DNA of 64,000 nucleotides from a bacterium (GTDB lineage Bacteria; Campylobacterota; Campylobacteria; Campylobacterales; Sulfurimonadaceae), in the NCBI GenBank assembly GCA_018824305.1, contig JAHJGM010000002.1, positions 1-64,000 of the forward strand, given 5' to 3'. This document shows positions 1-64,000 of the stretch, piece by piece. Made by a program: the position numbers and the translations under genes. The notes beneath the pieces are model-generated. The model did no database searches. It was given only the letters and a program-made list of their open reading frames with translations, and was not told where the DNA came from. The stretch's first letter is position 1, and each line of letters opens with the position of its first letter.

Positions 1-36
1 AATATTACAAAAATGTAATAAATGAGGATATCAATA

Positions 37-1611
37 ATGAAAAAAACACTACTGGTTTCTTTAGCTGCTGCGACCCTGCTTATGAACAATGCAAGTGCAG
101 CAACGATGTATGATCGTTTCGAAGCTATGGAAAAAGAGATGAATAAGTTAAAGGCAGAAATAGCAGACTTAAAAGCTAAGGAGAAAACTCCTACAAAAGC
201 ATCTATGAAAAAAGATAACTCCGACGAGGAAGATGATGAAGATAAACCCGTCGCTTCAAGATCATCAGATGATGACGAAGAGGATGCTGAACCTACAGTC
301 GAAGAAAAAATTTCAGATATGCAAGATAGCATCGATAATCTCAATAAAAGAACAGGCGGTAACCACCTAAAGTTCAATGTTGATTTTAGAACTACGGTAG
401 AAAATATGCAATACAAAATGGCTGACGGTTCTACAAACAGCAGTGATGCATTTATGACAAATAGATTATGGCTTGGCATGAACTGGGCTGCAAATGACAA
501 TATTAGTTTTACGGGACAGTTAGCGTACAATAAAGCCTATGGGGCAAGAAGCGGTGCCAGTACTGGAAACTCATTTGAAACCTTTGACTGGATAACAAAC
601 GAGAATGCTTATGACGACACGTTAAGAGTCCGTTCTGCTTACTTTTTTTATAAAAACGGTACCTTCTTAGGAACCAATATCCCTTGGACTTTTAGTCTAG
701 GACGCCGTCCATCTACGAATGGTCATCTTGTAAACTTACGTGATGACGATCCTGCCGCTTCTCCGATGGGACATACCATCAATGTAGAATTTGACGGTCT
801 AAGCTCAAAATTCAGCCTTGAAAAAGTAACTGGCGTCAATGGTATGTATGTCAAGTTTTGTGCAGGACGCGGCGGTACGAATGCTCAGCCTAAATTCTCT
901 GCGGCACCATATTCAAAAGATGCAAACAGCATAAATGATATAGATTTGGCAGGACTTATATTTGTCCCTTATGACAACGGTCAATATAAATTCGGTACTC
1001 AATTTTATTATGCGAACAATCTAATAGATGTCGTGACTCCTGCAAGCACTACATTTGAAAATGTCGGTGGTCTCTACAGCGGAACAGTCAATTTTGTCGC
1101 AAACGGGATAGGCGATGAGTGGAGCGACTTTTTGGACAGCACTATATTTTTTATAAGCGGCGCCTGGTCGCAGACAAATCCTTACGACGGTAAAAGCATG
1201 CTTGGAAGCACAAGTTCTGAAGCCGGATATTCAGGGTGGGTAGGACTTCAAATTCCTTCACTGATCAGTGAAAACGGTAAATGGGGGATCGAGTATAACT
1301 ACGGCTCTAAATATTGGAGAAGCATAACTTATGCCGAGGACACAAATATCGGTTCGAAGCTGGCGACTCGCGGTAATGCTTATGAAGCTTATTTCACTGA
1401 ACCTTTGATCGACAACATTCTTTCTTTACAGATTCGTTATACATACATCGATTATGAGTACACCGGAAGTAATGGATTTTTTGGTGGAAATGCGGCAGGA
1501 ACGACTGGTTCGGGAACACCTTTTAAAATCAGTGAATTACCTTCTAACGTCGCTAGTAACTACGTTGATAAAGCGCAAGATATACGCCTTTATCTTAGAT
1601 ACAGATATTGA
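37..1611 (+). CDS. DUF3373 family outer-membrane protein (porin-like)
   Basis: A 524-aa exported protein. The N-terminus is a Sec signal peptide (MKKTLLVSLAAATLLMNNASA) followed by a short coiled coil (about residues 25-50), a very acidic low-complexity stretch of Asp/Glu runs (about 60-95), a second short helix, and then a long beta-rich region with many aromatic residues that ends in a Tyr-Arg-Tyr carboxyl end typical of outer-membrane barrels. The segment around FNVDFRTTVENMQYKMADGS is the hallmark of DUF3373 proteins of Campylobacterota. An in-frame ATG at 22 exists, but the GAGGAT ribosome binding site lies between it and the ATG at 37, and the signal peptide begins at 37, so I chose 37. 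It probably forms a channel; the substrate is unknown. Confidence 0.85.
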   Translation: MKKTLLVSLAAATLLMNNASAATMYDRFEAMEKEMNKLKAEIADLKAKEKTPTKASMKKDNSDEEDDEDKPVASRSSDDDEEDAEPTVEEKISDMQDSIDNLNKRTGGNHLKFNVDFRTTVENMQYKMADGSTNSSDAFMTNRLWLGMNWAANDNISFTGQLAYNKAYGARSGASTGNSFETFDWITNENAYDDTLRVRSAYFFYKNGTFLGTNIPWTFSLGRRPSTNGHLVNLRDDDPAASPMGHTINVEFDGLSSKFSLEKVTGVNGMYVKFCAGRGGTNAQPKFSAAPYSKDANSINDIDLAGLIFVPYDNGQYKFGTQFYYANNLIDVVTPASTTFENVGGLYSGTVNFVANGIGDEWSDFLDSTIFFISGAWSQTNPYDGKSMLGSTSSEAGYSGWVGLQIPSLISENGKWGIEYNYGSKYWRSITYAEDTNIGSKLATRGNAYEAYFTEPLIDNILSLQIRYTYIDYEYTGSNGFFGGNAAGTTGSGTPFKISELPSNVASNYVDKAQDIRLYLRYRY

Positions 1612-1618
1612 TTCTTCC

Positions 1619-1644
1619 TACATGTAAGCAACCGCTTACATGTA
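1619..1644. terminator. Bidirectional hairpin between convergent genes
   Basis: A perfect 11-bp inverted repeat TACATGTAAGC / GCTTACATGTA with a 4-base loop sits in the 35-base gap between the ends of the DUF3373 gene and bcp. It has no long T run, but its position suggests a shared terminator. Both arms contain the TACATGTA palindrome that recurs through the window. Confidence 0.6.
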
Positions 1645-1646
1645 AT

Positions 1647-2150
1647 CTAGCCTCTTAACTCTTTAAGTTTCTCTCTAACCTCATCTACATGAAGTTTTTC
1701 TATCGTCTGCCCATCTTTTTTGCGTTTTACACGTACTTTGACGTTATCCCAACCCGCAGCGATCTTACCCTCCGGTGATATGATATAGGTAGTTCTGACG
1801 ATCCCCATATACTCTTTGCCGTAATTTTTCTTCATCTTCCAAACATCATATTCTTGCATCATCTTTGTGGAACTATCACTTAGCAGTGTGACTTCAATAT
1901 TGTATTTGTCTATAAATTTTTGATGTGATGCAGTACTGTCGGCACTCACACCGAGTATCATCGCATCCATATCCGAAAACTCGATTTGTGCTTCAGTAAA
2001 GTCACAAGCCTCAGTCGTACATCCCGGCGTACTGTCTTTTGGATAAAAGTATAGAACTATCCACTTCCCCTTTAAATCTCTTAAACATATCTCCACATCG
2101 TCTTGGTTTGGCAGACAAAAGTCCGGTGCTCTAGAGTTTATTGCTAACAT
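1647..2150 (-). CDS. bcp: Thioredoxin-dependent peroxiredoxin, BCP/PrxQ type
   Basis: A 167-aa thiol peroxidase that reduces hydrogen peroxide and organic hydroperoxides in the cytoplasm, using thioredoxin as electron donor. The thioredoxin fold carries the family motif YPKDSTPGCTTEACDF: Cys44 is the peroxidatic residue and Cys49, five residues on, is in the place of the resolving Cys of atypical 2-Cys BCP enzymes. Length is slightly above the usual 150-157 aa, because of a basic KVRVKRKK segment near the end. A good AAGGAG site precedes the ATG. It is a single-gene unit convergent with the DUF3373 gene. Confidence 0.93.
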   Translation of the reverse strand: MLAINSRAPDFCLPNQDDVEICLRDLKGKWIVLYFYPKDSTPGCTTEACDFTEAQIEFSDMDAMILGVSADSTASHQKFIDKYNIEVTLLSDSSTKMMQEYDVWKMKKNYGKEYMGIVRTTYIISPEGKIAAGWDNVKVRVKRKKDGQTIEKLHVDEVREKLKELRG

Positions 2151-2180
2151 TATTATTCTCCTTAATTTTATTTCATAAAA

Positions 2181-2195
2181 TGAAGGGTTCCTTCA
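2181..2195 (-). terminator. Hairpin after the dedA operon
   Basis: TGAAGG / CCTTCA stem with a 3-base loop; on the minus strand it is followed by TTTTATG. It lies between the dedA stop and the bcp ribosome binding site, so it probably ends the ftsW-murG-dedA transcript. Confidence 0.5.
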
Positions 2196-2209
2196 CTTTA
2201 AACTAGAAC

Positions 2210-2234
2210 GCCAAAGCAACAAAGTCACTTTGGC
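2210..2234. other. Stem-loop in the bcp-dedA gap
   Basis: GCCAAAG and CTTTGGC (7 bp) enclose 11 bases. The surrounding 85 bases (2196-2281) are richer in G+C than other gaps here and hold no open frame. It could be part of a longer terminator or a small RNA; nothing in the sequence decides. Confidence 0.3.
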
Positions 2235-2281
2235 TACGCTGAGCGCTATGCCACTAAAGCTTGCTCCTTACAGAGCAGAGT

Positions 2282-2890
2282 TTATTTTTTCATTACCTTG
2301 CTTTTTTTATAAAACACATATCCGACGATCAGCAGGATAACGGCTAAAATCGTTGCAATCGTAATCTCTTTTAAATAAACATGGATTAATTCCTGATTTT
2401 TACCTATAAAATATCCGAGTGCTATAAGGATAACACTCCAAACACCGGCACCTGCCCCCGTGTAAATAAGGAATATTTTCAGATTCATCTTAGAAAGCCC
2501 TGCTGGAATAGAGATCAGCTGTCTGATACCAGGAATAAGCCTGCCCGTAAAGGTCGAGATGTGTCCGTGGTTATCAAAAAAGTTATCCATCTTCTCTAAA
2601 GAGTTTTGGCTGATGAAAAAATATTTCCCGTATCGATCTAAAAACTTTCTTCCCACGAACATTGCCAAGTAATAGTTTATTAAAGCACCGAACAAAGAAC
2701 CGAGTATTGAGACTGCAAACACCGCATAAAGGTTCATCTTTGCATCTGCGATCAAAACACCCGCAGGGATAAGGATGATCTCACTGGGAAACGGTACAAA
2801 AGAACTCTCTACTGCCATAAGTAAAAAAACACCCAGATATCCCCAATCAAAAACCGTAGCTAAAAGCCACTGTGCAAACTCTGCCAACAT
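2282..2890 (-). CDS. DedA family membrane protein
   Basis: A 202-aa inner-membrane protein with about five hydrophobic segments. It shows DedA/SNARE-associated features: the re-entrant motif around PFPSEIILIPAG (about residues 33-44), the GRLIPGIRQLISIPAG segment (about 116-131) with its conserved Arg and Pro, and a final membrane helix followed by a basic KKSK tail. DedA proteins are linked to lipid carrier (undecaprenyl phosphate or phospholipid) flipping and to membrane-potential homeostasis. Its place directly after ftsW and murG, which depend on undecaprenyl-linked lipid II, fits a lipid-carrier role, but that is inference. An AAGGAT site precedes the ATG. Confidence 0.88.
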   Translation of the reverse strand: MLAEFAQWLLATVFDWGYLGVFLLMAVESSFVPFPSEIILIPAGVLIADAKMNLYAVFAVSILGSLFGALINYYLAMFVGRKFLDRYGKYFFISQNSLEKMDNFFDNHGHISTFTGRLIPGIRQLISIPAGLSKMNLKIFLIYTGAGAGVWSVILIALGYFIGKNQELIHVYLKEITIATILAVILLIVGYVFYKKSKVMKK

Positions 2891-2901
2891 CTATACATCC
2901 T

Positions 2902-3918
2902 TCATATTCTATTTTCAAATAGTTTTATCATCTCATCCGCGACATCTTTATGGGAATGTTCGATGAGCTTTTTGCTCTTTACATGTAAGTGTTCATCCAA
3001 TACGGCTAAAAACTTGTCTTCCAGACCTTCGCCTTCTCTCATGCACCAGCCCATCTCCTCTTTTACGATAAAATCCGCATTAGAAAACTGATGATCTCCG
3101 GCAGCATGGGGATAGGGAATAAAAAAAGCGGGAAGACCGTTGGCGCAAAGCTCCCACAGCGTACTCGCTCCCGAGCGGCTTACTGCAAAATCGGCGCGGC
3201 TGATGAGGGATGCTATCTCTTTGGTAAATGAGTAGAGTTCTACATCAATACCCATCTTTTCATATTCCGCTTTGACTCTTTCATAATCACGTTCGCCGCA
3301 TTGGTGAATGATCTTTATGCCTCGCTCTTTCAAAATCTGACTTACATGTAGAGCCAGATCGTTTATGGCAGTTGCACCCTGCGAACCGCCTAAGAAGATG
3401 ATAGTCTCTAACCTTTCTCTTACTCTGGCTGATTTAAAAAACACCTCTTTTACGGGATACCCTTGTATAGGCGAATCTTTTTCATAAGCCGATATGAAAG
3501 ATCTTGCATGAGGTCTTAAGATCGAGTTCAATTTTCCTACGACTGCATTTTGTTCATGGATAAAAAGAGGCAATCCAAGGGTAAAAGAGGCAAATGATGC
3601 GGGAGCCGCTGAGAAACCGCCGACACTTATGACTGCCTGCACTTTATGCTTTTTTAGTATCTTTCTTGACTCCAAGAGTGCTGCAAATATCTTGTATAGT
3701 GCTTTTATCTTTGCCGGACCGCTTTTGTTTACTACTCCGGAAGTTTGCAGAAAATAGGTGTGTGAGAAACTGCTGCGCTGCTCAAACCACATCTTGTCCT
3801 GTCCGCTTGTCGAGCCGATAAATATGACTTCATGCCCTCGTGCAACGGCAGCATTGCAAAGTGCATCTGCGATACTAAGATGTCCGCCCGTACCGCCGCC
3901 TGTTATACAGAACCTCAC
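2902..3918 (-). CDS. murG: UDP-GlcNAc:lipid I GlcNAc transferase MurG
   Basis: A 338-aa peripheral membrane enzyme that transfers GlcNAc from UDP-GlcNAc to undecaprenyl-pyrophosphoryl-MurNAc-pentapeptide, making lipid II for peptidoglycan. Visible motifs are the N-terminal glycine loop GGGTGGHL (7-14), HEQNAVVGKLN in the N-domain, the second glycine loop GGSQGA near 177 and SRSGASTLWE near 250, which contacts UDP-GlcNAc. The start is GTG: its bases overlap the TGA stop of ftsW (GTGA), so the two are translationally coupled. No ATG fits in this frame. Length is near the usual 340-360 aa. Confidence 0.95.
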   Translation of the reverse strand: MRFCITGGGTGGHLSIADALCNAAVARGHEVIFIGSTSGQDKMWFEQRSSFSHTYFLQTSGVVNKSGPAKIKALYKIFAALLESRKILKKHKVQAVISVGGFSAAPASFASFTLGLPLFIHEQNAVVGKLNSILRPHARSFISAYEKDSPIQGYPVKEVFFKSARVRERLETIIFLGGSQGATAINDLALHVSQILKERGIKIIHQCGERDYERVKAEYEKMGIDVELYSFTKEIASLISRADFAVSRSGASTLWELCANGLPAFFIPYPHAAGDHQFSNADFIVKEEMGWCMREGEGLEDKFLAVLDEHLHVKSKKLIEHSHKDVADEMIKLFENRI

Positions 3919-5105
3919 CCATTATGCCTTTTTTTATCCATATTTACTTTTTTAGATACCATAAGCACCATTCCAACTCCAATTGACGCTGCAATGATAG
4001 CCGAACCCCCATAACTTAAAAACGGAACCGATATCCCCTTGATTGGGGCGAGTCCGCTGATCCCGTAAGCGTTTATCAAGAATGCAAATGAGATGAGCAA
4101 CCCTACACCCAGACTAAAAAGATAGTTCACGGAATCATCTGAACGGTTTGCCACTTTAAAGATACGTTGGAGTATCCATAAAAATATGACCGTGACGATG
4201 AGGACGCCTATAAACCCAAACTCTTCTGATATTCCCGCGAGTATAAAGTCTGTATGCACCTCGCTTAAAAAACCCATCTTAAATGTACCGTCTCCCAGAC
4301 CTACGCCAAATACCCCGCCGTTATGAATAGCGTTTAAAGAGTGTCCTATCTGATAGGGTTCAGTCGAAGAGGGGACTCTTAAATGTGAAGCTATCGACTC
4401 CGGAAAAAGCTGTAAAATGGAGTTCTGAGCCAATGACCACCATGATTTTATACGCAATATCCTATGTTCTGCAGTTAAAACAAAAAAAGCAAAGAAGCTA
4501 AACGCACCAAAGAGCAAGACAAGAAAGAACTTAAAACTGCTGCCTGCGAACATCAGCATAAAAAGCAGAGTCAGTCCAAGTACAACGACCTGACCAAGAT
4601 CGTTTTGGACAAATGCGATAATAAACATGATGGCAATAAATATCACGGCATAAGGTAAAAAGCGCATAAACTCCTCTTTGATGCCCATTCCCCCGTGATA
4701 TCCGAGTTTTCTAGAAAAACTCCATGCCAAGAAGTAGATAAATCCTATTTTAAAAAACTCCACAGGGGCCAAAGAGAAACCGACGATCTTTATCCATCTC
4801 TTTGCTCCGCCGACTTCTGAGACCAGGCTGGCAGGTAAAAAGGGCATGACTATCATCAAAAACATGGAACCGATAAGCAGAGTGAGTCCTAATCTGTGAA
4901 GCCAAACATCAGGATCTAGTTGTGCCAAATACCACATTATGAAAATAGAAGCCAATCCAAAAGCAGCCTGACGAATGAGAAAGTGAAATTCACCGGTATT
5001 AAATAAAATAACGGTGTATGTCGTTAATGAATAAGACATCAATACGCTGATCGAGATCAAGATCGCTGTTAAAAGAAAAAGTTTTCTGTCTGCCATACCC
5101 GTCAC
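3915..5105 (-). CDS. ftsW: FtsW/RodA/SpoVE-type septal peptidoglycan polymerase
   Basis: A 396-aa polytopic protein with about ten membrane segments. SEDS-family signatures are present: the GGAKRWIKI segment (about residues 100-108), QNDLGQ (about 166-171), and near the end GISVPFLSYGGSA. SEDS proteins polymerise lipid II with a partner class B PBP; being directly upstream of murG supports FtsW over RodA. The frame opens with GTG at 5105 (GAG as a weak site); an ATG three codons later (5096) begins MADRKLF and is a plausible alternative with almost no ribosome binding site. It lies one base after the DUF2802 gene. Confidence 0.9.
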   Translation of the reverse strand: MTGMADRKLFLLTAILISISVLMSYSLTTYTVILFNTGEFHFLIRQAAFGLASIFIMWYLAQLDPDVWLHRLGLTLLIGSMFLMIVMPFLPASLVSEVGGAKRWIKIVGFSLAPVEFFKIGFIYFLAWSFSRKLGYHGGMGIKEEFMRFLPYAVIFIAIMFIIAFVQNDLGQVVVLGLTLLFMLMFAGSSFKFFLVLLFGAFSFFAFFVLTAEHRILRIKSWWSLAQNSILQLFPESIASHLRVPSSTEPYQIGHSLNAIHNGGVFGVGLGDGTFKMGFLSEVHTDFILAGISEEFGFIGVLIVTVIFLWILQRIFKVANRSDDSVNYLFSLGVGLLISFAFLINAYGISGLAPIKGISVPFLSYGGSAIIAASIGVGMVLMVSKKVNMDKKRHNG

Positions 5106-5106
5106 T

Positions 5107-5619
5107 TTATCTCAGCTGATTGATTTTTAGCACAAATTCAACTTCTGCTTTTGAAAGATGCAGTTCTTTAGAGATCGTATCGACATCGATACCCTGCTTA
5201 AAGAGTGTTGTTATCTTACTGTCGTCGTTTCCATGCACCGATGAAGGTAACGAGATCTGACGGATACCGCCTTCAAGGTTTGAGAGTCTTGTATCAACGG
5301 CAATAGAGAGATCAGCCAGATTTTGCTCGATCACTCTGATGTTTGATAAGACAGGGTTTAACATATCATAGACACTGCGCTCTATCTCATCATATATCTC
5401 ATCATCGTTCATAACTCTTTTTGTATCTATTGTAGATGATTTTTTATCCAACTCATACAGCTTTTTTTCTATCATGTATATCTGACGGTTTGAGTCCTCG
5501 ACCGCTGAAGCGATAGCTCTTATGTTTCTAGTAAGCTGTGCATCTTTTGCAAAAATATAATAGATCAGATAAAGGATGACCGCGCCAATAGCTATTAATA
5601 TGTATTCAATCGGTATCAC
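5107..5619 (-). CDS. DUF2802-like membrane-anchored protein
   Basis: A 170-aa protein with a single N-terminal membrane helix (about residues 4-22), a long helical and probably coiled-coil middle, and a C-terminal helix-turn-helix-like segment: LFKQGIDVDTISKELHLSKAEVEF. That tail matches what is seen in DUF2802 proteins, which often sit in division or motility operons of proteobacteria. Function is unknown. It overlaps the upstream gene by 14 bases and abuts ftsW, so it is probably made with the division proteins. Confidence 0.7.
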   Translation of the reverse strand: MIPIEYILIAIGAVILYLIYYIFAKDAQLTRNIRAIASAVEDSNRQIYMIEKKLYELDKKSSTIDTKRVMNDDEIYDEIERSVYDMLNPVLSNIRVIEQNLADLSIAVDTRLSNLEGGIRQISLPSSVHGNDDSKITTLFKQGIDVDTISKELHLSKAEVEFVLKINQLR

Positions 5620-6136
5620 TTTTTCCCTCTTTCATCTCTCTGATCAATATACGTTCACGTGCCGTGAGATAAGTATTCCACTCTTTTTCATCTCTCTCAT
5701 GCATCTTTATTATCTCGGCGATATTGGTATCGATCGCTTTAAAATACACGCCGATATCCCGCTTTGGATAAACAGGCATCTCAATTCTTCCGTAGTACTC
5801 GGTTTCAGGTATAAGTACCTTCTCTTTCACTTTAAAATGATGAAATCCTATACTTTCGATGTCAACGGCACTTTTGAGGTCGATACGTACAGGTACCTCA
5901 TTTTTTATAAACTTCTCAAGATTATCTATCTTTCTATGGAGTTCGACCATAAGGTTAAGCAACACGGGATCACTTTGCGATGTCTCACCACGTGCTTTAG
6001 CAAGTTTGAGCCATTGTGATATGGGATCATCATCGGTTTGACTAAGCTTGTGATACTCTCTTGAAAATCCCTCTTCATCCTCTATTGCAGGACTAAATAC
6101 GACAGATATGGGAGCCGGTACTAAACGTATGTTCAT
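5606..6136 (-). CDS. Conserved cytoplasmic protein of unknown function
   Basis: A 176-aa soluble protein without signal or membrane segment. The middle has a helical stretch (LMVELHRKIDNLEKFIKNE, about 65-83) followed by a beta-rich part (VPVRIDLKSAVDIESIGFHHF, then EYYGRIEMPVYPKRDIGVYFKAI) and a charged helix at the end. The arrangement of a helix before a small beta-barrel recalls atypical PilZ domains, but I do not see the RxxxR and DxSxxG c-di-GMP motifs, so I do not assign one. Its start overlaps the mqnP stop (ATGA) and its end overlaps the DUF2802 gene. Confidence 0.6.
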   Translation of the reverse strand: MNIRLVPAPISVVFSPAIEDEEGFSREYHKLSQTDDDPISQWLKLAKARGETSQSDPVLLNLMVELHRKIDNLEKFIKNEVPVRIDLKSAVDIESIGFHHFKVKEKVLIPETEYYGRIEMPVYPKRDIGVYFKAIDTNIAEIIKMHERDEKEWNTYLTARERILIREMKEGKSDTD

Positions 6137-6993
6137 GAGAAAACCTTATCTAATACAATAAATCCAAAAAATACGATACCTAAATAGCCGTTGATTGTAA
6201 AAAATGCTCTGTCTATCTTGGTAAAATCTTTTCTTACAAGATAATGTTCGTATGCTAGCATTGCCATGCCAAAGAGCACTGCTATATATGCAAATAACCC
6301 TAAATTTGCACATGCGACGAAAAAGCTCCAAAAAAGAATGGTCAAAAAGTGAAAAAATGCAGATATGACAAGAGTCGCTTCAGGGCCGTACTTTGACGGT
6401 ATGGAAAACAGACCGTTCTTTTTATCGAACTCGATATCCTGTAAAGAGTATAACAAGTCAAAGCCTGCCACCCAGAACATAACACCGATACTCAGCAGCA
6501 GCGACCAAGCAGGGATGCTTTCTTGCACCGCAACAACGCCCGCAAGAGGTGCCAGACCCAAAGAAATGCCGAGTATAAGATGCGCACCTTCGCTGAATCT
6601 TTTAAAATAGGAGTAACTGCCAAGAATGACCAAAATCGGAAATGAGAGATAAAATGCAAGGGAATTGATAAGGTATGCGACTGCTACAAAAACAAGAGCA
6701 TTGACGGCAGTAAAAATAAAAATGGAAGTAGGATCCAATCTTCCATCCACACTCGGACGGGAAGCTGTGCGAGGATTTGACACATCAAACTCTCTGTCTG
6801 CCCATCTGTTAAGACCCATTGCGAAATTTCTTGCACTGATAGCAGCCAAAGCACCAAGAACAAGCAGTTTAAATCCAAACCATCCGTCTGCTGCGACGAT
6901 CATTGCTATAAATATAAACGGTAATGAAAATATAGAGTGCTGAAACATCACTAGTTCATTAAAATCTTTTAATCTGTTTATATATCTTTGCAC
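6133..6993 (-). CDS. mqnP: UbiA-family polyprenyltransferase, probably MqnP of menaquinone synthesis
   Basis: A 286-aa membrane enzyme with about eight helices and both Asp-rich motifs of the UbiA superfamily: NRWADREFD (62-70) and YSLQDIEFDKKNG (about 183-195), which hold the Mg-prenyl diphosphate. The sequence ASRPS after the first motif is typical of 4-hydroxybenzoate-type members. In Campylobacterota that make menaquinone by the futalosine route this homologue attaches the isoprenoid tail (MqnP); mqnC lies at 49 kb in this window, which supports that reading over ubiquinone synthesis. The start is GTG with an AGGA site. It heads the operon leading to ftsW and murG. Confidence 0.8.
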   Translation of the reverse strand: MQRYINRLKDFNELVMFQHSIFSLPFIFIAMIVAADGWFGFKLLVLGALAAISARNFAMGLNRWADREFDVSNPRTASRPSVDGRLDPTSIFIFTAVNALVFVAVAYLINSLAFYLSFPILVILGSYSYFKRFSEGAHLILGISLGLAPLAGVVAVQESIPAWSLLLSIGVMFWVAGFDLLYSLQDIEFDKKNGLFSIPSKYGPEATLVISAFFHFLTILFWSFFVACANLGLFAYIAVLFGMAMLAYEHYLVRKDFTKIDRAFFTINGYLGIVFFGFIVLDKVFS

Positions 6994-7023
6994 GTCTGCT
7001 CTTCCTAATGTAATAAAAATTTT

Positions 7024-7029
7024 ATTATA
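7024..7029 (-). promoter_or_regulatory. -10 box for the mqnP-ftsW-murG operon
   Basis: A perfect TATAAT on the minus strand, 30 bases before the GTG start of mqnP, in a very AT-rich divergent gap. No good -35 box is visible, as is common for the main sigma factor of Campylobacterota. Confidence 0.5.
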
Positions 7030-7085
7030 AAGTTACTATTTTAGCGAAATAATACCAAATACTTCTAGTGCTAATTAGTTTATAT

Positions 7086-7094
7086 TGATATAAT
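7086..7094 (+). promoter_or_regulatory. Extended -10 promoter of miaA, leaderless
   Basis: TGATATAAT (TGn plus perfect TATAAT) ends six bases before the miaA ATG at 7101. The transcript should begin at or within a base or two of the start codon, and no ribosome binding site is present. Confidence 0.6.
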
Positions 7095-7100
7095 TTCATT

Positions 7101-7991
7101 ATGAAACAACTAGCGATTATCGGTCCAACTGCATCGGGGAAAAGTGATTTAGCTTTGAGTCTTGCTCATAAATACAATGCGTATATTTTATCAATCGATT
7201 CACTCAGTATCTATAAAGAGATAGATATCGCTTCTGCAAAACCCTCATATGATGAATTGTCTAGAGTACAACACTTTGGTATCAACGAGATATATCCGGA
7301 TGAAAACTTCAGTGTTGATATATTTATAGATATCTATAACGATACTCTGTTAAAAGCAAACGATGACAATAAGAATCTTATCATTGTCGGAGGTTCTACA
7401 TTTTATCTTAAATCTTTGCTTCAAGGCTTATCTGAGATCCCAAAGATAGAACAGCACGTAAAAGATGAAGTCGCAAAGATGCTCTTACATCTGAATGATT
7501 CCTACGACCTACTTTATAGTCTTGATAATGAGTATATGAAAAATATCGATTCAAACGACAGCTACAGAATAGAAAAGATGCTTTTGATCTATAAAGCTTC
7601 TGGACTTACGCCTACTGAATGGTTCTTGAAACATCCTCCTAAACCGATAATAAAAGACCTTGAGATATACAACATAGACGTAGAGAGAGAACTGTTGCGA
7701 AGTCGTATAGAGTTAAGAACTAAAAAGATGCTGGATATGGGTCTCATTGATGAAGTCGCCTACTTGGAACATAAATATTCAAGAGAGCCAAACAGTATGA
7801 AATCGATAGGAATTTTAGAGGTTTTAGAGTATCTTGACGGGCTTGTAACGAAAGAAAAGATGCTTGAAAATATCTCAATGCATACAGCGCAGCTGGCAAA
7901 ACGTCAACAGACTTTTAACCGTACACAGTTTCAAGATATCATTTCCGCTCCGCTTAAGGAGCTGGAGAAGATCATTGATTCAAAGTTTTAG
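7101..7991 (+). CDS. miaA: tRNA dimethylallyltransferase MiaA
   Basis: A 296-aa enzyme that adds a dimethylallyl group to N6 of A37 in tRNAs reading codons that begin with U. The P-loop GPTASGKS (8-15) is followed by SIDSLSIYKEIDIASAKPS, in which the usual DSMQVY is DSLSIY, and later by VGGSTFYLKSLLQG, the family motif GGTGLY(I/L)..LL. The end keeps KRQQTFNRTQF, matching the tRNA-binding RQ-TW region with Phe instead of Trp. The start has no ribosome binding site and lies six bases after a -10 box. The stop overlaps the stop of the convergent gene by a few bases. Confidence 0.93.
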   Translation: MKQLAIIGPTASGKSDLALSLAHKYNAYILSIDSLSIYKEIDIASAKPSYDELSRVQHFGINEIYPDENFSVDIFIDIYNDTLLKANDDNKNLIIVGGSTFYLKSLLQGLSEIPKIEQHVKDEVAKMLLHLNDSYDLLYSLDNEYMKNIDSNDSYRIEKMLLIYKASGLTPTEWFLKHPPKPIIKDLEIYNIDVERELLRSRIELRTKKMLDMGLIDEVAYLEHKYSREPNSMKSIGILEVLEYLDGLVTKEKMLENISMHTAQLAKRQQTFNRTQFQDIISAPLKELEKIIDSKF

Positions 7992-8443
7992 AACCAGCAC
8001 TTTTTGTTTTTAACGTAGATTCTATCAAAATCAGCATCTGATTTGAAGAAATAGATCAATGCTTCGATAAATGCGATAAGACCGATGATCAACGATGGAA
8101 TTCCAACAAGGATCAATCCAAGAAACCATACTGCCAGCATTATTACTCCAGCTGTCGTACAACCAAGATAAAATTTATGAACACCGAAAGCTCCTAAGAA
8201 AAGAGCCAATATTCCAGCGACTACTTTGCTTTTTTCACCAGTAGATACCACTACCGCTTTTGCTTCGGCATATATTCCAGTTGCAACCCCATCTGCACCT
8301 GCAAAATCAACCTCTACGTCTTTTGTCGGATGGATATCTGATGATTTCCATTCTGCGTTTGTAAAACTATATCTTTGTCCATCTGAACCAGATATAATCC
8401 CTTCCCCTGATTGTAAGTTAAAATCTAAAACTTTACCCTTCAT
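7988..8443 (-). CDS. TM2-domain membrane protein with an N-terminal OB-like module
   Basis: A 151-aa protein. Residues 1-60 form a beta-rich module (KGKVLDFNLQSGEGIISG, then GQRYSFTNAEWKS) that looks like a cold-shock or OB fold; the rest holds a TM2 domain: a first helix around VVAGILALFLGAFGVHKFYLG with the family HKFYLG turn, then a long second hydrophobic region. TM2 proteins are widespread and of unknown role. The next gene upstream begins with the same module. AAGGAAG precedes the ATG. Confidence 0.75.
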   Translation of the reverse strand: MKGKVLDFNLQSGEGIISGSDGQRYSFTNAEWKSSDIHPTKDVEVDFAGADGVATGIYAEAKAVVVSTGEKSKVVAGILALFLGAFGVHKFYLGCTTAGVIMLAVWFLGLILVGIPSLIIGLIAFIEALIYFFKSDADFDRIYVKNKKCWF

Positions 8444-8513
8444 ACACTTCCTTTAAAAATAACAAATTTCGTTTTATTCTACTAGGTAAAGTATTAATTG
8501 CTCATAAAGTTTA

Positions 8514-9002
8514 TTAATATTTCATTGTAGCCATGCCTAAAAGTCCGACAAAAAATAAAACTACTACCAAATATAGCAATATAACTATATAACCAAGAAC
8601 AAGTCCTGTCACTGCAAATCCGTCACCGCTCAGCCTTCCATTGCTGTTTTTAATGTTTGAACGTGCCATATGACCGGTAATGATCGCTATGATAGAAGGT
8701 ATAGCAAAAAACCACCAATCAAAGAACAATCCCCCTATACCAAATATCATACTTACTACTGCTGCGACCGATGTCGATTGTGATTGTATTACATTCTCAT
8801 CATACTTGTTTTGTGCCTGCTCTATGACATATATTTCTACTGCACTGTTTTCTTGTGTAGCAAAATCAACAATAACACCCTTTAAGGGATGCGAGTTTCG
8901 CGTTTTCCACTCTGATGCAATAAAACTGTATCTCTCTCCGTTATCTCCGGAGATTATTCCCTCTGCTGTTTGGATACTATAATCTAAGACCTTTCCCCTC
9001 AA
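8514..9002 (-). CDS. DUF4190-like membrane protein with the same N-terminal module
   Basis: A 162-aa protein whose first 60 residues (RGKVLDYSIQTAEGIISG, GERYSFIASEWKTR) are clearly paralogous to those of the neighbouring TM2 protein, but whose C-terminal part is different: two long hydrophobic stretches separated by GHMARSNIKNSNGRLSGDGF, the loop typical of DUF4190 proteins. The start is TTG, six bases after AAGGAG; no ATG is available in the frame near the module. Function unknown. Confidence 0.7.
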   Translation of the reverse strand: MRGKVLDYSIQTAEGIISGDNGERYSFIASEWKTRNSHPLKGVIVDFATQENSAVEIYVIEQAQNKYDENVIQSQSTSVAAVVSMIFGIGGLFFDWWFFAIPSIIAIITGHMARSNIKNSNGRLSGDGFAVTGLVLGYIVILLYLVVVLFFVGLLGMATMKY

Positions 9003-9016
9003 CTCGCACTCCTTTA

Positions 9017-11380
9017 TTAAATCAATTTCATAGAGTCGCTAGCCAGTTTTGCCCAAGCAGAATCTTTATCGGCTTCTATAGATTTTTTAAACTCGGCTTT
9101 GGCTTCATCATATCTCCACTCTTTTTGTAAGAGTGCACCAAGCAGATATTTTTGTCTTGCTCTTTGTGCTTTTGTCAATTCTTTGTTGTCAAGAGAAAAT
9201 AAAACATCCATCGCTCTTGTCGTATTGTCTTGATTTACATATGCCTGATACAGGGCAAACTCTACATACGGAGACTGAGTGTATGAGGATGTCTGTCTTT
9301 GAAGCTCCATCACTTTTTCCCCGTACATGATAACGACATTGTCATCTTTCATGCTCGTCCCCAGTGTTATCATCTGGACATATCGTTCTATGTCCTCAAA
9401 TGTATCTCCGAAGATATCCGTCACACGAGTCATCATCATTAGCATACCATTGTTGTCGCCGCTTCTTTGATATGCATCAAACAACACTCTATAGATGTCT
9501 ATATAGGGACTTTTTTTGTCTTTGCCGATCAGAGACACAAGATCATTTCCCATCGTAATAGTATCTTTATAGTCTCCTATTTGAAAATCCACATCGGCAT
9601 ACTTGTACATCCATTTCATGCGTTGTGACAACTCTTTGGCATCGATGTGCGATGAAGCTATCTCTTTTGCCTCATTGAATTTTAAAACTTTCATATAACA
9701 GTTAAATACACCCTCGTCAAACTCATTTGATAATTTTATATTGTATTGTGTCGACATATCAATGACATCGCTGCACTTATCCTCTTTGAGTTTATCTTTC
9801 ATAAGACTTGTGGCAGCTTTGTTTATCATGCTGTCAATCTCTGTATACGTAGTCTGGTCTAGTTTCAAAAGAGAATCTCTCATATCCAAGACATCGTTGT
9901 ATCTTTGGTTATCAAATAAGAGTTCGGCCTTTTTAAATAATGCTTTTTGGGCTATGGTATCACCCTTGTATGTCTGCATCAGCTCATCATATTTTGCAAG
10001 TTTAGCAGTCATATTTTCATCACCGCTCTCAAAGAACAGAGAATCTTTAGTAGTCGTTACCGTGTCTAAAAAAGCTCCGTTTGGAAACTCTTTTATATAT
10101 CTGTTTAACAGTTTTATCGCATCGGCTTTCTCATCCGTCTGTGCAAGCCATATTCCGCTGTCTTTTAATATCAGTTCATAGTTGTCGTCAAATTTTTTAA
10201 ATTTTTCCAAAATTATCTGAGATATCTTTGACGCTTCCAAATAGATCTTTCTCTCTGCCAAAGTAGAAGCCAGATCTTCTGCATCATCCGCATCTTTTAA
10301 GAAATATTTCGGATCAGCCTCAAGAATCTTGTCGACATATACCTGTGCTTCTTTTGGTTGTGAGACATTGATATAGTATTTTGCTATCTTTTCTGCTGCA
10401 GTGGCTGCGGTGTCGATATCTTTGGTCTCGTTCAATGCTCGTTTATAATACTCCAAAGATTTTTTCGAGTCTCCTGAGTCTGCTAATTGATCACCTTTGT
10501 ATATCATCCCTTTTTTTGAAAAAACAGTGTCGGCATGTTCTGAAAACAATCTGTCATAAAAATAATCCGCATCGCTGTTGAGGCTGAGTTTACTGTATGC
10601 CCTTGCAATCAGCGAAAGGACTTCAGGTACATTTTCATCCGAAGAGTATGTTCGCAGATATGTTTTAGACAAGTCGACCACATCATCATATCTTTCAAGT
10701 TCCGAAAGAGATTTGATCTTATAATAGATCAATTCACTCATAAATATCGATTCGGGATATGATCTGATGATCTCATCCATCATAGACAATGAGCCTTTAT
10801 AATCTTTCTCTTCATATTTCTTTTTGGCTTTGAGATATCCGGTGACGTCTTTTGCTTCTTTTATATGTACAGGGTTACCCTTTATGTCCAGACTGCCTAC
10901 ATACAGCAGATCGTTATCTGTAAAAGTTATGGGTATGTTTAACCCGATATCCGGCGTCTTGTCCTCTTTTAAAAGCGGAAACTTCTCTTTATAGCCGACC
11001 ATAAGCCATGAGTTTGCCAGTTTTACATCTGATTTAAATATCGTAGTATCTTCTGTGAGGTCAAAAACATCGGGCAGAAACTTCATCTTGTAGGTAGGAG
11101 TGATAATAAGGAAAAATGTATTTCTTTTGAGTTCGCTGACAACATTAAAAAAATCATCGTTTAGCGGTTTAAAAAGCTCATCTGGTTTTTTGGAAAATGC
11201 ACAGATAACTTTGTTTATGTTGTTAAAATCATCGAATTGAGGTTCGCAGATGAAGGGAGTTTTTCCTCTTACATGTAAGATAGTGTATTTTGAAAATTCT
11301 TCTTTACCTGCCTGAAAGGTTATCTCAAGCGAGTAAAGATAAAGTGGAGCCATAAGGAGTAGCAACCATTTTAACACCAT
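9017..11380 (-). CDS. pflA: Flagellar motor scaffold protein PflA (TPR-rich)
   Basis: A 787-aa periplasmic protein: signal peptide (residues 1-17, LLLLMAPLYLYS), a beta-rich N-terminal domain to about 160, and then mostly tetratricopeptide-like helices to the end, including AKKKYEEKDYKGSLSMMDEI and SLEYYKRALNETKD. Length and layout match Campylobacter jejuni PflA (788 aa), a component of the spoke-like periplasmic scaffold of the high-torque motor. In C. jejuni pflA also lies directly after nuoN, the same order as here, which strengthens the call. AGGGAG precedes the ATG; the gap to nuoN is 18 bases, so it is probably the last gene of the nuo transcript. Confidence 0.85.
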   Translation of the reverse strand: MVLKWLLLLMAPLYLYSLEITFQAGKEEFSKYTILHVRGKTPFICEPQFDDFNNINKVICAFSKKPDELFKPLNDDFFNVVSELKRNTFFLIITPTYKMKFLPDVFDLTEDTTIFKSDVKLANSWLMVGYKEKFPLLKEDKTPDIGLNIPITFTDNDLLYVGSLDIKGNPVHIKEAKDVTGYLKAKKKYEEKDYKGSLSMMDEIIRSYPESIFMSELIYYKIKSLSELERYDDVVDLSKTYLRTYSSDENVPEVLSLIARAYSKLSLNSDADYFYDRLFSEHADTVFSKKGMIYKGDQLADSGDSKKSLEYYKRALNETKDIDTAATAAEKIAKYYINVSQPKEAQVYVDKILEADPKYFLKDADDAEDLASTLAERKIYLEASKISQIILEKFKKFDDNYELILKDSGIWLAQTDEKADAIKLLNRYIKEFPNGAFLDTVTTTKDSLFFESGDENMTAKLAKYDELMQTYKGDTIAQKALFKKAELLFDNQRYNDVLDMRDSLLKLDQTTYTEIDSMINKAATSLMKDKLKEDKCSDVIDMSTQYNIKLSNEFDEGVFNCYMKVLKFNEAKEIASSHIDAKELSQRMKWMYKYADVDFQIGDYKDTITMGNDLVSLIGKDKKSPYIDIYRVLFDAYQRSGDNNGMLMMMTRVTDIFGDTFEDIERYVQMITLGTSMKDDNVVIMYGEKVMELQRQTSSYTQSPYVEFALYQAYVNQDNTTRAMDVLFSLDNKELTKAQRARQKYLLGALLQKEWRYDEAKAEFKKSIEADKDSAWAKLASDSMKLI

Positions 11381-11398
11381 TGTACTCCCTATGTTTAA

Positions 11399-12907
11399 TT
11401 AATATCCGCTATTGTACACAAATGAAGTTATGAACTCTAATAATGGATTTACAGCTATTACAGCAAAAACAGTTCCTATTGCAGCGATACCTATGATAGT
11501 ACGCAATGAAGTCGAAGCATTCATAGAATATACTTTCCCCTCAAGCCCGTGAACCGGTTCTTTCATAAACATATAGACTATCAGTTTTACGTAATAGTAT
11601 CCTGCAATCGCCGAGTTTAATGCCATGATAAGCGCTAATACGATGTATCCGCCGGCTACTGCTGAAGATATCATGTAAAGTTTACCCCAGAACAAGCCAA
11701 ACGGAGGAATCCCTGCTAAACTTAGCATGAAAAGAGCCATTACCGTTGCTACAAGCGGTGCAGTTTTTATCATACCTGCAAATTTGGTATATGGATGGTC
11801 AGAACTTTGTCCCGCAGGAAGATTTTTCTGACGAGAGATCCATAACATCGAGAATGATCCGAGGTTCGTGAATGTAAACAATACCCAGTATAAGAACAGT
11901 GCAGAGTTTGCTTGAGTCGAACCGATCAGCACAGCTGCCATAACAAAACCAGCGTGAGAGATAGAGCTGTATGCCAACATACGCTTCACATCAGTCTGAA
12001 CAAGAGCCCAAATATTCGGAGCAGTCATCGTAATGACGACTGTTGCATAAAGGATCACATCCATCCACACAATACCGCTGTGAACCAAGAACTCAAACAT
12101 ACGCATAGCTACGACAAAACCTGCGATCTTCGGTACGATCGACATGTAACCTGCCATTGAAGCACTCGCGCCCTCATAAACATCCGGTGCCCATGTATGA
12201 AACGGAACCAAAGAAAGTTTAAATCCTAAAGCACCCAGCATAAATACAACGCCCACTAAAATATATGGAAGATTTGCAAAACCGTCAGCTTCAAATACTG
12301 CCGCCATTTGATGTATCTCTACAGAACCAGTCAGTGCATAAAACACCATCGCTCCAAACACATAAAACCCTGCAGCCAGTGCACCCATTGTAAAGTACTT
12401 CACCGCAGCTTCAAAAGATTTTGTTCTGTTGTGCAGTGCGATAAGTGTATATAGTGCCAATGATGCTGTCTCAAGCCCGATAAAAATAAGGATCAGGTTA
12501 TCGGTAGCCACCATAAACTGGAAGCCTGCGATCATGAATAAGAACAGTGCAAAGAACTCGGAATACGAGAACTCATGGAAACGTTTAGACGTAAGTGCAA
12601 GCGGAATAAACAGCAGTGACGCACCGACGATGATAAACTGTGACAATAATGCCAGACCGTCAACAAGCATAAGGTCGAAATAACCAAGCATCGTGCCGTT
12701 TGTGTTGAACTGGATAGAAAAATCTATCAGTGAACCAAAATCAAGAAGTACGAAAAGCAGACTCAGCATGACATACATAGATTTGCTTAGATCTTTTTTG
12801 AAAAGATCGATGACTAAAATAAAAAGTGCCCCGATAATAGGAATTAGCATAGGCACTAAAGTCGCGATATTGAGCGACTCTAAAGGAACATTAACGTGAC
12901 TTAACAT
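11399..12907 (-). CDS. nuoN: NADH-quinone oxidoreductase subunit N
   Basis: A 502-aa antiporter-like proton-pumping subunit of complex I with about 14 membrane helices. It has the family pattern [20 protein letters not shown] with the conserved Glu in helix 5, the [18 protein letters not shown] loop with a Lys in helix 7, and [15 protein letters not shown] in helix 8. The start ATG overlaps the nuoM stop (TAATG) and is preceded by GGAGG. Confidence 0.95.
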
Positions 12908-14457
12908 TATCTTACCTCCGCTTCTGATTTTTGCATGATGATTTTACCTTCAAGCGCAGGTATACGGCTTTTTGCCTCAGGTGTTATAGCTTTTTCGTGC
13001 ATCAATGCAACGATCGACTCAACACTGTTGTTGATAGGAGTCAAGATAGGTTTAGGATAAATACCCAACCATATAGCAATGATCGTAAGCGGGATCAAGG
13101 CAACCAGTTCTCTTTTGTTTATATCCGGAAGATTTCTGTTCTTCTCGTTAGTAACTTCACCAAAGAACGCTTTTTTGAATGCACTTAACATGTAAACAGC
13201 ACCTACGATGATAGCTGTTCCGGCAAGCAGTGTAGTGATGTGTGACTGTTGATAAAAACCAAGTAAACTTAAGAACTCACCGACGAAGTTGATAAGAAGA
13301 GGCAGCCCCACTGAAGCCATCATCATGATACCAAATATTGTCGCATATCTAGGCATTACTGACGCTAGACCGCCAAACTCGCTCATAAGCTTCGTATGAC
13401 GTCTGTCATAGATAACACCGACAAGTAAGAACAGAGCACCCGAGACGATACCGTGACCTATCATCAAGAACACTGAACCAGTGATACCCTCAACGTTTAG
13501 TGCAAATGTCCCAAGAACGATAACACCCATGTGTGAAACCGATGAGTAAGCAACAACTTGTTTGATATCCTCTTGAGCATACGCGACCATCGCTGTATAG
13601 ATGATCATGATGATCGCAAGAACCGCGATCGGGAACATAAAGAATGTCGCAGCATCCGGAAACATCGGAAGTGAAAAACGGATAAACGCATACGTACCCA
13701 TTTTAAGAAGTACAGCCGCAAGTATCACAGAACCGATAGTCGGTGCCTGACCGTGAGCGTACGGTAACCATGTATGAAACGGGAACATCGGGACTTTGAT
13801 AGCAAAACCGATAAAAAATGCCGCAAACAACCATAGTTGATAACTCTCAGGCAGTATCAGACGGTACCACTCTAAGATCGAGAAGCTCCAGTGACCTGTC
13901 GCTTGATAGTACAGATATGCCATAAACAACATACCCACAAGCATGATAAGTGAACCTGTGAATGTATATAAGAAAAACTTCACTGATGCATATATACGTA
14001 AAGGTCCGCCCCATGCACCGATGATATAAAGCATAGGTACCAAAGAAAGCTCCCAGAACACATAGAAAAGGATAGCATCAAGTGCAGCAAATACTCCGAC
14101 CATAGTCATCTGTAAGAACAGCAATGTGATCACCATATTCTTCATGTTTTTGGTCTCACCCAAAGATGCGATTCCAAGCATTGTAAAGAGTGATGCCATG
14201 ATGATGATAAATAGTGATATACCATCGATTCCAAGCAGATAATTAACACCAAACGCAGGAACGATCGGCAGACTTTCCATAAACTGCATTCCAGAAACAT
14301 TTGGATCAAATGCAAACCATAAGTATAGAGATACAACGAACTCTATGATCGAAACTGCGATACCGTACGCTTTAGCACTGTCTTTGTGAACTACAAAGCC
14401 AAGTACCGCTGCCAATGCCGGTAAAAATATTAATATTGATAATATATGATCTAACAT
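12907..14457 (-). CDS. nuoM: NADH-quinone oxidoreductase subunit M
   Basis: A 516-aa antiporter-like subunit of the complex I membrane arm. Diagnostic stretches are [21 protein letters not shown] (Glu in helix 5), [20 protein letters not shown] and [15 protein letters not shown]. It comes three bases after nuoL, with GGAG upstream of the ATG. The last 40 residues are a charged cytoplasmic tail ([21 protein letters not shown] region) longer than in E. coli. Confidence 0.95.
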
Positions 14458-14460
14458 CGA

Positions 14461-16368
14461 TTAAACTCCTAAACCTGATAATACAGATGTGATTTCATCT
14501 GAATATCTAACTGCTAATCCAAAAGCTACTGCTAATGACAGTAATATAACTATACCGGCAACCATCCATCTAAGCATGCTAGATAAGTTACCGTTTTGCA
14601 TCGTACGCGTGTTTTCACCTGTTTTATAAATCGTCATAGCAATAAGATCCACTGTTGCATCAACGATTTTAAGATCGACTTTTCTCCATAATATGTCAGA
14701 GAGTTCTTTGTACGGTTTTGAAATATATTCTTCGTAAAAATAAGGAATATAGTACTGGTTGATAAGGATTTTGTAACAAAGACGTTTTTCAAACTCTTTG
14801 TCCTCACCTTTAAAGTTGATATATTTTTTATATGCATACCAGATAGCCGCGATTACAAACGCTTGTGTACCGAGTATCATTACCCATTCTACTACATGTG
14901 AGTGGATATGGTATTCAGTCTCAGGAAGAAGTTTTGTGACCATATCAAAATATGTCGTTTTAAAAGAACCTGCGATCACGGCGAGTATTGCAAGCGGGCT
15001 CATTGCAAAAAGCATAAATTTATACGCTTCATGAGGATGAAATCCAAACAGTTTATATCTCTCTTCACCGTGGAATATCAGTGCAACCAAACGGAAAGAG
15101 TAAAACGCCGTTAGACCTGCCGTTAAAAGAAGGACTGTATAAATTACATAGTGATGCTCGACAAAACCGACTTCTAAGATCGTATCTTTTGAAAAGAAAC
15201 CTGCAAGGGGAAATACACCCGCAAGTGCGATAGATGCAAGCGTCATCATGATGAACGTTCCAACCATCTTCTTTCTTAATCCACCCATTTTAAACGGATC
15301 GAGTTCATCGTTCATAGCATGCATGACGTTACCTGCACCTAGGAATAAAAGTGCTTTAAAAAATGCGTGAGCCATCAAGTGAAACAGCGCGACCCAATAA
15401 GCACCAAGACCAGCTGCTGCAAACATATAGCCAAGCTGAGAAAGAGTCGAGTAAGCGATGATACGTTTCATATCACGGTTTACAAGTGCCATAGAAGCTG
15501 CGAACATAGCGACAAATGCACCTAAACTAGCGATAAATAATCCGATCTCAGGAACCAGATGATATAAAGGGTTTGCACGAACTACTAAGTAAACACCCGC
15601 TGTTACCATCGTAGCCGCGTGGATAAGTGCAGAAACCGGAGTCGGACCTTCCATCGCATCAGCTAACCAAGTATGAAGCGGGAACTGTGCAGATTTACCC
15701 ATTGCACCTACGAACAGAAAAATCCCTATGTATATAAGAGTTGTCATATCCAATGTAGGCATAATTGCAAATGCTTTATCGTATTGAAGCGTGCCTGTAT
15801 TCCAGTAGATCAAGAATATACCGATAAGCATCCCAAGGTCAGCGATACGGTTCATAATGAACGCTTCGTTTGCTGCCCATGTAGCCGTCTCTTTGTGATA
15901 CCAGAATCCGATCAATAACCATGAACAAAGACCGACACCTTCCCAACCGATGAATAGCCCCGCAAAGTTATCACTCATAACAAGAACCATCATCGAGAAA
16001 ACGAATGCTGAAAGGTATGAGAAGAAACGGTTAAATCCTTTATCGTGATCCATATATCCGATAGAGTAGATATGAACGATAGTTGAAACTACCGTGACGA
16101 CCATCATCATCGTAACACTTACCTGATCAACTACAAATCCAAAAGGGATATAAAGATTGCCCGTTGCCATCCATGTCATCATCTCTACATGTACAGTCTC
16201 ACCGTTTAGTACATGTACTAGCAGTATCGAACTTGCTACAAATGAAGCAAAAAGTAAAGAAGAGTTTACGACTCCGGTAACGAGAGTTTTAGGTGAAGCA
16301 CCGAAAAGTCCCGCGAAAAGCGAACCAACAAGCGGTGCAAATAGTGCTATATATAAGTATAATTCCAT
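14461..16368 (-). CDS. nuoL: NADH-quinone oxidoreductase subunit L
   Basis: A 635-aa subunit at the distal end of the membrane arm. It shows the antiporter core (FIGWEGVGLCSWLLIGFW, QFPLHTWLADAMEGPTPVSALIHAATMV, DMKRIIAYSTLSQLGYM), then the long C-terminal extension that includes the lateral helix and a last transmembrane anchor (WMVAGIVILLSLAVAFGLA). All key Glu, Lys and His residues of the proton path can be seen. Length is normal for NuoL. Confidence 0.95.
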   Translation of the reverse strand: MELYLYIALFAPLVGSLFAGLFGASPKTLVTGVVNSSLLFASFVASSILLVHVLNGETVHVEMMTWMATGNLYIPFGFVVDQVSVTMMMVVTVVSTIVHIYSIGYMDHDKGFNRFFSYLSAFVFSMMVLVMSDNFAGLFIGWEGVGLCSWLLIGFWYHKETATWAANEAFIMNRIADLGMLIGIFLIYWNTGTLQYDKAFAIMPTLDMTTLIYIGIFLFVGAMGKSAQFPLHTWLADAMEGPTPVSALIHAATMVTAGVYLVVRANPLYHLVPEIGLFIASLGAFVAMFAASMALVNRDMKRIIAYSTLSQLGYMFAAAGLGAYWVALFHLMAHAFFKALLFLGAGNVMHAMNDELDPFKMGGLRKKMVGTFIMMTLASIALAGVFPLAGFFSKDTILEVGFVEHHYVIYTVLLLTAGLTAFYSFRLVALIFHGEERYKLFGFHPHEAYKFMLFAMSPLAILAVIAGSFKTTYFDMVTKLLPETEYHIHSHVVEWVMILGTQAFVIAAIWYAYKKYINFKGEDKEFEKRLCYKILINQYYIPYFYEEYISKPYKELSDILWRKVDLKIVDATVDLIAMTIYKTGENTRTMQNGNLSSMLRWMVAGIVILLSLAVAFGLAVRYSDEITSVLSGLGV

Positions 16369-16372
16369 TCTT

Positions 16373-16681
16373 TTATCCTCTCATTGATGACATTGTGTCA
16401 AGATTAATATTACCGGTACGTTTATGCCAAACAATCAGCAGTCCCAAACCTACAGCAACTTCAGAAGCAGCAACTGCGATAATAAAGAATGCAAACATTT
16501 GACCAGTAAGGTCGTTATAGTAATGTGAAATAGCTGCAAAACCGATATTTACGGCATTGAGTAAAATCTCTGTTGCAAAAAACAGCATTAAAAGATTTTT
16601 ACGTCTCATAACACCGATCAAACCAATTGAGAAAAGGATGGTTGCTAATACTAGATAGTGTGTTAAACCAATTTCCATCAT
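16373..16681 (-). CDS. nuoK: NADH-quinone oxidoreductase subunit K
   Basis: A 102-aa, three-helix subunit. It keeps the two membrane Glu residues of the family (ATEILLNAVNIGF and AASEVAVGLGLLI). The start codon overlaps the nuoJ stop (ATGA). Confidence 0.95.
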   Translation of the reverse strand: MMEIGLTHYLVLATILFSIGLIGVMRRKNLLMLFFATEILLNAVNIGFAAISHYYNDLTGQMFAFFIIAVAASEVAVGLGLLIVWHKRTGNINLDTMSSMRG

Positions 16682-17250
16682 AAAATCACCTTTTTATTAG
16701 CTTCTTGAGACAGTAGTATCTCCTCTTCAGCCATTAGAGTTAACGATCTGTCCATTTTCTTGCCGGCTAGTACGATACCTGCGACCATAGCCACAAGCAA
16801 CATAACCGCTGCAAGCTCAAAAGGAACTAGATATTTAGTAAAGAGAACCATCCCCACGGATTGAGAGTTAGTCGCACCCTCTATTGTTGGATAGATAGAC
16901 TCTATTTTTGAACTGACAACCGGAGCTGAAAAGATCACTACGGTAAATACAGCCGATAAAGTAGAAAGTCCCATAACTATCAAAGATGAGCCGTTTCTCT
17001 CTTTCACTTCTCTTGTCGTATCAAAAAACATCATACCAAAAGCATAGAGTGCCATCACGGCACCCGTATAAACGATGATCTGAACAACTCCTAAGAAATC
17101 TGCACCTAAAATAAAAAAGAATGCAGATACAAAGATCATTCCTGCTGCCAATGCTGTTAATGCAAATAGTGCTTGTTTTGTCATTACCGTGATGGTAAAC
17201 ATAACAATTGTCAAAATTGCAAACAGATAAAAAGCGATTGCTTCAAACAT
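16678..17250 (-). CDS. nuoJ: NADH-quinone oxidoreductase subunit J
   Basis: A 190-aa subunit with five membrane helices. The third helix region GVVQIIVYTGAVMALYAFGMM is the conserved part, which carries the pi-bulge in solved complex I structures. It overlaps nuoK by four bases and follows nuoI by nine. Confidence 0.94.
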   Translation of the reverse strand: MFEAIAFYLFAILTIVMFTITVMTKQALFALTALAAGMIFVSAFFFILGADFLGVVQIIVYTGAVMALYAFGMMFFDTTREVKERNGSSLIVMGLSTLSAVFTVVIFSAPVVSSKIESIYPTIEGATNSQSVGMVLFTKYLVPFELAAVMLLVAMVAGIVLAGKKMDRSLTLMAEEEILLSQEANKKVIL

Positions 17251-17259
17251 TCATACTCC

Positions 17260-17877
17260 TTAATATGCAAGAGGTGTCTTTTTGACACGCTCATCTTCAT
17301 GTGGTGTTATAGCACCGAAACCTTCGAACTCTTGCTGTTGTCCAGCTTTAAGCATATCGATCGGTGTTAACATATCTTCATACATCACAAAGTGTGCTCT
17401 TTGCTCACTCGCATTCTCATATCTTGCTCCGTGAGTGATCGCAAGTTCCGGACACACTTCTGCACAATAACCACAGAAGATACAACGTCCAAGATTGATA
17501 CTGTATTCGCTTACCTCTTTACGAGAGTTCTCATCTATCTTAGTTTCCATACGGATACAGTTAGAGATACAGATCTTCTCACAAAGCCCACAGCCGATAC
17601 ATCTCTCAGTTCCAGATTCCCAAAGACGCTTCATCTCATGAACCGCACGGTATCTTGGACCTATGGGCATCTTCTCTTTTGGATACTGAACCGTATGGAT
17701 ATCAAACTTTATCATCTCACGCAATACGACCCAAAGACCCACAAAAAGTTCACCTTTGAATGTACGCTTTACAACACGTTTAAACTGTCCCCAACCATCT
17801 GTAGGATAGTCTTCGATGTCGACTAAAAAGTAGTCATCGCTCACATTTCTGTTTTTAAATTGTTCTATACTCATCAC
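17260..17877 (-). CDS. nuoI: NADH-quinone oxidoreductase subunit I (2 x 4Fe-4S)
   Basis: A 205-aa ferredoxin-like subunit joining the peripheral arm to the membrane arm. Two motifs, CIGCGLCEKICISNC and CIFCGYCAEVCPE, bind clusters N6a and N6b. The N-terminal 60 residues and a 35-residue tail extend the core; RYRAVHEM in front of the first motif is the usual GRGR-type region. Confidence 0.95.
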   Translation of the reverse strand: MMSIEQFKNRNVSDDYFLVDIEDYPTDGWGQFKRVVKRTFKGELFVGLWVVLREMIKFDIHTVQYPKEKMPIGPRYRAVHEMKRLWESGTERCIGCGLCEKICISNCIRMETKIDENSRKEVSEYSINLGRCIFCGYCAEVCPELAITHGARYENASEQRAHFVMYEDMLTPIDMLKAGQQQEFEGFGAITPHEDERVKKTPLAY

Positions 17878-17883
17878 TACCCC

Positions 17884-18873
17884 TTAAAACATCATCACTA
17901 AACCTGTAACAACTACGTTGATTACAGCTAAAGGCATAAGAACTTTCCAACATAACCACATCAATTGATCCGGTCTTACATCCGGCCACGCAGCTCTTGT
18001 CCATAAGAAGAAGAAAAAGAAGAAAGAGACCTTAGCGATTAACGCCAATGCCCCCATCAATCCGCCATCTCCAAATCCGCCTAAGAACACTAAAGCGATC
18101 ACGAACGAGATAAAGAACATATTTGCATATTCGCCGATGAAGAAAAGACCCCATCTCATACCGGAGTACTCTGTACCAAAACCATCAATGATCTCATGGT
18201 CGTTTGCTATCAAGTGAAACGGTGTACGACCAGTCTCTGCAAATGCCGCTATCCAGAACAGGATAAATGCAACAGGCTGAGTCCATACTAACCAATGTGT
18301 TATCCCACCTGCTTGATAGTTGTTAAAATCGATCAAAGAGAACGAACCGACGATCATGATCGGTGCCAGCAAAGAGAGACCTGTTACCACTTCGTAAGAG
18401 ATAAAGATCGCAGAAGTACGAGCTGCTGAAATAAGTGAGAACTTATTTGCCGAAGCCATACCGCCAAGAAGCAGACCATATAGACCGATCGCCATTACAG
18501 CAAGAACATAAAGAAGCCCTATCTCGGTATCTGCGACAATCGGATGCACCGTATAACCAAATACAGTAAATTGAGGCCAAAACGGGATCGCAGCAGCAGC
18601 CATAAAAGCAGTAGCCGCAGTGATGACCGGAGCAAACTTAAATATAGGCGCTACGACGTTTGTAGGGATAATATCCTCTTTTGTAAATAGTTTGATACCA
18701 TCAGCCGCAACTTGTAAAAGCCCGTAAGGTCCGACGCTCATCGGCCCTAAACGGCGTTGCATAAATGCAAGAACCTTACGCTCGAAATATGTACCCAATC
18801 CTGCTAATGCAGAAAAGATCAACATAATTACAACGATCTTGACTATCGTTTCGATTAAATATGCCATATCCAT
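17884..18873 (-). CDS. nuoH: NADH-quinone oxidoreductase subunit H
   Basis: A 329-aa membrane subunit that forms much of the quinone pocket. It has ERKVLAFMQRRLGPMSVGPYGLLQ (N-terminal amphipathic loop), AFAETGRTPFHLIANDHEI with its acidic cluster, and RAAWPDVRPDQLMWLCWK near the end. All are family signatures. It follows the nuoG pair by three bases. Confidence 0.95.
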   Translation of the reverse strand: MDMAYLIETIVKIVVIMLIFSALAGLGTYFERKVLAFMQRRLGPMSVGPYGLLQVAADGIKLFTKEDIIPTNVVAPIFKFAPVITAATAFMAAAAIPFWPQFTVFGYTVHPIVADTEIGLLYVLAVMAIGLYGLLLGGMASANKFSLISAARTSAIFISYEVVTGLSLLAPIMIVGSFSLIDFNNYQAGGITHWLVWTQPVAFILFWIAAFAETGRTPFHLIANDHEIIDGFGTEYSGMRWGLFFIGEYANMFFISFVIALVFLGGFGDGGLMGALALIAKVSFFFFFFLWTRAAWPDVRPDQLMWLCWKVLMPLAVINVVVTGLVMMF

Positions 18874-18875
18874 AC

Positions 18876-21365
18876 TTATACCCCTTGTATTGTAGCTAGA
18901 GTGAAGCGGTAACCGCTAAACAAGCTTTGTGAATTTAGATTTGAATCAAAAGTCGGAAGAGTAGCGATCTCTCCCTCTATTTTGTTGTCACTGATGATCT
19001 TAGCAGTCACTTCACCGGATCCAGTTTTAACTTTAACCATGTCTCCCTCGTTAAAATCACTTGATTCTAAGAAAGATGCACTCATATAGACACCCGCTTC
19101 CTCTTTGAGGTTCGTTGCTTTATTTGTAAACTCGCTAAACTGACGAACAGGATTTGCCAGATAGATAATGCTTCCTTCGAGTTTTGCTTCACTCAATGGT
19201 GCGACATCTTCATCCGAAAATGTTTTGACATCCATGCTATCTAATACATACCCTCTAACTTCCGTACCGTCATTCTCATAACGATTTGGCAGGTTATCAA
19301 ACAGTTGTGCTTTGAATCCCTTACATGTAGGAAGTTTTTGCGTGTAATCCACTGTGAATTTACTCGCAAGACCAAGCGCTTTTGCAATATCGTTTAATAC
19401 ATACCCTTTATAAGGAAGAGCTGCATTTGTAGGATTGACACGTTTGTCTATACTTGTCAATGTCCCCTCTTGCTGATTCATTGCCGGCATATCAAGATCG
19501 CCGTTTCCAAGAGCAGAAAGCGTGAAATCGCCTTTCGTGTTGTACCCTATCGTATAGCTTCCCTTAGCATCATCAAGTTCACAGATAAGTGAGACACCTA
19601 GAGTATTTGAAAGTGAAGGGATCATAACCAGTTTAAAGGCACTGTATTTTTCTACCAGTGCAACCAATCTTGCTAAGTTCTTCGCATTTGGATGCGTGTA
19701 AAGATCAGGTCCGACGATTAAAGAGAAGTTCTCTTTCTTCGCCAATAGTTTTTCCAGACTCTCAGTGAAGTTCGCAGGAGCGCCTACTATCTCTAAAAGA
19801 CGGTTCTCATCGACTTGAACCTCTTTAGATATCTTTTTAGAGACCATAGTAGATTTTTCTTCCTCTACCTCTTCCTCTTCGCCCGTCTCTTCATTTACTT
19901 TTGTAACTTTCACGATCTCTACGACTTTCTCTTTGACAGTCTCTTCGACAGTAATAGTTTTCTCAGAGTGGAATGATGCGATGTATTCTGCAACTGACGC
20001 AGGCAGTTTTGATTTTTCTGCAAACAGGTCAAGCAATAGATATAAAACAGCTTCCTCTTGTAATGGAGCATGATTGATGCTCACAACATTTTTACTGATA
20101 CCCTCGATAACAGGATCTTTCAGAGGATGAAAATATAATCCCGCACCTTTGTTCATACTAATCGAGTTGTTAAACGCATATCTTGCATTCGGATTGTCGG
20201 ATTTAAGCGCAGTTCCCATAGAAACTATAAAATCTGCACCGTGAGCTTCATGCAGATCACTTCCGTAAAGAGATTTACCGCTGATCTCGCTATAGTTGTT
20301 TAAAAACGTCTGGAAAGCTTTCGCTTCACTGTTGACAAGTTTATATCCGAACTTCTCTTTGAGTGATTGAAAAATAAATGCTTCTTCATTTGTGATAGTC
20401 GAAGTGAACTCTATAGTGTCCGCTTTTTTGAACGCTTCTAGTGCGTAAGCAAACGCTGTTTCATCTTTAGCTTTTACTTCATTTTGATAATCAAATCCGT
20501 AACGTCCCGCACCGCAAAGAGATACATAGTTCCATTCGTTCATAACACGGTATATCTTATCATCAGAGTTTTCGATATCTGTATGCTTGACGTCATAGCT
20601 TATCTGACATCCGGCACTACAGTGTCCACATGTAGCAGGGATCTGACGAAGTTCCCAAGCATTTGATTCATACATAAAATGAGTATCTACAAGCGCTCCG
20701 ACAGGACAAACAGCTGCACACTCTCCGCAAGAGGTACAATCAAGCATCTCTTCTCCGCTTGTCAGACCGATAATAGATTTATTGAGCTTGTTCCACATCG
20801 CATATGCGTCTTTTGGCATGCTTTCTTTAAACTCTGCATCGATCGCATCACCACCGCGTGCCACCGTTTTAAGCGAGTTGTCACCGATCATATCTTTACA
20901 AACGGTCACACATCTTTCACAAACGATACAAAGACCCGGATCATAATGGATATGTCCCCAGTCTTTTGATTCGCGCGCTACATCTTTGATCGCATAGCTT
21001 TGAGAATCCACACCCATCTCTAAAGTATAGTTTTGAAGCTCACACTCCCCTGATTGATCACAAACCCCGCATTGCAACGGATGGTTTACATCATAGACTT
21101 CCATTATCGCGCGGCGCTCTGCAACGATGTTTTCAGTCGATGTAGTGATGTTCATACCCTCTTTTGCTTTAGCATTACAAGCATATACCTGTTTGCCATC
21201 AGCCTCGACAAGACAGATACGACATGCAAGTGTCGGGCTACAACGTGTCAGATAACATATTGCGGGAATAAATATGTCATTTGCACGGGCAGCATTTAAT
21301 ATAAATTCCCCTTCGGTCGTTTGTACTTGACGACCATCTATATTAATAGTAATATTACTCATCAT
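18876..21365 (-). CDS. nuoG: NADH-quinone oxidoreductase subunit G, longer copy
   Basis: An 829-aa iron-sulfur subunit. From the N-terminus: a 2Fe-2S domain (CYLTRCSPTLACRICLVEADG, N1b), the His-ligated N5 motif HPLQCGVCDQSGECELQ, two further 4Fe-4S motifs (CIVCERCVTVC and CTSCGECAAVCPVGAL), and CGHCSAGC, where the molybdopterin-like domain begins. The C-terminal half belongs to the molybdopterin oxidoreductase fold but is not expected to bind the cofactor. Around residues 465-515 there is a strongly charged Lys/Glu/Val insertion (several EEE and KEK runs) absent from the second copy. Its ATG overlaps the end of that copy by 11 bases. Confidence 0.9.
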   Translation of the reverse strand: MMSNITINIDGRQVQTTEGEFILNAARANDIFIPAICYLTRCSPTLACRICLVEADGKQVYACNAKAKEGMNITTSTENIVAERRAIMEVYDVNHPLQCGVCDQSGECELQNYTLEMGVDSQSYAIKDVARESKDWGHIHYDPGLCIVCERCVTVCKDMIGDNSLKTVARGGDAIDAEFKESMPKDAYAMWNKLNKSIIGLTSGEEMLDCTSCGECAAVCPVGALVDTHFMYESNAWELRQIPATCGHCSAGCQISYDVKHTDIENSDDKIYRVMNEWNYVSLCGAGRYGFDYQNEVKAKDETAFAYALEAFKKADTIEFTSTITNEEAFIFQSLKEKFGYKLVNSEAKAFQTFLNNYSEISGKSLYGSDLHEAHGADFIVSMGTALKSDNPNARYAFNNSISMNKGAGLYFHPLKDPVIEGISKNVVSINHAPLQEEAVLYLLLDLFAEKSKLPASVAEYIASFHSEKTITVEETVKEKVVEIVKVTKVNEETGEEEEVEEEKSTMVSKKISKEVQVDENRLLEIVGAPANFTESLEKLLAKKENFSLIVGPDLYTHPNAKNLARLVALVEKYSAFKLVMIPSLSNTLGVSLICELDDAKGSYTIGYNTKGDFTLSALGNGDLDMPAMNQQEGTLTSIDKRVNPTNAALPYKGYVLNDIAKALGLASKFTVDYTQKLPTCKGFKAQLFDNLPNRYENDGTEVRGYVLDSMDVKTFSDEDVAPLSEAKLEGSIIYLANPVRQFSEFTNKATNLKEEAGVYMSASFLESSDFNEGDMVKVKTGSGEVTAKIISDNKIEGEIATLPTFDSNLNSQSLFSGYRFTLATIQGV

Positions 21366-23607
21366 TCACTCTCATAATTTTAGATTTTTGAAATCTGTAA
21401 GTTCCTGTACCTTCATCAAAATCAAATGTCGGATTTAGTGCTATCGTTCCTTTTAAAGATTCCTCTTGTTTGAAGGTACGAACAACACTTTTTCCCTCAT
21501 AACTGATCTCGACTTTATCTCCGTCACTCACTCTTGCTGCAGCTGCAAATTGTGCGGAGCCTCTTAAAGTCTTATCACGTTCAAGCTGTTTTGTCAGGTT
21601 TGTGTATGCATTAAACTGTAACACAGGATTTACATTATAGATAATCGTTCCGTTAAATTCCGGAAGATCTTCCACATCGCTTAATACACCGTCCATCTCA
21701 ACTTCGATCTCATCTAAAATATATCCTCTGATATCATCCCCAGCAGGTGATAAGAAGTTTTCAAGATTATCGAAATCAACAGCTTTAAACCCACTTGCAA
21801 CTGGCAACTCTTTAGTCAGATCGATTGTAAGTGCTTTACCGACACCAAACTCTTTTGCAATATCGTTTAGCTCATAACCCTCAAAACCTAATGCAGCATT
21901 CGTCGGGACTACGCGATTATCGATAGTCACGAATGTCCCCTCTTGCTGATTAAGTGAAGCGATCGCTAAATCTGCTCTTGGCAGACTTGATATGACAAAA
22001 TTACCTGCAGCATTATACCCAACAACATCACTTTGAGAGTCATCTTCATCAAGACTACATGTAAGACTTACACCGAGTGTATTTACATCACGGGGTACTA
22101 TAAGAATCGAAAAATCACTGTATTTCTCGATCATAGCTGCAAGTTTTGCTATATTTTTTGCCTCTTTATGAGCCATAATATCATTTCCGATAATTAAAAC
22201 TCTGTTTTTTGTTCGGCTAAGAGACTTCATCATAAACTCAAGTTCATCTTCACCGATGTTGCTCTCAGCACTCAAATACCCGTCATCCAAATTCTCAAAG
22301 TATTTTCTTTCCTCGTCGCTTAGATCAGCATCACGAAGAAGATATTTTGCTAAAAGTGCGACAACGCCCTCCTCGGTTCCTACTTCATATTTTAAGAACT
22401 GAGTGACCGTATTTTGCATCAATGGATCTTCTACAGGATGCGCATAGATGATCTTTGCACCGTTATGTTTTGCCGCTGTCGTCATCGCATATCTTACAAC
22501 AGGATTGTCTGTCGCTATCATCGAGCCGATGATGATAACTGCATCTGATTTTCTTACAGCTTCGAGTGTCGCACTGTGGTGTTTTTTGCCACTGACACTT
22601 GCATAAGAGGTCATAAATTCAGCGAATCTTCTTGCATCTTCATTAAAAAGCTTTATCCCAAGTTTCTCTTTTAGCCTTTGAAGCAGAAGAGCCTCTTCAT
22701 TTGTTATCATCGAACTAAATCTGATCGCTTTTGCATTTTTCAACGCTTCGACAGCCTTATGAAATGCTGTTTCATCTTTTGACGCTTTGTTCTCAAAGTC
22801 AAATCCAAATCTTCCGGCCCCGCACAGTGAACTGAATTCGAAGTTGTTTTTCACTCTATAGATCGACTTTTCTTTTGATGCGATACCTGTATGTCTTGTC
22901 TCATACTCTAACGGACATCCCGCAGAACAATGGACACATGTTGCAGGCACGCGAGAAAGTTCCCAAGCGTTTGCAGTGTACTTAAAGTCAGAACTTACAA
23001 GCGCACCTACAGGACAAACTGCTATACACTCCCCACAGAACGTACAATCTAAAGTATCAGAGTTTTTAGGAACAACTTTTGATTTATATCCGCCAAACTG
23101 AAGGTCGATCGCATCATCGCCTATCACTTCATTACATACATGTACACATTTTTCACACAAGATACAAAGAGAAGGATCATAATTGATCAGCCCCCAATTT
23201 TCTATTTTACGGTGCTGATCACGTGCCGTGAAGTTCTGTTTTGCGACACCAAATTCTAAAGTCTTGTTTTGCAGATCACATTCGCCCGACTTGTCACAGA
23301 CACCACACTCTAACGGATGATTTACATCATAGAGTTTCATAATATTCGTACGCTCTTGCTGTAGTGCGTCGGTAGCCGTCGTAATCTCAATACCTTCTGT
23401 CGGAGGAGTGTTACATGAGAGTACAAATCCCTCAACACCTTTAGCCTCGACAAGACACATACGACAAGATGCACAAGGTGTAGTCTTAGAGATATAACAC
23501 ATGGTAGGAATATAGATTCCCTCTCGACGTGCCACTGTCAAGATAGTTTCACCTTTTTTTGCTGTTACATCTTTGCCGTTAATTGTAAAGTTAATCAAAT
23601 TTTTCAT
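21355..23607 (-). CDS. Second NuoG-like subunit
   Basis: A 750-aa paralogue of the following gene with the same order of clusters: 2Fe-2S (CYISKTTPCASCRMCLVEA), HPLECGVCDKSGECDLQ, CILCEKCVHVC, CTFCGECIAVCPVGAL and CVHCSAGCPLEY. All Cys and the His ligand are intact, so it should be functional. It lacks the charged insertion of the first copy and diverges throughout, so it is an old duplication. Two NuoG-type proteins in one operon suggest that both are in the complex or that they alternate with different electron donors; the sequence cannot decide. GGAG lies before the ATG. Confidence 0.88.
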   Translation of the reverse strand: MKNLINFTINGKDVTAKKGETILTVARREGIYIPTMCYISKTTPCASCRMCLVEAKGVEGFVLSCNTPPTEGIEITTATDALQQERTNIMKLYDVNHPLECGVCDKSGECDLQNKTLEFGVAKQNFTARDQHRKIENWGLINYDPSLCILCEKCVHVCNEVIGDDAIDLQFGGYKSKVVPKNSDTLDCTFCGECIAVCPVGALVSSDFKYTANAWELSRVPATCVHCSAGCPLEYETRHTGIASKEKSIYRVKNNFEFSSLCGAGRFGFDFENKASKDETAFHKAVEALKNAKAIRFSSMITNEEALLLQRLKEKLGIKLFNEDARRFAEFMTSYASVSGKKHHSATLEAVRKSDAVIIIGSMIATDNPVVRYAMTTAAKHNGAKIIYAHPVEDPLMQNTVTQFLKYEVGTEEGVVALLAKYLLRDADLSDEERKYFENLDDGYLSAESNIGEDELEFMMKSLSRTKNRVLIIGNDIMAHKEAKNIAKLAAMIEKYSDFSILIVPRDVNTLGVSLTCSLDEDDSQSDVVGYNAAGNFVISSLPRADLAIASLNQQEGTFVTIDNRVVPTNAALGFEGYELNDIAKEFGVGKALTIDLTKELPVASGFKAVDFDNLENFLSPAGDDIRGYILDEIEVEMDGVLSDVEDLPEFNGTIIYNVNPVLQFNAYTNLTKQLERDKTLRGSAQFAAAARVSDGDKVEISYEGKSVVRTFKQEESLKGTIALNPTFDFDEGTGTYRFQKSKIMRVNDE

Positions 23608-23616
23608 CCAATCTCC

Positions 23617-25650
23617 TTAAACAGCTGTCATTGCTATGTAGTAACAACGCATACATCTATCAGCTTCGCTAAGTGCTTCTTCTTGAGTAAAGCCCAAATT
23701 GACCTCTTTATTATTGGTCTTTCTGTCATCTACCTCTAGTTTCACACTCACCTCACGAGGAAGTCCGGGAAGCCATCCCGTGATCTTCTCTTTTTTGTCA
23801 TAAACACGAAGTTTACGTAGGTGGTCTTCCATGATTTCATCATCTGTGAGAGTCACTTCGCCGCTATGAAGATATCTTGTCATTACAGAAGATGCACGCT
23901 TCGCCTGACCTACTGCATTGACAATCGTCATCGGACCATACTCACAGTCTCCTGAAGCAAAGATACCTTTACGTGACGTCATATAATCTTTTCCGTTCGT
24001 TTTAATAGTCGCCCAAGAAGTCATCTCCAACTCCCACTCTTCAGGCAGAAGTTTCAAATCAGCACTCTGGCTAACCGCTGGAATAAGATAATCAGCTTCT
24101 ATCTCATACGATGCACCCTCAACTTTTAAAAGCTGAGCACGACCGCCGTTTGGATCTGGAACAAGTTCGAACTTATCAATGATTAAAGACTTAAGGACAT
24201 TATCTTCATCTTTCATCTCGGCTACTGCCGAGTGAAACAAAAACTCTACACCCTCTTCAACTGCTTCATGATACTCTTCATACGTCGTATTGCCTATGAT
24301 GGTTTTTTCATCTCTACGGTAGATCATATACACTTTTTTTGCATTCGCACGAATCGAACAACGCACAACGTCCATAGATGTAAAACCACCGCCGACACAC
24401 ACCACAGTCTTACCTGTTAGATCGACATAGTCAGTCGTTAAAAGGTTTTCTTCCTGATCCTCTTTTGCTATTGTATATCCGTATTTCTCAAACAGGTTCA
24501 CTTTATCAAGGAAGTCTATCGCGCCCCAATACCCATGTATCTCAGGTCTTTCGTTATCACAATAGACTTTTTTAGATATTCTTGTTCCCGTTGCGACCAT
24601 AATGGCATCGTAATCTTTTTCAAACTGACGCATCATATCGGCTGTCACTTTTGTATTGACTATAAAGTTTACCCCTAAGTCTTTGACACATTCGATATCT
24701 TTGTTATATTTACCGATCGGCATACGGTATTCAGGAACACCGACTGCAACTTCCCCGCCAAGAACAGGCAGTTCTTCATAAACATCAACGTCGACACCCT
24801 CTAACGCCAAATAGTACGCAGTAGTAAGACCTGCAGGCCCTGCACCGATAACAGCAACTTTTTTGCCGATACTCGGTTTTTTCTCCAAAGGATGAAAAAA
24901 TCCAAACCCATGATCTGTCTCATAATCCGCACCAAGGCGTTTAAGTTCCATAATAGATATAGGTTCATCCAAGTTTGTACGGCGACATGCATCTTCACAT
25001 GGATGTGGGCAAACACGTCCACATGTATGAGCAAGAGGCATAGTCTGACGCGTAGCCATCAGTGAATCGTCAAAACGAAGATCTCTTACACCCTCGATAT
25101 AAGCAGGAATATCGACATGAGCCGGACATGCGTCGGTACAAGGAGCAGTGATCTTAGCAATATAATTAATCTTTGCATCATAATGTTTAGATGGTTTCTT
25201 CTCATTAATACAAGCCATAAACTCAGCTTCAAAATGGGTCATTATGTCCAAAATAGGATTTGGGACAGTCTTTCCTATCTCACATTTTGAAGTGATCTGC
25301 ATACTTTTACTGATCTCTTTTAGATGATCCATATCTGAAACGTCACCCTCACCGCGAGCAATTTTATCAAGCATATCATAGAGTATTCTTCCGCCCCATC
25401 TTCCCGGAGCGCAGCGTCCACACGCTTCTGAATAAACCTGATACTGTGCAGCGTACTCAGTCGCTAAACGTATAACGTCAACGTCCTGATTAAATATCGC
25501 TACACCGTCCCAACCAATAAATGCTTTTGACTCACGATGAGCATCATATTGCACCGGCAGGTTATATGCTGATTCTTCCCACTGATCTTCAGGTTTGTTT
25601 ATGTTGTTGATAAATTCACCATTCCAAGTGGAAAAATAGACTTTACTCAA
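23617..25650 (-). CDS. Chimeric NuoF-like/GltD-like flavoprotein replacing NuoF
   Basis: A 677-aa protein at the nuoF position. Residues about 60-150 resemble the C-terminal iron-sulfur domain of NuoF (EACGRCAPGRWGG at 75-87 and SKCEIG near 120), but the third Cys of the usual CxxCxxC is Gly83. There is no NuoF FMN/NADH domain. From about 165 it resembles the small subunit of glutamate synthase and NfnB: two Cys motifs (CTDACPAHVDIPAYI, CGRVCPHPCEDACRR), an FAD Rossmann motif (VAVIGAGPAGLTTAYYLA), an NAD(P) motif (VVCVGGGFTSMDVVR, then YRRDE) and a closing FAD motif (GIFASGDC). It may feed electrons from NAD(P)H or another carrier into complex I. Start is TTG with AGGAAA. Ends with a CMRCYY Cys pair. 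Confidence 0.8.
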   Translation of the reverse strand: MSKVYFSTWNGEFINNINKPEDQWEESAYNLPVQYDAHRESKAFIGWDGVAIFNQDVDVIRLATEYAAQYQVYSEACGRCAPGRWGGRILYDMLDKIARGEGDVSDMDHLKEISKSMQITSKCEIGKTVPNPILDIMTHFEAEFMACINEKKPSKHYDAKINYIAKITAPCTDACPAHVDIPAYIEGVRDLRFDDSLMATRQTMPLAHTCGRVCPHPCEDACRRTNLDEPISIMELKRLGADYETDHGFGFFHPLEKKPSIGKKVAVIGAGPAGLTTAYYLALEGVDVDVYEELPVLGGEVAVGVPEYRMPIGKYNKDIECVKDLGVNFIVNTKVTADMMRQFEKDYDAIMVATGTRISKKVYCDNERPEIHGYWGAIDFLDKVNLFEKYGYTIAKEDQEENLLTTDYVDLTGKTVVCVGGGFTSMDVVRCSIRANAKKVYMIYRRDEKTIIGNTTYEEYHEAVEEGVEFLFHSAVAEMKDEDNVLKSLIIDKFELVPDPNGGRAQLLKVEGASYEIEADYLIPAVSQSADLKLLPEEWELEMTSWATIKTNGKDYMTSRKGIFASGDCEYGPMTIVNAVGQAKRASSVMTRYLHSGEVTLTDDEIMEDHLRKLRVYDKKEKITGWLPGLPREVSVKLEVDDRKTNNKEVNLGFTQEEALSEADRCMRCYYIAMTAV

Positions 25651-25659
25651 AATAATTTC

Positions 25660-25884
25660 CTAACTTTTTTTAACTACGATAGTCCAATCGACTTCGTTAA
25701 ACTTTAATGAGTTTTGTAGCTCATACCCTGATTCTTTTACTAAGTCCGCTGAACGCTGAACAGGAGTAAAATCACCCACTTCAAATAGAAATATTCCAAC
25801 CTCTCCAGCCGGATGAGATTCTAAAATCTCTTTCATTCTAGGTTCAAAATCATTTTTCAAATGTCTTAAATCATATCTTTTCAT
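25660..25884 (-). CDS. Small NuoE-position subunit (HP1264/Cj1575-like)
   Basis: A 74-aa protein in the place of nuoE. It has no Cys at all, so it cannot carry the 2Fe-2S cluster N1a of true NuoE. Campylobacterota are known to have a short protein of this kind between nuoD and nuoG (HP1264 in Helicobacter pylori), and length and position agree. Its ATG overlaps the nuoD stop (TAATG). Role within the complex is unknown. Confidence 0.75.
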   Translation of the reverse strand: MKRYDLRHLKNDFEPRMKEILESHPAGEVGIFLFEVGDFTPVQRSADLVKESGYELQNSLKFNEVDWTIVVKKS

Positions 25885-27122
25885 TAGCGGTCTACCTCTC
25901 CAAATACGATGTTAGTCGTACCGATAATTGAAACAACGTCTGGAATATAATGACCAGGAAGTAAGTCTGTTAAAATACCAGTATGCCAAAAAGACGGTGC
26001 ACGAAGTTTTAAACGGTACGGATATGGACCGCCTTGAGAATTTATAAAGAACCCTAACTCACCTTTTGGTGACTCAGTCGGTATATAAACTTCTCCAACC
26101 GGAGGACGCATACCTTGAGTTACAAGCACGAAATGTTGCATCAATGAATAGTTTTGAGTCATAATGTCTAACTTCGGTGCAGAGATATACTTCGGTGCAT
26201 GAGCCATCAATTGTGTCTGATTGTTTTTAACAGTCTCTTCATACATATCTATCACTTGGTAAAGAATATGAGCACTTTGTCTCATCTCTTCCATGTAGAT
26301 ACGATAACGTGCAAAGTTGTCACCCTTGTCAGAAAAAGGAACTTTGAAATCTACTTCGTCGTAAAGTTCATACGGTTCCTCTTTACGGATATCCCAAGCA
26401 ACACCGCTAGCGCGAAGCATTGGACCTGTACATCCCCAAGAAACAGCCATCTCTTTAGTTATCACACCGACATTTTCCATTCTCATACGCCAGATACGAT
26501 TAGAATCAAGAAGATCCTCGTAATCTTTTATATTTGCAGGAAGTTTGTCCAAAAATGTTTTCAGATCTGTAATGAAGTTTGACGGGATATCAAGAGGAAC
26601 ACCACCTATACGGATAGATGCATGAGTCAGACGTGCACCACAATAATCCTCAATAAGATCCATCATATATTCACGCTCGCGAAATGCAAACAAGAATACT
26701 GTCATCGCACCGATATCAAGAGCAGTCGTAGCCAACCAGAAAAGGTGTGACATAAGTCTGTTCATCTCTAAAAGCATCATACGAATCACTTTTGCACGGC
26801 GAGGAACTTCTAGCCCTATCAACTTTTCAACTGCAAGAGCAAACCCATAGTTATTTGAGCTTGATGCGATATAGTCCATACGGTCTGTTGTGGGCATAAA
26901 CTCGTTGTAGATCATATTCTCAGCCATCTTCTCCATACCACGGTGAAGATATCCGACATCCGGATGCGCTTTTACTATCATCTCTTGTTGTAGATGTAGC
27001 ATAAGACGCAACTGACCGTGAGCTGATGGATGTTGTGGTCCAAAGTTTAGGATCATCTCATTATCGTCACGATCAAACGTAATATTTTCAAAAAACGGTC
27101 TTAATCTATTTTGTTGTTGCAT
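25884..27122 (-). CDS. nuoD: NADH-quinone oxidoreductase subunit D
   Basis: A 412-aa subunit of the 49-kDa type that forms the quinone site together with NuoB. The motif [16 protein letters not shown] at 27-42 holds the His pair of the quinone pocket; [10 protein letters not shown] and [19 protein letters not shown] follow as in the family. It is separate from nuoC, not fused as in E. coli. AGGTAAG precedes the ATG. Confidence 0.95.
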
Positions 27123-27126
27123 GAGC

Positions 27127-27933
27127 TTACCTATCCCTGTCTGTGATAATTACTGATTTTTCTTCATCGAATCTGTCAATCATAAACACACCGCCCTCTT
27201 CTTGGTAAGCAAGCGGAGTTTTAGGTTCATTACCAGTAATTTTTGTGCCTTTAGGAACTTCGTGCCCTAAACGGCCGAAACGTTCACTATCATAACGATC
27301 AACACGTGCAGTATCACGGATTTCAGCTCCGATGATATCACGAGCTTCTTTACCATATATTTTATCGACTTCATACCATTGAGCAAACTCATCACCCTCT
27401 AACGGATATGTTTTAAGAAGTGGAAAACCCTCCCAGTCATACGGCATCAAGATACGTTTCATAAACGGATGGTTGTTCACTTTTACACCGAACATGTCAT
27501 ACATCTCACGCTCAGACCAATCAGCACTTCGGAAGAGTTTCTCGACACTGTTGACAGCTTCATCTTTGTCTATAAAACATTTAATACGGATACGTTTTCT
27601 TTTGCCCATTGAAAGCATTTGATAAAAGATCTCGAATTGATTATTTTTTGCCAGCCAATCGATAGCGCTCATTTCTGAAAGTTGAGTGTACTCAAGTTCA
27701 TCACGTAAGAGTTCAAGTACACCGTAGTTGTCTTTAGCATTGATATATACTACCATCTGCTCAACTTGGATATATGCTTCTAGAACTTCGAATTTCGCTT
27801 TGATAGCTGCTAAATCGGCTGCAAACAGTTCATCACTCTCTACATCTTGTTTTGGTACTTGAGGAGCTACATAAAATCTGTCTGTGTAGTACGGCTTTGC
27901 CTGTACATCATCTTTAGGTGTATATGCTCTCAT
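27127..27933 (-). CDS. nuoC: NADH-quinone oxidoreductase subunit C
   Basis: A 268-aa subunit of the 30-kDa type. The signature is [21 protein letters not shown] (about 136-156), followed by [19 protein letters not shown]. It is longer than many NuoC because of a 60-residue N-terminal extension and a C-terminal tail. The start overlaps the nuoB stop (TAATG). Confidence 0.94.
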
Positions 27934-28442
27934 TACATCAACCTTTTTGCTTTTTGGTTTTTGATCGCTTTTTCAGAACGGATCTTCTTTTGCAGAAGCA
28001 TTACGCCATACTGCAAAGTCTCTGGACGAGGTGCACAACCAGGAAGATATAGATCAACTGGGATAATACGATCAACACCCTGAACCGTTGCATACGTGTT
28101 GAACATACCGCCTGTATTTGCACATGAACCCATAGAAATAACCCATCTTGGTTCAGTCATTTGGTCATATAAACGCTTGATAAACTCAGCATGTTTTTTT
28201 GTAAGCGTTCCTGCGACTACCATAACATCAGCCTGACGAGGAGATGCTCTAAAGATCGTTCCGTAACGGTCAAAGTCATAACGAGATGCACCAGAAGCCA
28301 TCATCTCGATCCCACAACAAGCAAGACCGTATGTAAGCGCCCAAAGAGAGTTTGAACGCCCCCAGTTTACAACTTTGTCTATTGTAGTAAGAGCTACCGG
28401 CAATCCGGCATTTTGCGTATAATTTACTTTATGTTGTGCCAT
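27933..28442 (-). CDS. nuoB: NADH-quinone oxidoreductase subunit B
   Basis: A 169-aa subunit carrying cluster N2, the last iron-sulfur centre before quinone. Ligands are in [18 protein letters not shown] and PGCAPRPE. An in-frame ATG lies 21 bases upstream (28463), but AAGGAG sits between the two with ideal spacing to the ATG at 28442, so I chose the latter. It overlaps the end of nuoA by 19 bases. Confidence 0.95.
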
Positions 28443-28813
28443 TCTAAGGCTCCTTTTTTCCATGCATATACAAAACCGATTGCAAGCAATAAGATAAATG
28501 TCATCATCTCAACGAATCCGAACCAACCAAGATATTTAAAATCTACTGCCCAAGGAAACATGAAAACGATCTCAACATCAAAAAGTATGAAAAGCAGTGC
28601 GAAAAGATAAAACTGCGGAGACAGCCTGTTTGGCTGTTTCGTTATTTCCGGTCCACATTCATACACAGAAAGCTTGATCTTTTCCGTATCTTTTGTTGCC
28701 ATTGCACGACTTGCCAGTCTTGCAATAATTGTTGTAGTAAAGAACGCACCAAATGTTAATGCAAATAGTACAAATACCCCAAAATATGTATTTGCAGTGT
28801 TAATATGCTCCAT
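28424..28813 (-). CDS. nuoA: NADH-quinone oxidoreductase subunit A
   Basis: A 129-aa subunit with three membrane helices; [19 protein letters not shown] is the conserved loop with the Cys that senses the active/deactive state in other species, and [13 protein letters not shown] the acidic helix. It is the first gene of the nuo operon. AAGGTAGG lies upstream of the ATG. Confidence 0.95.
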
Positions 28814-28847
28814 ACACCCTACCTTAGTTTATTTTTTGTTTTCGAAC

Positions 28848-28853
28848 ATTATA
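28848..28853 (-). promoter_or_regulatory. -10 box for the nuo operon
   Basis: A perfect TATAAT on the minus strand, 35 bases before the nuoA ATG. The upstream 30 bases are nearly all A+T. No operator-like repeat was seen. This is the only plausible promoter before the 15-gene nuo-pflA run, in which no gap is longer than 18 bases. Confidence 0.5.
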
Positions 28854-28982
28854 AAATAGTTTACATTAAATTTTGTAATACTACTAACAGCGTTGAAAAA
28901 ACAGTTGGATGCACTATATCAAAAAGAGCTTTAAAGCAAGAAGTGTAAATTAAAGAAGATGGGTCGATGTCACGAAGAGAAA

Positions 28983-29012
28983 CACGAAAATCCTATATTT
29001 CTAGGTTTCGTG
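28983..29012 (-). terminator. Hairpin downstream of the AAA ATPase gene
   Basis: CACGAAA and TTTCGTG (7 bp) continue, after a 2-base bulge, into CCTA/TAGG. On the minus strand it is followed by TTTCTCTTCG. It lies 48 bases after the stop of the AAA ATPase gene and 130 bases before the nuo promoter. Confidence 0.4.
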
Positions 29013-29031
29013 TAGTATTGTAACACTAAAT

Positions 29032-29078
29032 TATGGGCCTATTTGAGTAAAATCTACTCTTATGACAAAAAGCCCATA
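29032..29078 (-). other. Nested inverted repeat over the AAA ATPase stop codon
   Basis: Outer arms TATGGGC (29032-29038) and GCCCATA (29072-29078) enclose inner arms GAGTA and TACTC. The structure covers the last codons and the stop of the ATPase gene, so it may act as an attenuator or terminator in the RNA of that gene. Confidence 0.35.
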
Positions 29079-30793
29079 GATTTTTCATTGTCAAAATTGC
29101 CGGCTTTTTCTTTCTCTATGTGGAGTATAAAATCATTCAAAGTAAAAAGCGGTATTTCTTTCACGGCAACGCTGTAAGCCGTATTTTTTATAATAAGATG
29201 TATCTGACCACCCGTTAATGTATAACGCACAAGTTTTTCAATATCAAATCCATCTTCAAAAGGAGCACCTTGAGGAAGCATCTTTTTCCAAAGTTCTCGA
29301 CGTTGTTTCTCATCAGGTTTTTTAAACTCTATCTTGTAATTGAAACGTCTTGAAAATGCCACATCAATATTTTCAAGCAGGTTGGTAGTCGCAACCAAAA
29401 TACCTTTAAACTTTTCGATCTGCTCTAAAAAGATGTTTTGCATCTGATTGTGCATCTGTTCGGCTCCGCCTCCGGGACCACTGGAACGTGAGCTTAAAAA
29501 CTGGTCTGCTTCATTTAGCAAAAGTACCGGCTCTGTTTTTGTTTTTGCTGTTAACTCATAGTATGTATCAAAGATCTTGCGGACATTTTTTTCACTCTCT
29601 CCGACATACATCGAAAGAATATTTGAACAGTCAAAACTAAGTACCTGACGTTTTAGCGATTTTGCCAAGGAGTGTGCCGTCATCGTCTTTCCTGTTCCCG
29701 GTGCACCGTAAAAGATAATGCGAGCATCAATACCGCTTTTTTTATCTTTTACACCCCAGGACACAAGACGGGCAACGACATCCTTATCAACTTGACGCAT
29801 TAAATTGTGTAAAGTATCTCTTGTTTTTGGATTCAATACAACATCATCCAAATTCGTCTCAGGATCGATAAGTTCAAAAATATCCTGATCTTTTATCAGC
29901 ATATCAAGTTTGAGTTTCGTGACTTTTTTCTTTTTTTGAGGATGGATGATCGACTGCAATATCTCGTCTGCGATGTAAAAAGATCTTGATATTCCACCAA
30001 AAGGATTTAACATCTCTTCATAGTCGATAATATCTTCGCTGATAAGTTTAGAGCCCTCTTCTAAAAGAGATCGGTTTTTAATACGGTCATAATCGTCAAA
30101 AGAGATCAGGTCTATCAAAGCAGTCATCTCACGAAGGGATGCATCTGTGGCGTTATACTCCTCGCGAAGCAGTGCTAAAAAGATGATCTCCTCTTTTTTC
30201 TCCAGTTTTTTCTGTTTAAAGAATTTGTCAAGGACTATATCTTCTGCTGTTTGGGCGATTCTCTCCGATATCCTTGTCTCAAGAAGTTTGAGTTTGTTTT
30301 GGATACGGTCGATGCCCAGTGAATGTTCATGCACGTTATGACGGATAGAACTCATCTTTTGATACATTTCGATTCTAAAGAACTGGTCCTGAAGATATTC
30401 AAGATGATCGGCATAGGGTTTTACATCAGGTAATGACATCTCTAAACTGCCCTCTTCAAGCAGTTTTAAAAATGATGAAGTCAGACCTACTACTCCAGTT
30501 AGAAGTTCAAGATTTGTGACTTCGCTGATCTTTACAGGAGTAAAACTTCTCTGATTGATCCATCCAAGTTCAAGCAATACTTTTATATCTGCCAAATGAT
30601 CGAGATAAGCGTAACCTTCCGTGCCGTAAAGATCTTGCAGGACCTCCAAAACCAACATATCCTCGTTGCCCTGAAGATACTTCTTGACTAATTGTTGAAG
30701 TATTTTCACTTCTGCTTCACTACATTTTAACTGTGCAAACAGTTCACTCTTGATCACATCTTCGTTTTCTATAAAATTTATTACGTTTTTCAA
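29060..30793 (-). CDS. AAA family ATPase
   Basis: A 577-aa cytoplasmic protein. The first 330 residues are helical and unlike a known domain; the last 240 are an AAA module: Walker A GAPGTGKT, a Walker B that reads LLLNEADQF (Asn where Asp is usual), and SRRFNYKIEF with the arginine finger pair. The CDC48/SpoVK-like type resembles a conserved ATPase found in Campylobacter (Cj0377 in C. jejuni, as I recall it). It starts with TTG overlapping the stop of the acyl-CoA synthetase gene (TTGA), with GGAGAG upstream. A role as remodelling ATPase is inferred only from the fold. Confidence 0.8.
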   Translation of the reverse strand: MKNVINFIENEDVIKSELFAQLKCSEAEVKILQQLVKKYLQGNEDMLVLEVLQDLYGTEGYAYLDHLADIKVLLELGWINQRSFTPVKISEVTNLELLTGVVGLTSSFLKLLEEGSLEMSLPDVKPYADHLEYLQDQFFRIEMYQKMSSIRHNVHEHSLGIDRIQNKLKLLETRISERIAQTAEDIVLDKFFKQKKLEKKEEIIFLALLREEYNATDASLREMTALIDLISFDDYDRIKNRSLLEEGSKLISEDIIDYEEMLNPFGGISRSFYIADEILQSIIHPQKKKKVTKLKLDMLIKDQDIFELIDPETNLDDVVLNPKTRDTLHNLMRQVDKDVVARLVSWGVKDKKSGIDARIIFYGAPGTGKTMTAHSLAKSLKRQVLSFDCSNILSMYVGESEKNVRKIFDTYYELTAKTKTEPVLLLNEADQFLSSRSSGPGGGAEQMHNQMQNIFLEQIEKFKGILVATTNLLENIDVAFSRRFNYKIEFKKPDEKQRRELWKKMLPQGAPFEDGFDIEKLVRYTLTGGQIHLIIKNTAYSVAVKEIPLFTLNDFILHIEKEKAGNFDNEKSMGFLS

Positions 30794-32358
30794 ATCTCTC
30801 CCTGTTCTCTTAAACGCTCTTTAAGTACGCGTTTAAGAACCTTTCCTGTTGCTGTTTTTGGCAAATCATCTACAAAATGAAATGATTTTGGTATCTTAAA
30901 ATTAGCCAATTTGTCTTTTAAATCGGTCTTGATTTTTGCTTGTGTTATCTTCGTTTTATCGACCTCATCGTCAAGAACTATGAATGCAATAGGGATCTCT
31001 CCGCTATGAGCATCGGGCTTCGCGATGACCGCACACAGTTTTACATAAGGAAGATGCATCAGCTCCTCTTCTATCTGACGAGGATAAATATTGATCCCTT
31101 TTGATATTATAAGATCTTTTATTCGGTCTACGATGTAGACAAATCCCTCTTCGTCTATTTTTCCAAGATCGCCTGTACGAAGCCAGCCGTTGATTATCGT
31201 CTCATCCGTCGCTTGAGAATTATTGAGATACCCCTGCATGACACAATCGCCGCGTACGATTATCTCACCCACTTCACCTCGGGCGACTTCGACCATCTCG
31301 TCATCTACGATCTTCATCTCATATCCGGGCAACGGCTTTCCGATCGAATACGGTTTTTGGTAGTTTAGCGTATTTACACAAACAGCAGGTGAACATTCGC
31401 TAAGACCGTAGCCTTCAAGCATCTTTGCACGTTTGAAAACTTTTGTATATCTGTTTAATGTGTCTTCACTCAGAGCCGATGCACCTGAGATAAAAATACG
31501 TATAGAATTAAACCATAAAAAGTACCAAGGAAGTTTTGCACGGATCAGTGCATTGTAAATATCGGGAACACCCAAAAATACTGTGACCCGTTTTAAAAGA
31601 GACTGTTTGATGATATTGCTAAAAGGAAGAAGTTTTCTGATAATGACAATAGATGATTTTGAATAGATAGGAAGCAGCATCATTATGGAGAATGTAAATG
31701 CATGAAACATAGGCAGGTAAATAATAAATCTATCTTTTTGAGATATTTCAAAAAGGCTGCTTCCCCCTATGAGGTTTGAAAAGATGTTTTTATAACTAAG
31801 CATTGCACCTTTAGGATTGCCGGTAGTACCTGATGTATAAAAGATAACTGCCAAATCATCAAGTCCTTTGCTTACATGTATGTTCTCACTTTGCGGATGT
31901 GTATATTCAACCTCTCCAAAAAGAACATTTTTTTCATCTAAGGTTGGTGCTTCATCGATCCATATAGTTTTTTGAACCTGCGTCACGGATGAAAGATCTT
32001 TTGTCTCTTTGGCAAGAGTTATGGACGTGATCAGGATTTTTGCTTCACAGTCATTTAGTATGTATTCATATTCATCTCGTTTTAACAGGTTATTAACAGG
32101 CACGATAACCCCACCAAGCTTGCCAACTGCAAAAACAGATACTAAAAATTCTAAAGAGTTCGGTGTGATGAGTGCAACTCTATCTTCCTCTTTAAGACCG
32201 CTGATCTCTAGAAATCTTGCAAAAGAATCTACTTTATGCAACAGCTCTTTATTTGTGATCTTTTCATCATCTATAAACACGACTTTTTTATTTGGTAAGA
32301 CAGCGGCATTTGCCACTATCATCTCATAAAAATTTTTATATGTATAATTCAAAGCCAT
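30790..32358 (-). CDS. Long-chain acyl-CoA synthetase (AMP-forming)
   Basis: A 522-aa member of the ANL superfamily that activates fatty acids to acyl-CoA through an acyl-adenylate. Motifs: IFYTSGTTGNPKGAMLSY (P-loop-like), GYGLSE (adenine site), GWLRTGDLGKIDEEGFVYIVDR with the hinge Asp, and the C-terminal PKTATGKVLKR with the catalytic Lys. Its ATG overlaps the fadL stop (TAATG), so a fatty-acid transporter and the activating enzyme are coupled, as in the FadL/FadD pathway. The true acyl substrate is not visible in the sequence. Confidence 0.88.
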   Translation of the reverse strand: MALNYTYKNFYEMIVANAAVLPNKKVVFIDDEKITNKELLHKVDSFARFLEISGLKEEDRVALITPNSLEFLVSVFAVGKLGGVIVPVNNLLKRDEYEYILNDCEAKILITSITLAKETKDLSSVTQVQKTIWIDEAPTLDEKNVLFGEVEYTHPQSENIHVSKGLDDLAVIFYTSGTTGNPKGAMLSYKNIFSNLIGGSSLFEISQKDRFIIYLPMFHAFTFSIMMLLPIYSKSSIVIIRKLLPFSNIIKQSLLKRVTVFLGVPDIYNALIRAKLPWYFLWFNSIRIFISGASALSEDTLNRYTKVFKRAKMLEGYGLSECSPAVCVNTLNYQKPYSIGKPLPGYEMKIVDDEMVEVARGEVGEIIVRGDCVMQGYLNNSQATDETIINGWLRTGDLGKIDEEGFVYIVDRIKDLIISKGINIYPRQIEEELMHLPYVKLCAVIAKPDAHSGEIPIAFIVLDDEVDKTKITQAKIKTDLKDKLANFKIPKSFHFVDDLPKTATGKVLKRVLKERLREQGEI

Positions 32359-33521
32359 TAAAATCTATACTCCATTCCTATTGTGACTAAGTATGCACGA
32401 GCAGAAGTAAACTTACCATCTATGGAGGAATTATTTACTTTTCTGTCATCTTTAATATCTATCAATCCTGCAACCCCTACATTAACATTTTTTGTGATGT
32501 CGTAACGTCCTCCGAGTGAAAATATTTTACCATCAGAATCTGGCAGTTCATAACCTAAAGTAGAGTTTGGAACTGGAGAAGGATCATACGCAAATCCTGC
32601 CATTGCCGTAATTTTTTCATAACTATGCGTTAAGCCTAGACGAATAGTATCTGTATCTTTCCAGTTTTTTACATGTGATGCACCTAAAACAGCTTCATTT
32701 GTAGCATTGTCAAAATCAAAATCCAAGTTATCATAAGCCGACCATACATTATGCTCAATTACTGCTTCCACAGTTGTCGCATTATTGTAAGTATGCGATG
32801 CTGCAAAACTGATCGTTGCCGGAGCCGGTAGGGTTACTTTTACGCCGCTATTTATCGTAGTCACCGTTGCTGAAGTGTCTCCACTTATGTGTAAATCTAT
32901 TTGAGATCTGTATGTCAATGCTATATTGGTTTGTTTACTTGGTTTGAGAGTAACTGCAAAGTTATATCCCCAATCAAATCCTGTTCCCTTTAAGTCATAA
33001 TAAGCATTTGTCACTACACCACTTGAATAGATTCCCCTTACACCAAATGCAACCGACACCTGTTCATTTAACTTATATGCTACAGATGGATTTATTTCGA
33101 CAGTTTCTAGTGAAAACTCTTCTGCGCTTGTTGAAGCCGGTGCGTCGCTCCATCTCTTAGATAATCCGACAGGGCTTACAACTGAAAGTCCAAATCTAAA
33201 ATCATTTATAGCCCCAGAGACATAGTGAAGAGTAGGTACGATAAAACTCTCAGCTTTAGAATCAATATTATATGTACCGTTTGTACTTTGATAATTTATA
33301 GTTGAGAGACCTATATACGTCAAATCAACTTCCAAAGCTTGACCTTTATTATCACTAAAGACCATATTTGCAGGATTGTAGTAAGCTGCATCAGCCCCGT
33401 GTGCACTCGCTATGTATGCATTTGAAAGTGCCGTTGCGTTCAAAGAACTCTCCGGTATCTTATATCCACCTGCCATTAAAGCAGTTGTAACTGCCAATGA
33501 CGATAAAACAATTTTTTTCAT
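32358..33521 (-). CDS. FadL/OmpP1/TodX-family outer-membrane transporter
   Basis: A 387-aa beta-barrel protein with signal peptide MKKIVLSSLAVTTALMAGG, followed by YKIPESSLNATALSNAYIASAHGADAAYYNPANM, in which the AYYNPA and NA(T)A features are the FadL hatch signature (quoted motif spans residues 20-53; only the core is diagnostic: AAYYNPAN). It ends in Tyr-Arg-Phe, the outer-membrane insertion signal. A TTG two codons upstream is possible, but the ATG at 33521 has AAGGGGAG at the right distance. It heads the fadL-synthetase-ATPase operon. The substrate could be fatty acids or other hydrophobic compounds. Confidence 0.88.
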   Translation of the reverse strand: MKKIVLSSLAVTTALMAGGYKIPESSLNATALSNAYIASAHGADAAYYNPANMVFSDNKGQALEVDLTYIGLSTINYQSTNGTYNIDSKAESFIVPTLHYVSGAINDFRFGLSVVSPVGLSKRWSDAPASTSAEEFSLETVEINPSVAYKLNEQVSVAFGVRGIYSSGVVTNAYYDLKGTGFDWGYNFAVTLKPSKQTNIALTYRSQIDLHISGDTSATVTTINSGVKVTLPAPATISFAASHTYNNATTVEAVIEHNVWSAYDNLDFDFDNATNEAVLGASHVKNWKDTDTIRLGLTHSYEKITAMAGFAYDPSPVPNSTLGYELPDSDGKIFSLGGRYDITKNVNVGVAGLIDIKDDRKVNNSSIDGKFTSARAYLVTIGMEYRF

Positions 33522-33621
33522 TTTCAAAACTCCCCTTTGATTATTATTAGTTCATAGCCCCAACTATATGTTATATACTGGCAAAATAAAATTTAACAAA
33601 AATATACTACATTAACAAAAC

Positions 33622-34464
33622 TTAATCTACCAAAGAATAAAGAAGTTTTATTTCTTGTGCCCAAATCGTCTCATCTATCGTTTCTAAGATAAGTGGAATA
33701 TCATCCATCCTCTCATCATTCATAATGAATCTAAAAGCATCGATTCCTATTTTGCCTTTTCCAATGCTGTCATGACGGTCTACATGTGAGCCTAGCTCAG
33801 GTTTTGAATCATTTATATGCATCCCCTTAAGATACTTAAAACCGACGATGTTTTCAAACTGTGCCATCGTCACATCATACGCTTCACGGGTTCTTATATC
33901 ATATCCTGCGGTGAACATATGACAAGTGTCGATGCAGACTCCTACACGACTTTTATCTTCCACTTTATCGATAATATGCGCAAGATGTTCAAATTTCCAT
34001 CCTAGGTTGCTTCCTTGTCCCGCTGTATTTTCAAGTACAAGTGATATGCCTGATGTTTTATCAAGCGTGATATTCATTGCCTCTGCTATCCTGTCAAGAC
34101 ACTCATCTTCATCTATCTCTTTTAGATGACTTCCGGGATGAAAATTGAGTCTGTCCAGCCCTAAAAGCTCACATCTTTGAACCTCATCCAAAAAAGCTTC
34201 CATCGATTTTTGACGTTTTTCCTCTTCAGGATGACCTAGATTTATAAGATATGAGTCATGAGGTAACACATGGCGAGCAAGTATCCCGCTCTCATCCAAC
34301 ATCTTTTTAAATTTGTCGATAGTCTCCGTGTCTAGTGGCTTTGCATCCCATCTACGCTGATTTTTTGTAAAAAGTGCAAATGCTTTTGCGCCTATGCTTT
34401 GTGCATTAGAAATAGCGTTATACACGCCTCCTGTAGCTGATGTATGAGCCCCGACATATTTCAT
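33622..34464 (-). CDS. nfo: Endonuclease IV (AP endonuclease)
   Basis: A 280-aa metal-dependent TIM-barrel enzyme that cuts 5' of abasic sites in base-excision repair. All three family signatures are present: [26 protein letters not shown] and [22 protein letters not shown], which carry the trinuclear zinc ligands. AAGG lies before the ATG. It is divergent from the PAS/chemoreceptor pair. Confidence 0.95.
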
Positions 34465-34556
34465 TTTTAACCTTGTGTTTTTTTTTATTAATAAAACTTT
34501 ATCTATATAAAAAGTTTTTAAGAGTAAAATTCTACCCTTATTTTATGGAGAATAAA

Positions 34557-35060
34557 ATGCCAAAACCAATACCCAATAATAATGAAGTTACTTTTAATGA
34601 AGATAATATAATCGTTTCAAAAACAGATACTCATGGAAAGATAACTTATTGTAATGAACTATTTATCAAGATGAGCGGTTATTCTGAGATGGAACTCATA
34701 GATAAACCGCACAGCATTTTAAGACATCCCGATATGCCTCGTGCTATATTTAAACTCCTTTGGGAAACCATACAGGCAAAAGAGGAGATAAACGCTTATG
34801 TCAAAAACCTTTGTAAAGACGGCTCTTTTTATTGGGTATTTGCAAACGTTACTCCCTCATTTGATGAAAAGGACAATATTATCGGTTACTTTTCTGTCAG
34901 AAGAAAACCTAAAAAAGAGTCGATTGAGTTGATAAAAAACCTATATATAAAACTTTTGCAGCTAGAAAAAAGCAGCGGATTAGAAGCATCTATGAAATAT
35001 CTACAAGAATTACTAAAAGAAAAAGGAGTTTCTTATGAAGAATTTATCATCTCTATCTAA
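34557..35060 (+). CDS. Aer/CetB-like PAS-domain energy sensor
   Basis: A 167-aa soluble protein that is essentially one PAS domain (about residues 15-110): [21 protein letters not shown] and [18 protein letters not shown] match the FAD-binding PAS of Aer, where the His-Pro-Asp-Met region lines the flavin. The rest is a helical tail. An open frame extends up to 34440, but GGAG before the ATG at 34557 and the PAS alignment fix the start there. Its 3' end overlaps the chemoreceptor gene by 26 bases. In C. jejuni the energy-taxis receptor is split in the same way into CetB (PAS) and CetA (signalling). Confidence 0.85.
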
Positions 35061-36474
35061 AATACATTATGCAAATATAGCGATCCTCATAACTGTTTTT
35101 GGTACCACAGCAATAACCTCTATATTTTACCAATTTCATTTTTTGACTGCACTTTTTAACGGACTTAATATCCTCTTTGCTCTACTGATCTTTAAATACA
35201 TCCAAAAAACTGAAAAAAGTATCGAAAACTCTCAAGAAGTCTTATTGAGTTCATTGGAAGGAAACTTTGAAGTACGTGACACACATATAACCGAACAAGG
35301 CGTTCTTGGAAAACTCTCATGGGATATTAACAACTTTATGGATCAGCTTGAAGTGTTTATGAGAGAGGTAAATACTTCGATCGACTATGCCTCTAAAAAT
35401 AAATTCTTCAGACGTATAGATGCAGAGGGGCTCAACTATTCATTCAAAAAAACAGCTTCGAAAATAAACAAAGCGATCGATGCGATGGAAGAGGAGTATA
35501 ACGCTCAAAAAGAGAAAAATTTTGCAGTTGAACTCGGTAAAACGGGGCAACCTCTTACTATTAGTTTTGGTATGGTTCAACATCAACTCTCAGACGGCGT
35601 AAACCAGCTCAATGAAACGGCTAAAAAAGCCGACCAGACAGCCATTGCTTCAAATAAAAGTATAGAAGAAGCAAGTGAAGTCATATCAAAACTATCAATT
35701 TTGACACAGCATATAGAAAACAACAACCACGCTGTCGATTCTCTCCAAAATAGAGCAAATGAGATAGGTGAAGTCGTCAACCTGATAAAAGATATCGCCG
35801 AACAGACAAATCTGCTCTCTCTTAATGCTGCCATAGAAGCAGCACGTGCAGGAGAACACGGACGCGGATTTGCCGTAGTCGCTGATGAAGTCAGAAAACT
35901 GGCAGAACGTACACAAAAAGCGACAAGTGAGATAAATATCTCTATCCAGACCCTTCAACAAGAAACTGGCTCTATCTCTGATTCTGCAGAGAGTATGAGC
36001 AAAGTATCTAACGAAGCTACGCAGATGATCGAGAGTTTCAAAGAGGTACTTGACGGATTTAACACGAGTGCCAACGAGATGAAAGTCGATGCACAAGATC
36101 TAGAGAACGTACTGATGACGACTCTGATAAAAATCGACCACCTCTTATATAAATCGGATGCATTTAGCCGTGTTATGAGTCACAAAGGCAGTGAAAATCT
36201 CACTACAGTTGCTGAGTGCAGACTTGGAACCTGGTATGCAAATGAAGCAAAAGATAAATTTGAATTCACGGCTGCATACAAAGAGATCCCAAAACATCAC
36301 GAGATCATTCATACTAATGCCCTAAAATCTGCAGAGATATCTAAAGATGGATATAACGAGAAACACAATCAGCAGATCATCCAAAACTTTACCGAGATGG
36401 AAAATGCAAGCATCGTACTTTTTGACCTTCTAGACACGATGCTAAAAGAGTACCATAACAGAATTATAAAATAA
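35035..36474 (+). CDS. Methyl-accepting chemotaxis protein with CZB domain (CetA-like)
   Basis: A 479-aa receptor. Two membrane helices (about 12-32 and 38-56) with almost no periplasmic loop are followed by a HAMP-like linker and the signalling hairpin tip [20 protein letters not shown] (about 251-270). The C-terminus holds a chemoreceptor zinc-binding (CZB) pattern: [18 protein letters not shown], and a spaced HHEIIH. Because it cannot sense outside ligands by itself, it probably takes its signal from the PAS protein encoded just upstream, giving a two-piece redox or energy receptor; CZB may add zinc or hypochlorite sensing. The ribosome binding site AGGAG lies inside the PAS gene. Confidence 0.88.
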
Positions 36475-36482
36475 ACTTTACA

Positions 36483-36953
36483 CTATCTTGTTGAAGATAT
36501 CTTCATCAAGATGGCATTTTTTCTGTCTTTGAACTTTATCTCTTTGTTTTTCACCTCATAATGGATATCGACATATTCATCTTTTATATCCTGTACAAAG
36601 CCGTCACTAAGCTTTTTTAGATTTTTTCCATTATATATCTCACGCCCAAGGATCACATTTTCCAAGATATCTGAAGGATAGTTCTCATTAAGATACTTTT
36701 CGTTAAATGAACTTTTGAGCATACAGCCATCATCCACACAGATCATGTTGTTAATCTCTATACTTTTAGCAAGATTACCCATCTCGTAAAGATCGATTTT
36801 CAATGCTGTTCCACTACTGCGGATATAGCCCAAATCAGCATATTTTAATTGTGAAGATTTAATGACAATGATTTTGGGTTCATTGATCTCATAGTTTTTA
36901 ATGCTACACCCTGCAAGTAAAAAGAGTATCGGAAGTAAAAATATCCTCATCAT
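36483..36953 (-). CDS. Small lipoprotein of unknown function
   Basis: A 156-aa protein with a lipobox (LLAGC, Cys16) after a short signal peptide. The mature part is beta-rich and charged with one extra Cys pair (CVDDGC, about 73-78). It resembles conserved Campylobacterota lipoproteins, but I recognise no named domain. It follows the aldo/keto reductase directly, sharing its last base region, and is convergent with the chemoreceptor gene. Confidence 0.7.
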   Translation of the reverse strand: MMRIFLLPILFLLAGCSIKNYEINEPKIIVIKSSQLKYADLGYIRSSGTALKIDLYEMGNLAKSIEINNMICVDDGCMLKSSFNEKYLNENYPSDILENVILGREIYNGKNLKKLSDGFVQDIKDEYVDIHYEVKNKEIKFKDRKNAILMKISSTR

Positions 36954-37969
36954 CAGCCCATAGGATACAAAATATCATTGTGAACAGCATCACAAGCTTT
37001 TAAGACTTCATCACTGAGCGTAAGACTCATGGCAGCCAACGAAGCATCAAGCTGTTTTGCCGATGTGGCACCTATGATGGTTGAGGCAACAAAATCAAAC
37101 TGTTTTGACCATGCGATCGCCATCGTTACAGGGTCTATCCCCGCATCATACGCGATTTTTAGATATCTTTGCGTAGAAGCCAATGTCTTGTCATTCATAA
37201 ACCTCTGCGCCATTACTTGCAGACGAATAGAAGAGGAATGCATATATTTAAAAAATCGTCCATCTCCCTCTTTAGCCTGATTGTACTTGCCACTTAAAAC
37301 TCCTCCAGCTAATGGAGAGTATGGGAGAAGTGAAATGTTTTCATCTCTACACAAAGTTGAGAGCTCATCCAAAAATCTTCTGTTTAAAAGTGAAAAATTG
37401 TTTTGTATTGACTGAAATCTGGCAAGTTTCTCATATTTTGATGTCATCAAAGCTTTTGATGTCCCATAAGTAGTATCATTGGATGTTCCTATATAACGTA
37501 CTTTTCCGCTTTGTACTAGCGAATCAAAAGCTCTGAGAGACTCCTCTATAGGTATAACGGTATCTGGCCAATGCATCTGATAGAGATCTATATAGTCTGT
37601 TCCCAATCGTTTGAGTGAGCCTTCAATCGCGCGTTCTATATGAAAACGGTCAATGGCTGTAAGTCCGTGGCGAACAGGCGGTACAAACCATCCGTTAGCA
37701 GCTCCTGCGATCTTCGTTGCAAGAATGATGCTGTCGCGAGGTTTCGTCTTGAGCCATCTGCCGACGATCTCTTCAGTCAGCCCGACGGTTTCTTTCTTCG
37801 GAGGGATCGAATACACTTCGGCAGTATCAAAAAAGTTCACTCCCGCATCATAGGCTTTATCCATTATCTTAAATGCCTCTTTCTCATCGCATTGGGAACC
37901 GAATGTCATAGTTCCCATGCAGATAGGACTCACACGAAGCCCAGTTTTTCCTATGTATCTAAAGTTCAT
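36953..37969 (-). CDS. Aldo/keto reductase
   Basis: A 338-aa NADPH-dependent oxidoreductase with a TIM barrel. The catalytic Asp and Tyr are in FFDTAEVYSIPP, the Lys in ILATKIAG, and the His in LYQMHWPD. The motif GTMTFGSQ at the N-terminus and the SLLPYSPLAGGVLSGKY segment point to the AKR11/Tas-like group. The frame opens further upstream (to 38020), but the conserved family start MNFRYIGKTGLRVSPICMG begins at 37969; neither has a strong ribosome binding site. Substrate unknown. Confidence 0.88.
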   Translation of the reverse strand: MNFRYIGKTGLRVSPICMGTMTFGSQCDEKEAFKIMDKAYDAGVNFFDTAEVYSIPPKKETVGLTEEIVGRWLKTKPRDSIILATKIAGAANGWFVPPVRHGLTAIDRFHIERAIEGSLKRLGTDYIDLYQMHWPDTVIPIEESLRAFDSLVQSGKVRYIGTSNDTTYGTSKALMTSKYEKLARFQSIQNNFSLLNRRFLDELSTLCRDENISLLPYSPLAGGVLSGKYNQAKEGDGRFFKYMHSSSIRLQVMAQRFMNDKTLASTQRYLKIAYDAGIDPVTMAIAWSKQFDFVASTIIGATSAKQLDASLAAMSLTLSDEVLKACDAVHNDILYPMG

Positions 37970-38075
37970 AATAAAATCTTTGTTGTTTGGATTAATTGTC
38001 ATTATAACAAATAATGACATATTTTTTTGATATATAATATTTAAAGTTAACCTTTTGTAAAGCTTGTTTGTGATT

Positions 38076-38081
38076 ATAATT
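38076..38081 (+). promoter_or_regulatory. Possible -10 box of the pilus-like operon
   Basis: TATAAT 83 bases upstream of the ATG of the large surface-protein gene, in the AT-rich 194-base gap (37970-38163) after the divergent reductase. TTGTAA lies 14 bases before it, too near for an ideal -35. The leader between has no obvious riboswitch. Confidence 0.35.
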
Positions 38082-38163
38082 AGATAATATAAATGTAAAA
38101 AGATTACCGAGCCCAGATTTTGTGTGCCGTAATTTTTTTTAAAATATGCCTAGGAGGTGTACT

Positions 38164-41100
38164 ATGTTTTCCTTAATTCGTATTTTTTTATTGTTGACTT
38201 TTTTTAACATCTCTATATTAGCAGCAATAATTGGTGGTGATAATTTTTCCTCAGGACTCAATAATTGGACAGGAACAGGTGTAACAGTTAGTAGCGGTCA
38301 AATGAATATCACAAGAGATAATACAGCTACAAAAATATATTATTTAGGTGGAAGTTATGGTAATCAATTAGTTACTATCGACTTACAAGTAAATACTGTA
38401 GGTGGATGGGAAAATAGTGGAGGTAGCAAAGATTATCTCAACATAAATACAAATGGAACCGTTTATACTCAAAGTTACGTTAATGGGACATATAGTTTCC
38501 CCACAATCACAGTTTTACTTCCTAGCAGTGGAAATTTAACGATTACAATAAATCCAAACACGACAGGAAATGGAGAAAATGTAAATATTGACAATGTGGT
38601 AATTTCATCAACAGCTCCCACCGCAAATCCTGATACTTTTAGTGTTTTCAACACTGCATCCATCAGTGGAAATGTTATAACCAATGATACAGGTTCTTCA
38701 ATTGGAGTAAGTTCATGGAATAGTCCTTCTCATGGTATACTTTCGGCAACTACTACAGCAGGTACTTTTACCTATACTCCAACAACAGGATATATTGGAA
38801 GTGATTCTTTTGACTACACGATAACAGATAGTGGAGGTAATACATCCACAGCTACAGTAACCATTACAGTTAATCCTCCTTATTTTTCTATTTCTGATCT
38901 TAATATAACTGAGGGAAGTAGTGGTTACTATTTACTCAACGTACCTGTTACGCTTAGTAGTCTCGATGGCAACACGCATACTGTCGATTATACTACCTCA
39001 GACATAGATACAATTGCAACCACTAGTAGTACGCCTGGTGACTATAACACTTCCTCAGGCACCTTGACTTTTGATGCTGCTACTGCAACACAATACATCC
39101 CGGTGTATATAAATGGAGATAAGATAATAGAAAATGATGAAAAATTTTCTATCACGCTTTCAAATCCTACAAATACGACTATTGCAAATACGACTGCCAT
39201 AGTCACCATTCTTGATGATGATGATATAGGTTATTGCCAAACGAACAGTTTATCAAATGGATTTCATATTGCAGATCCGTTTAATGATATTAACAAATCA
39301 ATTGAAATTTATTGTTATGACAACAAAGATTATATTGCACTACCTAACAAAAACAATTCCAATAATTTTGTATTTAGTAACAATACGCTCACCTCAACAA
39401 ACTATTATCAAGAAGCTATAGATCATTCAACTAGTTTTCAAGCTATAGAGATCAATGCCTATACTTTAAAGGTAAAAACAAAAGCAACTTTGAGATTACC
39501 TCAAACTGTTAGTACTTTTAAAACTATGGGTTCATCATTTAGTAACATTAACCTAACAGCTACGCCATTTGCAATTGACTGGGATAACACAAGTATCTCA
39601 AATTGTACACAATCCAAACTCAGAACAGCCTATTACGGGCAAGATGTCAAAATCAACTCCTTAGACTATGACAATAAAGCAATTTGTAATATCGATTACA
39701 TGCAACTCAAGCTTTTAGATGATTATCACTATTTAGTCTATGAAGGAGAAGAAGTTCTCAAATCATCTTGCAAAACAATGGCTGAAGCAGTTCCTAGTAC
39801 TGTCTTAGATAGTGCATCCATTAAAGGAAGCTACTGGATCTCTCCATCCTTGCACGATAGAACGTATGATGCAACAGATATCACATCGACCCAAAGGCCA
39901 ATAGTCGCATACTGCTGGTATCAAACAGACTTAAATTGGGTTTGGACATTTACTTTAGCGATGGATGGAAAAGTAACGAATAAAAAGAGTGACTTGACCA
40001 ATAAAGCAGATACGTGTTCACAATTTGGCTTACTCCCTTTTGTCCCAAATAGTGAAGACACTTTTGAACGAGTTCGAGCATTTTTATATGATAAAAAATC
40101 GCAATGGGTAAACTACACTGGAACTATTAATGAAAAATATAAGGTTTTCAACGGTAGTGAAAACTACTATTTATCCTCTGAATATAATAGTATTATATGG
40201 CCCTATGGCTCTTTTGGCTTATATTTTCCAGCTAACGGAGACCACTTAGCTGATGGTACGGCGAAAGAATGGGGGGGGTCTCAAAAGACACCTGATTATA
40301 TGAGTGGTTCTCCGATGCACAATATAAAATCCATCACAACTGATTATGATCGTGTTAACAATGATGAAGGAAATACAGCTAGAGATTACTATAGTTGGGG
40401 CAATTATAGTAGTACCGATACTATTACGACACCTACGAATGCATATACCTACGCTGATACCATGGGAGCGAAAGGTTGGGTTACCATTTTAGGCTCAAGT
40501 CCAGGCGATCTTAATAAAACCGATGAATGGTTTATCTCGCGTACAGGAGCAGGTGATAACTTTAGTAATACGGGTAATTACCCATATTATGAACCAAATG
40601 GTAACTATACTGCTTATGCTTGGGTGAACTTTCTTTTTGATAGTAATGGAAGAGTAAGGCATATGGATGATTATAATGCGAAATATTCGTATTATGACTA
40701 TATGTGTATGGCAGAGGACAATTATGATTTTACAACAAGATATGGGCTTCTTGATGGTCCGTTTAAAGCTATAGAGCATAGTGTTCCAAGCGGAAATGAA
40801 CTTACTACTTTACGAATTACAACAAAAATAGTCAACGACCCATTATCATTTGATATTATCCTTTTAAATAATGCTTTAAGTGCTATAGAACCAGATAAGA
40901 ACACAAGTGTAGGTATATTTTTAGATGATACATATATGTCAGGTTCAGCTGAAATTTCTCAAGATATTCATTATTTCGGTGATATTAAGCTAGATGGTAG
41001 CGGCTCTTTGAACAGTTTAAAATCATCCGGACGTTTTGAAATACCTACTAGCACTTGGCCCTCAGGAATAAACAAATGGCCTTACGCTGATAAAAGATTA

Positions 41101-42570
41101 TTCTTTAAATTTAAATACTGCTCTAATGATACTTATGAATGGACTGACTGCTGGAACCATTCTGGTAATACTGCAACATGTAAAACAGGCAGTGATTCAA
41201 TTTGTAAGACTGCTGACTCCGATGACTTTGCCATGAGACCAGATAAATTTGATTTTAGTATCTCTGGAAGTTCACCATATAAAGCAGGTGTTGCTTATGA
41301 CATTACATTCTCAGCAAAAGACTCTGATGACAATAATACTCTAAGCTATAACGAAAGTGTCCCTTTCACATATACAGAAACAAAATCTGGATGTAAGTTG
41401 GGTGACTACAATTCATCGTCACTCACAACTATTCCATTTGTAGATGGTTATAAGATTATGAACTTAGCCTATAGTGAAGCGGGAGTAATTAATGTTAAAT
41501 TGAAAGAAACCCAAGGGTCAGAATTTGCACTTACTGATGCTAACGATACAGCGGATTCACAAAGATATATCACATCGTATGACCAAAATTGGACCTATAC
41601 TCCTGACCATTTCTCTTTGACATCAAGTTTTTCGAACAAAGGAAACGGCTTTACATATATTTCTAATGACTTAAACATGTCTGCAGATCTCAATATAACT
41701 ATTGTTGCAAAAAGTGAAACTGACAGTATCACAGAAAATTATAATAGTGCATGTTACGCTAAAACAACAGATTATGCATTTTCATATACACCTCTTATAA
41801 TATACCCAAATAGTACATTACCTCAAATAAAATACAAGGAAACATATTCCGATATTAATGGAACTGTCCTAATCAATACAACATGGAATATTAATGGTTT
41901 GCCTAATACAGTTTTCTCAACGGATAACAATGGAACTGGAAAACTTAACTTTAAAATAAATTTTGGTAGAAGCAATGTTCAGGTTGTCGATCCATTCTTG
42001 TTTAATTTTAAAGATATAAATGTTACCGATACTGACACTATTGATGGCAATATAACATTAAATCAGAATGTGACTTTCCTCTATGGACGTACACATGCTC
42101 CAAGATATAGATTCCCTTCAAATATGGGAAACGCTATCATATATTATGAAGTTTATTGTGATAGTGACGGCAATACTACATTACTTCCAAATGGAACAGC
42201 AACCACTGAGAGCGTTGATGAATTAAACTGGTATAATAATACAAATCACAATATAAACAGCGATGGAAATATCACTACAGTGACAGAAAGAAAATCATCC
42301 CCTAGAGTTGCTTTGAATAACTTAACATCAACTAATCCTGAAAATGCAAATATCATATATGATATTTCAATGGGGTATCCATATAAAACTACAATGCAAG
42401 ACACTGCATCCGAATGGCTGATTTATAATAAATATGACAATACGGCAACTGCAAACGAGTTTGAAGTAGAGTTTTATAATCCTGCCGGAAATTGGACTGG
42501 TGTACACGAAACTAATACTACAACGGATTCCAATGCTAGCGGTACTACAAGTAAAAGGATATTTTGGTAA
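38164..42570 (+). CDS. Giant secreted multidomain protein, MshQ-like, with GON-like region; candidate phase-variable
   Basis: A 1468-aa exported protein. Visible in order: signal peptide (1-22); jelly-roll-like region (24-150); cadherin/Ig-like repeat with VFNTASISGNVITND and FDYTITDSGG (about 157-242); Calx-beta repeat ending in ILDDDD (about 243-355); a Cys-containing region starting IYCYDNKDYIALP that recalls the GON domain (about 357-870); and a Cys-rich, Asn/Thr/Ser-rich half (870-1468) with MRPDKFDFSISG and THAPRY motifs like MshQ/DUF6701 proteins. AGGAGG lies between an upstream ATG (38146) and that at 38164, fixing the start. Eight G at 40271-40278 could switch the gene on and off. 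Its stop overlaps the first pilin-like gene, so it is probably displayed with a pilus-like fibre. It is poorer in G+C than its neighbours. Confidence 0.75.
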   Translation: MFSLIRIFLLLTFFNISILAAIIGGDNFSSGLNNWTGTGVTVSSGQMNITRDNTATKIYYLGGSYGNQLVTIDLQVNTVGGWENSGGSKDYLNINTNGTVYTQSYVNGTYSFPTITVLLPSSGNLTITINPNTTGNGENVNIDNVVISSTAPTANPDTFSVFNTASISGNVITNDTGSSIGVSSWNSPSHGILSATTTAGTFTYTPTTGYIGSDSFDYTITDSGGNTSTATVTITVNPPYFSISDLNITEGSSGYYLLNVPVTLSSLDGNTHTVDYTTSDIDTIATTSSTPGDYNTSSGTLTFDAATATQYIPVYINGDKIIENDEKFSITLSNPTNTTIANTTAIVTILDDDDIGYCQTNSLSNGFHIADPFNDINKSIEIYCYDNKDYIALPNKNNSNNFVFSNNTLTSTNYYQEAIDHSTSFQAIEINAYTLKVKTKATLRLPQTVSTFKTMGSSFSNINLTATPFAIDWDNTSISNCTQSKLRTAYYGQDVKINSLDYDNKAICNIDYMQLKLLDDYHYLVYEGEEVLKSSCKTMAEAVPSTVLDSASIKGSYWISPSLHDRTYDATDITSTQRPIVAYCWYQTDLNWVWTFTLAMDGKVTNKKSDLTNKADTCSQFGLLPFVPNSEDTFERVRAFLYDKKSQWVNYTGTINEKYKVFNGSENYYLSSEYNSIIWPYGSFGLYFPANGDHLADGTAKEWGGSQKTPDYMSGSPMHNIKSITTDYDRVNNDEGNTARDYYSWGNYSSTDTITTPTNAYTYADTMGAKGWVTILGSSPGDLNKTDEWFISRTGAGDNFSNTGNYPYYEPNGNYTAYAWVNFLFDSNGRVRHMDDYNAKYSYYDYMCMAEDNYDFTTRYGLLDGPFKAIEHSVPSGNELTTLRITTKIVNDPLSFDIILLNNALSAIEPDKNTSVGIFLDDTYMSGSAEISQDIHYFGDIKLDGSGSLNSLKSSGRFEIPTSTWPSGINKWPYADKRLFFKFKYCSNDTYEWTDCWNHSGNTATCKTGSDSICKTADSDDFAMRPDKFDFSISGSSPYKAGVAYDITFSAKDSDDNNTLSYNESVPFTYTETKSGCKLGDYNSSSLTTIPFVDGYKIMNLAYSEAGVINVKLKETQGSEFALTDANDTADSQRYITSYDQNWTYTPDHFSLTSSFSNKGNGFTYISNDLNMSADLNITIVAKSETDSITENYNSACYAKTTDYAFSYTPLIIYPNSTLPQIKYKETYSDINGTVLINTTWNINGLPNTVFSTDNNGTGKLNFKINFGRSNVQVVDPFLFNFKDINVTDTDTIDGNITLNQNVTFLYGRTHAPRYRFPSNMGNAIIYYEVYCDSDGNTTLLPNGTATTESVDELNWYNNTNHNINSDGNITTVTERKSSPRVALNNLTSTNPENANIIYDISMGYPYKTTMQDTASEWLIYNKYDNTATANEFEVEFYNPAGNWTGVHETNTTTDSNASGTTSKRIFW
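40271..40278 (+). repeat. In-frame poly-G tract, G8
   Basis: Eight consecutive G encode the end of Trp and two Gly at codon 703 of the giant protein. With seven G the frame closes after ten further codons (TGA), with nine G after eight (TGA). No other G or C run of this length was noticed in the window. Confidence 0.9.
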
Positions 42571-43247
42571 TGCGTAATGCTTTTACGATGATCGAGCTTA
42601 TTTTTGCAATAGTTGTTATAGCCATAAGTATTCTTTCTTTACCTATGATGATGAGAGTAAATCAAAATGCGATGGAAGCCAATGTCGTACAAGAAGCTTT
42701 ATTTGCCTCATCAGCTAAAATTATGCAGGTTCTCAGTTATCCGTGGGATCAGCATTCTCAAGATAATAGCAATCTTGGAGCCTATACAAAGATCGTGTCT
42801 CTAGGTGCGGGTGATAACTATCCAAGAACATACGATATGTATGTCAATGCAGATGGCAATGGAAGTTTTCGAGCTGGTGCCATCATCGCTGACGGGCATA
42901 GAAGATTTCATAACTATCTCTCTGCCGATGCTAATATTACAACGATATTAGGTACAGGAAGTACCGAAGCATTAAGTAATATTGCAGAAAACAATATAAC
43001 ATTCATAAATGAAGCTTCATCGGCGACTGGATATAAGGATAAATATAAAATGGATGTAGATGTAAGTTACGTTACGGATGTGGATGTTGGTGGTACTTTT
43101 ATATTTCCGGCAGATGGGAATACTACTGCAACAAATATGAAACTCATAACAGTCACCATAAAAGATAAAGATGGAGAAATATTGACACTCTTAAGATCCT
43201 ATAGTGCCAACATCGGTGAAATAGATTTTGCAAAGAGGAGGTTTTGA
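42570..43247 (+). CDS. Type IV pilin-like protein 1
   Basis: A 225-aa protein with a class III signal: a very short leader (MRNA), then FTMIELIFAIVVIAISILSL, with the Glu at +5 used in pilin assembly. Residue -1 is Ala rather than Gly, which prepilin peptidases accept. The globular part has no recognised domain. The ATG overlaps the stop of the giant gene (TAATG); a TTG two codons earlier was rejected. It resembles minor pilins of the GspI/GspH or MshC-MshO kind. Confidence 0.85.
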   Translation: MRNAFTMIELIFAIVVIAISILSLPMMMRVNQNAMEANVVQEALFASSAKIMQVLSYPWDQHSQDNSNLGAYTKIVSLGAGDNYPRTYDMYVNADGNGSFRAGAIIADGHRRFHNYLSADANITTILGTGSTEALSNIAENNITFINEASSATGYKDKYKMDVDVSYVTDVDVGGTFIFPADGNTTATNMKLITVTIKDKDGEILTLLRSYSANIGEIDFAKRRF

Positions 43248-44227
43248 TGAAACTTCGTAATGCATTTACTATGATCGAACTTGTCTTTGTCATAGTCGTC
43301 ATCGGTATCATCGCGAAGTTCGGTGTTGAATTTCTCATCAAAGCATATGACGGATATATTTTCTCTTCTGTTCAAAATAGACTACAGACACAAACAGAGA
43401 TAGCATTGGAACAGATAACAAACCGTTTACAGTACCGAATCAAATCATCTGTTATTGTAAGAGATAATAATGATACTAATATGAGTACTAACTTTAGATC
43501 ATTATCAAATGCACAAGATAATGGCGTTGAAACCATTCTTGAGTGGGTAGGATATGATATAGACGGTCAACGAGGTGATTGGAACGGCAGTATGAATATT
43601 CCTACATGGAGTGGATTTATAGATTTAGACAGTAACGACAATAACTCTTCAACTTTGAAGTCTTCCGCTACCGATACAACAAATATAAATACGCTAATAA
43701 CAAATTTATCTAACAATGCTGCCGGCATCAATGACAGTGCAATCTTTTTCATAGGTGCTAACAGCGACATAAACGGTTATGGCTGGGGCGGTCAAATAAC
43801 TGATCAAAACCAAACAATGCATCCTATACAATCCTCTACAGCAGTAGATCTGTTTGCATCAAATACGGGAGCAAATGATTTTAGTGGGCAAGATGTGTAT
43901 GAATTTTATCAGTTAGCCTGGACAGCGTATGCTTTAGTATATACCGGTAGTAATAAATCTAATGCCACAAGTTATATAAACAGATTGGATGATGGTACTG
44001 CAAATCCGGCTACTCTCTTTGATACTAACGGCAGTATAAAAATTTTGCAAACTACAATAACGAGCGGAACAAAAAATGGATATTGGAGAAAACTAGCAAA
44101 TAATATCTATGCAGTCAGAGTAAGAAATACTGATGTTAACTTTACATATGATCCGACAGACGGCTCATTTGATTGTGTTGTGAGTGCAACTACAAGTGGA
44201 GAAATATGCAGAAGGTTGAGAAATTGA
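43247..44227 (+). CDS. Type IV pilin-like protein 2 (PilW/GspJ-like)
   Basis: A 326-aa protein with leader MKLRNA and the helix FTMIELVFVIVVIGIIAKFG, Glu +5 present, Ala at -1. The first part after the helix has LQTQTEIALEQITNRLQYRIKSS, like minor pilins of the PilW/GspJ group; the rest is Asn/Asp/Ser-rich. GAGGAGG lies ahead; ATG overlaps the previous stop (TGATG). Confidence 0.82.
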   Translation: MKLRNAFTMIELVFVIVVIGIIAKFGVEFLIKAYDGYIFSSVQNRLQTQTEIALEQITNRLQYRIKSSVIVRDNNDTNMSTNFRSLSNAQDNGVETILEWVGYDIDGQRGDWNGSMNIPTWSGFIDLDSNDNNSSTLKSSATDTTNINTLITNLSNNAAGINDSAIFFIGANSDINGYGWGGQITDQNQTMHPIQSSTAVDLFASNTGANDFSGQDVYEFYQLAWTAYALVYTGSNKSNATSYINRLDDGTANPATLFDTNGSIKILQTTITSGTKNGYWRKLANNIYAVRVRNTDVNFTYDPTDGSFDCVVSATTSGEICRRLRN

Positions 44228-44652
44228 TAAGAAATAATAAAAAAGCTTTTACGCTAATAGAGATCGTTTTTGTTATTGTCGTTCTTGGTATTTTAGCTAC
44301 TATTGCCTTACCAAAATTTACTGCCACAAGAGATGATGCAATTGAGGCAAGTGTAAAAAAACAGATTACAGCCATACGTACCTCCATTGAAAATGAAAGA
44401 CAAGCACGCTTGCAAGCATTCGGTGCTCTTGAGAACAATAATACAGATAGTAATCTGACTCTGTATTATAATTATCGTCCATGGCTTGGAGAAACATATC
44501 TCGATGGCAATAAATCTGTGGTAATGCAAAATGTAGACACCTTTAGATTCCGTGCTGCCGGTGATCTTATCAAAGTTCAACTATGTATAACTGATTCAAA
44601 TATATCAAGAGACGGAGGATATTCAATATGCAAAGAAAAAACAGTATTTTAA
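44206..44652 (+). CDS. Type IV pilin-like protein 3 (GspG/PilE-like)
   Basis: A 148-aa protein with a 14-residue leader ending in Lys-Lys-Ala, then FTLIEIVFVIVVLGILATIA and LPKFTATRDDA, the classical start of a pilin or major pseudopilin. A single Cys pair (CITDSNISRDGGYSIC) closes a C-terminal loop like the pilin D-region. GGAG four bases ahead of the ATG at 44206 decides the start over an earlier in-frame codon at 44173. It overlaps the previous gene by 22 bases. Confidence 0.88.
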   Translation: MQKVEKLIRNNKKAFTLIEIVFVIVVLGILATIALPKFTATRDDAIEASVKKQITAIRTSIENERQARLQAFGALENNNTDSNLTLYYNYRPWLGETYLDGNKSVVMQNVDTFRFRAAGDLIKVQLCITDSNISRDGGYSICKEKTVF

Positions 44653-45095
44653 TATCCTCCAAAAGAAGTGGCTTTGCCATGATAATGGCAATCATCGTCA
44701 TAGTTGTACTTACGACTATTATGGCGCTGACATTAACTCTTACATCCCAAACGGCAAAACAGACTACAGACTTATATTTGAGAGAGCAAGCTGTACTCTT
44801 GGCTAAAAGTGCTGCAGAACTTGCACTGCTTAAAATTTCAGGACAAGATAGAGCAGTATTAGGATGCTTAGGTTCTTTTACTGCCGTATATCCATCAAAC
44901 GGTCCAGATAAGATGTTTGATATAAATGTCACGATGAAATATATAGGTCTAGGATGCGGCGGCGGGCTCGATTATGTATCTTCGATCTCTACACCTGAAT
45001 CAAACGGGACTGTTTTAATGGATATTACCGTAACAGACAATAACATCGCAACTGAACCGATACGCTATTTCAGACGTACATTACAGAAATTATAA
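44628..45095 (+). CDS. Type IV pilin-like protein 4 (PilX/GspK-like, no Glu +5)
   Basis: A 155-aa protein with leader ending Lys-Arg-Ser-Gly and helix FAMIMAIIVIVVLTTIMALTL. It lacks the Glu at +5 (Met instead), the feature of GspK and PilX tip subunits, which cap the fibre. Cys pair at about 84 and 106. It overlaps the previous gene by 25 bases and is the last of the operon. Confidence 0.8.
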   Translation: MQRKNSILISSKRSGFAMIMAIIVIVVLTTIMALTLTLTSQTAKQTTDLYLREQAVLLAKSAAELALLKISGQDRAVLGCLGSFTAVYPSNGPDKMFDINVTMKYIGLGCGGGLDYVSSISTPESNGTVLMDITVTDNNIATEPIRYFRRTLQKL

Positions 45096-45113
45096 TTTTG
45101 TAAGCTCTTTTAA

Positions 45114-45122
45114 TGATATAAT
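45114..45122 (+). promoter_or_regulatory. Extended -10 promoter of hpf
   Basis: TGATATAAT (TGn plus perfect TATAAT), 29 bases before the hpf ATG, giving a leader of about 22 bases with an AAAGGA site. Confidence 0.6.
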
Positions 45123-45151
45123 ATTATTACTTACAACAAAAGGATAATACT

Positions 45152-45694
45152 ATGAATATATCATTAGTAGGGCGTCATGTAGACTTAACTGACCCGATAA
45201 AAACGCATCTCAACAATTCCATCGAGACACTTAAAAAATTTCATCTTGATATCATCTCCGTGAGTGCAGTCGCATCTGCAAACGAAAGAAAAGGAAAAAC
45301 CGGAGTAAGCATAGAATTTACGATCAATCTAGCAGGAAAAAATTCAGTTGTTATAAAACAAAACGATACAGATCTTTATGCAGCCATAGATATAGCGATA
45401 GAGCGCGCTCAAAAAGCACTACGCCGTATGCATGACCGTGAAGTCGATCATCATAAAGTTGGACTCAACGAAGTTAAAGCGCAATCAAACGGAGGCATCG
45501 ATCTTAGTCAAGAGAGTGAAAACCTTGAAGATGAGATAGTCCCGGTCGGGTTAGAACTCTACAAACCTCGTGAAGTAGGTGATGTTTTAGAAGAACTTAA
45601 AGACAGCGGAAAGATGTTTGAGATATTTTTAGACCATGAAGACAAGACTCGCGTACTTTACAAAAGAAACGACGGACGTTTCGGACTTTATTAG
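45152..45694 (+). CDS. hpf: Ribosome hibernation promoting factor, long form
   Basis: A 180-aa protein that binds the 30S decoding region and lets 70S ribosomes pair in stationary phase. The N-terminal domain (1-100) has SLVGRHVDLTDPIKTHL and DLYAAIDIAIERAQKALRRMHDR; the C-terminal domain (about 125-180), found only in long forms, has VGLELYKPREVGDVLEELKDSGKMFEIFLDHE and mediates dimerisation. It has its own promoter. A shorter paralogue begins at the right edge of the window. Confidence 0.93.
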   Translation: MNISLVGRHVDLTDPIKTHLNNSIETLKKFHLDIISVSAVASANERKGKTGVSIEFTINLAGKNSVVIKQNDTDLYAAIDIAIERAQKALRRMHDREVDHHKVGLNEVKAQSNGGIDLSQESENLEDEIVPVGLELYKPREVGDVLEELKDSGKMFEIFLDHEDKTRVLYKRNDGRFGLY

Positions 45695-45705
45695 TCTATG
45701 TTACG

Positions 45706-45753
45706 CACTATAATGAGCAAAGCCCATCATAGTGGCAGGGACATAATGTCCCT
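45706..45753. terminator. Compound palindrome between hpf and recG
   Basis: CACTAT/ATAGTG arms (45706-45711, 45729-45734) are followed directly by the strong hairpin AGGGACAT-A-ATGTCCCT (45737-45753). It fills most of the 105-base gap between two convergent genes and so probably serves as terminator on both sides; the second hairpin also looks like a REP-type element. Confidence 0.5.
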
Positions 45754-45799
45754 ACTACCCCCTAAAGCTACAAAAATAAATTTTTGAGATATCTTTTAC

Positions 45800-47599
45800 T
45801 CAAATATTCAGATCTTTTTTCACCTCTTTTACTATCTCGATATCCTCACTAAAATCTATCCATTTAAACTCTGAACCGCTTTGATTGATACCTTTTAAAA
45901 GATCACCGCTTTTACGAAATTTCAGATCAAGCTCTGCAATATCAAAACCGCTTTGCGTATTACAAAACTGCTCTAACCTTTGTGCTTGGTTTTGATATGT
46001 AAAAAGATAACAATGACCCTTTAGGCCTGTCCTGCTGACACGTCCTCGCAACTGATGTAATGTAGAAAGCCCTAGACGCTCAGCTCCTACTATAACGACA
46101 GTTGAGAGGCACGGCAGAGAGATACCTACTTCTACGACAGTCGTAGCTATCAAAATATCGCCCTTATCTCTAAAATCAAAAAGTACTTTTTCCTTCTCTT
46201 TATCTTTTCCGTGTGTGACATAAACATTGTTAAACTTACTCTCCCAGTAAGCTCTTGCCTCATTGATGCTTTGATAATTAAATGCTTCACTCTCATCTAC
46301 TAAAGGATAGACTAAAAGCACTTGATGTTTTTGTTTTATCTCCTCTTTTATATGCTCTAAAAGATCAGAAAAATCATTTTTTCCTATCACTTGTGTCGTG
46401 ATATCTTTTTTAAACGGTGTCTTAGTGATAAGACTGACATCTATATGGGCAGATTGGATCATCGCCTGTGTTCTTGGAATCGGTGTCGCACTGAACTGCA
46501 AAAAATGTGCTCTGCTTTTTTCATCGCTTACAAGCTTGTCGAGCAGATTTCTCTGAGCCGTTCCAAAACGGTGTTGCTCATCTATCATAACAAGTGAGAT
46601 ATCAGGCAGTTCTCGATAAAGAAGGGCATGAGTCCCGATAATAAAATCATATTTGTTTAAATCTATATTTGATGTTTTGTTGGTTACCAATGCTGTTTTA
46701 ATCTGCGGCAAAAATTTCAGTGCTTCTTCGTACAGCTGATTTGCCAGAAGCGTTGTCGGTGCCATAAGGACAGCTTTATAAGGTCTTGCCATCATCACGC
46801 AAGCAAGGATGACCATAGTCTTGCCACTCCCAACGTCTCCGACTATCATCCTTTTTGCAGCCACATCCTTTGAAAAGTCTTGCCTGATATCCTCTATGAC
46901 TAACAACTGTTCATCTGTTAAATCAAAAGGTAAAGAGTTTTGCCACTCTGTATAAGAGGAAAGTAATTTATGCTTACATCTGAAATATCTTCGTTTACCA
47001 GCTAACAACTTCATGTTATTATAAAGTTCGAGATATTTAAAAACATCCACATACTCTTTTAAAAAGCCCATTTTATGTTCATACGGAGCACTCTCTTTTG
47101 GAAAATGAACATTTAAGATCTTTTCTATAACATCATCTTTGAGACCCTCTGAAATCAGATTTTCATAGCTCAGATGCTTTTGCATAAACCTCATCATAGT
47201 ATCGTTTCTAAGAACTGATTTGTATTTTGGAGTCAAAGCTCCGACTGTTGTGACTTTTCTTGGTTGCGTCATCGTACAATGTCCGCCGCTACAGTTGATA
47301 ACGCCGTACATGTAGTATCTCTCACCTGAAATAAACTGTCTCATCATAAATGGTTTTGGTTTGAATATAACAGCTTCTAAAGTGTGTGACAGGTTATGGG
47401 CATAGAGATTGATCTTGATGGAGTTTGGAGTTCTGACAACTGAGCTTACAGTCGCATCGATGAGTTGTGCAACTCCTACATGTAAGACAGTGCTTAAACG
47501 CAAGTCTTCATAGGAGTACGGGATCATAAGAGCTAAATCGATATAAGAGGATGCCCCAAGCTTTTTAAGTCTTGCCTCATCCTCTTTATCAAGTTTCAT
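45800..47599 (-). CDS. recG: ATP-dependent DNA helicase RecG
   Basis: A 599-aa helicase that remodels stalled forks and Holliday junctions. The SF2 motifs are seen: I (GDVGSGKT, near 256), II (MIDEQHRFG, DEQH), III (FSATPIPRT), V (IATTVVEVGISLP) and VI (QLRGRVSRTGLKGHCYLF). The N-terminal wedge region is shorter than in E. coli (693 aa), as is usual in Campylobacterota. The protein lacks the first wedge helices but keeps an OB-like part (about 55-130). Confidence 0.93.
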   Translation of the reverse strand: MKLDKEDEARLKKLGASSYIDLALMIPYSYEDLRLSTVLHVGVAQLIDATVSSVVRTPNSIKINLYAHNLSHTLEAVIFKPKPFMMRQFISGERYYMYGVINCSGGHCTMTQPRKVTTVGALTPKYKSVLRNDTMMRFMQKHLSYENLISEGLKDDVIEKILNVHFPKESAPYEHKMGFLKEYVDVFKYLELYNNMKLLAGKRRYFRCKHKLLSSYTEWQNSLPFDLTDEQLLVIEDIRQDFSKDVAAKRMIVGDVGSGKTMVILACVMMARPYKAVLMAPTTLLANQLYEEALKFLPQIKTALVTNKTSNIDLNKYDFIIGTHALLYRELPDISLVMIDEQHRFGTAQRNLLDKLVSDEKSRAHFLQFSATPIPRTQAMIQSAHIDVSLITKTPFKKDITTQVIGKNDFSDLLEHIKEEIKQKHQVLLVYPLVDESEAFNYQSINEARAYWESKFNNVYVTHGKDKEKEKVLFDFRDKGDILIATTVVEVGISLPCLSTVVIVGAERLGLSTLHQLRGRVSRTGLKGHCYLFTYQNQAQRLEQFCNTQSGFDIAELDLKFRKSGDLLKGINQSGSEFKWIDFSEDIEIVKEVKKDLNI

Positions 47600-47667
47600 A
47601 TTAGCTCCTTTGCCGATAGTTTACTATCAGTTTTGAAGAGTTAAAATTTATATTGCAATTTGCAATA

Positions 47668-48948
47668 TTATTTGGTCACAACTGCATAAGAGAGTGAAAG
47701 TATCTCTTTGTGTTTTTGAATAAACTCATTTAAGTCTTGGAGTTTAAGATTCTTAATAAGCTCCAGTTCTTTAGCAGAATATCCAAGCTCTTCGCCTTTG
47801 TAAAACTCCATAAAAGTACGAGAAAGACGTTGTGAAAGTGTCTCGACTCTGAGCGGTTCGCTTCCAAGCAGAAATTTCTTTGTCTGGTCAAGTTCATCTT
47901 CAGTCACACCGCCGTTTACAAAGTTTTCAAATACACTTTTAACAGTCGCTTTTGCATCATCTAAAGATTCAAGTTTTGTTTGAAGATACCCTGTCAAATA
48001 TGAGCTTGATTTACTTACTTGAACACGAGCATAAGCCGAATAAGCCAGACCTTTTTTCACGCGTATCTCTTCCATCAATCTGCTACCAAAACCGCCTGTA
48101 CCAAGGATATAAGTCGCAACTCTGGCTTTATAGTATTCACTGTCCGTATCGTTCATATCATACGGCGAACCAAAGTAAAGGTATGCCTGCTGCGTCTCGC
48201 GTTTTAAAACAACTTCTTTGCCTTGTGCGCTCACATCGTAATGTTTCACTTCCGAAGCCTCTCCGACTTCTAGATTTGAGGCGAGCAGAAGTGCTTTTTG
48301 TTTTGCTTCCTCTAGCGTCAAGTCTCCGCCAATGACAATGATAAGATTTGACAGTACAAGATGTTTCTTTAAAAACGCTTCGACTTCATCAAGATCTATC
48401 TTTTTAATGCTCTCTATTGTCCCTGAAGCCGGATTTGCAAGAGGTGTGCCTTCAAAAAGAACTGTTTTTAAAGCATTATTTGCCACATAATCATAATCAC
48501 TCTCTTTGGCACTGAGACTTCCGATAACATCTGTTTTGACTTTTTCTAAACTCTTCTTGGTAATATTCGGCTCTTTCAAAAGTGCTGAAAAAAGTTCTGT
48601 GCCTTTTTCAAACTGGTCTTTTAACGAGCTGTATTCCATCACAAACGTTTCAGTACCCACAGATGAGCTGATCTGGATCGCTTTTTCATCAAGAGCAGTA
48701 GCAAAACCGTTGCTTCCAAGAGACAGCGTACCCTCATTCATCATCTTAGAGCCAAGTTTTGCAAGACCCGCTTTGTCGCTGTCGGTGATCGTTCCCGCAT
48801 CTTTAAAGACAAGCTGCATAGACACGATCGGTAAACGTTTTTCCTCTTCAAAGATTAAAGGTATCTTTACACCCTTTACTTCTATATAGTTTATAGTTGC
48901 TGCCATTATTACCTGTCCCAATAAAAATAAAGTTATTAAAAATCTCAT
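47668..48948 (-). CDS. M16-family peptidase-like protein without zinc motif
   Basis: A 426-aa exported protein (signal peptide 1-16, LITLFLLGQVIMA). Fold landmarks of M16 peptidases are there (KDAGTITDSDKAGLAKLGSKM, then GGFGSRLMEEIRVKKGLAYSAYA in the second half), but the place of HxxEH reads AKLGSKMMNEG: both His are missing, so it is unlikely to be a zinc peptidase by itself. In many bacteria such an inactive subunit pairs with an active one. The partner is not next to it. ATG overlaps the mqnC stop (TAATG). Confidence 0.82.
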   Translation of the reverse strand: MRFLITLFLLGQVIMAATINYIEVKGVKIPLIFEEEKRLPIVSMQLVFKDAGTITDSDKAGLAKLGSKMMNEGTLSLGSNGFATALDEKAIQISSSVGTETFVMEYSSLKDQFEKGTELFSALLKEPNITKKSLEKVKTDVIGSLSAKESDYDYVANNALKTVLFEGTPLANPASGTIESIKKIDLDEVEAFLKKHLVLSNLIIVIGGDLTLEEAKQKALLLASNLEVGEASEVKHYDVSAQGKEVVLKRETQQAYLYFGSPYDMNDTDSEYYKARVATYILGTGGFGSRLMEEIRVKKGLAYSAYARVQVSKSSSYLTGYLQTKLESLDDAKATVKSVFENFVNGGVTEDELDQTKKFLLGSEPLRVETLSQRLSRTFMEFYKGEELGYSAKELELIKNLKLQDLNEFIQKHKEILSLSYAVVTK

Positions 48949-50000
48949 TATGCAAAAATCTCTAAAGTCTCATACGCCGTGTTGCGTACTGCCGGAGTCT
49001 CACCGATATCACGGATAAGATTGATCATCTCATCTTTTGCCATTCTAAATCCTGCACCTGCACTCTTAACGACGTTTTCTTCCATCATCGTCGAGCCCAG
49101 ATCATTTGCACCGAAGTTTAGTGCCATCTGCCCGATATATGGCCCCTGAGTCACCCAAGAACTTTGGATATTTGGCACGTTGTCTAAAAACAGACGAGCC
49201 ACTGCCAAAAGACGAAGGTATCTGTTTGGTGTCTGTTTCTCCATATCAGGTATCAAGCGTAAAAGCTCAGTGTTCTGCCCTTGAAAGCTCCACATGATAA
49301 AAGCTCTAAAACCACCCGTCTCATCTTGAAGATCACGCACCATCTCTAAGTGGTCAAGTATCTCTTCATCACTCTCGATGGTCCCATACATCATCGTCGC
49401 AGTCGATTTTATGCCGAGCTTGTGCGCTTTTCTGTGGATATCGACCCAGACTTCTGAATCTATCTTCTTTGGTGCTATGATATCGCGGACTCTGTCGCTT
49501 AAAATCTCTGCACCTGCACCGGGAATAGAAGCCAGACCCTTTACATGTAAGCGTTCTAAGACCTCTTCCACACTGATACGTGAAACTTTTGCAATGAAAT
49601 CTATCTCGATGGATGAAAACCCATGAATCGTGATGGTCGGATACTTTGTGTGGATATGTTCGACTAGATCCTCATACCACTCGATTTTGAGCTTCGGATG
49701 CACTCCGCCTTGAAAAAGTATCTGCGTCCCACCGATTTCCAAAAGTTCATCTATCTTCGCATCTATCTCATCAAATGTAAGCACATAAGCGTCTTCATCT
49801 TTTTCATGACGATAAAATGCACAGAACTTACAATCTACCCAACAGATATTTGTGTAGTTGATATTTCTGTCGATGACAAAAGTCGTGATGCCATCAGGAT
49901 GCAACTCTTTTTTACGAGCAGTAGCAAGACGTCCCAGATCTTTAAGATCTGCTTCACGTATGAGTTTGAGAGCCTCTTCTTTAGTCAGTCTTTTTTGCAT
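48948..50000 (-). CDS. mqnC: Cyclic dehypoxanthine futalosine synthase (radical SAM)
   Basis: A 350-aa radical SAM enzyme that closes the ring of dehypoxanthine futalosine in the futalosine route to menaquinone. The cluster motif is CWVDCKFC (Cys53, 57, 60), flanked by NINYTNI and AFYRHEKDEDAYVL, which are typical of MqnC. LFQGGVHPKLKIEWYEDLV and ASIPGAGAEILSDRVR are further matches. With mqnP at 6 kb it shows that this organism uses the futalosine pathway. Lies two bases after nusB. Confidence 0.93.
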   Translation of the reverse strand: MQKRLTKEEALKLIREADLKDLGRLATARKKELHPDGITTFVIDRNINYTNICWVDCKFCAFYRHEKDEDAYVLTFDEIDAKIDELLEIGGTQILFQGGVHPKLKIEWYEDLVEHIHTKYPTITIHGFSSIEIDFIAKVSRISVEEVLERLHVKGLASIPGAGAEILSDRVRDIIAPKKIDSEVWVDIHRKAHKLGIKSTATMMYGTIESDEEILDHLEMVRDLQDETGGFRAFIMWSFQGQNTELLRLIPDMEKQTPNRYLRLLAVARLFLDNVPNIQSSWVTQGPYIGQMALNFGANDLGSTMMEENVVKSAGAGFRMAKDEMINLIRDIGETPAVRNTAYETLEIFA

Positions 50001-50002
50001 TA

Positions 50003-50407
50003 TTATGCGTCTTTGTCTTTTGATATTGCATCTAAAACACCATTGATGAACTTCGGAGACTGCTCCGTAGCAAATGCTTTTGCCACTTCGATAGCCTCAT
50101 TGATGACAACCGCAGAATCAAGTTCGCTGTAGATGATCTCATAAGCTCCAAGACGTAGTGTAGCGCGTTCTACCGAACCTAGACGCTCAAAATCCCAGTC
50201 TTTAAGATGTTTGATGATTGCAGCATCCACACGAGGAAGATTCTGCATAACACCGTCAAAAAGAGTCAGTGCGAAATCACGCTGTTTATTACGTATCTTT
50301 TTCTCTTCTAGTATCTCATCTGAATGCTCGGCGATATTTCCATTACCTAGATCATAAGCATAAAGTAAACTGACAACTGCCATTCTGGCTTGATGACGTG
50401 TAGCCAT
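50003..50407 (-). CDS. nusB: Transcription antitermination factor NusB
   Basis: A 134-aa all-helical protein that binds boxA RNA with NusE and supports rRNA antitermination. TRHQARMAVVSLLYAYDLGN at the start and VVINEAIEVAKAF, FINGVLDAI at the end are family features. The ATG overlaps the ribH stop region. Confidence 0.93.
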   Translation of the reverse strand: MATRHQARMAVVSLLYAYDLGNGNIAEHSDEILEEKKIRNKQRDFALTLFDGVMQNLPRVDAAIIKHLKDWDFERLGSVERATLRLGAYEIIYSELDSAVVINEAIEVAKAFATEQSPKFINGVLDAISKDKDA

Positions 50408-50874
50408 TATTTGATACCTTCATATAGATCTAACATCTCGATTACAGTCGTCATCGCTTCAAAACCTTTATTTCCTACTTTTGTTCCCGCACGCTCGATC
50501 GCTTGTTCGATTGTATCTGTCGTCAAAAGACCAAAAGACACAGGTTTTTGGTATTTTAAACTCATAGTCGCTATCCCTTTTGTAGCTTCTGCAGCCACAT
50601 AATCAAAATGCGGAGTCGAACCGCGGATAACTGCACCAAGAGCACAGATAGCGTCATATTTTCCGCTTGCAAGAAGTTTGTCTATCACCATCGGAAGCTC
50701 AAATGCACCAGGAAGAAGTACGTGAGTCAGATCAGCATCATTGCCACCGTGACGTGCGAATGCGTCTTTTGCACCCTCAACTAGTCTATCAACTATAAAG
50801 TGATTCCATCTTGTACTCACTATTGCGATTTTTTTGCCGTTAGTTACTTTTAACTTACCTTCGATTAAATTCAT
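50407..50874 (-). CDS. ribH: 6,7-dimethyl-8-ribityllumazine synthase
   Basis: A 155-aa enzyme of riboflavin synthesis that condenses the ribityl-uracil with 3,4-dihydroxy-2-butanone 4-phosphate. Motifs: [38 protein letters not shown] with the catalytic His, and [11 protein letters not shown]. It is placed between kdsA and nusB, a common ribH-nusB pair. Confidence 0.95.
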
Positions 50875-50878
50875 CTTA

Positions 50879-51670
50879 TTATATCTCCCTTATTTTTTTA
50901 ATTTTAGTAACGAGTCTTTCTAACTCATCTAGTTTTATCATATTTGGACCGTCACTCAGCGCGATGCTCGGGTCAAAGTGAGTCTCAAAAAAGAAACCGT
51001 CCACTCCCACGGCCGCCGCAGCACTTGAAAGGTATGGAACCATCGAGCTGTCTCCGCCTGTCTTTCCGCCAAGAGCGCCCGGTGCCTGAACCGAGTGAGT
51101 CGCATCAAAGATCGTCGGTGCAAACTCTCTCATGATGACAAGACTTCTCATATCTACGACAATGTTACCGTATCCAAAAGAGCTTCCTCTTTCACATAGG
51201 TAAACACCGTGTTTGAGCGAGTTTTCATAGCTTACTTCATCGCATCCGCGAGTCTTTAAAACTTTTGCTACCGAGTACTTCATATCAGGCGGATTGATAA
51301 ACTGCCCTTTTTTGATATTGACCTCTTTGGTAGTCTTTGCACAAGCGACCAGCAGATCTGTCTGACGACATAAAAATGCAGGTATCTGAAGCATATCCAC
51401 GACCTCGGCCACAGCGGGAACTTGATATGATTCATGCACATCTGTCACCACTTTGTATCCAAAATCATTTTTTACTTTCTCTAAAATGCGAAGTCCCTCA
51501 TCCATACCAAGACCGCGGAAGCTGTCAAGAGAAGTACGATTTGCTTTGTCAAAACTAGATTTAAAATAAAAATCGATTGTAGGATCGTTTTGATAGATTT
51601 CAAGAGCCTTCGCTATTTTAAAAATATTTTCTTCACTCTCAATAACACAAGGTCCTGCCAATAATTTCAT
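50879..51670 (-). CDS. kdsA: 3-deoxy-D-manno-octulosonate 8-phosphate synthase
   Basis: A 263-aa enzyme that condenses PEP with arabinose 5-phosphate to give KDO-8-P for lipopolysaccharide. GPCVIES (6-12), [34 protein letters not shown] and the [10 protein letters not shown] region are all present. The Cys of [11 protein letters not shown]-type metal forms is not needed; an Asn-type reading is likely but not certain. It heads the kdsA-ribH-nusB-mqnC-M16 run. Confidence 0.95.
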
Positions 51671-51698
51671 ATATGTGCCTTTTAAAAAATAGGATAAG

Positions 51699-51707
51699 AT
51701 TATAGCA
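51699..51707 (-). promoter_or_regulatory. Extended -10 promoter of the kdsA operon
   Basis: On the minus strand TGCTATAAT (TGn plus perfect TATAAT), 28 bases before the kdsA ATG, with AAAAGG as ribosome binding site. Confidence 0.6.
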
Positions 51708-51730
51708 TAATGACCTATATGTAAGATAAA

Positions 51731-52618
51731 TCATTTCGCCTTAGCGACTAAAACCCCTGCCGTTATGATCAATACTATTCCCGTCGTTGTAATAATCCCA
51801 GGCAGTGAATCTCCCAAAAAAAGACCGACCAAAATGGAAAATGGGATGTTTGTGTAGCTTACCGCACCGATGATACCCGCCTTGCTTGCACCGTACGCTT
51901 TTGTCATATAGACTTGTGCCAAAGTCGCTAAAAGACCCATGGCAAGCACATACAGCCATACGACTCCGCTAGGCATGACAAATCTGCCAAGCATAAAATC
52001 AAGCTCAGGCATATCGACATAAGGGGAGATAAAAAACAGCAGTAACGGTCCGATGGTTCCGACCCCCATAAAAGAGAGTACGATCGCACGGGTATCATAA
52101 TATTTTTTAAGCTCACGCACGGAAGTGTATGCAAGTGCTGCACCCACACCGCTGAAGATTCCTAAAACATCATATTTACTAAAGCCAAGTCCGCTTGGTT
52201 CAGTGATAAAGATGATCCCTACAAAGCCTATAAAAACTGCCATCCAACCTTTTATGGGAAGCTTCTCGTGTAAAAAAAACCAAGCAAAAAGTGCCGTAAA
52301 GATAGGTGACGTCTTTGAAAATGTCATCGCATCGCCAAGAGAGATATGTGCAATATTGTAAAAAAAAGCAAGCAGTGCGACAAATCCCATCAAACCCCTG
52401 AAAAACAGAAGAAACGGTTTGCCGCCCACATGCTTCATCGGAGATTTCAACACCGCAAAACCGATAATAAGCACACCAAAGACATTTCTGAAAAACACAA
52501 CTTCAAGCGAACTCATGTGCTGACTTGAGAGTTTGGCAAATGCGCCCATAATGGCAAATACGAAAGATGCAAGAAGCATATACTTCACACCTTCATCGAT
52601 TTTAATATCTAATTTCAT
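51731..52618 (-). CDS. DMT-family (EamA) transporter
   Basis: A 295-aa inner-membrane protein with ten hydrophobic helices and two EamA repeats, each ending in a small-residue-rich helix (FIGFVGIIFITEPSG; GIVLIITAGVLVAKAK). Family members export metabolites; the substrate cannot be read from the sequence. A TTG two codons earlier exists, but the ATG at 52618 has a TATAAT box only seven bases ahead and no ribosome binding site, suggesting a leaderless transcript. Confidence 0.85.
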   Translation of the reverse strand: MKLDIKIDEGVKYMLLASFVFAIMGAFAKLSSQHMSSLEVVFFRNVFGVLIIGFAVLKSPMKHVGGKPFLLFFRGLMGFVALLAFFYNIAHISLGDAMTFSKTSPIFTALFAWFFLHEKLPIKGWMAVFIGFVGIIFITEPSGLGFSKYDVLGIFSGVGAALAYTSVRELKKYYDTRAIVLSFMGVGTIGPLLLFFISPYVDMPELDFMLGRFVMPSGVVWLYVLAMGLLATLAQVYMTKAYGASKAGIIGAVSYTNIPFSILVGLFLGDSLPGIITTTGIVLIITAGVLVAKAK

Positions 52619-52625
52619 GGGCAAA

Positions 52626-52631
52626 ATTATA
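52626..52631 (-). promoter_or_regulatory. -10 box of the DMT transporter, leaderless
   Basis: A perfect TATAAT on the minus strand, separated by seven bases from the ATG at 52618. No Shine-Dalgarno-like bases intervene. Confidence 0.5.
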
Positions 52632-52652
52632 TCGGTGTTAGCTTGATTTACG

Positions 52653-52658
52653 TATAAT
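52653..52658 (+). promoter_or_regulatory. -10 box of the TerB-DnaJ gene
   Basis: A perfect TATAAT 33 bases before the TTG start, followed at once by TTTACATGTAAG and then the AAGGAG site. Confidence 0.45.
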
Positions 52659-52690
52659 TTTACATGTAAGAAAAGATAAGGAGAGTTTAA

Positions 52691-53443
52691 TTGAGTACTA
52701 TTTTATTGATAATATTAGTCATAGGTGTCTTTTTATATCTGTCTAAAGGATATAAAACCTATACCGTAAATTATGAGGAACAGTTTAAGAACCTTTCGGT
52801 ATCCAAAGACGCGATTGAGCGTAGTGAACTAGGTGTCTTTGTGTCACTCGCTGCTAAAGTGGCAAAGGCTGATGGCAAAGTAGATGCCCTTGAAGCTGAG
52901 CTTATTGGCAATATGTTCACAGACGTTTCACGTGTTTTCCCTGAACCTGAAAAAACAAGAGAGATATTAAAACAAATATTTGATGAACAAAAAGATATCA
53001 CGAATAATATTGAATCTTTGGCACAGATACTCCAAAAACTGATCGTCAGAGATAAAAACAAACAGATCCAGATGATGGGCTTTTTGATCCAGCTTGCTTT
53101 TGTCGACGGCAAAGTCAGCAAAGCAGAGGAACACATACTTATAACAATCGCAGAATCTTTGCAGATAGACCCTGACATCTATCATAAAATCTTTGACCAG
53201 TTTGAGTCTATGATCAAAAACACACATCCTCAGGCAAGTATTGACGATGCATATAAACTGCTTGGAGTAAATCCAAATGATTCACTTGAAACGGTTAAAA
53301 AAGCGTATAGAAAACTCGTGCGTGAATATCATCCCGACATCATCAAAGCACAAGGCAAAGATGAAAACTATCTAAAAGAAGCAACGGAAAAAACGCAAGA
53401 GATCAACTCTGCCTATGAGATGATAAAGAACGCTCGTTCTTAG
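52691..53443 (+). CDS. Membrane-anchored TerB/DnaJ-domain protein (DjlA-like)
   Basis: A 250-aa protein. One N-terminal membrane helix (residues 3-17), then two TerB-like acidic repeats (KADGKVDALEAELI and FVDGKVSKAEEHIL), then a C-terminal J domain (about 180-250) with the HPD triad in VREYHPDIIK. The layout is that of DjlA, a co-chaperone that stimulates DnaK at the membrane. The start is TTG, seven bases after AAGGAG; no ATG fits. Single gene, divergent from the DMT transporter. Confidence 0.87.
   Translation: MSTILLIILVIGVFLYLSKGYKTYTVNYEEQFKNLSVSKDAIERSELGVFVSLAAKVAKADGKVDALEAELIGNMFTDVSRVFPEPEKTREILKQIFDEQKDITNNIESLAQILQKLIVRDKNKQIQMMGFLIQLAFVDGKVSKAEEHILITIAESLQIDPDIYHKIFDQFESMIKNTHPQASIDDAYKLLGVNPNDSLETVKKAYRKLVREYHPDIIKAQGKDENYLKEATEKTQEINSAYEMIKNARS
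53426..53441. terminator. Hairpin at the end of the TerB-DnaJ gene
   Basis: AAGAAC-GCTC-GTTCTT, overlapping the last codons, with a second small palindrome GTTCTTAGAAC running into the 8-base gap to the convergent lipoprotein gene. It may end both transcripts; there is no T run. Confidence 0.35.
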
Positions 53444-53451
53444 AACCTTCT

Positions 53452-54468
53452 TTATCTAAATAGCTGATCCAGTAACAGACCCACACCCTGTTTAATAACC
53501 TCGTCTTGAACTTTATCGATTACTTGATTTTGTTGGCCGTTCTGATTTGCCGTGTTTTGGTATATGACAGTTGGTTGGTTGCCCGCCACCTTTTTCTGTT
53601 CAGCCAAATAGAACTCTTGCTGTTTTCTGAGTTTTTCATCACGCATCAGATTCGTCGTCTCATCTATCAGTGCTGCTATTACTTTTTCAGGGAGTCCCAT
53701 ACTTATAAGCATGTCGATCTCCTCTAAAGAGAACTTTTTATACGGGACCTCTTGCTGCTTTATCATAGAAAGCAGGATCAGCTCACTTTTGCCATTTTTG
53801 AGGTACTCTCGTATATCCCCTATTTTCAGCCCTTTTGGACCTGTCATAGCCAGTCTGATCCATTCATCTGTGATGTAATACACTGCATTGGGATTTTTGT
53901 CTGTGTACTCTTTTAACCCGTTCAGGTCTTTATCGGCAAGATATTTATCTACTGCCGTCTTGAGTGCATCCTGTGCCTCTTGTTTTTGTTGGACTTGTAG
54001 TTGTAGCTGTTTTTTTGACTGCATGAGCTTTAATCTATTCATTGCAGATTTAAGTTTTACGACACATGAATCGACTTGATTTGTGACACAAAACTCATTC
54101 CAATGGTTTAAACCGACCATCGTATTATCAAAACTTGCGCCCTTGTCAAACAGGTACTGAGCGACATCATCTTTTCCCTCAGAAAGAGCATTTCCAAGCG
54201 GTGTCCAGCCCATATCCGCTTTTGCATCTATGTTTGCACCGTGTTCTACAAGGAACTTCACGCTTTGCATCTGTCCGGCTCCAGCCGCCCAAATAAGAGG
54301 TGTCCCATAGTACCACTCATCGACATTGCCACCGGCATCCACCAAACTCTCTAAACTCTTCACATCACCGGTATAAGCAGCCTCATGTATAGGAGGCGTC
54401 GTCATCTCGGCACAACCAGAAAATATAAACATCAAAACCGTAAAAAGAAGATATGTAACTTTTTTCAT
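53452..54468 (-). CDS. Ankyrin-repeat lipoprotein
   Basis: A 338-aa protein with lipobox (FSGC, Cys19). Residues 28-125 are ankyrin repeats (GTPLIWAAGAGQMQSVKFLVEHGANIDA; GWTPLGNALSEGKDDVAQYLFDKGA, each shown as core only). The rest, from about 180, is nearly the same as the C-terminal half of the lipoprotein at 55.3 kb: DKNPNAVYYI, RLAMTGPKGLKIGDIREYL, SMGLPEKVIAALIDETT and the end VIDKVQDEVIKQGVGLLLDQLFR-like tail. A Lys/Gln-rich linker joins the two parts. Likely periplasmic or at the inner face of the outer membrane. Function unknown. Confidence 0.78.
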   Translation of the reverse strand: MKKVTYLLFTVLMFIFSGCAEMTTPPIHEAAYTGDVKSLESLVDAGGNVDEWYYGTPLIWAAGAGQMQSVKFLVEHGANIDAKADMGWTPLGNALSEGKDDVAQYLFDKGASFDNTMVGLNHWNEFCVTNQVDSCVVKLKSAMNRLKLMQSKKQLQLQVQQKQEAQDALKTAVDKYLADKDLNGLKEYTDKNPNAVYYITDEWIRLAMTGPKGLKIGDIREYLKNGKSELILLSMIKQQEVPYKKFSLEEIDMLISMGLPEKVIAALIDETTNLMRDEKLRKQQEFYLAEQKKVAGNQPTVIYQNTANQNGQQNQVIDKVQDEVIKQGVGLLLDQLFR

Positions 54469-54500
54469 TTGACCTCATTTGCTATTTAAAATCTCTGTCC
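54431..54500. repeat. Duplicated segment, copy A (partner 56654-56722)
   Basis: About 70 bases covering the first codons of the ankyrin lipoprotein gene and the sequence before it match 56654-56722 at most positions by eye. In both places a short stretch (CTATTTAAAATCTCTGTCC) belongs to, or derives from, the end of the phosphoribosyltransferase gene. Confidence 0.75.
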
Positions 54501-54786
54501 AAAAAAAATATAAATATACAGGGTGTTTCACAACCGTTATAAACGCGATAAAAGCCACTCTTTATATAATAAAATTCTATAAAATCCATTCTATCCAATC
54601 TTTACTTATTTTACAAAACAGGAGATAAATTATCTAGAATAATTCCTAGCAACAGAACTTTCCATACCATTCAACGGTATATCTATAATCTTCATTTCGC
54701 TATAATAACGGATGCAAAACTTTAATTATTCTCACGTGAACCATCACTCTACGACCATAAACACTTTAAGTGATTCTATACTTTAG
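54469..54786. other. 318-base gap with duplicated fragments and candidate promoters
   Basis: No gene of usual size. From left: 54478-54500 matches the 3' end of the phosphoribosyltransferase gene at 56.7 kb; 54562-54626 is similar to 56528-56592 upstream of the other lipoprotein; TATAAT at 54701-54706 and TATACT at 54777-54782 may be -10 boxes for the metallopeptidase gene. A 24-codon frame (54712-54786) ends right before that gene's ATG, in the same frame; I doubt that it is translated. Confidence 0.6.
54562..54626. repeat. Duplicated upstream segment (partner 56528-56592)
   Basis: A 65-base stretch with ATTCTATAAAAT and TCTTTACTTATTTT cores is repeated at 56528-56592 with few changes. Each copy lies upstream of one of the two lipoprotein genes with a common C-terminal half. 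Confidence 0.75.
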
Positions 54787-55296
54787 ATGCAGAACAGAAA
54801 ACTCAAATATCTTAGTCACTACAATGAACAAACACAGCAGAGTGTGTATAAGCTCATAGAGCATAACAAGCTTGAAACTTATCTTTTAGGCAAGTACAAA
54901 ACTTCTCATGCCATAAAGAGCGACAAACAGCTCTACGGATACGCCCAAGAACTCAAAAATGAGTTTATGAAAAAGACGGCCCCGCTTACAAAAGTAAACT
55001 ATGACCCAAATGTAAACAGCGTTCATAATGCGTTAGGCACACATTACTTCATCTCCCGCGTACAAGGCGGCAAGCTCAAAACGAAAAATGAGATAAAAAT
55101 CGCATCGATATTCAAGAACGCACCACAAGAGTTTTTACGGATGATATTGGTCCATGAACTCGCTCATTTTAAAGAAAAAGAGCACAATAAAGCTTTTTAT
55201 AGTCTATGTACCAACATGGAGCCCGACTATCATCAATTTGAATTTGATCTTAGAATATATTTAACTCATTTAGATACCGGCTCTAAACTTTGGTAG
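54787..55296 (+). CDS. YgjP-like / M48-type metallopeptidase
   Basis: A 169-aa cytoplasmic protein with the zinc-peptidase motif HELAHFKEKEH (about 117-127), where HExxH is followed by a third His as in YgjP/WLM-type enzymes, and PDYHQFEFDLRIYL near the end. Length is that of the short Campylobacterota form, which begins at LKYLxxY as here. No signal peptide. No ribosome binding site precedes the ATG, and a TATACT box lies four bases ahead. It is inserted between the two related lipoprotein genes, on the other strand. A decayed piece of this gene lies at 56601-56655. Confidence 0.8.
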   Translation: MQNRKLKYLSHYNEQTQQSVYKLIEHNKLETYLLGKYKTSHAIKSDKQLYGYAQELKNEFMKKTAPLTKVNYDPNVNSVHNALGTHYFISRVQGGKLKTKNEIKIASIFKNAPQEFLRMILVHELAHFKEKEHNKAFYSLCTNMEPDYHQFEFDLRIYLTHLDTGSKLW

Positions 55297-55311
55297 CTAT
55301 TTCTCTTTCTA

Positions 55312-56514
55312 TCAACGAAAAAGCTGATCCAGCAACATCCCGACACCCTGTTTGATCACTTCGTCTTGGACTTTATCGACGACCTGATTTGATTGTTGTT
55401 GTACGCCTTGATTTGAAGTATTTTGATATATGACTTTAGGTTGTTTAGTAGCTGCTATCTTCTTCTCTTCAGCTAAGTAAAACTCTTGCTGTTTTCTGAG
55501 TTTTTCATCATTCATAAGCTTTGTGGTGACATCTATCATCGCTACTATCACTTTATCGCTCAATCCCATCTCTGTGAGCATATCAATCTCTGACAAAGAA
55601 AATCTTTTATACGGAACATCTTGTTGTTTGATCATAGAAAGCAAGATAGGCTCACTCTTGCCTTTTTTCAGATACTCTCTTATATCTCCTACTTTGAGTC
55701 CTTTTGGACCTGTCATTGCTAGTCTAATCCAATCATCTTTGATATAATAAACCGCATTTGGATTTTTATCTGTGTACTCTTTTAATCCGTTTAAGTCTTT
55801 AGCGGCTATAAATTTATCTACGTCTTTTTGCAGTTTATCTTCTTGTATTTGTTGATTTTGATTAGGTTTCGCAGCTATACTGTAAGTAGTTGGATATAAG
55901 TTGGCATCCGCAAGTGTATCGGCAATAGCTACTGAAATTTTATCATTAAACGATGAAAAAGCTAGACTTAAGTCTAACCCTATACTGTCCGCTTCATGTG
56001 GCAGCGTAATAGGAGATGCTATGCCCAGTGTAAATACCGTACCTACTACTGTCATACCTACTAAGCCCATAGGAAGTTCATATCTAAAACTTGCATTTAC
56101 ATCTTTTCTAAAAATTTCATTATCTTTATTATCATATGCGATTATGTTATTAGTAGATGTAAAATTATCATATGCGGACTTTTTAGTATAGTTTTTAAGT
56201 ACAAACTTATAATCGTAATTATCGATTTTTTGATCTGCTTCGAGCAGATATACCTTTTGAAAATTATTTTCTAATTGGTTTTTGATAGAGAGGATCAGGG
56301 CATTTCCAAAATCGATAGTCACATCTGATACATCATATTTTCCGCGTATCGATAGATCTTTTAATCTACTCGCATCCACAGCTACCGTATAAGGAAGTTT
56401 TACATTGGAATGTGTAGCCAAAGCTAAATTTGGTGTTACTGCCGTCCTATTTGAACAACCAGCAAAAAAAGTCAATGACAATAAGAGCGCAAAGTGAAAA
56501 ATATTTTTTTTCAA
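55312..56514 (-). CDS. Lipoprotein sharing its C-terminal half with the ankyrin lipoprotein
   Basis: A 400-aa protein with lipobox (FAGC, Cys20). The N-terminal half (25-215) is unlike the ankyrin protein: beta-rich, with a hydrophobic segment MGLVGMTVVGTVFTLGIAS (about 150-168) that may insert in a membrane. From about 235 to the end it matches the other lipoprotein closely. The start appears to be TTG followed by eight A; no in-frame ATG exists, though an ATG at 56527 would come into frame if one A were lost. Function unknown. Confidence 0.75.
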   Translation of the reverse strand: MKKNIFHFALLLSLTFFAGCSNRTAVTPNLALATHSNVKLPYTVAVDASRLKDLSIRGKYDVSDVTIDFGNALILSIKNQLENNFQKVYLLEADQKIDNYDYKFVLKNYTKKSAYDNFTSTNNIIAYDNKDNEIFRKDVNASFRYELPMGLVGMTVVGTVFTLGIASPITLPHEADSIGLDLSLAFSSFNDKISVAIADTLADANLYPTTYSIAAKPNQNQQIQEDKLQKDVDKFIAAKDLNGLKEYTDKNPNAVYYIKDDWIRLAMTGPKGLKVGDIREYLKKGKSEPILLSMIKQQDVPYKRFSLSEIDMLTEMGLSDKVIVAMIDVTTKLMNDEKLRKQQEFYLAEEKKIAATKQPKVIYQNTSNQGVQQQSNQVVDKVQDEVIKQGVGMLLDQLFR

Positions 56515-56527
56515 TAAAAACCACCAT

Positions 56528-56592
56528 TTATATACTAAAATTCTATAAAATTCATTCTATCTGATCTTTACTTATTTTGCAAAACAAAAGAT
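56528..56592. repeat. Duplicated upstream segment (partner 54562-54626)
   Basis: Second copy of the 65-base segment upstream of the lipoprotein genes; see the partner for the shared cores. Confidence 0.75.
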
Positions 56593-56600
56593 CCACGTCA

Positions 56601-56655
56601 TTCACAATGCTTTGTACACACGGAAAACTCAAAGCAAAAAATGAAATCAAAATAT
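56601..56655 (+). pseudogene. Remnant of an internal part of the YgjP-like gene
   Basis: TTCACAATGCTTTGTACACAC and GGAAAACTCAAAGC (joined) match two parts of the metallopeptidase gene at 55022-55042 and 55069-55100 with the 26 bases between them missing. It has no start and no open frame of use. Confidence 0.6.
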
Positions 56656-56722
56656 CAAAACCGTAAGAAAAAGATATATAGTTTTTTCATTTGATTTCTT
56701 TTACTATTTAAAATCTCTGTCC
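56654..56722 (-). pseudogene. Remnant of the 5' end of the ankyrin lipoprotein gene
   Basis: Counterpart of 54431-54500. On the minus strand it begins after the phosphoribosyltransferase stop with ATGAAAAAA (start at 56690) and runs into a TGA after eleven codons; the real gene has the same opening. Only about 37 coding bases survive. The right part overlaps the intact end of the phosphoribosyltransferase gene. Confidence 0.6.
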
Positions 56723-57144
56723 CAGAAAAAGTCTATCCAATCAAGTGCTTCATTGACGGTAAAATCGGGTTGATGAATAGAAGTTTTTTTATAAAAAAGT
56801 GTAGCAGTTTTAAACTCGGCATGAGGATTATCACCTTGAAGGTGTTTCATAATTGCATCGAGAGTATCACCGCTATCGGCAATATCATCTACGATCAAGA
56901 CACGTTTATGACTTAAAAGGTCACACTCTCCGTAGATACAGATGTTATCTCTTTTTTGATCGTTATCGTAAAGCTCAGTGCGAATGGACTCCACCGCTCT
57001 TATACCAAGCCCCTCAGCCATCGCATGGGCAAGCGTCAAGCCGCCTCGTGCAACAGCGACTATGACCTCAGGGTCAAAACTTCTTACCTCATCGATAAGT
57101 TTGCGCGCATCGTTTTTAAAATTTTCGTAGCTATAATAAATCAT
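56704..57144 (-). CDS. Purine phosphoribosyltransferase (Gpt-like)
   Basis: A 146-aa type I phosphoribosyltransferase. The PRPP loop is VLIVDDIADSGDTL (about 82-95), with VAVARGGLTLAHAMAEGLG as the N-terminal PPi loop region. The tail WIDFFWDRD is like xanthine-guanine enzymes, which place a Trp-containing end on the purine; the exact base is not certain. The ATG has no ribosome binding site and lies six bases after a TGATATAAT promoter that overlaps the doxX-type stop. Confidence 0.85.
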   Translation of the reverse strand: MIYYSYENFKNDARKLIDEVRSFDPEVIVAVARGGLTLAHAMAEGLGIRAVESIRTELYDNDQKRDNICIYGECDLLSHKRVLIVDDIADSGDTLDAIMKHLQGDNPHAEFKTATLFYKKTSIHQPDFTVNEALDWIDFFWDRDFK

Positions 57145-57150
57145 AGCAGC

Positions 57151-57159
57151 ATTATATCA
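57151..57159 (-). promoter_or_regulatory. Extended -10 promoter overlapping a stop codon, leaderless
   Basis: TGATATAAT on the minus strand. Its TGA is the stop codon of the DoxX-family gene, and its last base is six bases before the ATG of the phosphoribosyltransferase. Confidence 0.55.
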
Positions 57160-57597
57160 ATCTTTTTTAGCAAATATATAGTTGTCAAGACTAAAGCGTC
57201 CTGCTCCGTGTGATAAAAAGATCAATAAAAACAACATGTAGTATACCGGTATCTCAAAGCCGTTGTTGCCGCAGTCAAAGCCGTTATGTATATGTACGGT
57301 AAAAATGGCGACTATCATTACGACTATCAAAGGAATCGAGATCAAACGTGTAAAAAGTCCCAGTGTCAGCAACACTACACCGGTAATTTCCGTAGTTGCT
57401 GCCATGTAGGCATTGAGAAGAGGAAAAGGCATTCCCAAGGATGCAAACCAATCCCCGATAGCATTGATATCGCTCCATTTTCTCATAGCAGGCCCGTAAA
57501 AACCATAGGCTAAGACCAATCTGGCAAGAAGCAGTGACAATGACTGTAAATATTCACTCAAATTTGAAAATTTAATATAGCACTCTTTTATCTTCAT
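57157..57597 (-). CDS. DoxX family membrane protein
   Basis: A 146-aa protein with four membrane helices; LARLVLAYGFYGPAMRKW, GVVLLTLGLFTRLISIPLIVVM and a GFEIPVYYMLFLLIFLSHGAG end are DoxX features. DoxX-like proteins (for example the small thiosulfate:quinone oxidoreductase partner, or MauE/DoxX of redox stress) have varied roles, and none can be chosen here. The frame opens to 57669, but AAGGAG stands right before the ATG at 57597. A TGCTATGAT box 22 bases further up could be its promoter. Confidence 0.82.
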   Translation of the reverse strand: MKIKECYIKFSNLSEYLQSLSLLLARLVLAYGFYGPAMRKWSDINAIGDWFASLGMPFPLLNAYMAATTEITGVVLLTLGLFTRLISIPLIVVMIVAIFTVHIHNGFDCGNNGFEIPVYYMLFLLIFLSHGAGRFSLDNYIFAKKD

Positions 57598-57735
57598 AAC
57601 AAACTCCTTTTTACGGACATCATAGCACATAATGTTATAAGTATATATAATGTAACAGCAGTAAGTCAAAAAATTATTTTGCTTGCTTTCAATATTTTAT
57701 AGATAGAATTTTACAAAAGCCCTCAAGGAACAGAT

Positions 57736-58914
57736 TTGGATAACAATGCTACTTACACAATGAAGCTCGGTAAAGAGCTGTATAGCACTTTTGAACTGCT
57801 TTTTTCAAAATGGTTCAGTGTCTCAAATGAGATAAAAGATATTTTTGCTTATGAGATTTTAGGAAATTCGCTTTCAAGATGGATATTCTCACTCCTCACT
57901 TTTATACTGTTTTTTATTTTGAGAAAACAGTTAACAAAAGTAATCCAAAATATCTTAAACAAGATCTCGGATAGTTTGCAATCCAGTATCAACACGCCAT
58001 TTTTCAATACTATTCATAAACCTTTGCAATGGATCATCCTGCTTGTCGGATTTAATATTTCTATATCTGCTTTGCATTTTAACAATGAGACGGATAAGTT
58101 TCTAATTACGCTTTCCCACTCTTTTAGAATATTTTTATTTGCCTGGATCCTATTTTTAGTAATAGATTTTTTATATAGCGGTTCAAAGTTACTCATAAGA
58201 AAAAAATACAATCAGTCATTTTATAATTTTATGAACCTTTCAAGGAAATTTGTAAAAATCATTATCGGGATCGTGTCGATCATCTTTTTTCTCGATCTAT
58301 GGGGCTACAATGTCAATGGACTTGTAGCCTCATTAGGGCTTGTGGGTATGGCTGTAGCGCTTGCTGCTCAAGATACTACAAAGAATATATTCGGTGCGCT
58401 CATGATCTTTGCAGATACCCCGTTTAAAGTAGGGGATTGGATACAGACACCCCAAACCGAAGGTTTTATCGAAGAGATAGGGATGCGTTCTACAAAAGTG
58501 AGAACATTTGAAGATGCACTTGTGAGTGTCCCAAACGGTATCGTTGCAAACGCATCTATCATAAACTGGTCTGCAATGACGAAAAGACGTATTAAGTTCT
58601 ATCTGAGTCTGACTTACTCCACCACTCCCGCACAGATGAAAAATATCTTAAAAGAGATGAGAGAACTTTTGCAAAATGATCCCGACATTGACCAAAAGAC
58701 CATCTTTGTAAACTTTACGGACTATAATAGCAGTTCACTTGACGTATTTTGCTACTTCTTTACCAAGTCAACCGTATGGGGAGAGTATCTCAGTGTAAAA
58801 GAAAGAATAAACTTGGAGTTTATGCAGATCGTTCACAATAACGGAGCATCATTTGCCTTTCCGTCTCAATCAATATATATCGAAAAAAATCAAACAAGGA
58901 GTATCGATGTTTAA
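57736..58914 (+). CDS. Small-conductance mechanosensitive channel (MscS family)
   Basis: A 392-aa membrane protein with four or five helices before the pore. The pore helix and beta domain are GLVASLGLVGMAVALAAQDTTKNIFGA and FADTPFKVGDWI (about 195-240), with the Gly/Ala pattern of TM3 of MscS. It releases solutes after osmotic down-shock. The start is TTG with AAGGA; the next ATG (57760) has no ribosome binding site. The last eight bases overlap the next gene. Confidence 0.88.
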   Translation: MDNNATYTMKLGKELYSTFELLFSKWFSVSNEIKDIFAYEILGNSLSRWIFSLLTFILFFILRKQLTKVIQNILNKISDSLQSSINTPFFNTIHKPLQWIILLVGFNISISALHFNNETDKFLITLSHSFRIFLFAWILFLVIDFLYSGSKLLIRKKYNQSFYNFMNLSRKFVKIIIGIVSIIFFLDLWGYNVNGLVASLGLVGMAVALAAQDTTKNIFGALMIFADTPFKVGDWIQTPQTEGFIEEIGMRSTKVRTFEDALVSVPNGIVANASIINWSAMTKRRIKFYLSLTYSTTPAQMKNILKEMRELLQNDPDIDQKTIFVNFTDYNSSSLDVFCYFFTKSTVWGEYLSVKERINLEFMQIVHNNGASFAFPSQSIYIEKNQTRSIDV

Positions 58915-59890
58915 AAGTTTCATTTATTTTGTACTGATTTTGCTTATTGCAGGATGCAGCACCAAAAAAATAGAGGACAGACCTCCTCTTTGGTATACGA
59001 ATCCGCCAAAAGACTATAACTTCATCTATGCGACGGCATCTTCAAACACTCTTCAAAGTGCTCGCAATATTGCTGTTTTATCTATCAATAAAGATTTAAA
59101 CTCAAAAATACTAGATGCGATTAAAGCACCTGATGCTGCTTTACATGTACAAGATGATGCAGATTACAATATGCTTTTCGACACCTCTCTTGCTATAACC
59201 AAGAAACTCGTCTTTCATGGAATAAAAACTCTCAAAGATGCCGAGTATCACTCAGAACAGCTTATACTGATCTCCATTGCTAGAGATGCACTCTTTGAAG
59301 AGGAAAAAAGTAAATTGGATGCGGTTTATCTGCCATTGAAAAAAGAGTTTGAGACTATCGATACGATAAGCCCGATAGAACAATACGCCAAACTAAATCT
59401 GATAACATCAGCATTAAATGAGATCGCTATTCGAGCAGAGCTTCTTCAAATCGTCTTAAACGGTTATGATGCAGGGGAATATCTTTCTTTTGTCAACCAA
59501 CTCAAAGACAAAACCAAAGAGATCAACAACTCGATCGCCGTTAGAATTCTAGGAGATGTCAACTCTCTGCCTTTTGTCAAACCTGTAGAGATAGGTCTGC
59601 TTGACAAAGAGCTCTATATAACAAGGACCCTTGATAGAGGGAATAGTTACAATATCTTTTTAACTACCGATATTGATAAAAAAATGGATTATCAATTTTA
59701 TAAAACAACGTTGACAGCCAAGATAATCACTGCTACAAAAGATAAAAAGATCATTTCTACAAAGATGCATACTTTCATAGGAAAATCAAGAAAAGGGTAT
59801 GCAGATGCCAAATTACAGGCAGAATCCGGTTTTATCAAAAAAGTGAAATCTTTTGGAGTCTTTGAATTTTTAGGATTAATCAAAAAGTAA
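58907..59890 (+). CDS. LPP20-type secreted lipoprotein, first of four
   Basis: A 327-aa protein with lipobox (IAGC, Cys16). PPLWYTNPPKDYNFIYATASSN followed by ALxxA-like SARNIAVLSINKDLNSKI is the opening typical of LPP20-family and FlgP-like proteins, and the rest is a mixed alpha/beta region with FFIIKSTK-like basic parts. The start at 58907, preceded by AAGGAG, lies inside the end of the mscS gene; the upstream frame (58853) codes no signal peptide. It opens a run of four lipoprotein genes on the same strand. Confidence 0.75.
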   Translation: MFKSFIYFVLILLIAGCSTKKIEDRPPLWYTNPPKDYNFIYATASSNTLQSARNIAVLSINKDLNSKILDAIKAPDAALHVQDDADYNMLFDTSLAITKKLVFHGIKTLKDAEYHSEQLILISIARDALFEEEKSKLDAVYLPLKKEFETIDTISPIEQYAKLNLITSALNEIAIRAELLQIVLNGYDAGEYLSFVNQLKDKTKEINNSIAVRILGDVNSLPFVKPVEIGLLDKELYITRTLDRGNSYNIFLTTDIDKKMDYQFYKTTLTAKIITATKDKKIISTKMHTFIGKSRKGYADAKLQAESGFIKKVKSFGVFEFLGLIKK

Positions 59891-59939
59891 GCTTGGTCGA
59901 TATACTTTTTTTTTACTTAAACGAGGAGATATATAAATT

Positions 59940-60080
59940 ATGATTAAACGTTTTACAATGGGTGCAATAACTGTAATTGTACTATCAACATTGACAGGTT
60001 GTTGCAATCCCCCTCCAGCACCAAAACAAGAGGTTCTTCCTCGTTGTAGTCAAGACACGGTACATGTTCAAAAATATTAA
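59940..60080 (+). CDS. 46-aa lipoprotein
   Basis: A small gene: signal peptide with IVLSTLTGCC, a lipobox with Cys21, and a mature part of only 26 residues that is rich in Pro and has two more Cys. GAGGAG lies 11 bases before the ATG. Lipobox and ribosome binding site argue for a real gene although it is short. In Helicobacter pylori a small lipoprotein gene (HP1455, as I recall) stands at the same place before lpp20. Confidence 0.7.
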   Translation: MIKRFTMGAITVIVLSTLTGCCNPPPAPKQEVLPRCSQDTVHVQKY

Positions 60081-60110
60081 TAAATTAATTAAAAAGTAAG
60101 AATAGGTCAG

Positions 60111-60116
60111 TATAAT
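60111..60116 (+). promoter_or_regulatory. -10 box upstream of the LPP20 gene
   Basis: TATAAT 33 bases before the ATG at 60149, following AAAAAGTAAG and GGTC. The same word order (AAAAAGTAAG, then GGTC, then TATA-like) is found upstream of the 46-aa gene at about 59882-59905, so the promoter region seems to be duplicated. Confidence 0.45.
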
Positions 60117-60148
60117 TGTTTATATTAAAAAGTTAAGAGGAGTTGTGT

Positions 60149-60733
60149 ATGATGAAAAATTGGAAAATGATAACAATGGCGGCCGTTGTAGCTGCTACTC
60201 TAGTTGGTTGTGGTCAACCGTCACCTGAAGGAGACGAAGGTGATTTCCGTTGTAAACAAGATGGTACCCTCGCTCCAAAATGGACATGTAATCCTCAAAG
60301 CTATGAAGGTGCAATAGTAGGTCTTGGTAGTTCTCCAAAAAGTAAAGCAGGTATGAACTTTACTAGAAACAATGCAATGGCTGCTGCTCGTAATGACCTG
60401 GCATTCCAAATAGAAACACAGGTAAAAGCAAAAGTAGAAAGCTTTGTACGCGGTACTGGTGTAGGCGACAGCGAAGTTGTTGACAGTGTTTCTACACAAG
60501 TTTCAAAACAACTTGCAAAAGTTAAATTAAATGGAACAAAACAGCTTGAATCATGGGAAAATCCAGCTAACGGTACACTTTATGTACTAGTAGGTGCTCC
60601 TGAAAAATCAGTAAACGAAGAAGTTAAAAAACAGATTGTCAACAGTTCTCATAACAATGAAGATGCTCTATGGCAACAATTTCAATCAAAACAAGCTCTA
60701 GATTCACTAGAGAAAGATTTTCCAACTGAATAA
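60149..60733 (+). CDS. LPP20 family lipoprotein
   Basis: A 194-aa protein with lipobox (LVGC, Cys21). The family core is visible: AIVGLGSSPKSKAGMNFTRNNAMAAARNDLAFQIETQVKAKV (core ARNDLA) and VLVGAPEKSVNEEVKKQI at the end, which resembles H. pylori Lpp20 and the flagellar disk lipoprotein FlgP. It has three Cys beyond the lipobox before residue 50, which Lpp20 lacks. GAGGAG precedes the ATG at 60149; an earlier TTG is less likely. The stop shares a base with the next ATG (TAATG). Confidence 0.82.
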   Translation: MMKNWKMITMAAVVAATLVGCGQPSPEGDEGDFRCKQDGTLAPKWTCNPQSYEGAIVGLGSSPKSKAGMNFTRNNAMAAARNDLAFQIETQVKAKVESFVRGTGVGDSEVVDSVSTQVSKQLAKVKLNGTKQLESWENPANGTLYVLVGAPEKSVNEEVKKQIVNSSHNNEDALWQQFQSKQALDSLEKDFPTE

Positions 60734-61143
60734 TGAGAGTATTTTTACTATCATTATTTATAACTCTTTTCTTTGCGGGATGTAACAGTAGTGTTACTCC
60801 TCCTGCAAAAGAACAGATTTCTACATGTCCTGAATGGATCAACAACCCTAATCTTGGTGGCGTAACAGGTTCTGTCGGAAGCAGCGGTCCTCACTTTAAA
60901 GGTCCTGCATATCAGCGTAAACTTGCTATAAGCAGAGCTTTAGATGAGTTAGCGATGCAAAAAGGCGTAGAAATAAACTTGGTCGCAAAAAGAGAAGAGA
61001 CTTCAAGTGATGACAATGTACATACGACAAGTAACGTACAAACTGAACAAAGAGTCAAAAACTCCAATGTAACTGCACATATAGAAGCTACATATATCGA
61101 TCCGAAAACAAAAGAACTCTTTGTTTGGATGGTTTTAAACTAA
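60733..61143 (+). CDS. LPP20-like lipoprotein, last of the run
   Basis: A 136-aa protein with lipobox (FAGC, Cys16) and a reduced LPP20 core: CPEWINNPNLGG, then YQRKLAISRALDELAMQKG. It lacks the long C-terminal helix. It is followed by a clear intrinsic terminator. By position and size it could be the counterpart of HP1457. Confidence 0.75.
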   Translation: MRVFLLSLFITLFFAGCNSSVTPPAKEQISTCPEWINNPNLGGVTGSVGSSGPHFKGPAYQRKLAISRALDELAMQKGVEINLVAKREETSSDDNVHTTSNVQTEQRVKNSNVTAHIEATYIDPKTKELFVWMVLN

Positions 61144-61147
61144 ACTT

Positions 61148-61178
61148 TTGTTCACCTTAGTGGTGAACAACTCTTTTT
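61148..61178 (+). terminator. Intrinsic terminator of the lipoprotein run
   Basis: A perfect 9-bp stem TTGTTCACC/GGTGAACAA with a 5-base loop, followed by CTCTTTTT. It is the clearest rho-independent terminator in the window. Confidence 0.8.
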
Positions 61179-61181
61179 CGC

Positions 61182-61187
61182 TATAAT
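61182..61187 (+). promoter_or_regulatory. -10 box of der
   Basis: TATAAT just after the preceding terminator, 98 bases before the der ATG. The leader of about 90 bases contains a long AT-rich hairpin. Confidence 0.5.
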
Positions 61188-61214
61188 TACACAAATATTT
61201 ACAAACACTCCAAA

Positions 61215-61264
61215 AAACATTTTTACAAATCGTTTACGTTTTTACTGTTTATAAAAATGTTTTT
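61215..61264 (+). other. AT-rich hairpin in the der leader
   Basis: AAAACATTTTTA (61215-61226) pairs perfectly with TAAAAATGTTTT (61253-61264) around a 26-base loop. It ends 21 bases before the der start, just upstream of its AAAGAG site. Confidence 0.5.
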
Positions 61265-61285
61265 AATCACATACAAAGAGATAAC

Positions 61286-62752
61286 ATGAAAAAAATTGCC
61301 ATTATTGGTCAACCGAATGTAGGAAAAAGCTCACTGTTTAACCGTCTGCTTAAAAAACGTGATGCCATTACATCCGAACAAGCGGGAACAACGCGTGATG
61401 TCAAGCGACGTCTTGCTGCCATACTAGATAAACAAGTAGAACTTCTTGATACGGGTGGACTCGATAAAGGGTGTGAACTTTTTGACAGGATAAAAGAAAA
61501 ATCACTTGAAGCTGCAAACAAAGCAGATATCATCCTTTATATGGTTGACGGAAAAACACTGCCTGATGAAAACGATAAAAAACTTTTTTATCAGCTTGAA
61601 TCACTCGGCAAAGATGTAGCACTTGTGGTCAACAAGATAGACAATGACAGTCAAAAAGAGAAACTTTGGGACTACTATGAGTTTGGAACAGATCTGATAT
61701 TTGGCATCTCTGTCGCTCATAACCGAAGTATCAATCCTCTTATAGATTGGCTTTATGGACTTATCCCCGATGAAGACAAGATCATCAAAAATGATGAAAC
61801 AGACGAAGATGAGGATGAGTTTGAACCGACTGTCTATGATTATGTCCCTGAAGATGAAGACAGCGAAGAGGGTTATGTCGATTATGATGAAGAAGAGGTA
61901 GAAGACGACTCGATATTCGGTATGAACGATATGATAAAAGAGTTTAACCCTGAAGACCTAAATCATATAAAAATAGCGATCATAGGCCGCGTAAACGTCG
62001 GTAAAAGCTCACTGCTAAATGCTTTATTAAAAGAAGACAGATCTGTTGTCAGCAACGTCGCGGGAACTACGATCGATCCGATTGACGAGAGTGTAGATTA
62101 TCAAGGAAAAACGCTGACATTTGTCGACACGGCAGGTATCCGCCGTCGTGGAAAGATCGAGGGTATAGAGAAGTTTGCACTCATGAGAACAGAACAGATG
62201 TTAGAGAGTGCAAACATGGCACTAGTCGTTCTTGATGCATCAAACCCGTTTATCGATCTAGATGAAAAAATAGCAGGTCTTGTAGATAAAAATGTTCTGG
62301 GATGTATCATCGTTTTAAATAAATGGGATATTGCCAATAGAGAAGATTATGACAAGATCATTCAAGAAGTGCGCAATCGATTTAAATTTCTCCACTACGC
62401 ACCTATCATAACGATCTCTGCAAAAAGTCATCTTCGTGTCAACAAACTGCTTGACATGATCTTAGAGATAAATGAAAACTACTCCCAACGTATATCAACA
62501 TCACAGTTGAATGAAGTATTGGGCAAAGCGATGCGTCGTCACCAATTACCGAGTATGCATGGACAGATCATTCGTATCTACTATGCGACTCAGTACGAGA
62601 CAAGACCGCCGAGAATCGCGCTGATTATGAATAAACCAAAAGGTCTGCACTTTACATACAGAAGATACCTGACAAATAAACTTCGTGAAGCATTCAACTT
62701 TAGCGGTGTGCCTGTACTCTTTAAAGCAAAAAAACGCGGTGGAGGAAAGTAA
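61286..62752 (+). CDS. der: Ribosome assembly GTPase Der (EngA)
   Basis: A 488-aa protein with two G domains: G1 motifs GQPNVGKSS (8-16) and GRVNVGKSS (about 235), G3 DTGG and DTAG, G4 NKID and NKWD. The C-terminal KH-like domain ends with FSGVPVLFKAKKRGGGK. It helps assemble the 50S subunit. Between the two G domains is an unusually acidic stretch (about 165-225, many Asp/Glu). The stop codon is within a hairpin. Confidence 0.95.
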   Translation: MKKIAIIGQPNVGKSSLFNRLLKKRDAITSEQAGTTRDVKRRLAAILDKQVELLDTGGLDKGCELFDRIKEKSLEAANKADIILYMVDGKTLPDENDKKLFYQLESLGKDVALVVNKIDNDSQKEKLWDYYEFGTDLIFGISVAHNRSINPLIDWLYGLIPDEDKIIKNDETDEDEDEFEPTVYDYVPEDEDSEEGYVDYDEEEVEDDSIFGMNDMIKEFNPEDLNHIKIAIIGRVNVGKSSLLNALLKEDRSVVSNVAGTTIDPIDESVDYQGKTLTFVDTAGIRRRGKIEGIEKFALMRTEQMLESANMALVVLDASNPFIDLDEKIAGLVDKNVLGCIIVLNKWDIANREDYDKIIQEVRNRFKFLHYAPIITISAKSHLRVNKLLDMILEINENYSQRISTSQLNEVLGKAMRRHQLPSMHGQIIRIYYATQYETRPPRIALIMNKPKGLHFTYRRYLTNKLREAFNFSGVPVLFKAKKRGGGK

Positions 62753-62765
62753 GGCTAAGCCTTAC
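62749..62765. terminator. Hairpin at the end of der and hemJ
   Basis: GTAAGGC-TAA-GCCTTAC, beginning with the der stop codon and running into another TACATGTA. It separates two convergent genes and may serve both. Confidence 0.5.
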
Positions 62766-62774
62766 ATGTAGAAG

Positions 62775-63218
62775 TTAAAAAGGTCTGATCACGACCATTG
62801 CGACTATAACCATAAGCAAAAGAGTAGGTACTTCATTGTAAAATCTAAAGAACTTACCGCTTTTGTCTGATCTTTCCTCCGCAAGGGCTCTACGCATAAA
62901 ATCAAGCGAAATAAAATAAGCTATTAAAATCGCTACAAAAAACAGTTTCGCATGTAGCCATCCGCCTGTCTTAAAAAGATTTATTCCATACTCGTTTGTA
63001 GATAGATATATCATAGCGCCGCCGCTTAATATAGTCGCCCACATAGCCGGAACTCCGATATACTTATATAACTTATACTCCATTATTTTTACGACTTCTA
63101 TGAAACCTGCATTGTCTTCATGCTCTTTGTGATAGACAAAAAGACGAGGCATATAAAAAATTGCCGCAAACCATGATACAAATGAGATGACATGAAACCA
63201 GAGAATCCAAATATACAT
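62775..63218 (-). CDS. hemJ: Protoporphyrinogen IX oxidase HemJ
   Basis: A 147-aa four-helix inner-membrane protein that oxidises protoporphyrinogen IX in heme synthesis. It has FHVISFVSWFAAIFYMPRLFVYH with the His needed for heme binding, LHAKLFFV with a second His, and RFYNEVPTLLL near the end. AGGAG stands eight bases before the ATG at 63218; the frame has a TTG two codons earlier. Confidence 0.88.
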   Translation of the reverse strand: MYIWILWFHVISFVSWFAAIFYMPRLFVYHKEHEDNAGFIEVVKIMEYKLYKYIGVPAMWATILSGGAMIYLSTNEYGINLFKTGGWLHAKLFFVAILIAYFISLDFMRRALAEERSDKSGKFFRFYNEVPTLLLMVIVAMVVIRPF

Positions 63219-63236
63219 TATCAATACTCCTTTCTT

Positions 63237-63839
63237 TTAAAAGTTTTTTTCTATATAGACGGCTTCATAGTTTGAACCGCCGTGTCTCACATTATTGATC
63301 AGTCCGAATATTCCTGAACGGTGTTTTAACATAACCCCAAAATAAGTATCTTCCAAAGGTTTGTATCTGATAAGTTTGCCGATATCAAAATCCAGACTCA
63401 GCTCTATATAGTTTAGATAATTCGAGTTATTGTCATGCTTCCTCATTGCTTCCTCTTTTTCTATATAGATGATGCCGTATGTATATGATGCACCCTCTGC
63501 CGCACCAAAACGCACACTGTTATCTAAAAAGTCAAAAGTATAATATCCTTTTAGATAAAGTGTGTTTTCATACACATCTTTTTGATACCCGTTTTCTAAA
63601 AACTTTGAAAGTCCGCCTTTGATATAAATATCAAAAGGAAGATCAAACAGACCATCTACGACTTTATAACCTACATCAAGCATCGCTACATGCGTATTAG
63701 TAGAGTGTGGAGCTATTTGAGAACTGATGATCTCACCGAAATCGTGTGAATCGGCACGACCGTAAGCTAAACGTATGTCATAATCGTTTTGTGCAAAAAG
63801 ATTTATAAAAAATAAAGAGAATAGAAGAAAAAATTTCAC
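63237..63839 (-). CDS. Small outer-membrane beta-barrel protein, unknown function
   Basis: A 200-aa protein with signal peptide (KFFLLFSLFFINLFA) followed by alternating beta strands rich in Tyr, Gly and Phe and ending in Lys-Asn-Phe, like an eight-stranded barrel. The frame extends to 63893, but that part crosses a hairpin; the signal peptide begins at a GTG (63839), with AGGCGG upstream, so I start there. The site lies in the arm of the hairpin. It is not an obvious member of any family that I know. Confidence 0.6.
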   Translation of the reverse strand: MKFFLLFSLFFINLFAQNDYDIRLAYGRADSHDFGEIISSQIAPHSTNTHVAMLDVGYKVVDGLFDLPFDIYIKGGLSKFLENGYQKDVYENTLYLKGYYTFDFLDNSVRFGAAEGASYTYGIIYIEKEEAMRKHDNNSNYLNYIELSLDFDIGKLIRYKPLEDTYFGVMLKHRSGIFGLINNVRHGGSNYEAVYIEKNF

Positions 63840-63840
63840 A

Positions 63841-63866
63841 ATACCGCCTAAAAGTTTTGGCGGTAT
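63841..63866 (-). terminator. Hairpin after the second hibernation-factor gene
   Basis: A perfect 8-bp stem ATACCGCC/GGCGGTAT with a 10-base loop, 13 bases after the stop of the gene at 63880. On the minus strand it is followed by the GTG of the next gene and a T run (AAATTTTTT). Confidence 0.6.
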
Positions 63867-63879
63867 TATAGTATAACTA

Positions 63880-64000
63880 TTAAACTTCGGCAACCTCTAC
63901 ATCTTTTAAAGACGTAGCTTTATGAGAAACCACTTTATCATGTAGACGGCGAAGTGCTTTTGTAGTTCGCTCGATCGCTAGATCTATAGCGACATCCAGA
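63880..64000 (-). CDS. Ribosome hibernation factor, short form (C-terminal part, cut by window edge)
   Basis: Only the last 39 codons lie in the window. DVAIDLAIERTTKALRRLHD corresponds to DLYAAIDIAIERAQKALRRMHD of the long hpf gene at 45 kb; after it only about 20 residues follow, so there is no long-form dimerisation domain. This indicates a second, YfiA/short-HPF-type protein. Its start is beyond the right edge. Confidence 0.75.
   Translation of the reverse strand, partial: LDVAIDLAIERTTKALRRLHDKVVSHKATSLKDVEVAEV

Follow-up and report, generated by a model that had tools for sequence, protein, structure and literature searches.

Repeated and decayed lipoprotein and metallopeptidase genes in a lineage-specific insert of a Campylobacterota genome

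Two lipoprotein genes (lipoA and lipoB) with closely similar C-terminal halves lie near each other in the genome studied here, and the gaps around them hold short fragments resembling pieces of their neighbors. How did such a locus arise? An earlier note had suggested that a block composed of a phosphoribosyltransferase (PRT) end, a lipoprotein start and a metallopeptidase gene was duplicated, after which one set decayed and one lipoprotein obtained a new N-terminal half. The window, that is, the whole 64-kb stretch of DNA analysed, represents contig C41 of a genome (G000) in 71 contigs. Its 52.6–57.5 kb region was compared with itself, with the eight genus genomes (G000 among them), and with a wider set of genomes of the order.

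Structure of the locus

Read from left to right, the insert consists of lipoA, repeat H (a lipoprotein start and a PRT stub), repeat D2, the metallopeptidase gene M, lipoB, D2', M' and H' (a broken lipoprotein start and the PRT end) (Table 1). Its three intact genes are the two lipoproteins and the YgjP-like metallopeptidase, and no transposase or integrase gene was recognized inside it from open-reading frames and Pfam. On the left flank, the match of the djlA-like gene to the NCBIfam DjlA model falls below the model cut-off. A DoxX-family gene at 57157-57669 of the window scores above the cut-off of the NCBIfam HvfX model (copper-binding RiPP maturation).

Table 1. Positions of the genes, gene remnants and repeats at the locus
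Feature	Position	Strand	Basis
djlA-like co-chaperone gene (TerB + DnaJ), left flank of insert	52691-53443	+	Pfam TerB/DnaJ
lipoA, ankyrin-repeat lipoprotein, unit 1	53452-54468	-	ORF; Pfam Ank_2 E 2e-14; domain profile matches residues 160-337
Shared C-terminal coding stretch, lipoA copy	53458-53952	-	78% nt to 55318-55821
Repeat H copy 1: lipoA first codons, 13-nt spacer, last 27 nt of PRT copy (54482-54508)	54421-54508	-	84% to 56644-56730
Repeat D2 copy 1, promoter-like block, leftward TTGTAA-17-TAGAAT	54548-54626	.	87% to 56514-56592
M, intact YgjP-like metallopeptidase gene, unit 2	54787-55296	+	Pfam YgjP-like E 4e-11; HELAH...H in translation
lipoB: shared C-terminal domain at residues 219-399, N-terminal half an orphan, unit 2	55312-56514	-	Profile match 219-399
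Shared C-terminal coding stretch, lipoB copy	55318-55821	-	Self-BLASTN
Repeat D2 copy 2 (D2'), directly upstream of lipoB, leftward TTGCAA-17-TAGAAT	56514-56592	.	Self-BLASTN; promoter-like match
M', remnant of a second metallopeptidase gene, unit 3: codons 79-85 and 95-105 of M, stretch between lost	56600-56654	+	
Repeat H copy 2 (H'): frame-broken lipoprotein gene start (11 residues, then stop), 13-nt spacer, end of working PRT gene, unit 3	56644-56730	-	
PRT gene, right flank of insert	56704-57144	-	Pfam Pribosyltran E 1e-19

All of the fragment pairs listed in the earlier note were found by self-BLASTN of 52600-57500, the kind of self-comparison proposed there; they are significantly similar (E-value = 2e-117 to 0.002), their limits are slightly wider than had been given, and the coordinates were right to within about 15 bases. 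The shared C-terminal coding stretches are 78% identical over 504 columns (E = 2e-117), the two D2 copies 87% over 79 (E = 5e-23), the two H copies 84% over 88 (E = 2e-21), and the metallopeptidase piece (55068-55100 versus 56621-56653) 82% over 33 (E = 0.002). These pairs rank first, third, fourth and 12th, respectively, of the 27 off-diagonal DNA matches with E ≤ 10 in the 64-kb window; the last (E = 0.28 window-wide) is at noise level as DNA alone. As protein, the assignment of this fragment to the metallopeptidase gene is clear: in two frames it reads IHNALYT and GKLKAKNEIKI, against VHNALGT and GKLKTKNEIKI in M, its best-frame score was reached by none of 5000 mononucleotide shuffles of the fragment, and, when the peptidase was searched against the window by tblastn, the top match of 4966 non-self ones (E = 0.037) included it. 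Judged from its translation, M' is a real metallopeptidase fragment.

The PRT stub in the first H copy is identical in its last 18 nt to the end of the G000 PRT gene, stop codon TAG included. The approximately 12 nt at 56644-56655 are compatible with both M' and a lipoprotein start, and we read them as a short-homology junction, as expected of short-homology deletion. A leftward promoter-like pair is present in both D2 copies and could account for their retention, although such patterns are about as common in shuffled sequence. Reading 54509-54547 as further PRT sequence is not significant (581 of 5000 shuffles score as high in an anchored test), nor is homology of 54627-54786 to the right side. 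Within the eight genus genomes, D2 and the N-terminal half of lipoB have no second home; their matches outside the locus are short and weak, and those below 1e-5 in one such search represent the PRT end.

Other paired genes occur on the same contig. Two adjacent long genes on the minus strand (18876-21365 and 21355-23607 of the window) match each other (69% identical DNA over 405 columns, with additional matching pieces), and presumably resemble paired NuoG-type subunits. The products of 45152-45694 and of a gene immediately beyond the right edge of the window (L031 3881-4249, on one 68-kb contig) are 44% identical over 108 residues, and both are presumably ribosome-hibernation-factor-like.

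Distribution of the insert and of the metallopeptidase among relatives

The 3.3 kb of 53444-56703 is a lineage-specific insert at the place where djlA and PRT converge. In five of the seven congeners (G001, G002, G003, G006 and G007) the djlA-like gene meets PRT directly in convergent orientation, with a 4-bp overlap or a gap of 6-17 bp, and in G004 and G005, where the PRT neighbor is another gene (metH-like), there is again no insert. The lipoprotein and the metallopeptidase are missing at the PRT site in all seven, which indicates that insertion next to PRT came first. The comparison with sister species suggested in the earlier note thus gave a site empty of any insert in each congener, and the single-copy insert that it looked for was not found. 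Lipoproteins with the shared domain occur elsewhere in the genus: G006 has one adjoining a uvrB-like gene, and G003 has them at two further sites.

M itself agrees in every respect compared with a YgjP-like metallopeptidase: it matches PF01863 at 43.9 bits (cut-off, 26), and its translation contains HELAH (HExxH). The place of the gene varies between species of the genus. It adjoins a methyltransferase-like gene in G001, G002 and G007 and lies between mogA- and xthA-like genes in G006, so that among the five genus species in which it was found the peptidase gene occupies three different places. No match was found in G003 and G004, and G005 gave a weak one (24% identity, E = 2e-4). The methyltransferase-like site is without a metallopeptidase in G000 and G006, and the mogA-xthA-like site of G000 holds other genes instead of M. 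That gap (L065 1200-7326, on contig C8 of G000) is filled there by other genes over about 6 kb, and in G003 by a different gene; it is a variable site. The names mogA, xthA, uvrB, metH and methyltransferase are putative and were given from the translations.

The lipoproteins and their shared domain

The proteins encoded by lipoA and lipoB have a C-terminal half of 165 codons in common, with 82% amino-acid identity, as the earlier note had seen. The contrast that it drew between their N-terminal halves also holds: Ank_2 is recognized in lipoA with 54.4 bits (cut-off, 27.3), whereas lipoB has no Pfam match at E ≤ 1 and hence no ankyrin match. FSGC (lipobox-like, in lipoA) and FAGC were read by eye after the hydrophobic starts. 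Both proteins would be exported and lipid-anchored, sharing a helical domain at the C-terminus but differing in the binding part that each would have at its N-terminus.

The shared domain is patchily distributed, being present in nine of 398 genomes of the order (E ≤ 0.001), one of which (G267) has a short, weak match. A search of wider genome contigs with the domain alignment gave seven loci in metagenome-assembled genomes (MAGs) labelled Sulfurimonas, Sulfuricurvum, Arcobacter or Arcobacteraceae, and Helicobacteraceae; whole lipoB as the query gave nothing in the same contigs. Ankyrin repeats exceed a Pfam cut-off in 12 of the 15 distinct domain members scanned (the G267 match excluded). Thus lipoA resembles the majority of these Campylobacterota ankyrin-repeat lipoproteins, whereas lipoB, one G003 member (249 aa) and one member of the Sulfurimonas MAG STA_8 (238 aa) are without an ankyrin match. 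Pfam did not recognize the domain in any of the 15 members, nor did NCBIfam in the two proteins of the window; no match was found for the lipoA domain on plasmids or for the domain alignment in viral contigs, and PHROGs gave nothing useful.

The N-terminal half of lipoB (55867-56514) appears to be without a convincing relative: besides itself, the 398 genomes of the order contain three weak, interrupted matches. AlphaFold predicts the C-terminal part of lipoB to be helical (10-residue blocks of 221-330 with mean pLDDT of 71-88) but gives no usable model of its N-terminal half; that half alone, in a single-sequence prediction, has a mean pLDDT of 31. We assign no fold to the shared domain because it has no significant Foldseek match (E ≤ 0.001) and its best VIA-align Z is 2.9. 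Searches of PDB sequences gave weak, unconvincing rows for the domain profile (E = 0.008 and 0.047) and one row at E = 0.16 for the lipoB N-terminal half; these were set aside.

A second pair of lipoprotein genes at a single locus is present in STA_8 (L075 9503-10534 and 12033-12749). Their N-termini are unlike each other, and their C-terminal coding part is 90% identical at the DNA level over 548 columns. Between the two lie a thioredoxin gene and an unassigned gene. With lipoA/lipoB and the STA_8 pair as supporting cases, the shared domain might act as a homology anchor, in which recombination repeatedly swaps or removes the N-terminal binding halves of adjacent copies; we regard this as an unlikely, speculative idea, which, if true, would give Campylobacterota a cassette-like route to re-target a lipoprotein. 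A limited literature search by title found nothing on such loci, and the domain may still be in print.

Age of the copies

The nearest relative used as the yardstick for divergence was G006. In the C-terminal codons of lipoA and lipoB, third positions are 58% identical, compared with 52-60% in five G000/G006 orthologues, and identical fourfold sites number 16/42, compared with 18/41, 21/48, 28/72, 56/133 and 50/118 in those orthologues. The D2 copies are 87% identical, versus 88-92% of the aligned positions in four G000/G006 intergenic stretches (one of them aligned over part only). In both coding and promoter-block sequence, the copies have diverged about as far as G000 has from this relative, and by this measure they are not recent. 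Since the fourfold sites are near saturation, lipoA and lipoB could be older paralogues that were brought together and not products of this duplication; the support for their grouping in the tree (66/77) falls short of significance.

M' differs from M at four of 36 first and second positions and at nine of 18 third positions; the nine third-position differences among 13 give a binomial p of 0.009 under an even spread. Because of this third-position bias and the G000/G006 level of divergence, both copies probably worked long before one was broken. The evidence for late decay is moderate, because 18 codons of M' are left and a milder neutral expectation (15-20% mismatch) also fits the four differences in 36, which are not unusual under it (P = 0.35 and 0.13).

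Origin of the locus

Tandem gene duplication followed by pseudogenization and deletion is a known process, and the locus shares with it direct repeats, partial gene fragments on the same strand, and one intact and one broken metallopeptidase gene. It differs in that the order of its parts needs more than one duplication step and that the copies diverged to the genus-species level before decay. D2-M and D2'-M' agree in strand and order, and H and H' agree in strand, but H lies to the left of D2-M, whereas H' lies to the right of D2'-M'. A single duplication is thus insufficient, and the arrangement requires either another duplication or a third partial copy. Of the explanation given in the earlier note, the local duplication, the decay of one set and the different N-terminal half of one lipoprotein are supported; a single copying of the PRT end - lipoprotein start - metallopeptidase block does not give the observed order, the block is no old resident (the site lacks both genes in all seven congeners), and its decay looks late.

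The best fit, in our view somewhat probable, is a set of units (promoter block - metallopeptidase - lipoprotein - PRT end) arrayed in tandem, in at least three partial copies; its order is a deduction, as no genome with a single unit or a full array was found among the relatives compared. A unit of D2, metallopeptidase and lipoprotein would have entered the djlA-PRT junction, placing the lipoprotein start 13 nt downstream of PRT, and would then have been repeated in tandem along with the PRT end. Selection may have maintained both kinds of gene for a period similar to that separating G000 and its nearest relative, before redundant parts were lost. Unit 1 would have kept the ankyrin lipoprotein and the 27-nt PRT stub, and unit 2 D2, the metallopeptidase and a lipoprotein with an exchanged N-terminal half (lipoB). 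Unit 3 would have shrunk to D2', the two M' pieces and the broken lipoprotein start, joined at the approximately 12 nt of common sequence, with the real PRT gene retained.

Fewer full units are needed if one tandem block duplication was followed by decay of one set, and a later insertion or conversion brought the N-terminal half of lipoB together with D2' and M'; every repeated element is indeed present exactly twice. We nevertheless hold this to be rather doubtful, as H is placed differently with respect to D2 and M in the two copies, and D2'-M' must come from another copying event. Alternatively, G000 may have duplicated nothing and taken up a homologous, already diverged insert from a sister species, with recombination at the end of PRT. 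The divergence between the copies equals that between species of the genus, and M' has I and A, as in G006, at residues that are V and T in the M of G000; however, the PRT stub beside lipoA carries the G000 ending, the five congeners compared end differently, and a donor was not found, so that such uptake seems unlikely. It is very improbable that the fragments are chance matches of AT-rich stretches beside two independently acquired paralogous lipoproteins: the DNA match of M' taken alone would allow it, but the shuffle test of its protein does not, and for D2 and H chance was rejected on their self-BLASTN significance and window-wide ranks.

In short, on the tandem-array reading the locus is a real, clear and well-preserved but fairly ordinary case of insertion, tandem multiplication and decay. 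In it one can still read how a block of genes comes into a convergent junction, is multiplied, diverges and decays, and the surviving pieces suffice to place these steps in sequence. The locus also draws attention to a lipoprotein domain that has no Pfam match and is patchily distributed in Campylobacterota, both with and without ankyrin repeats.
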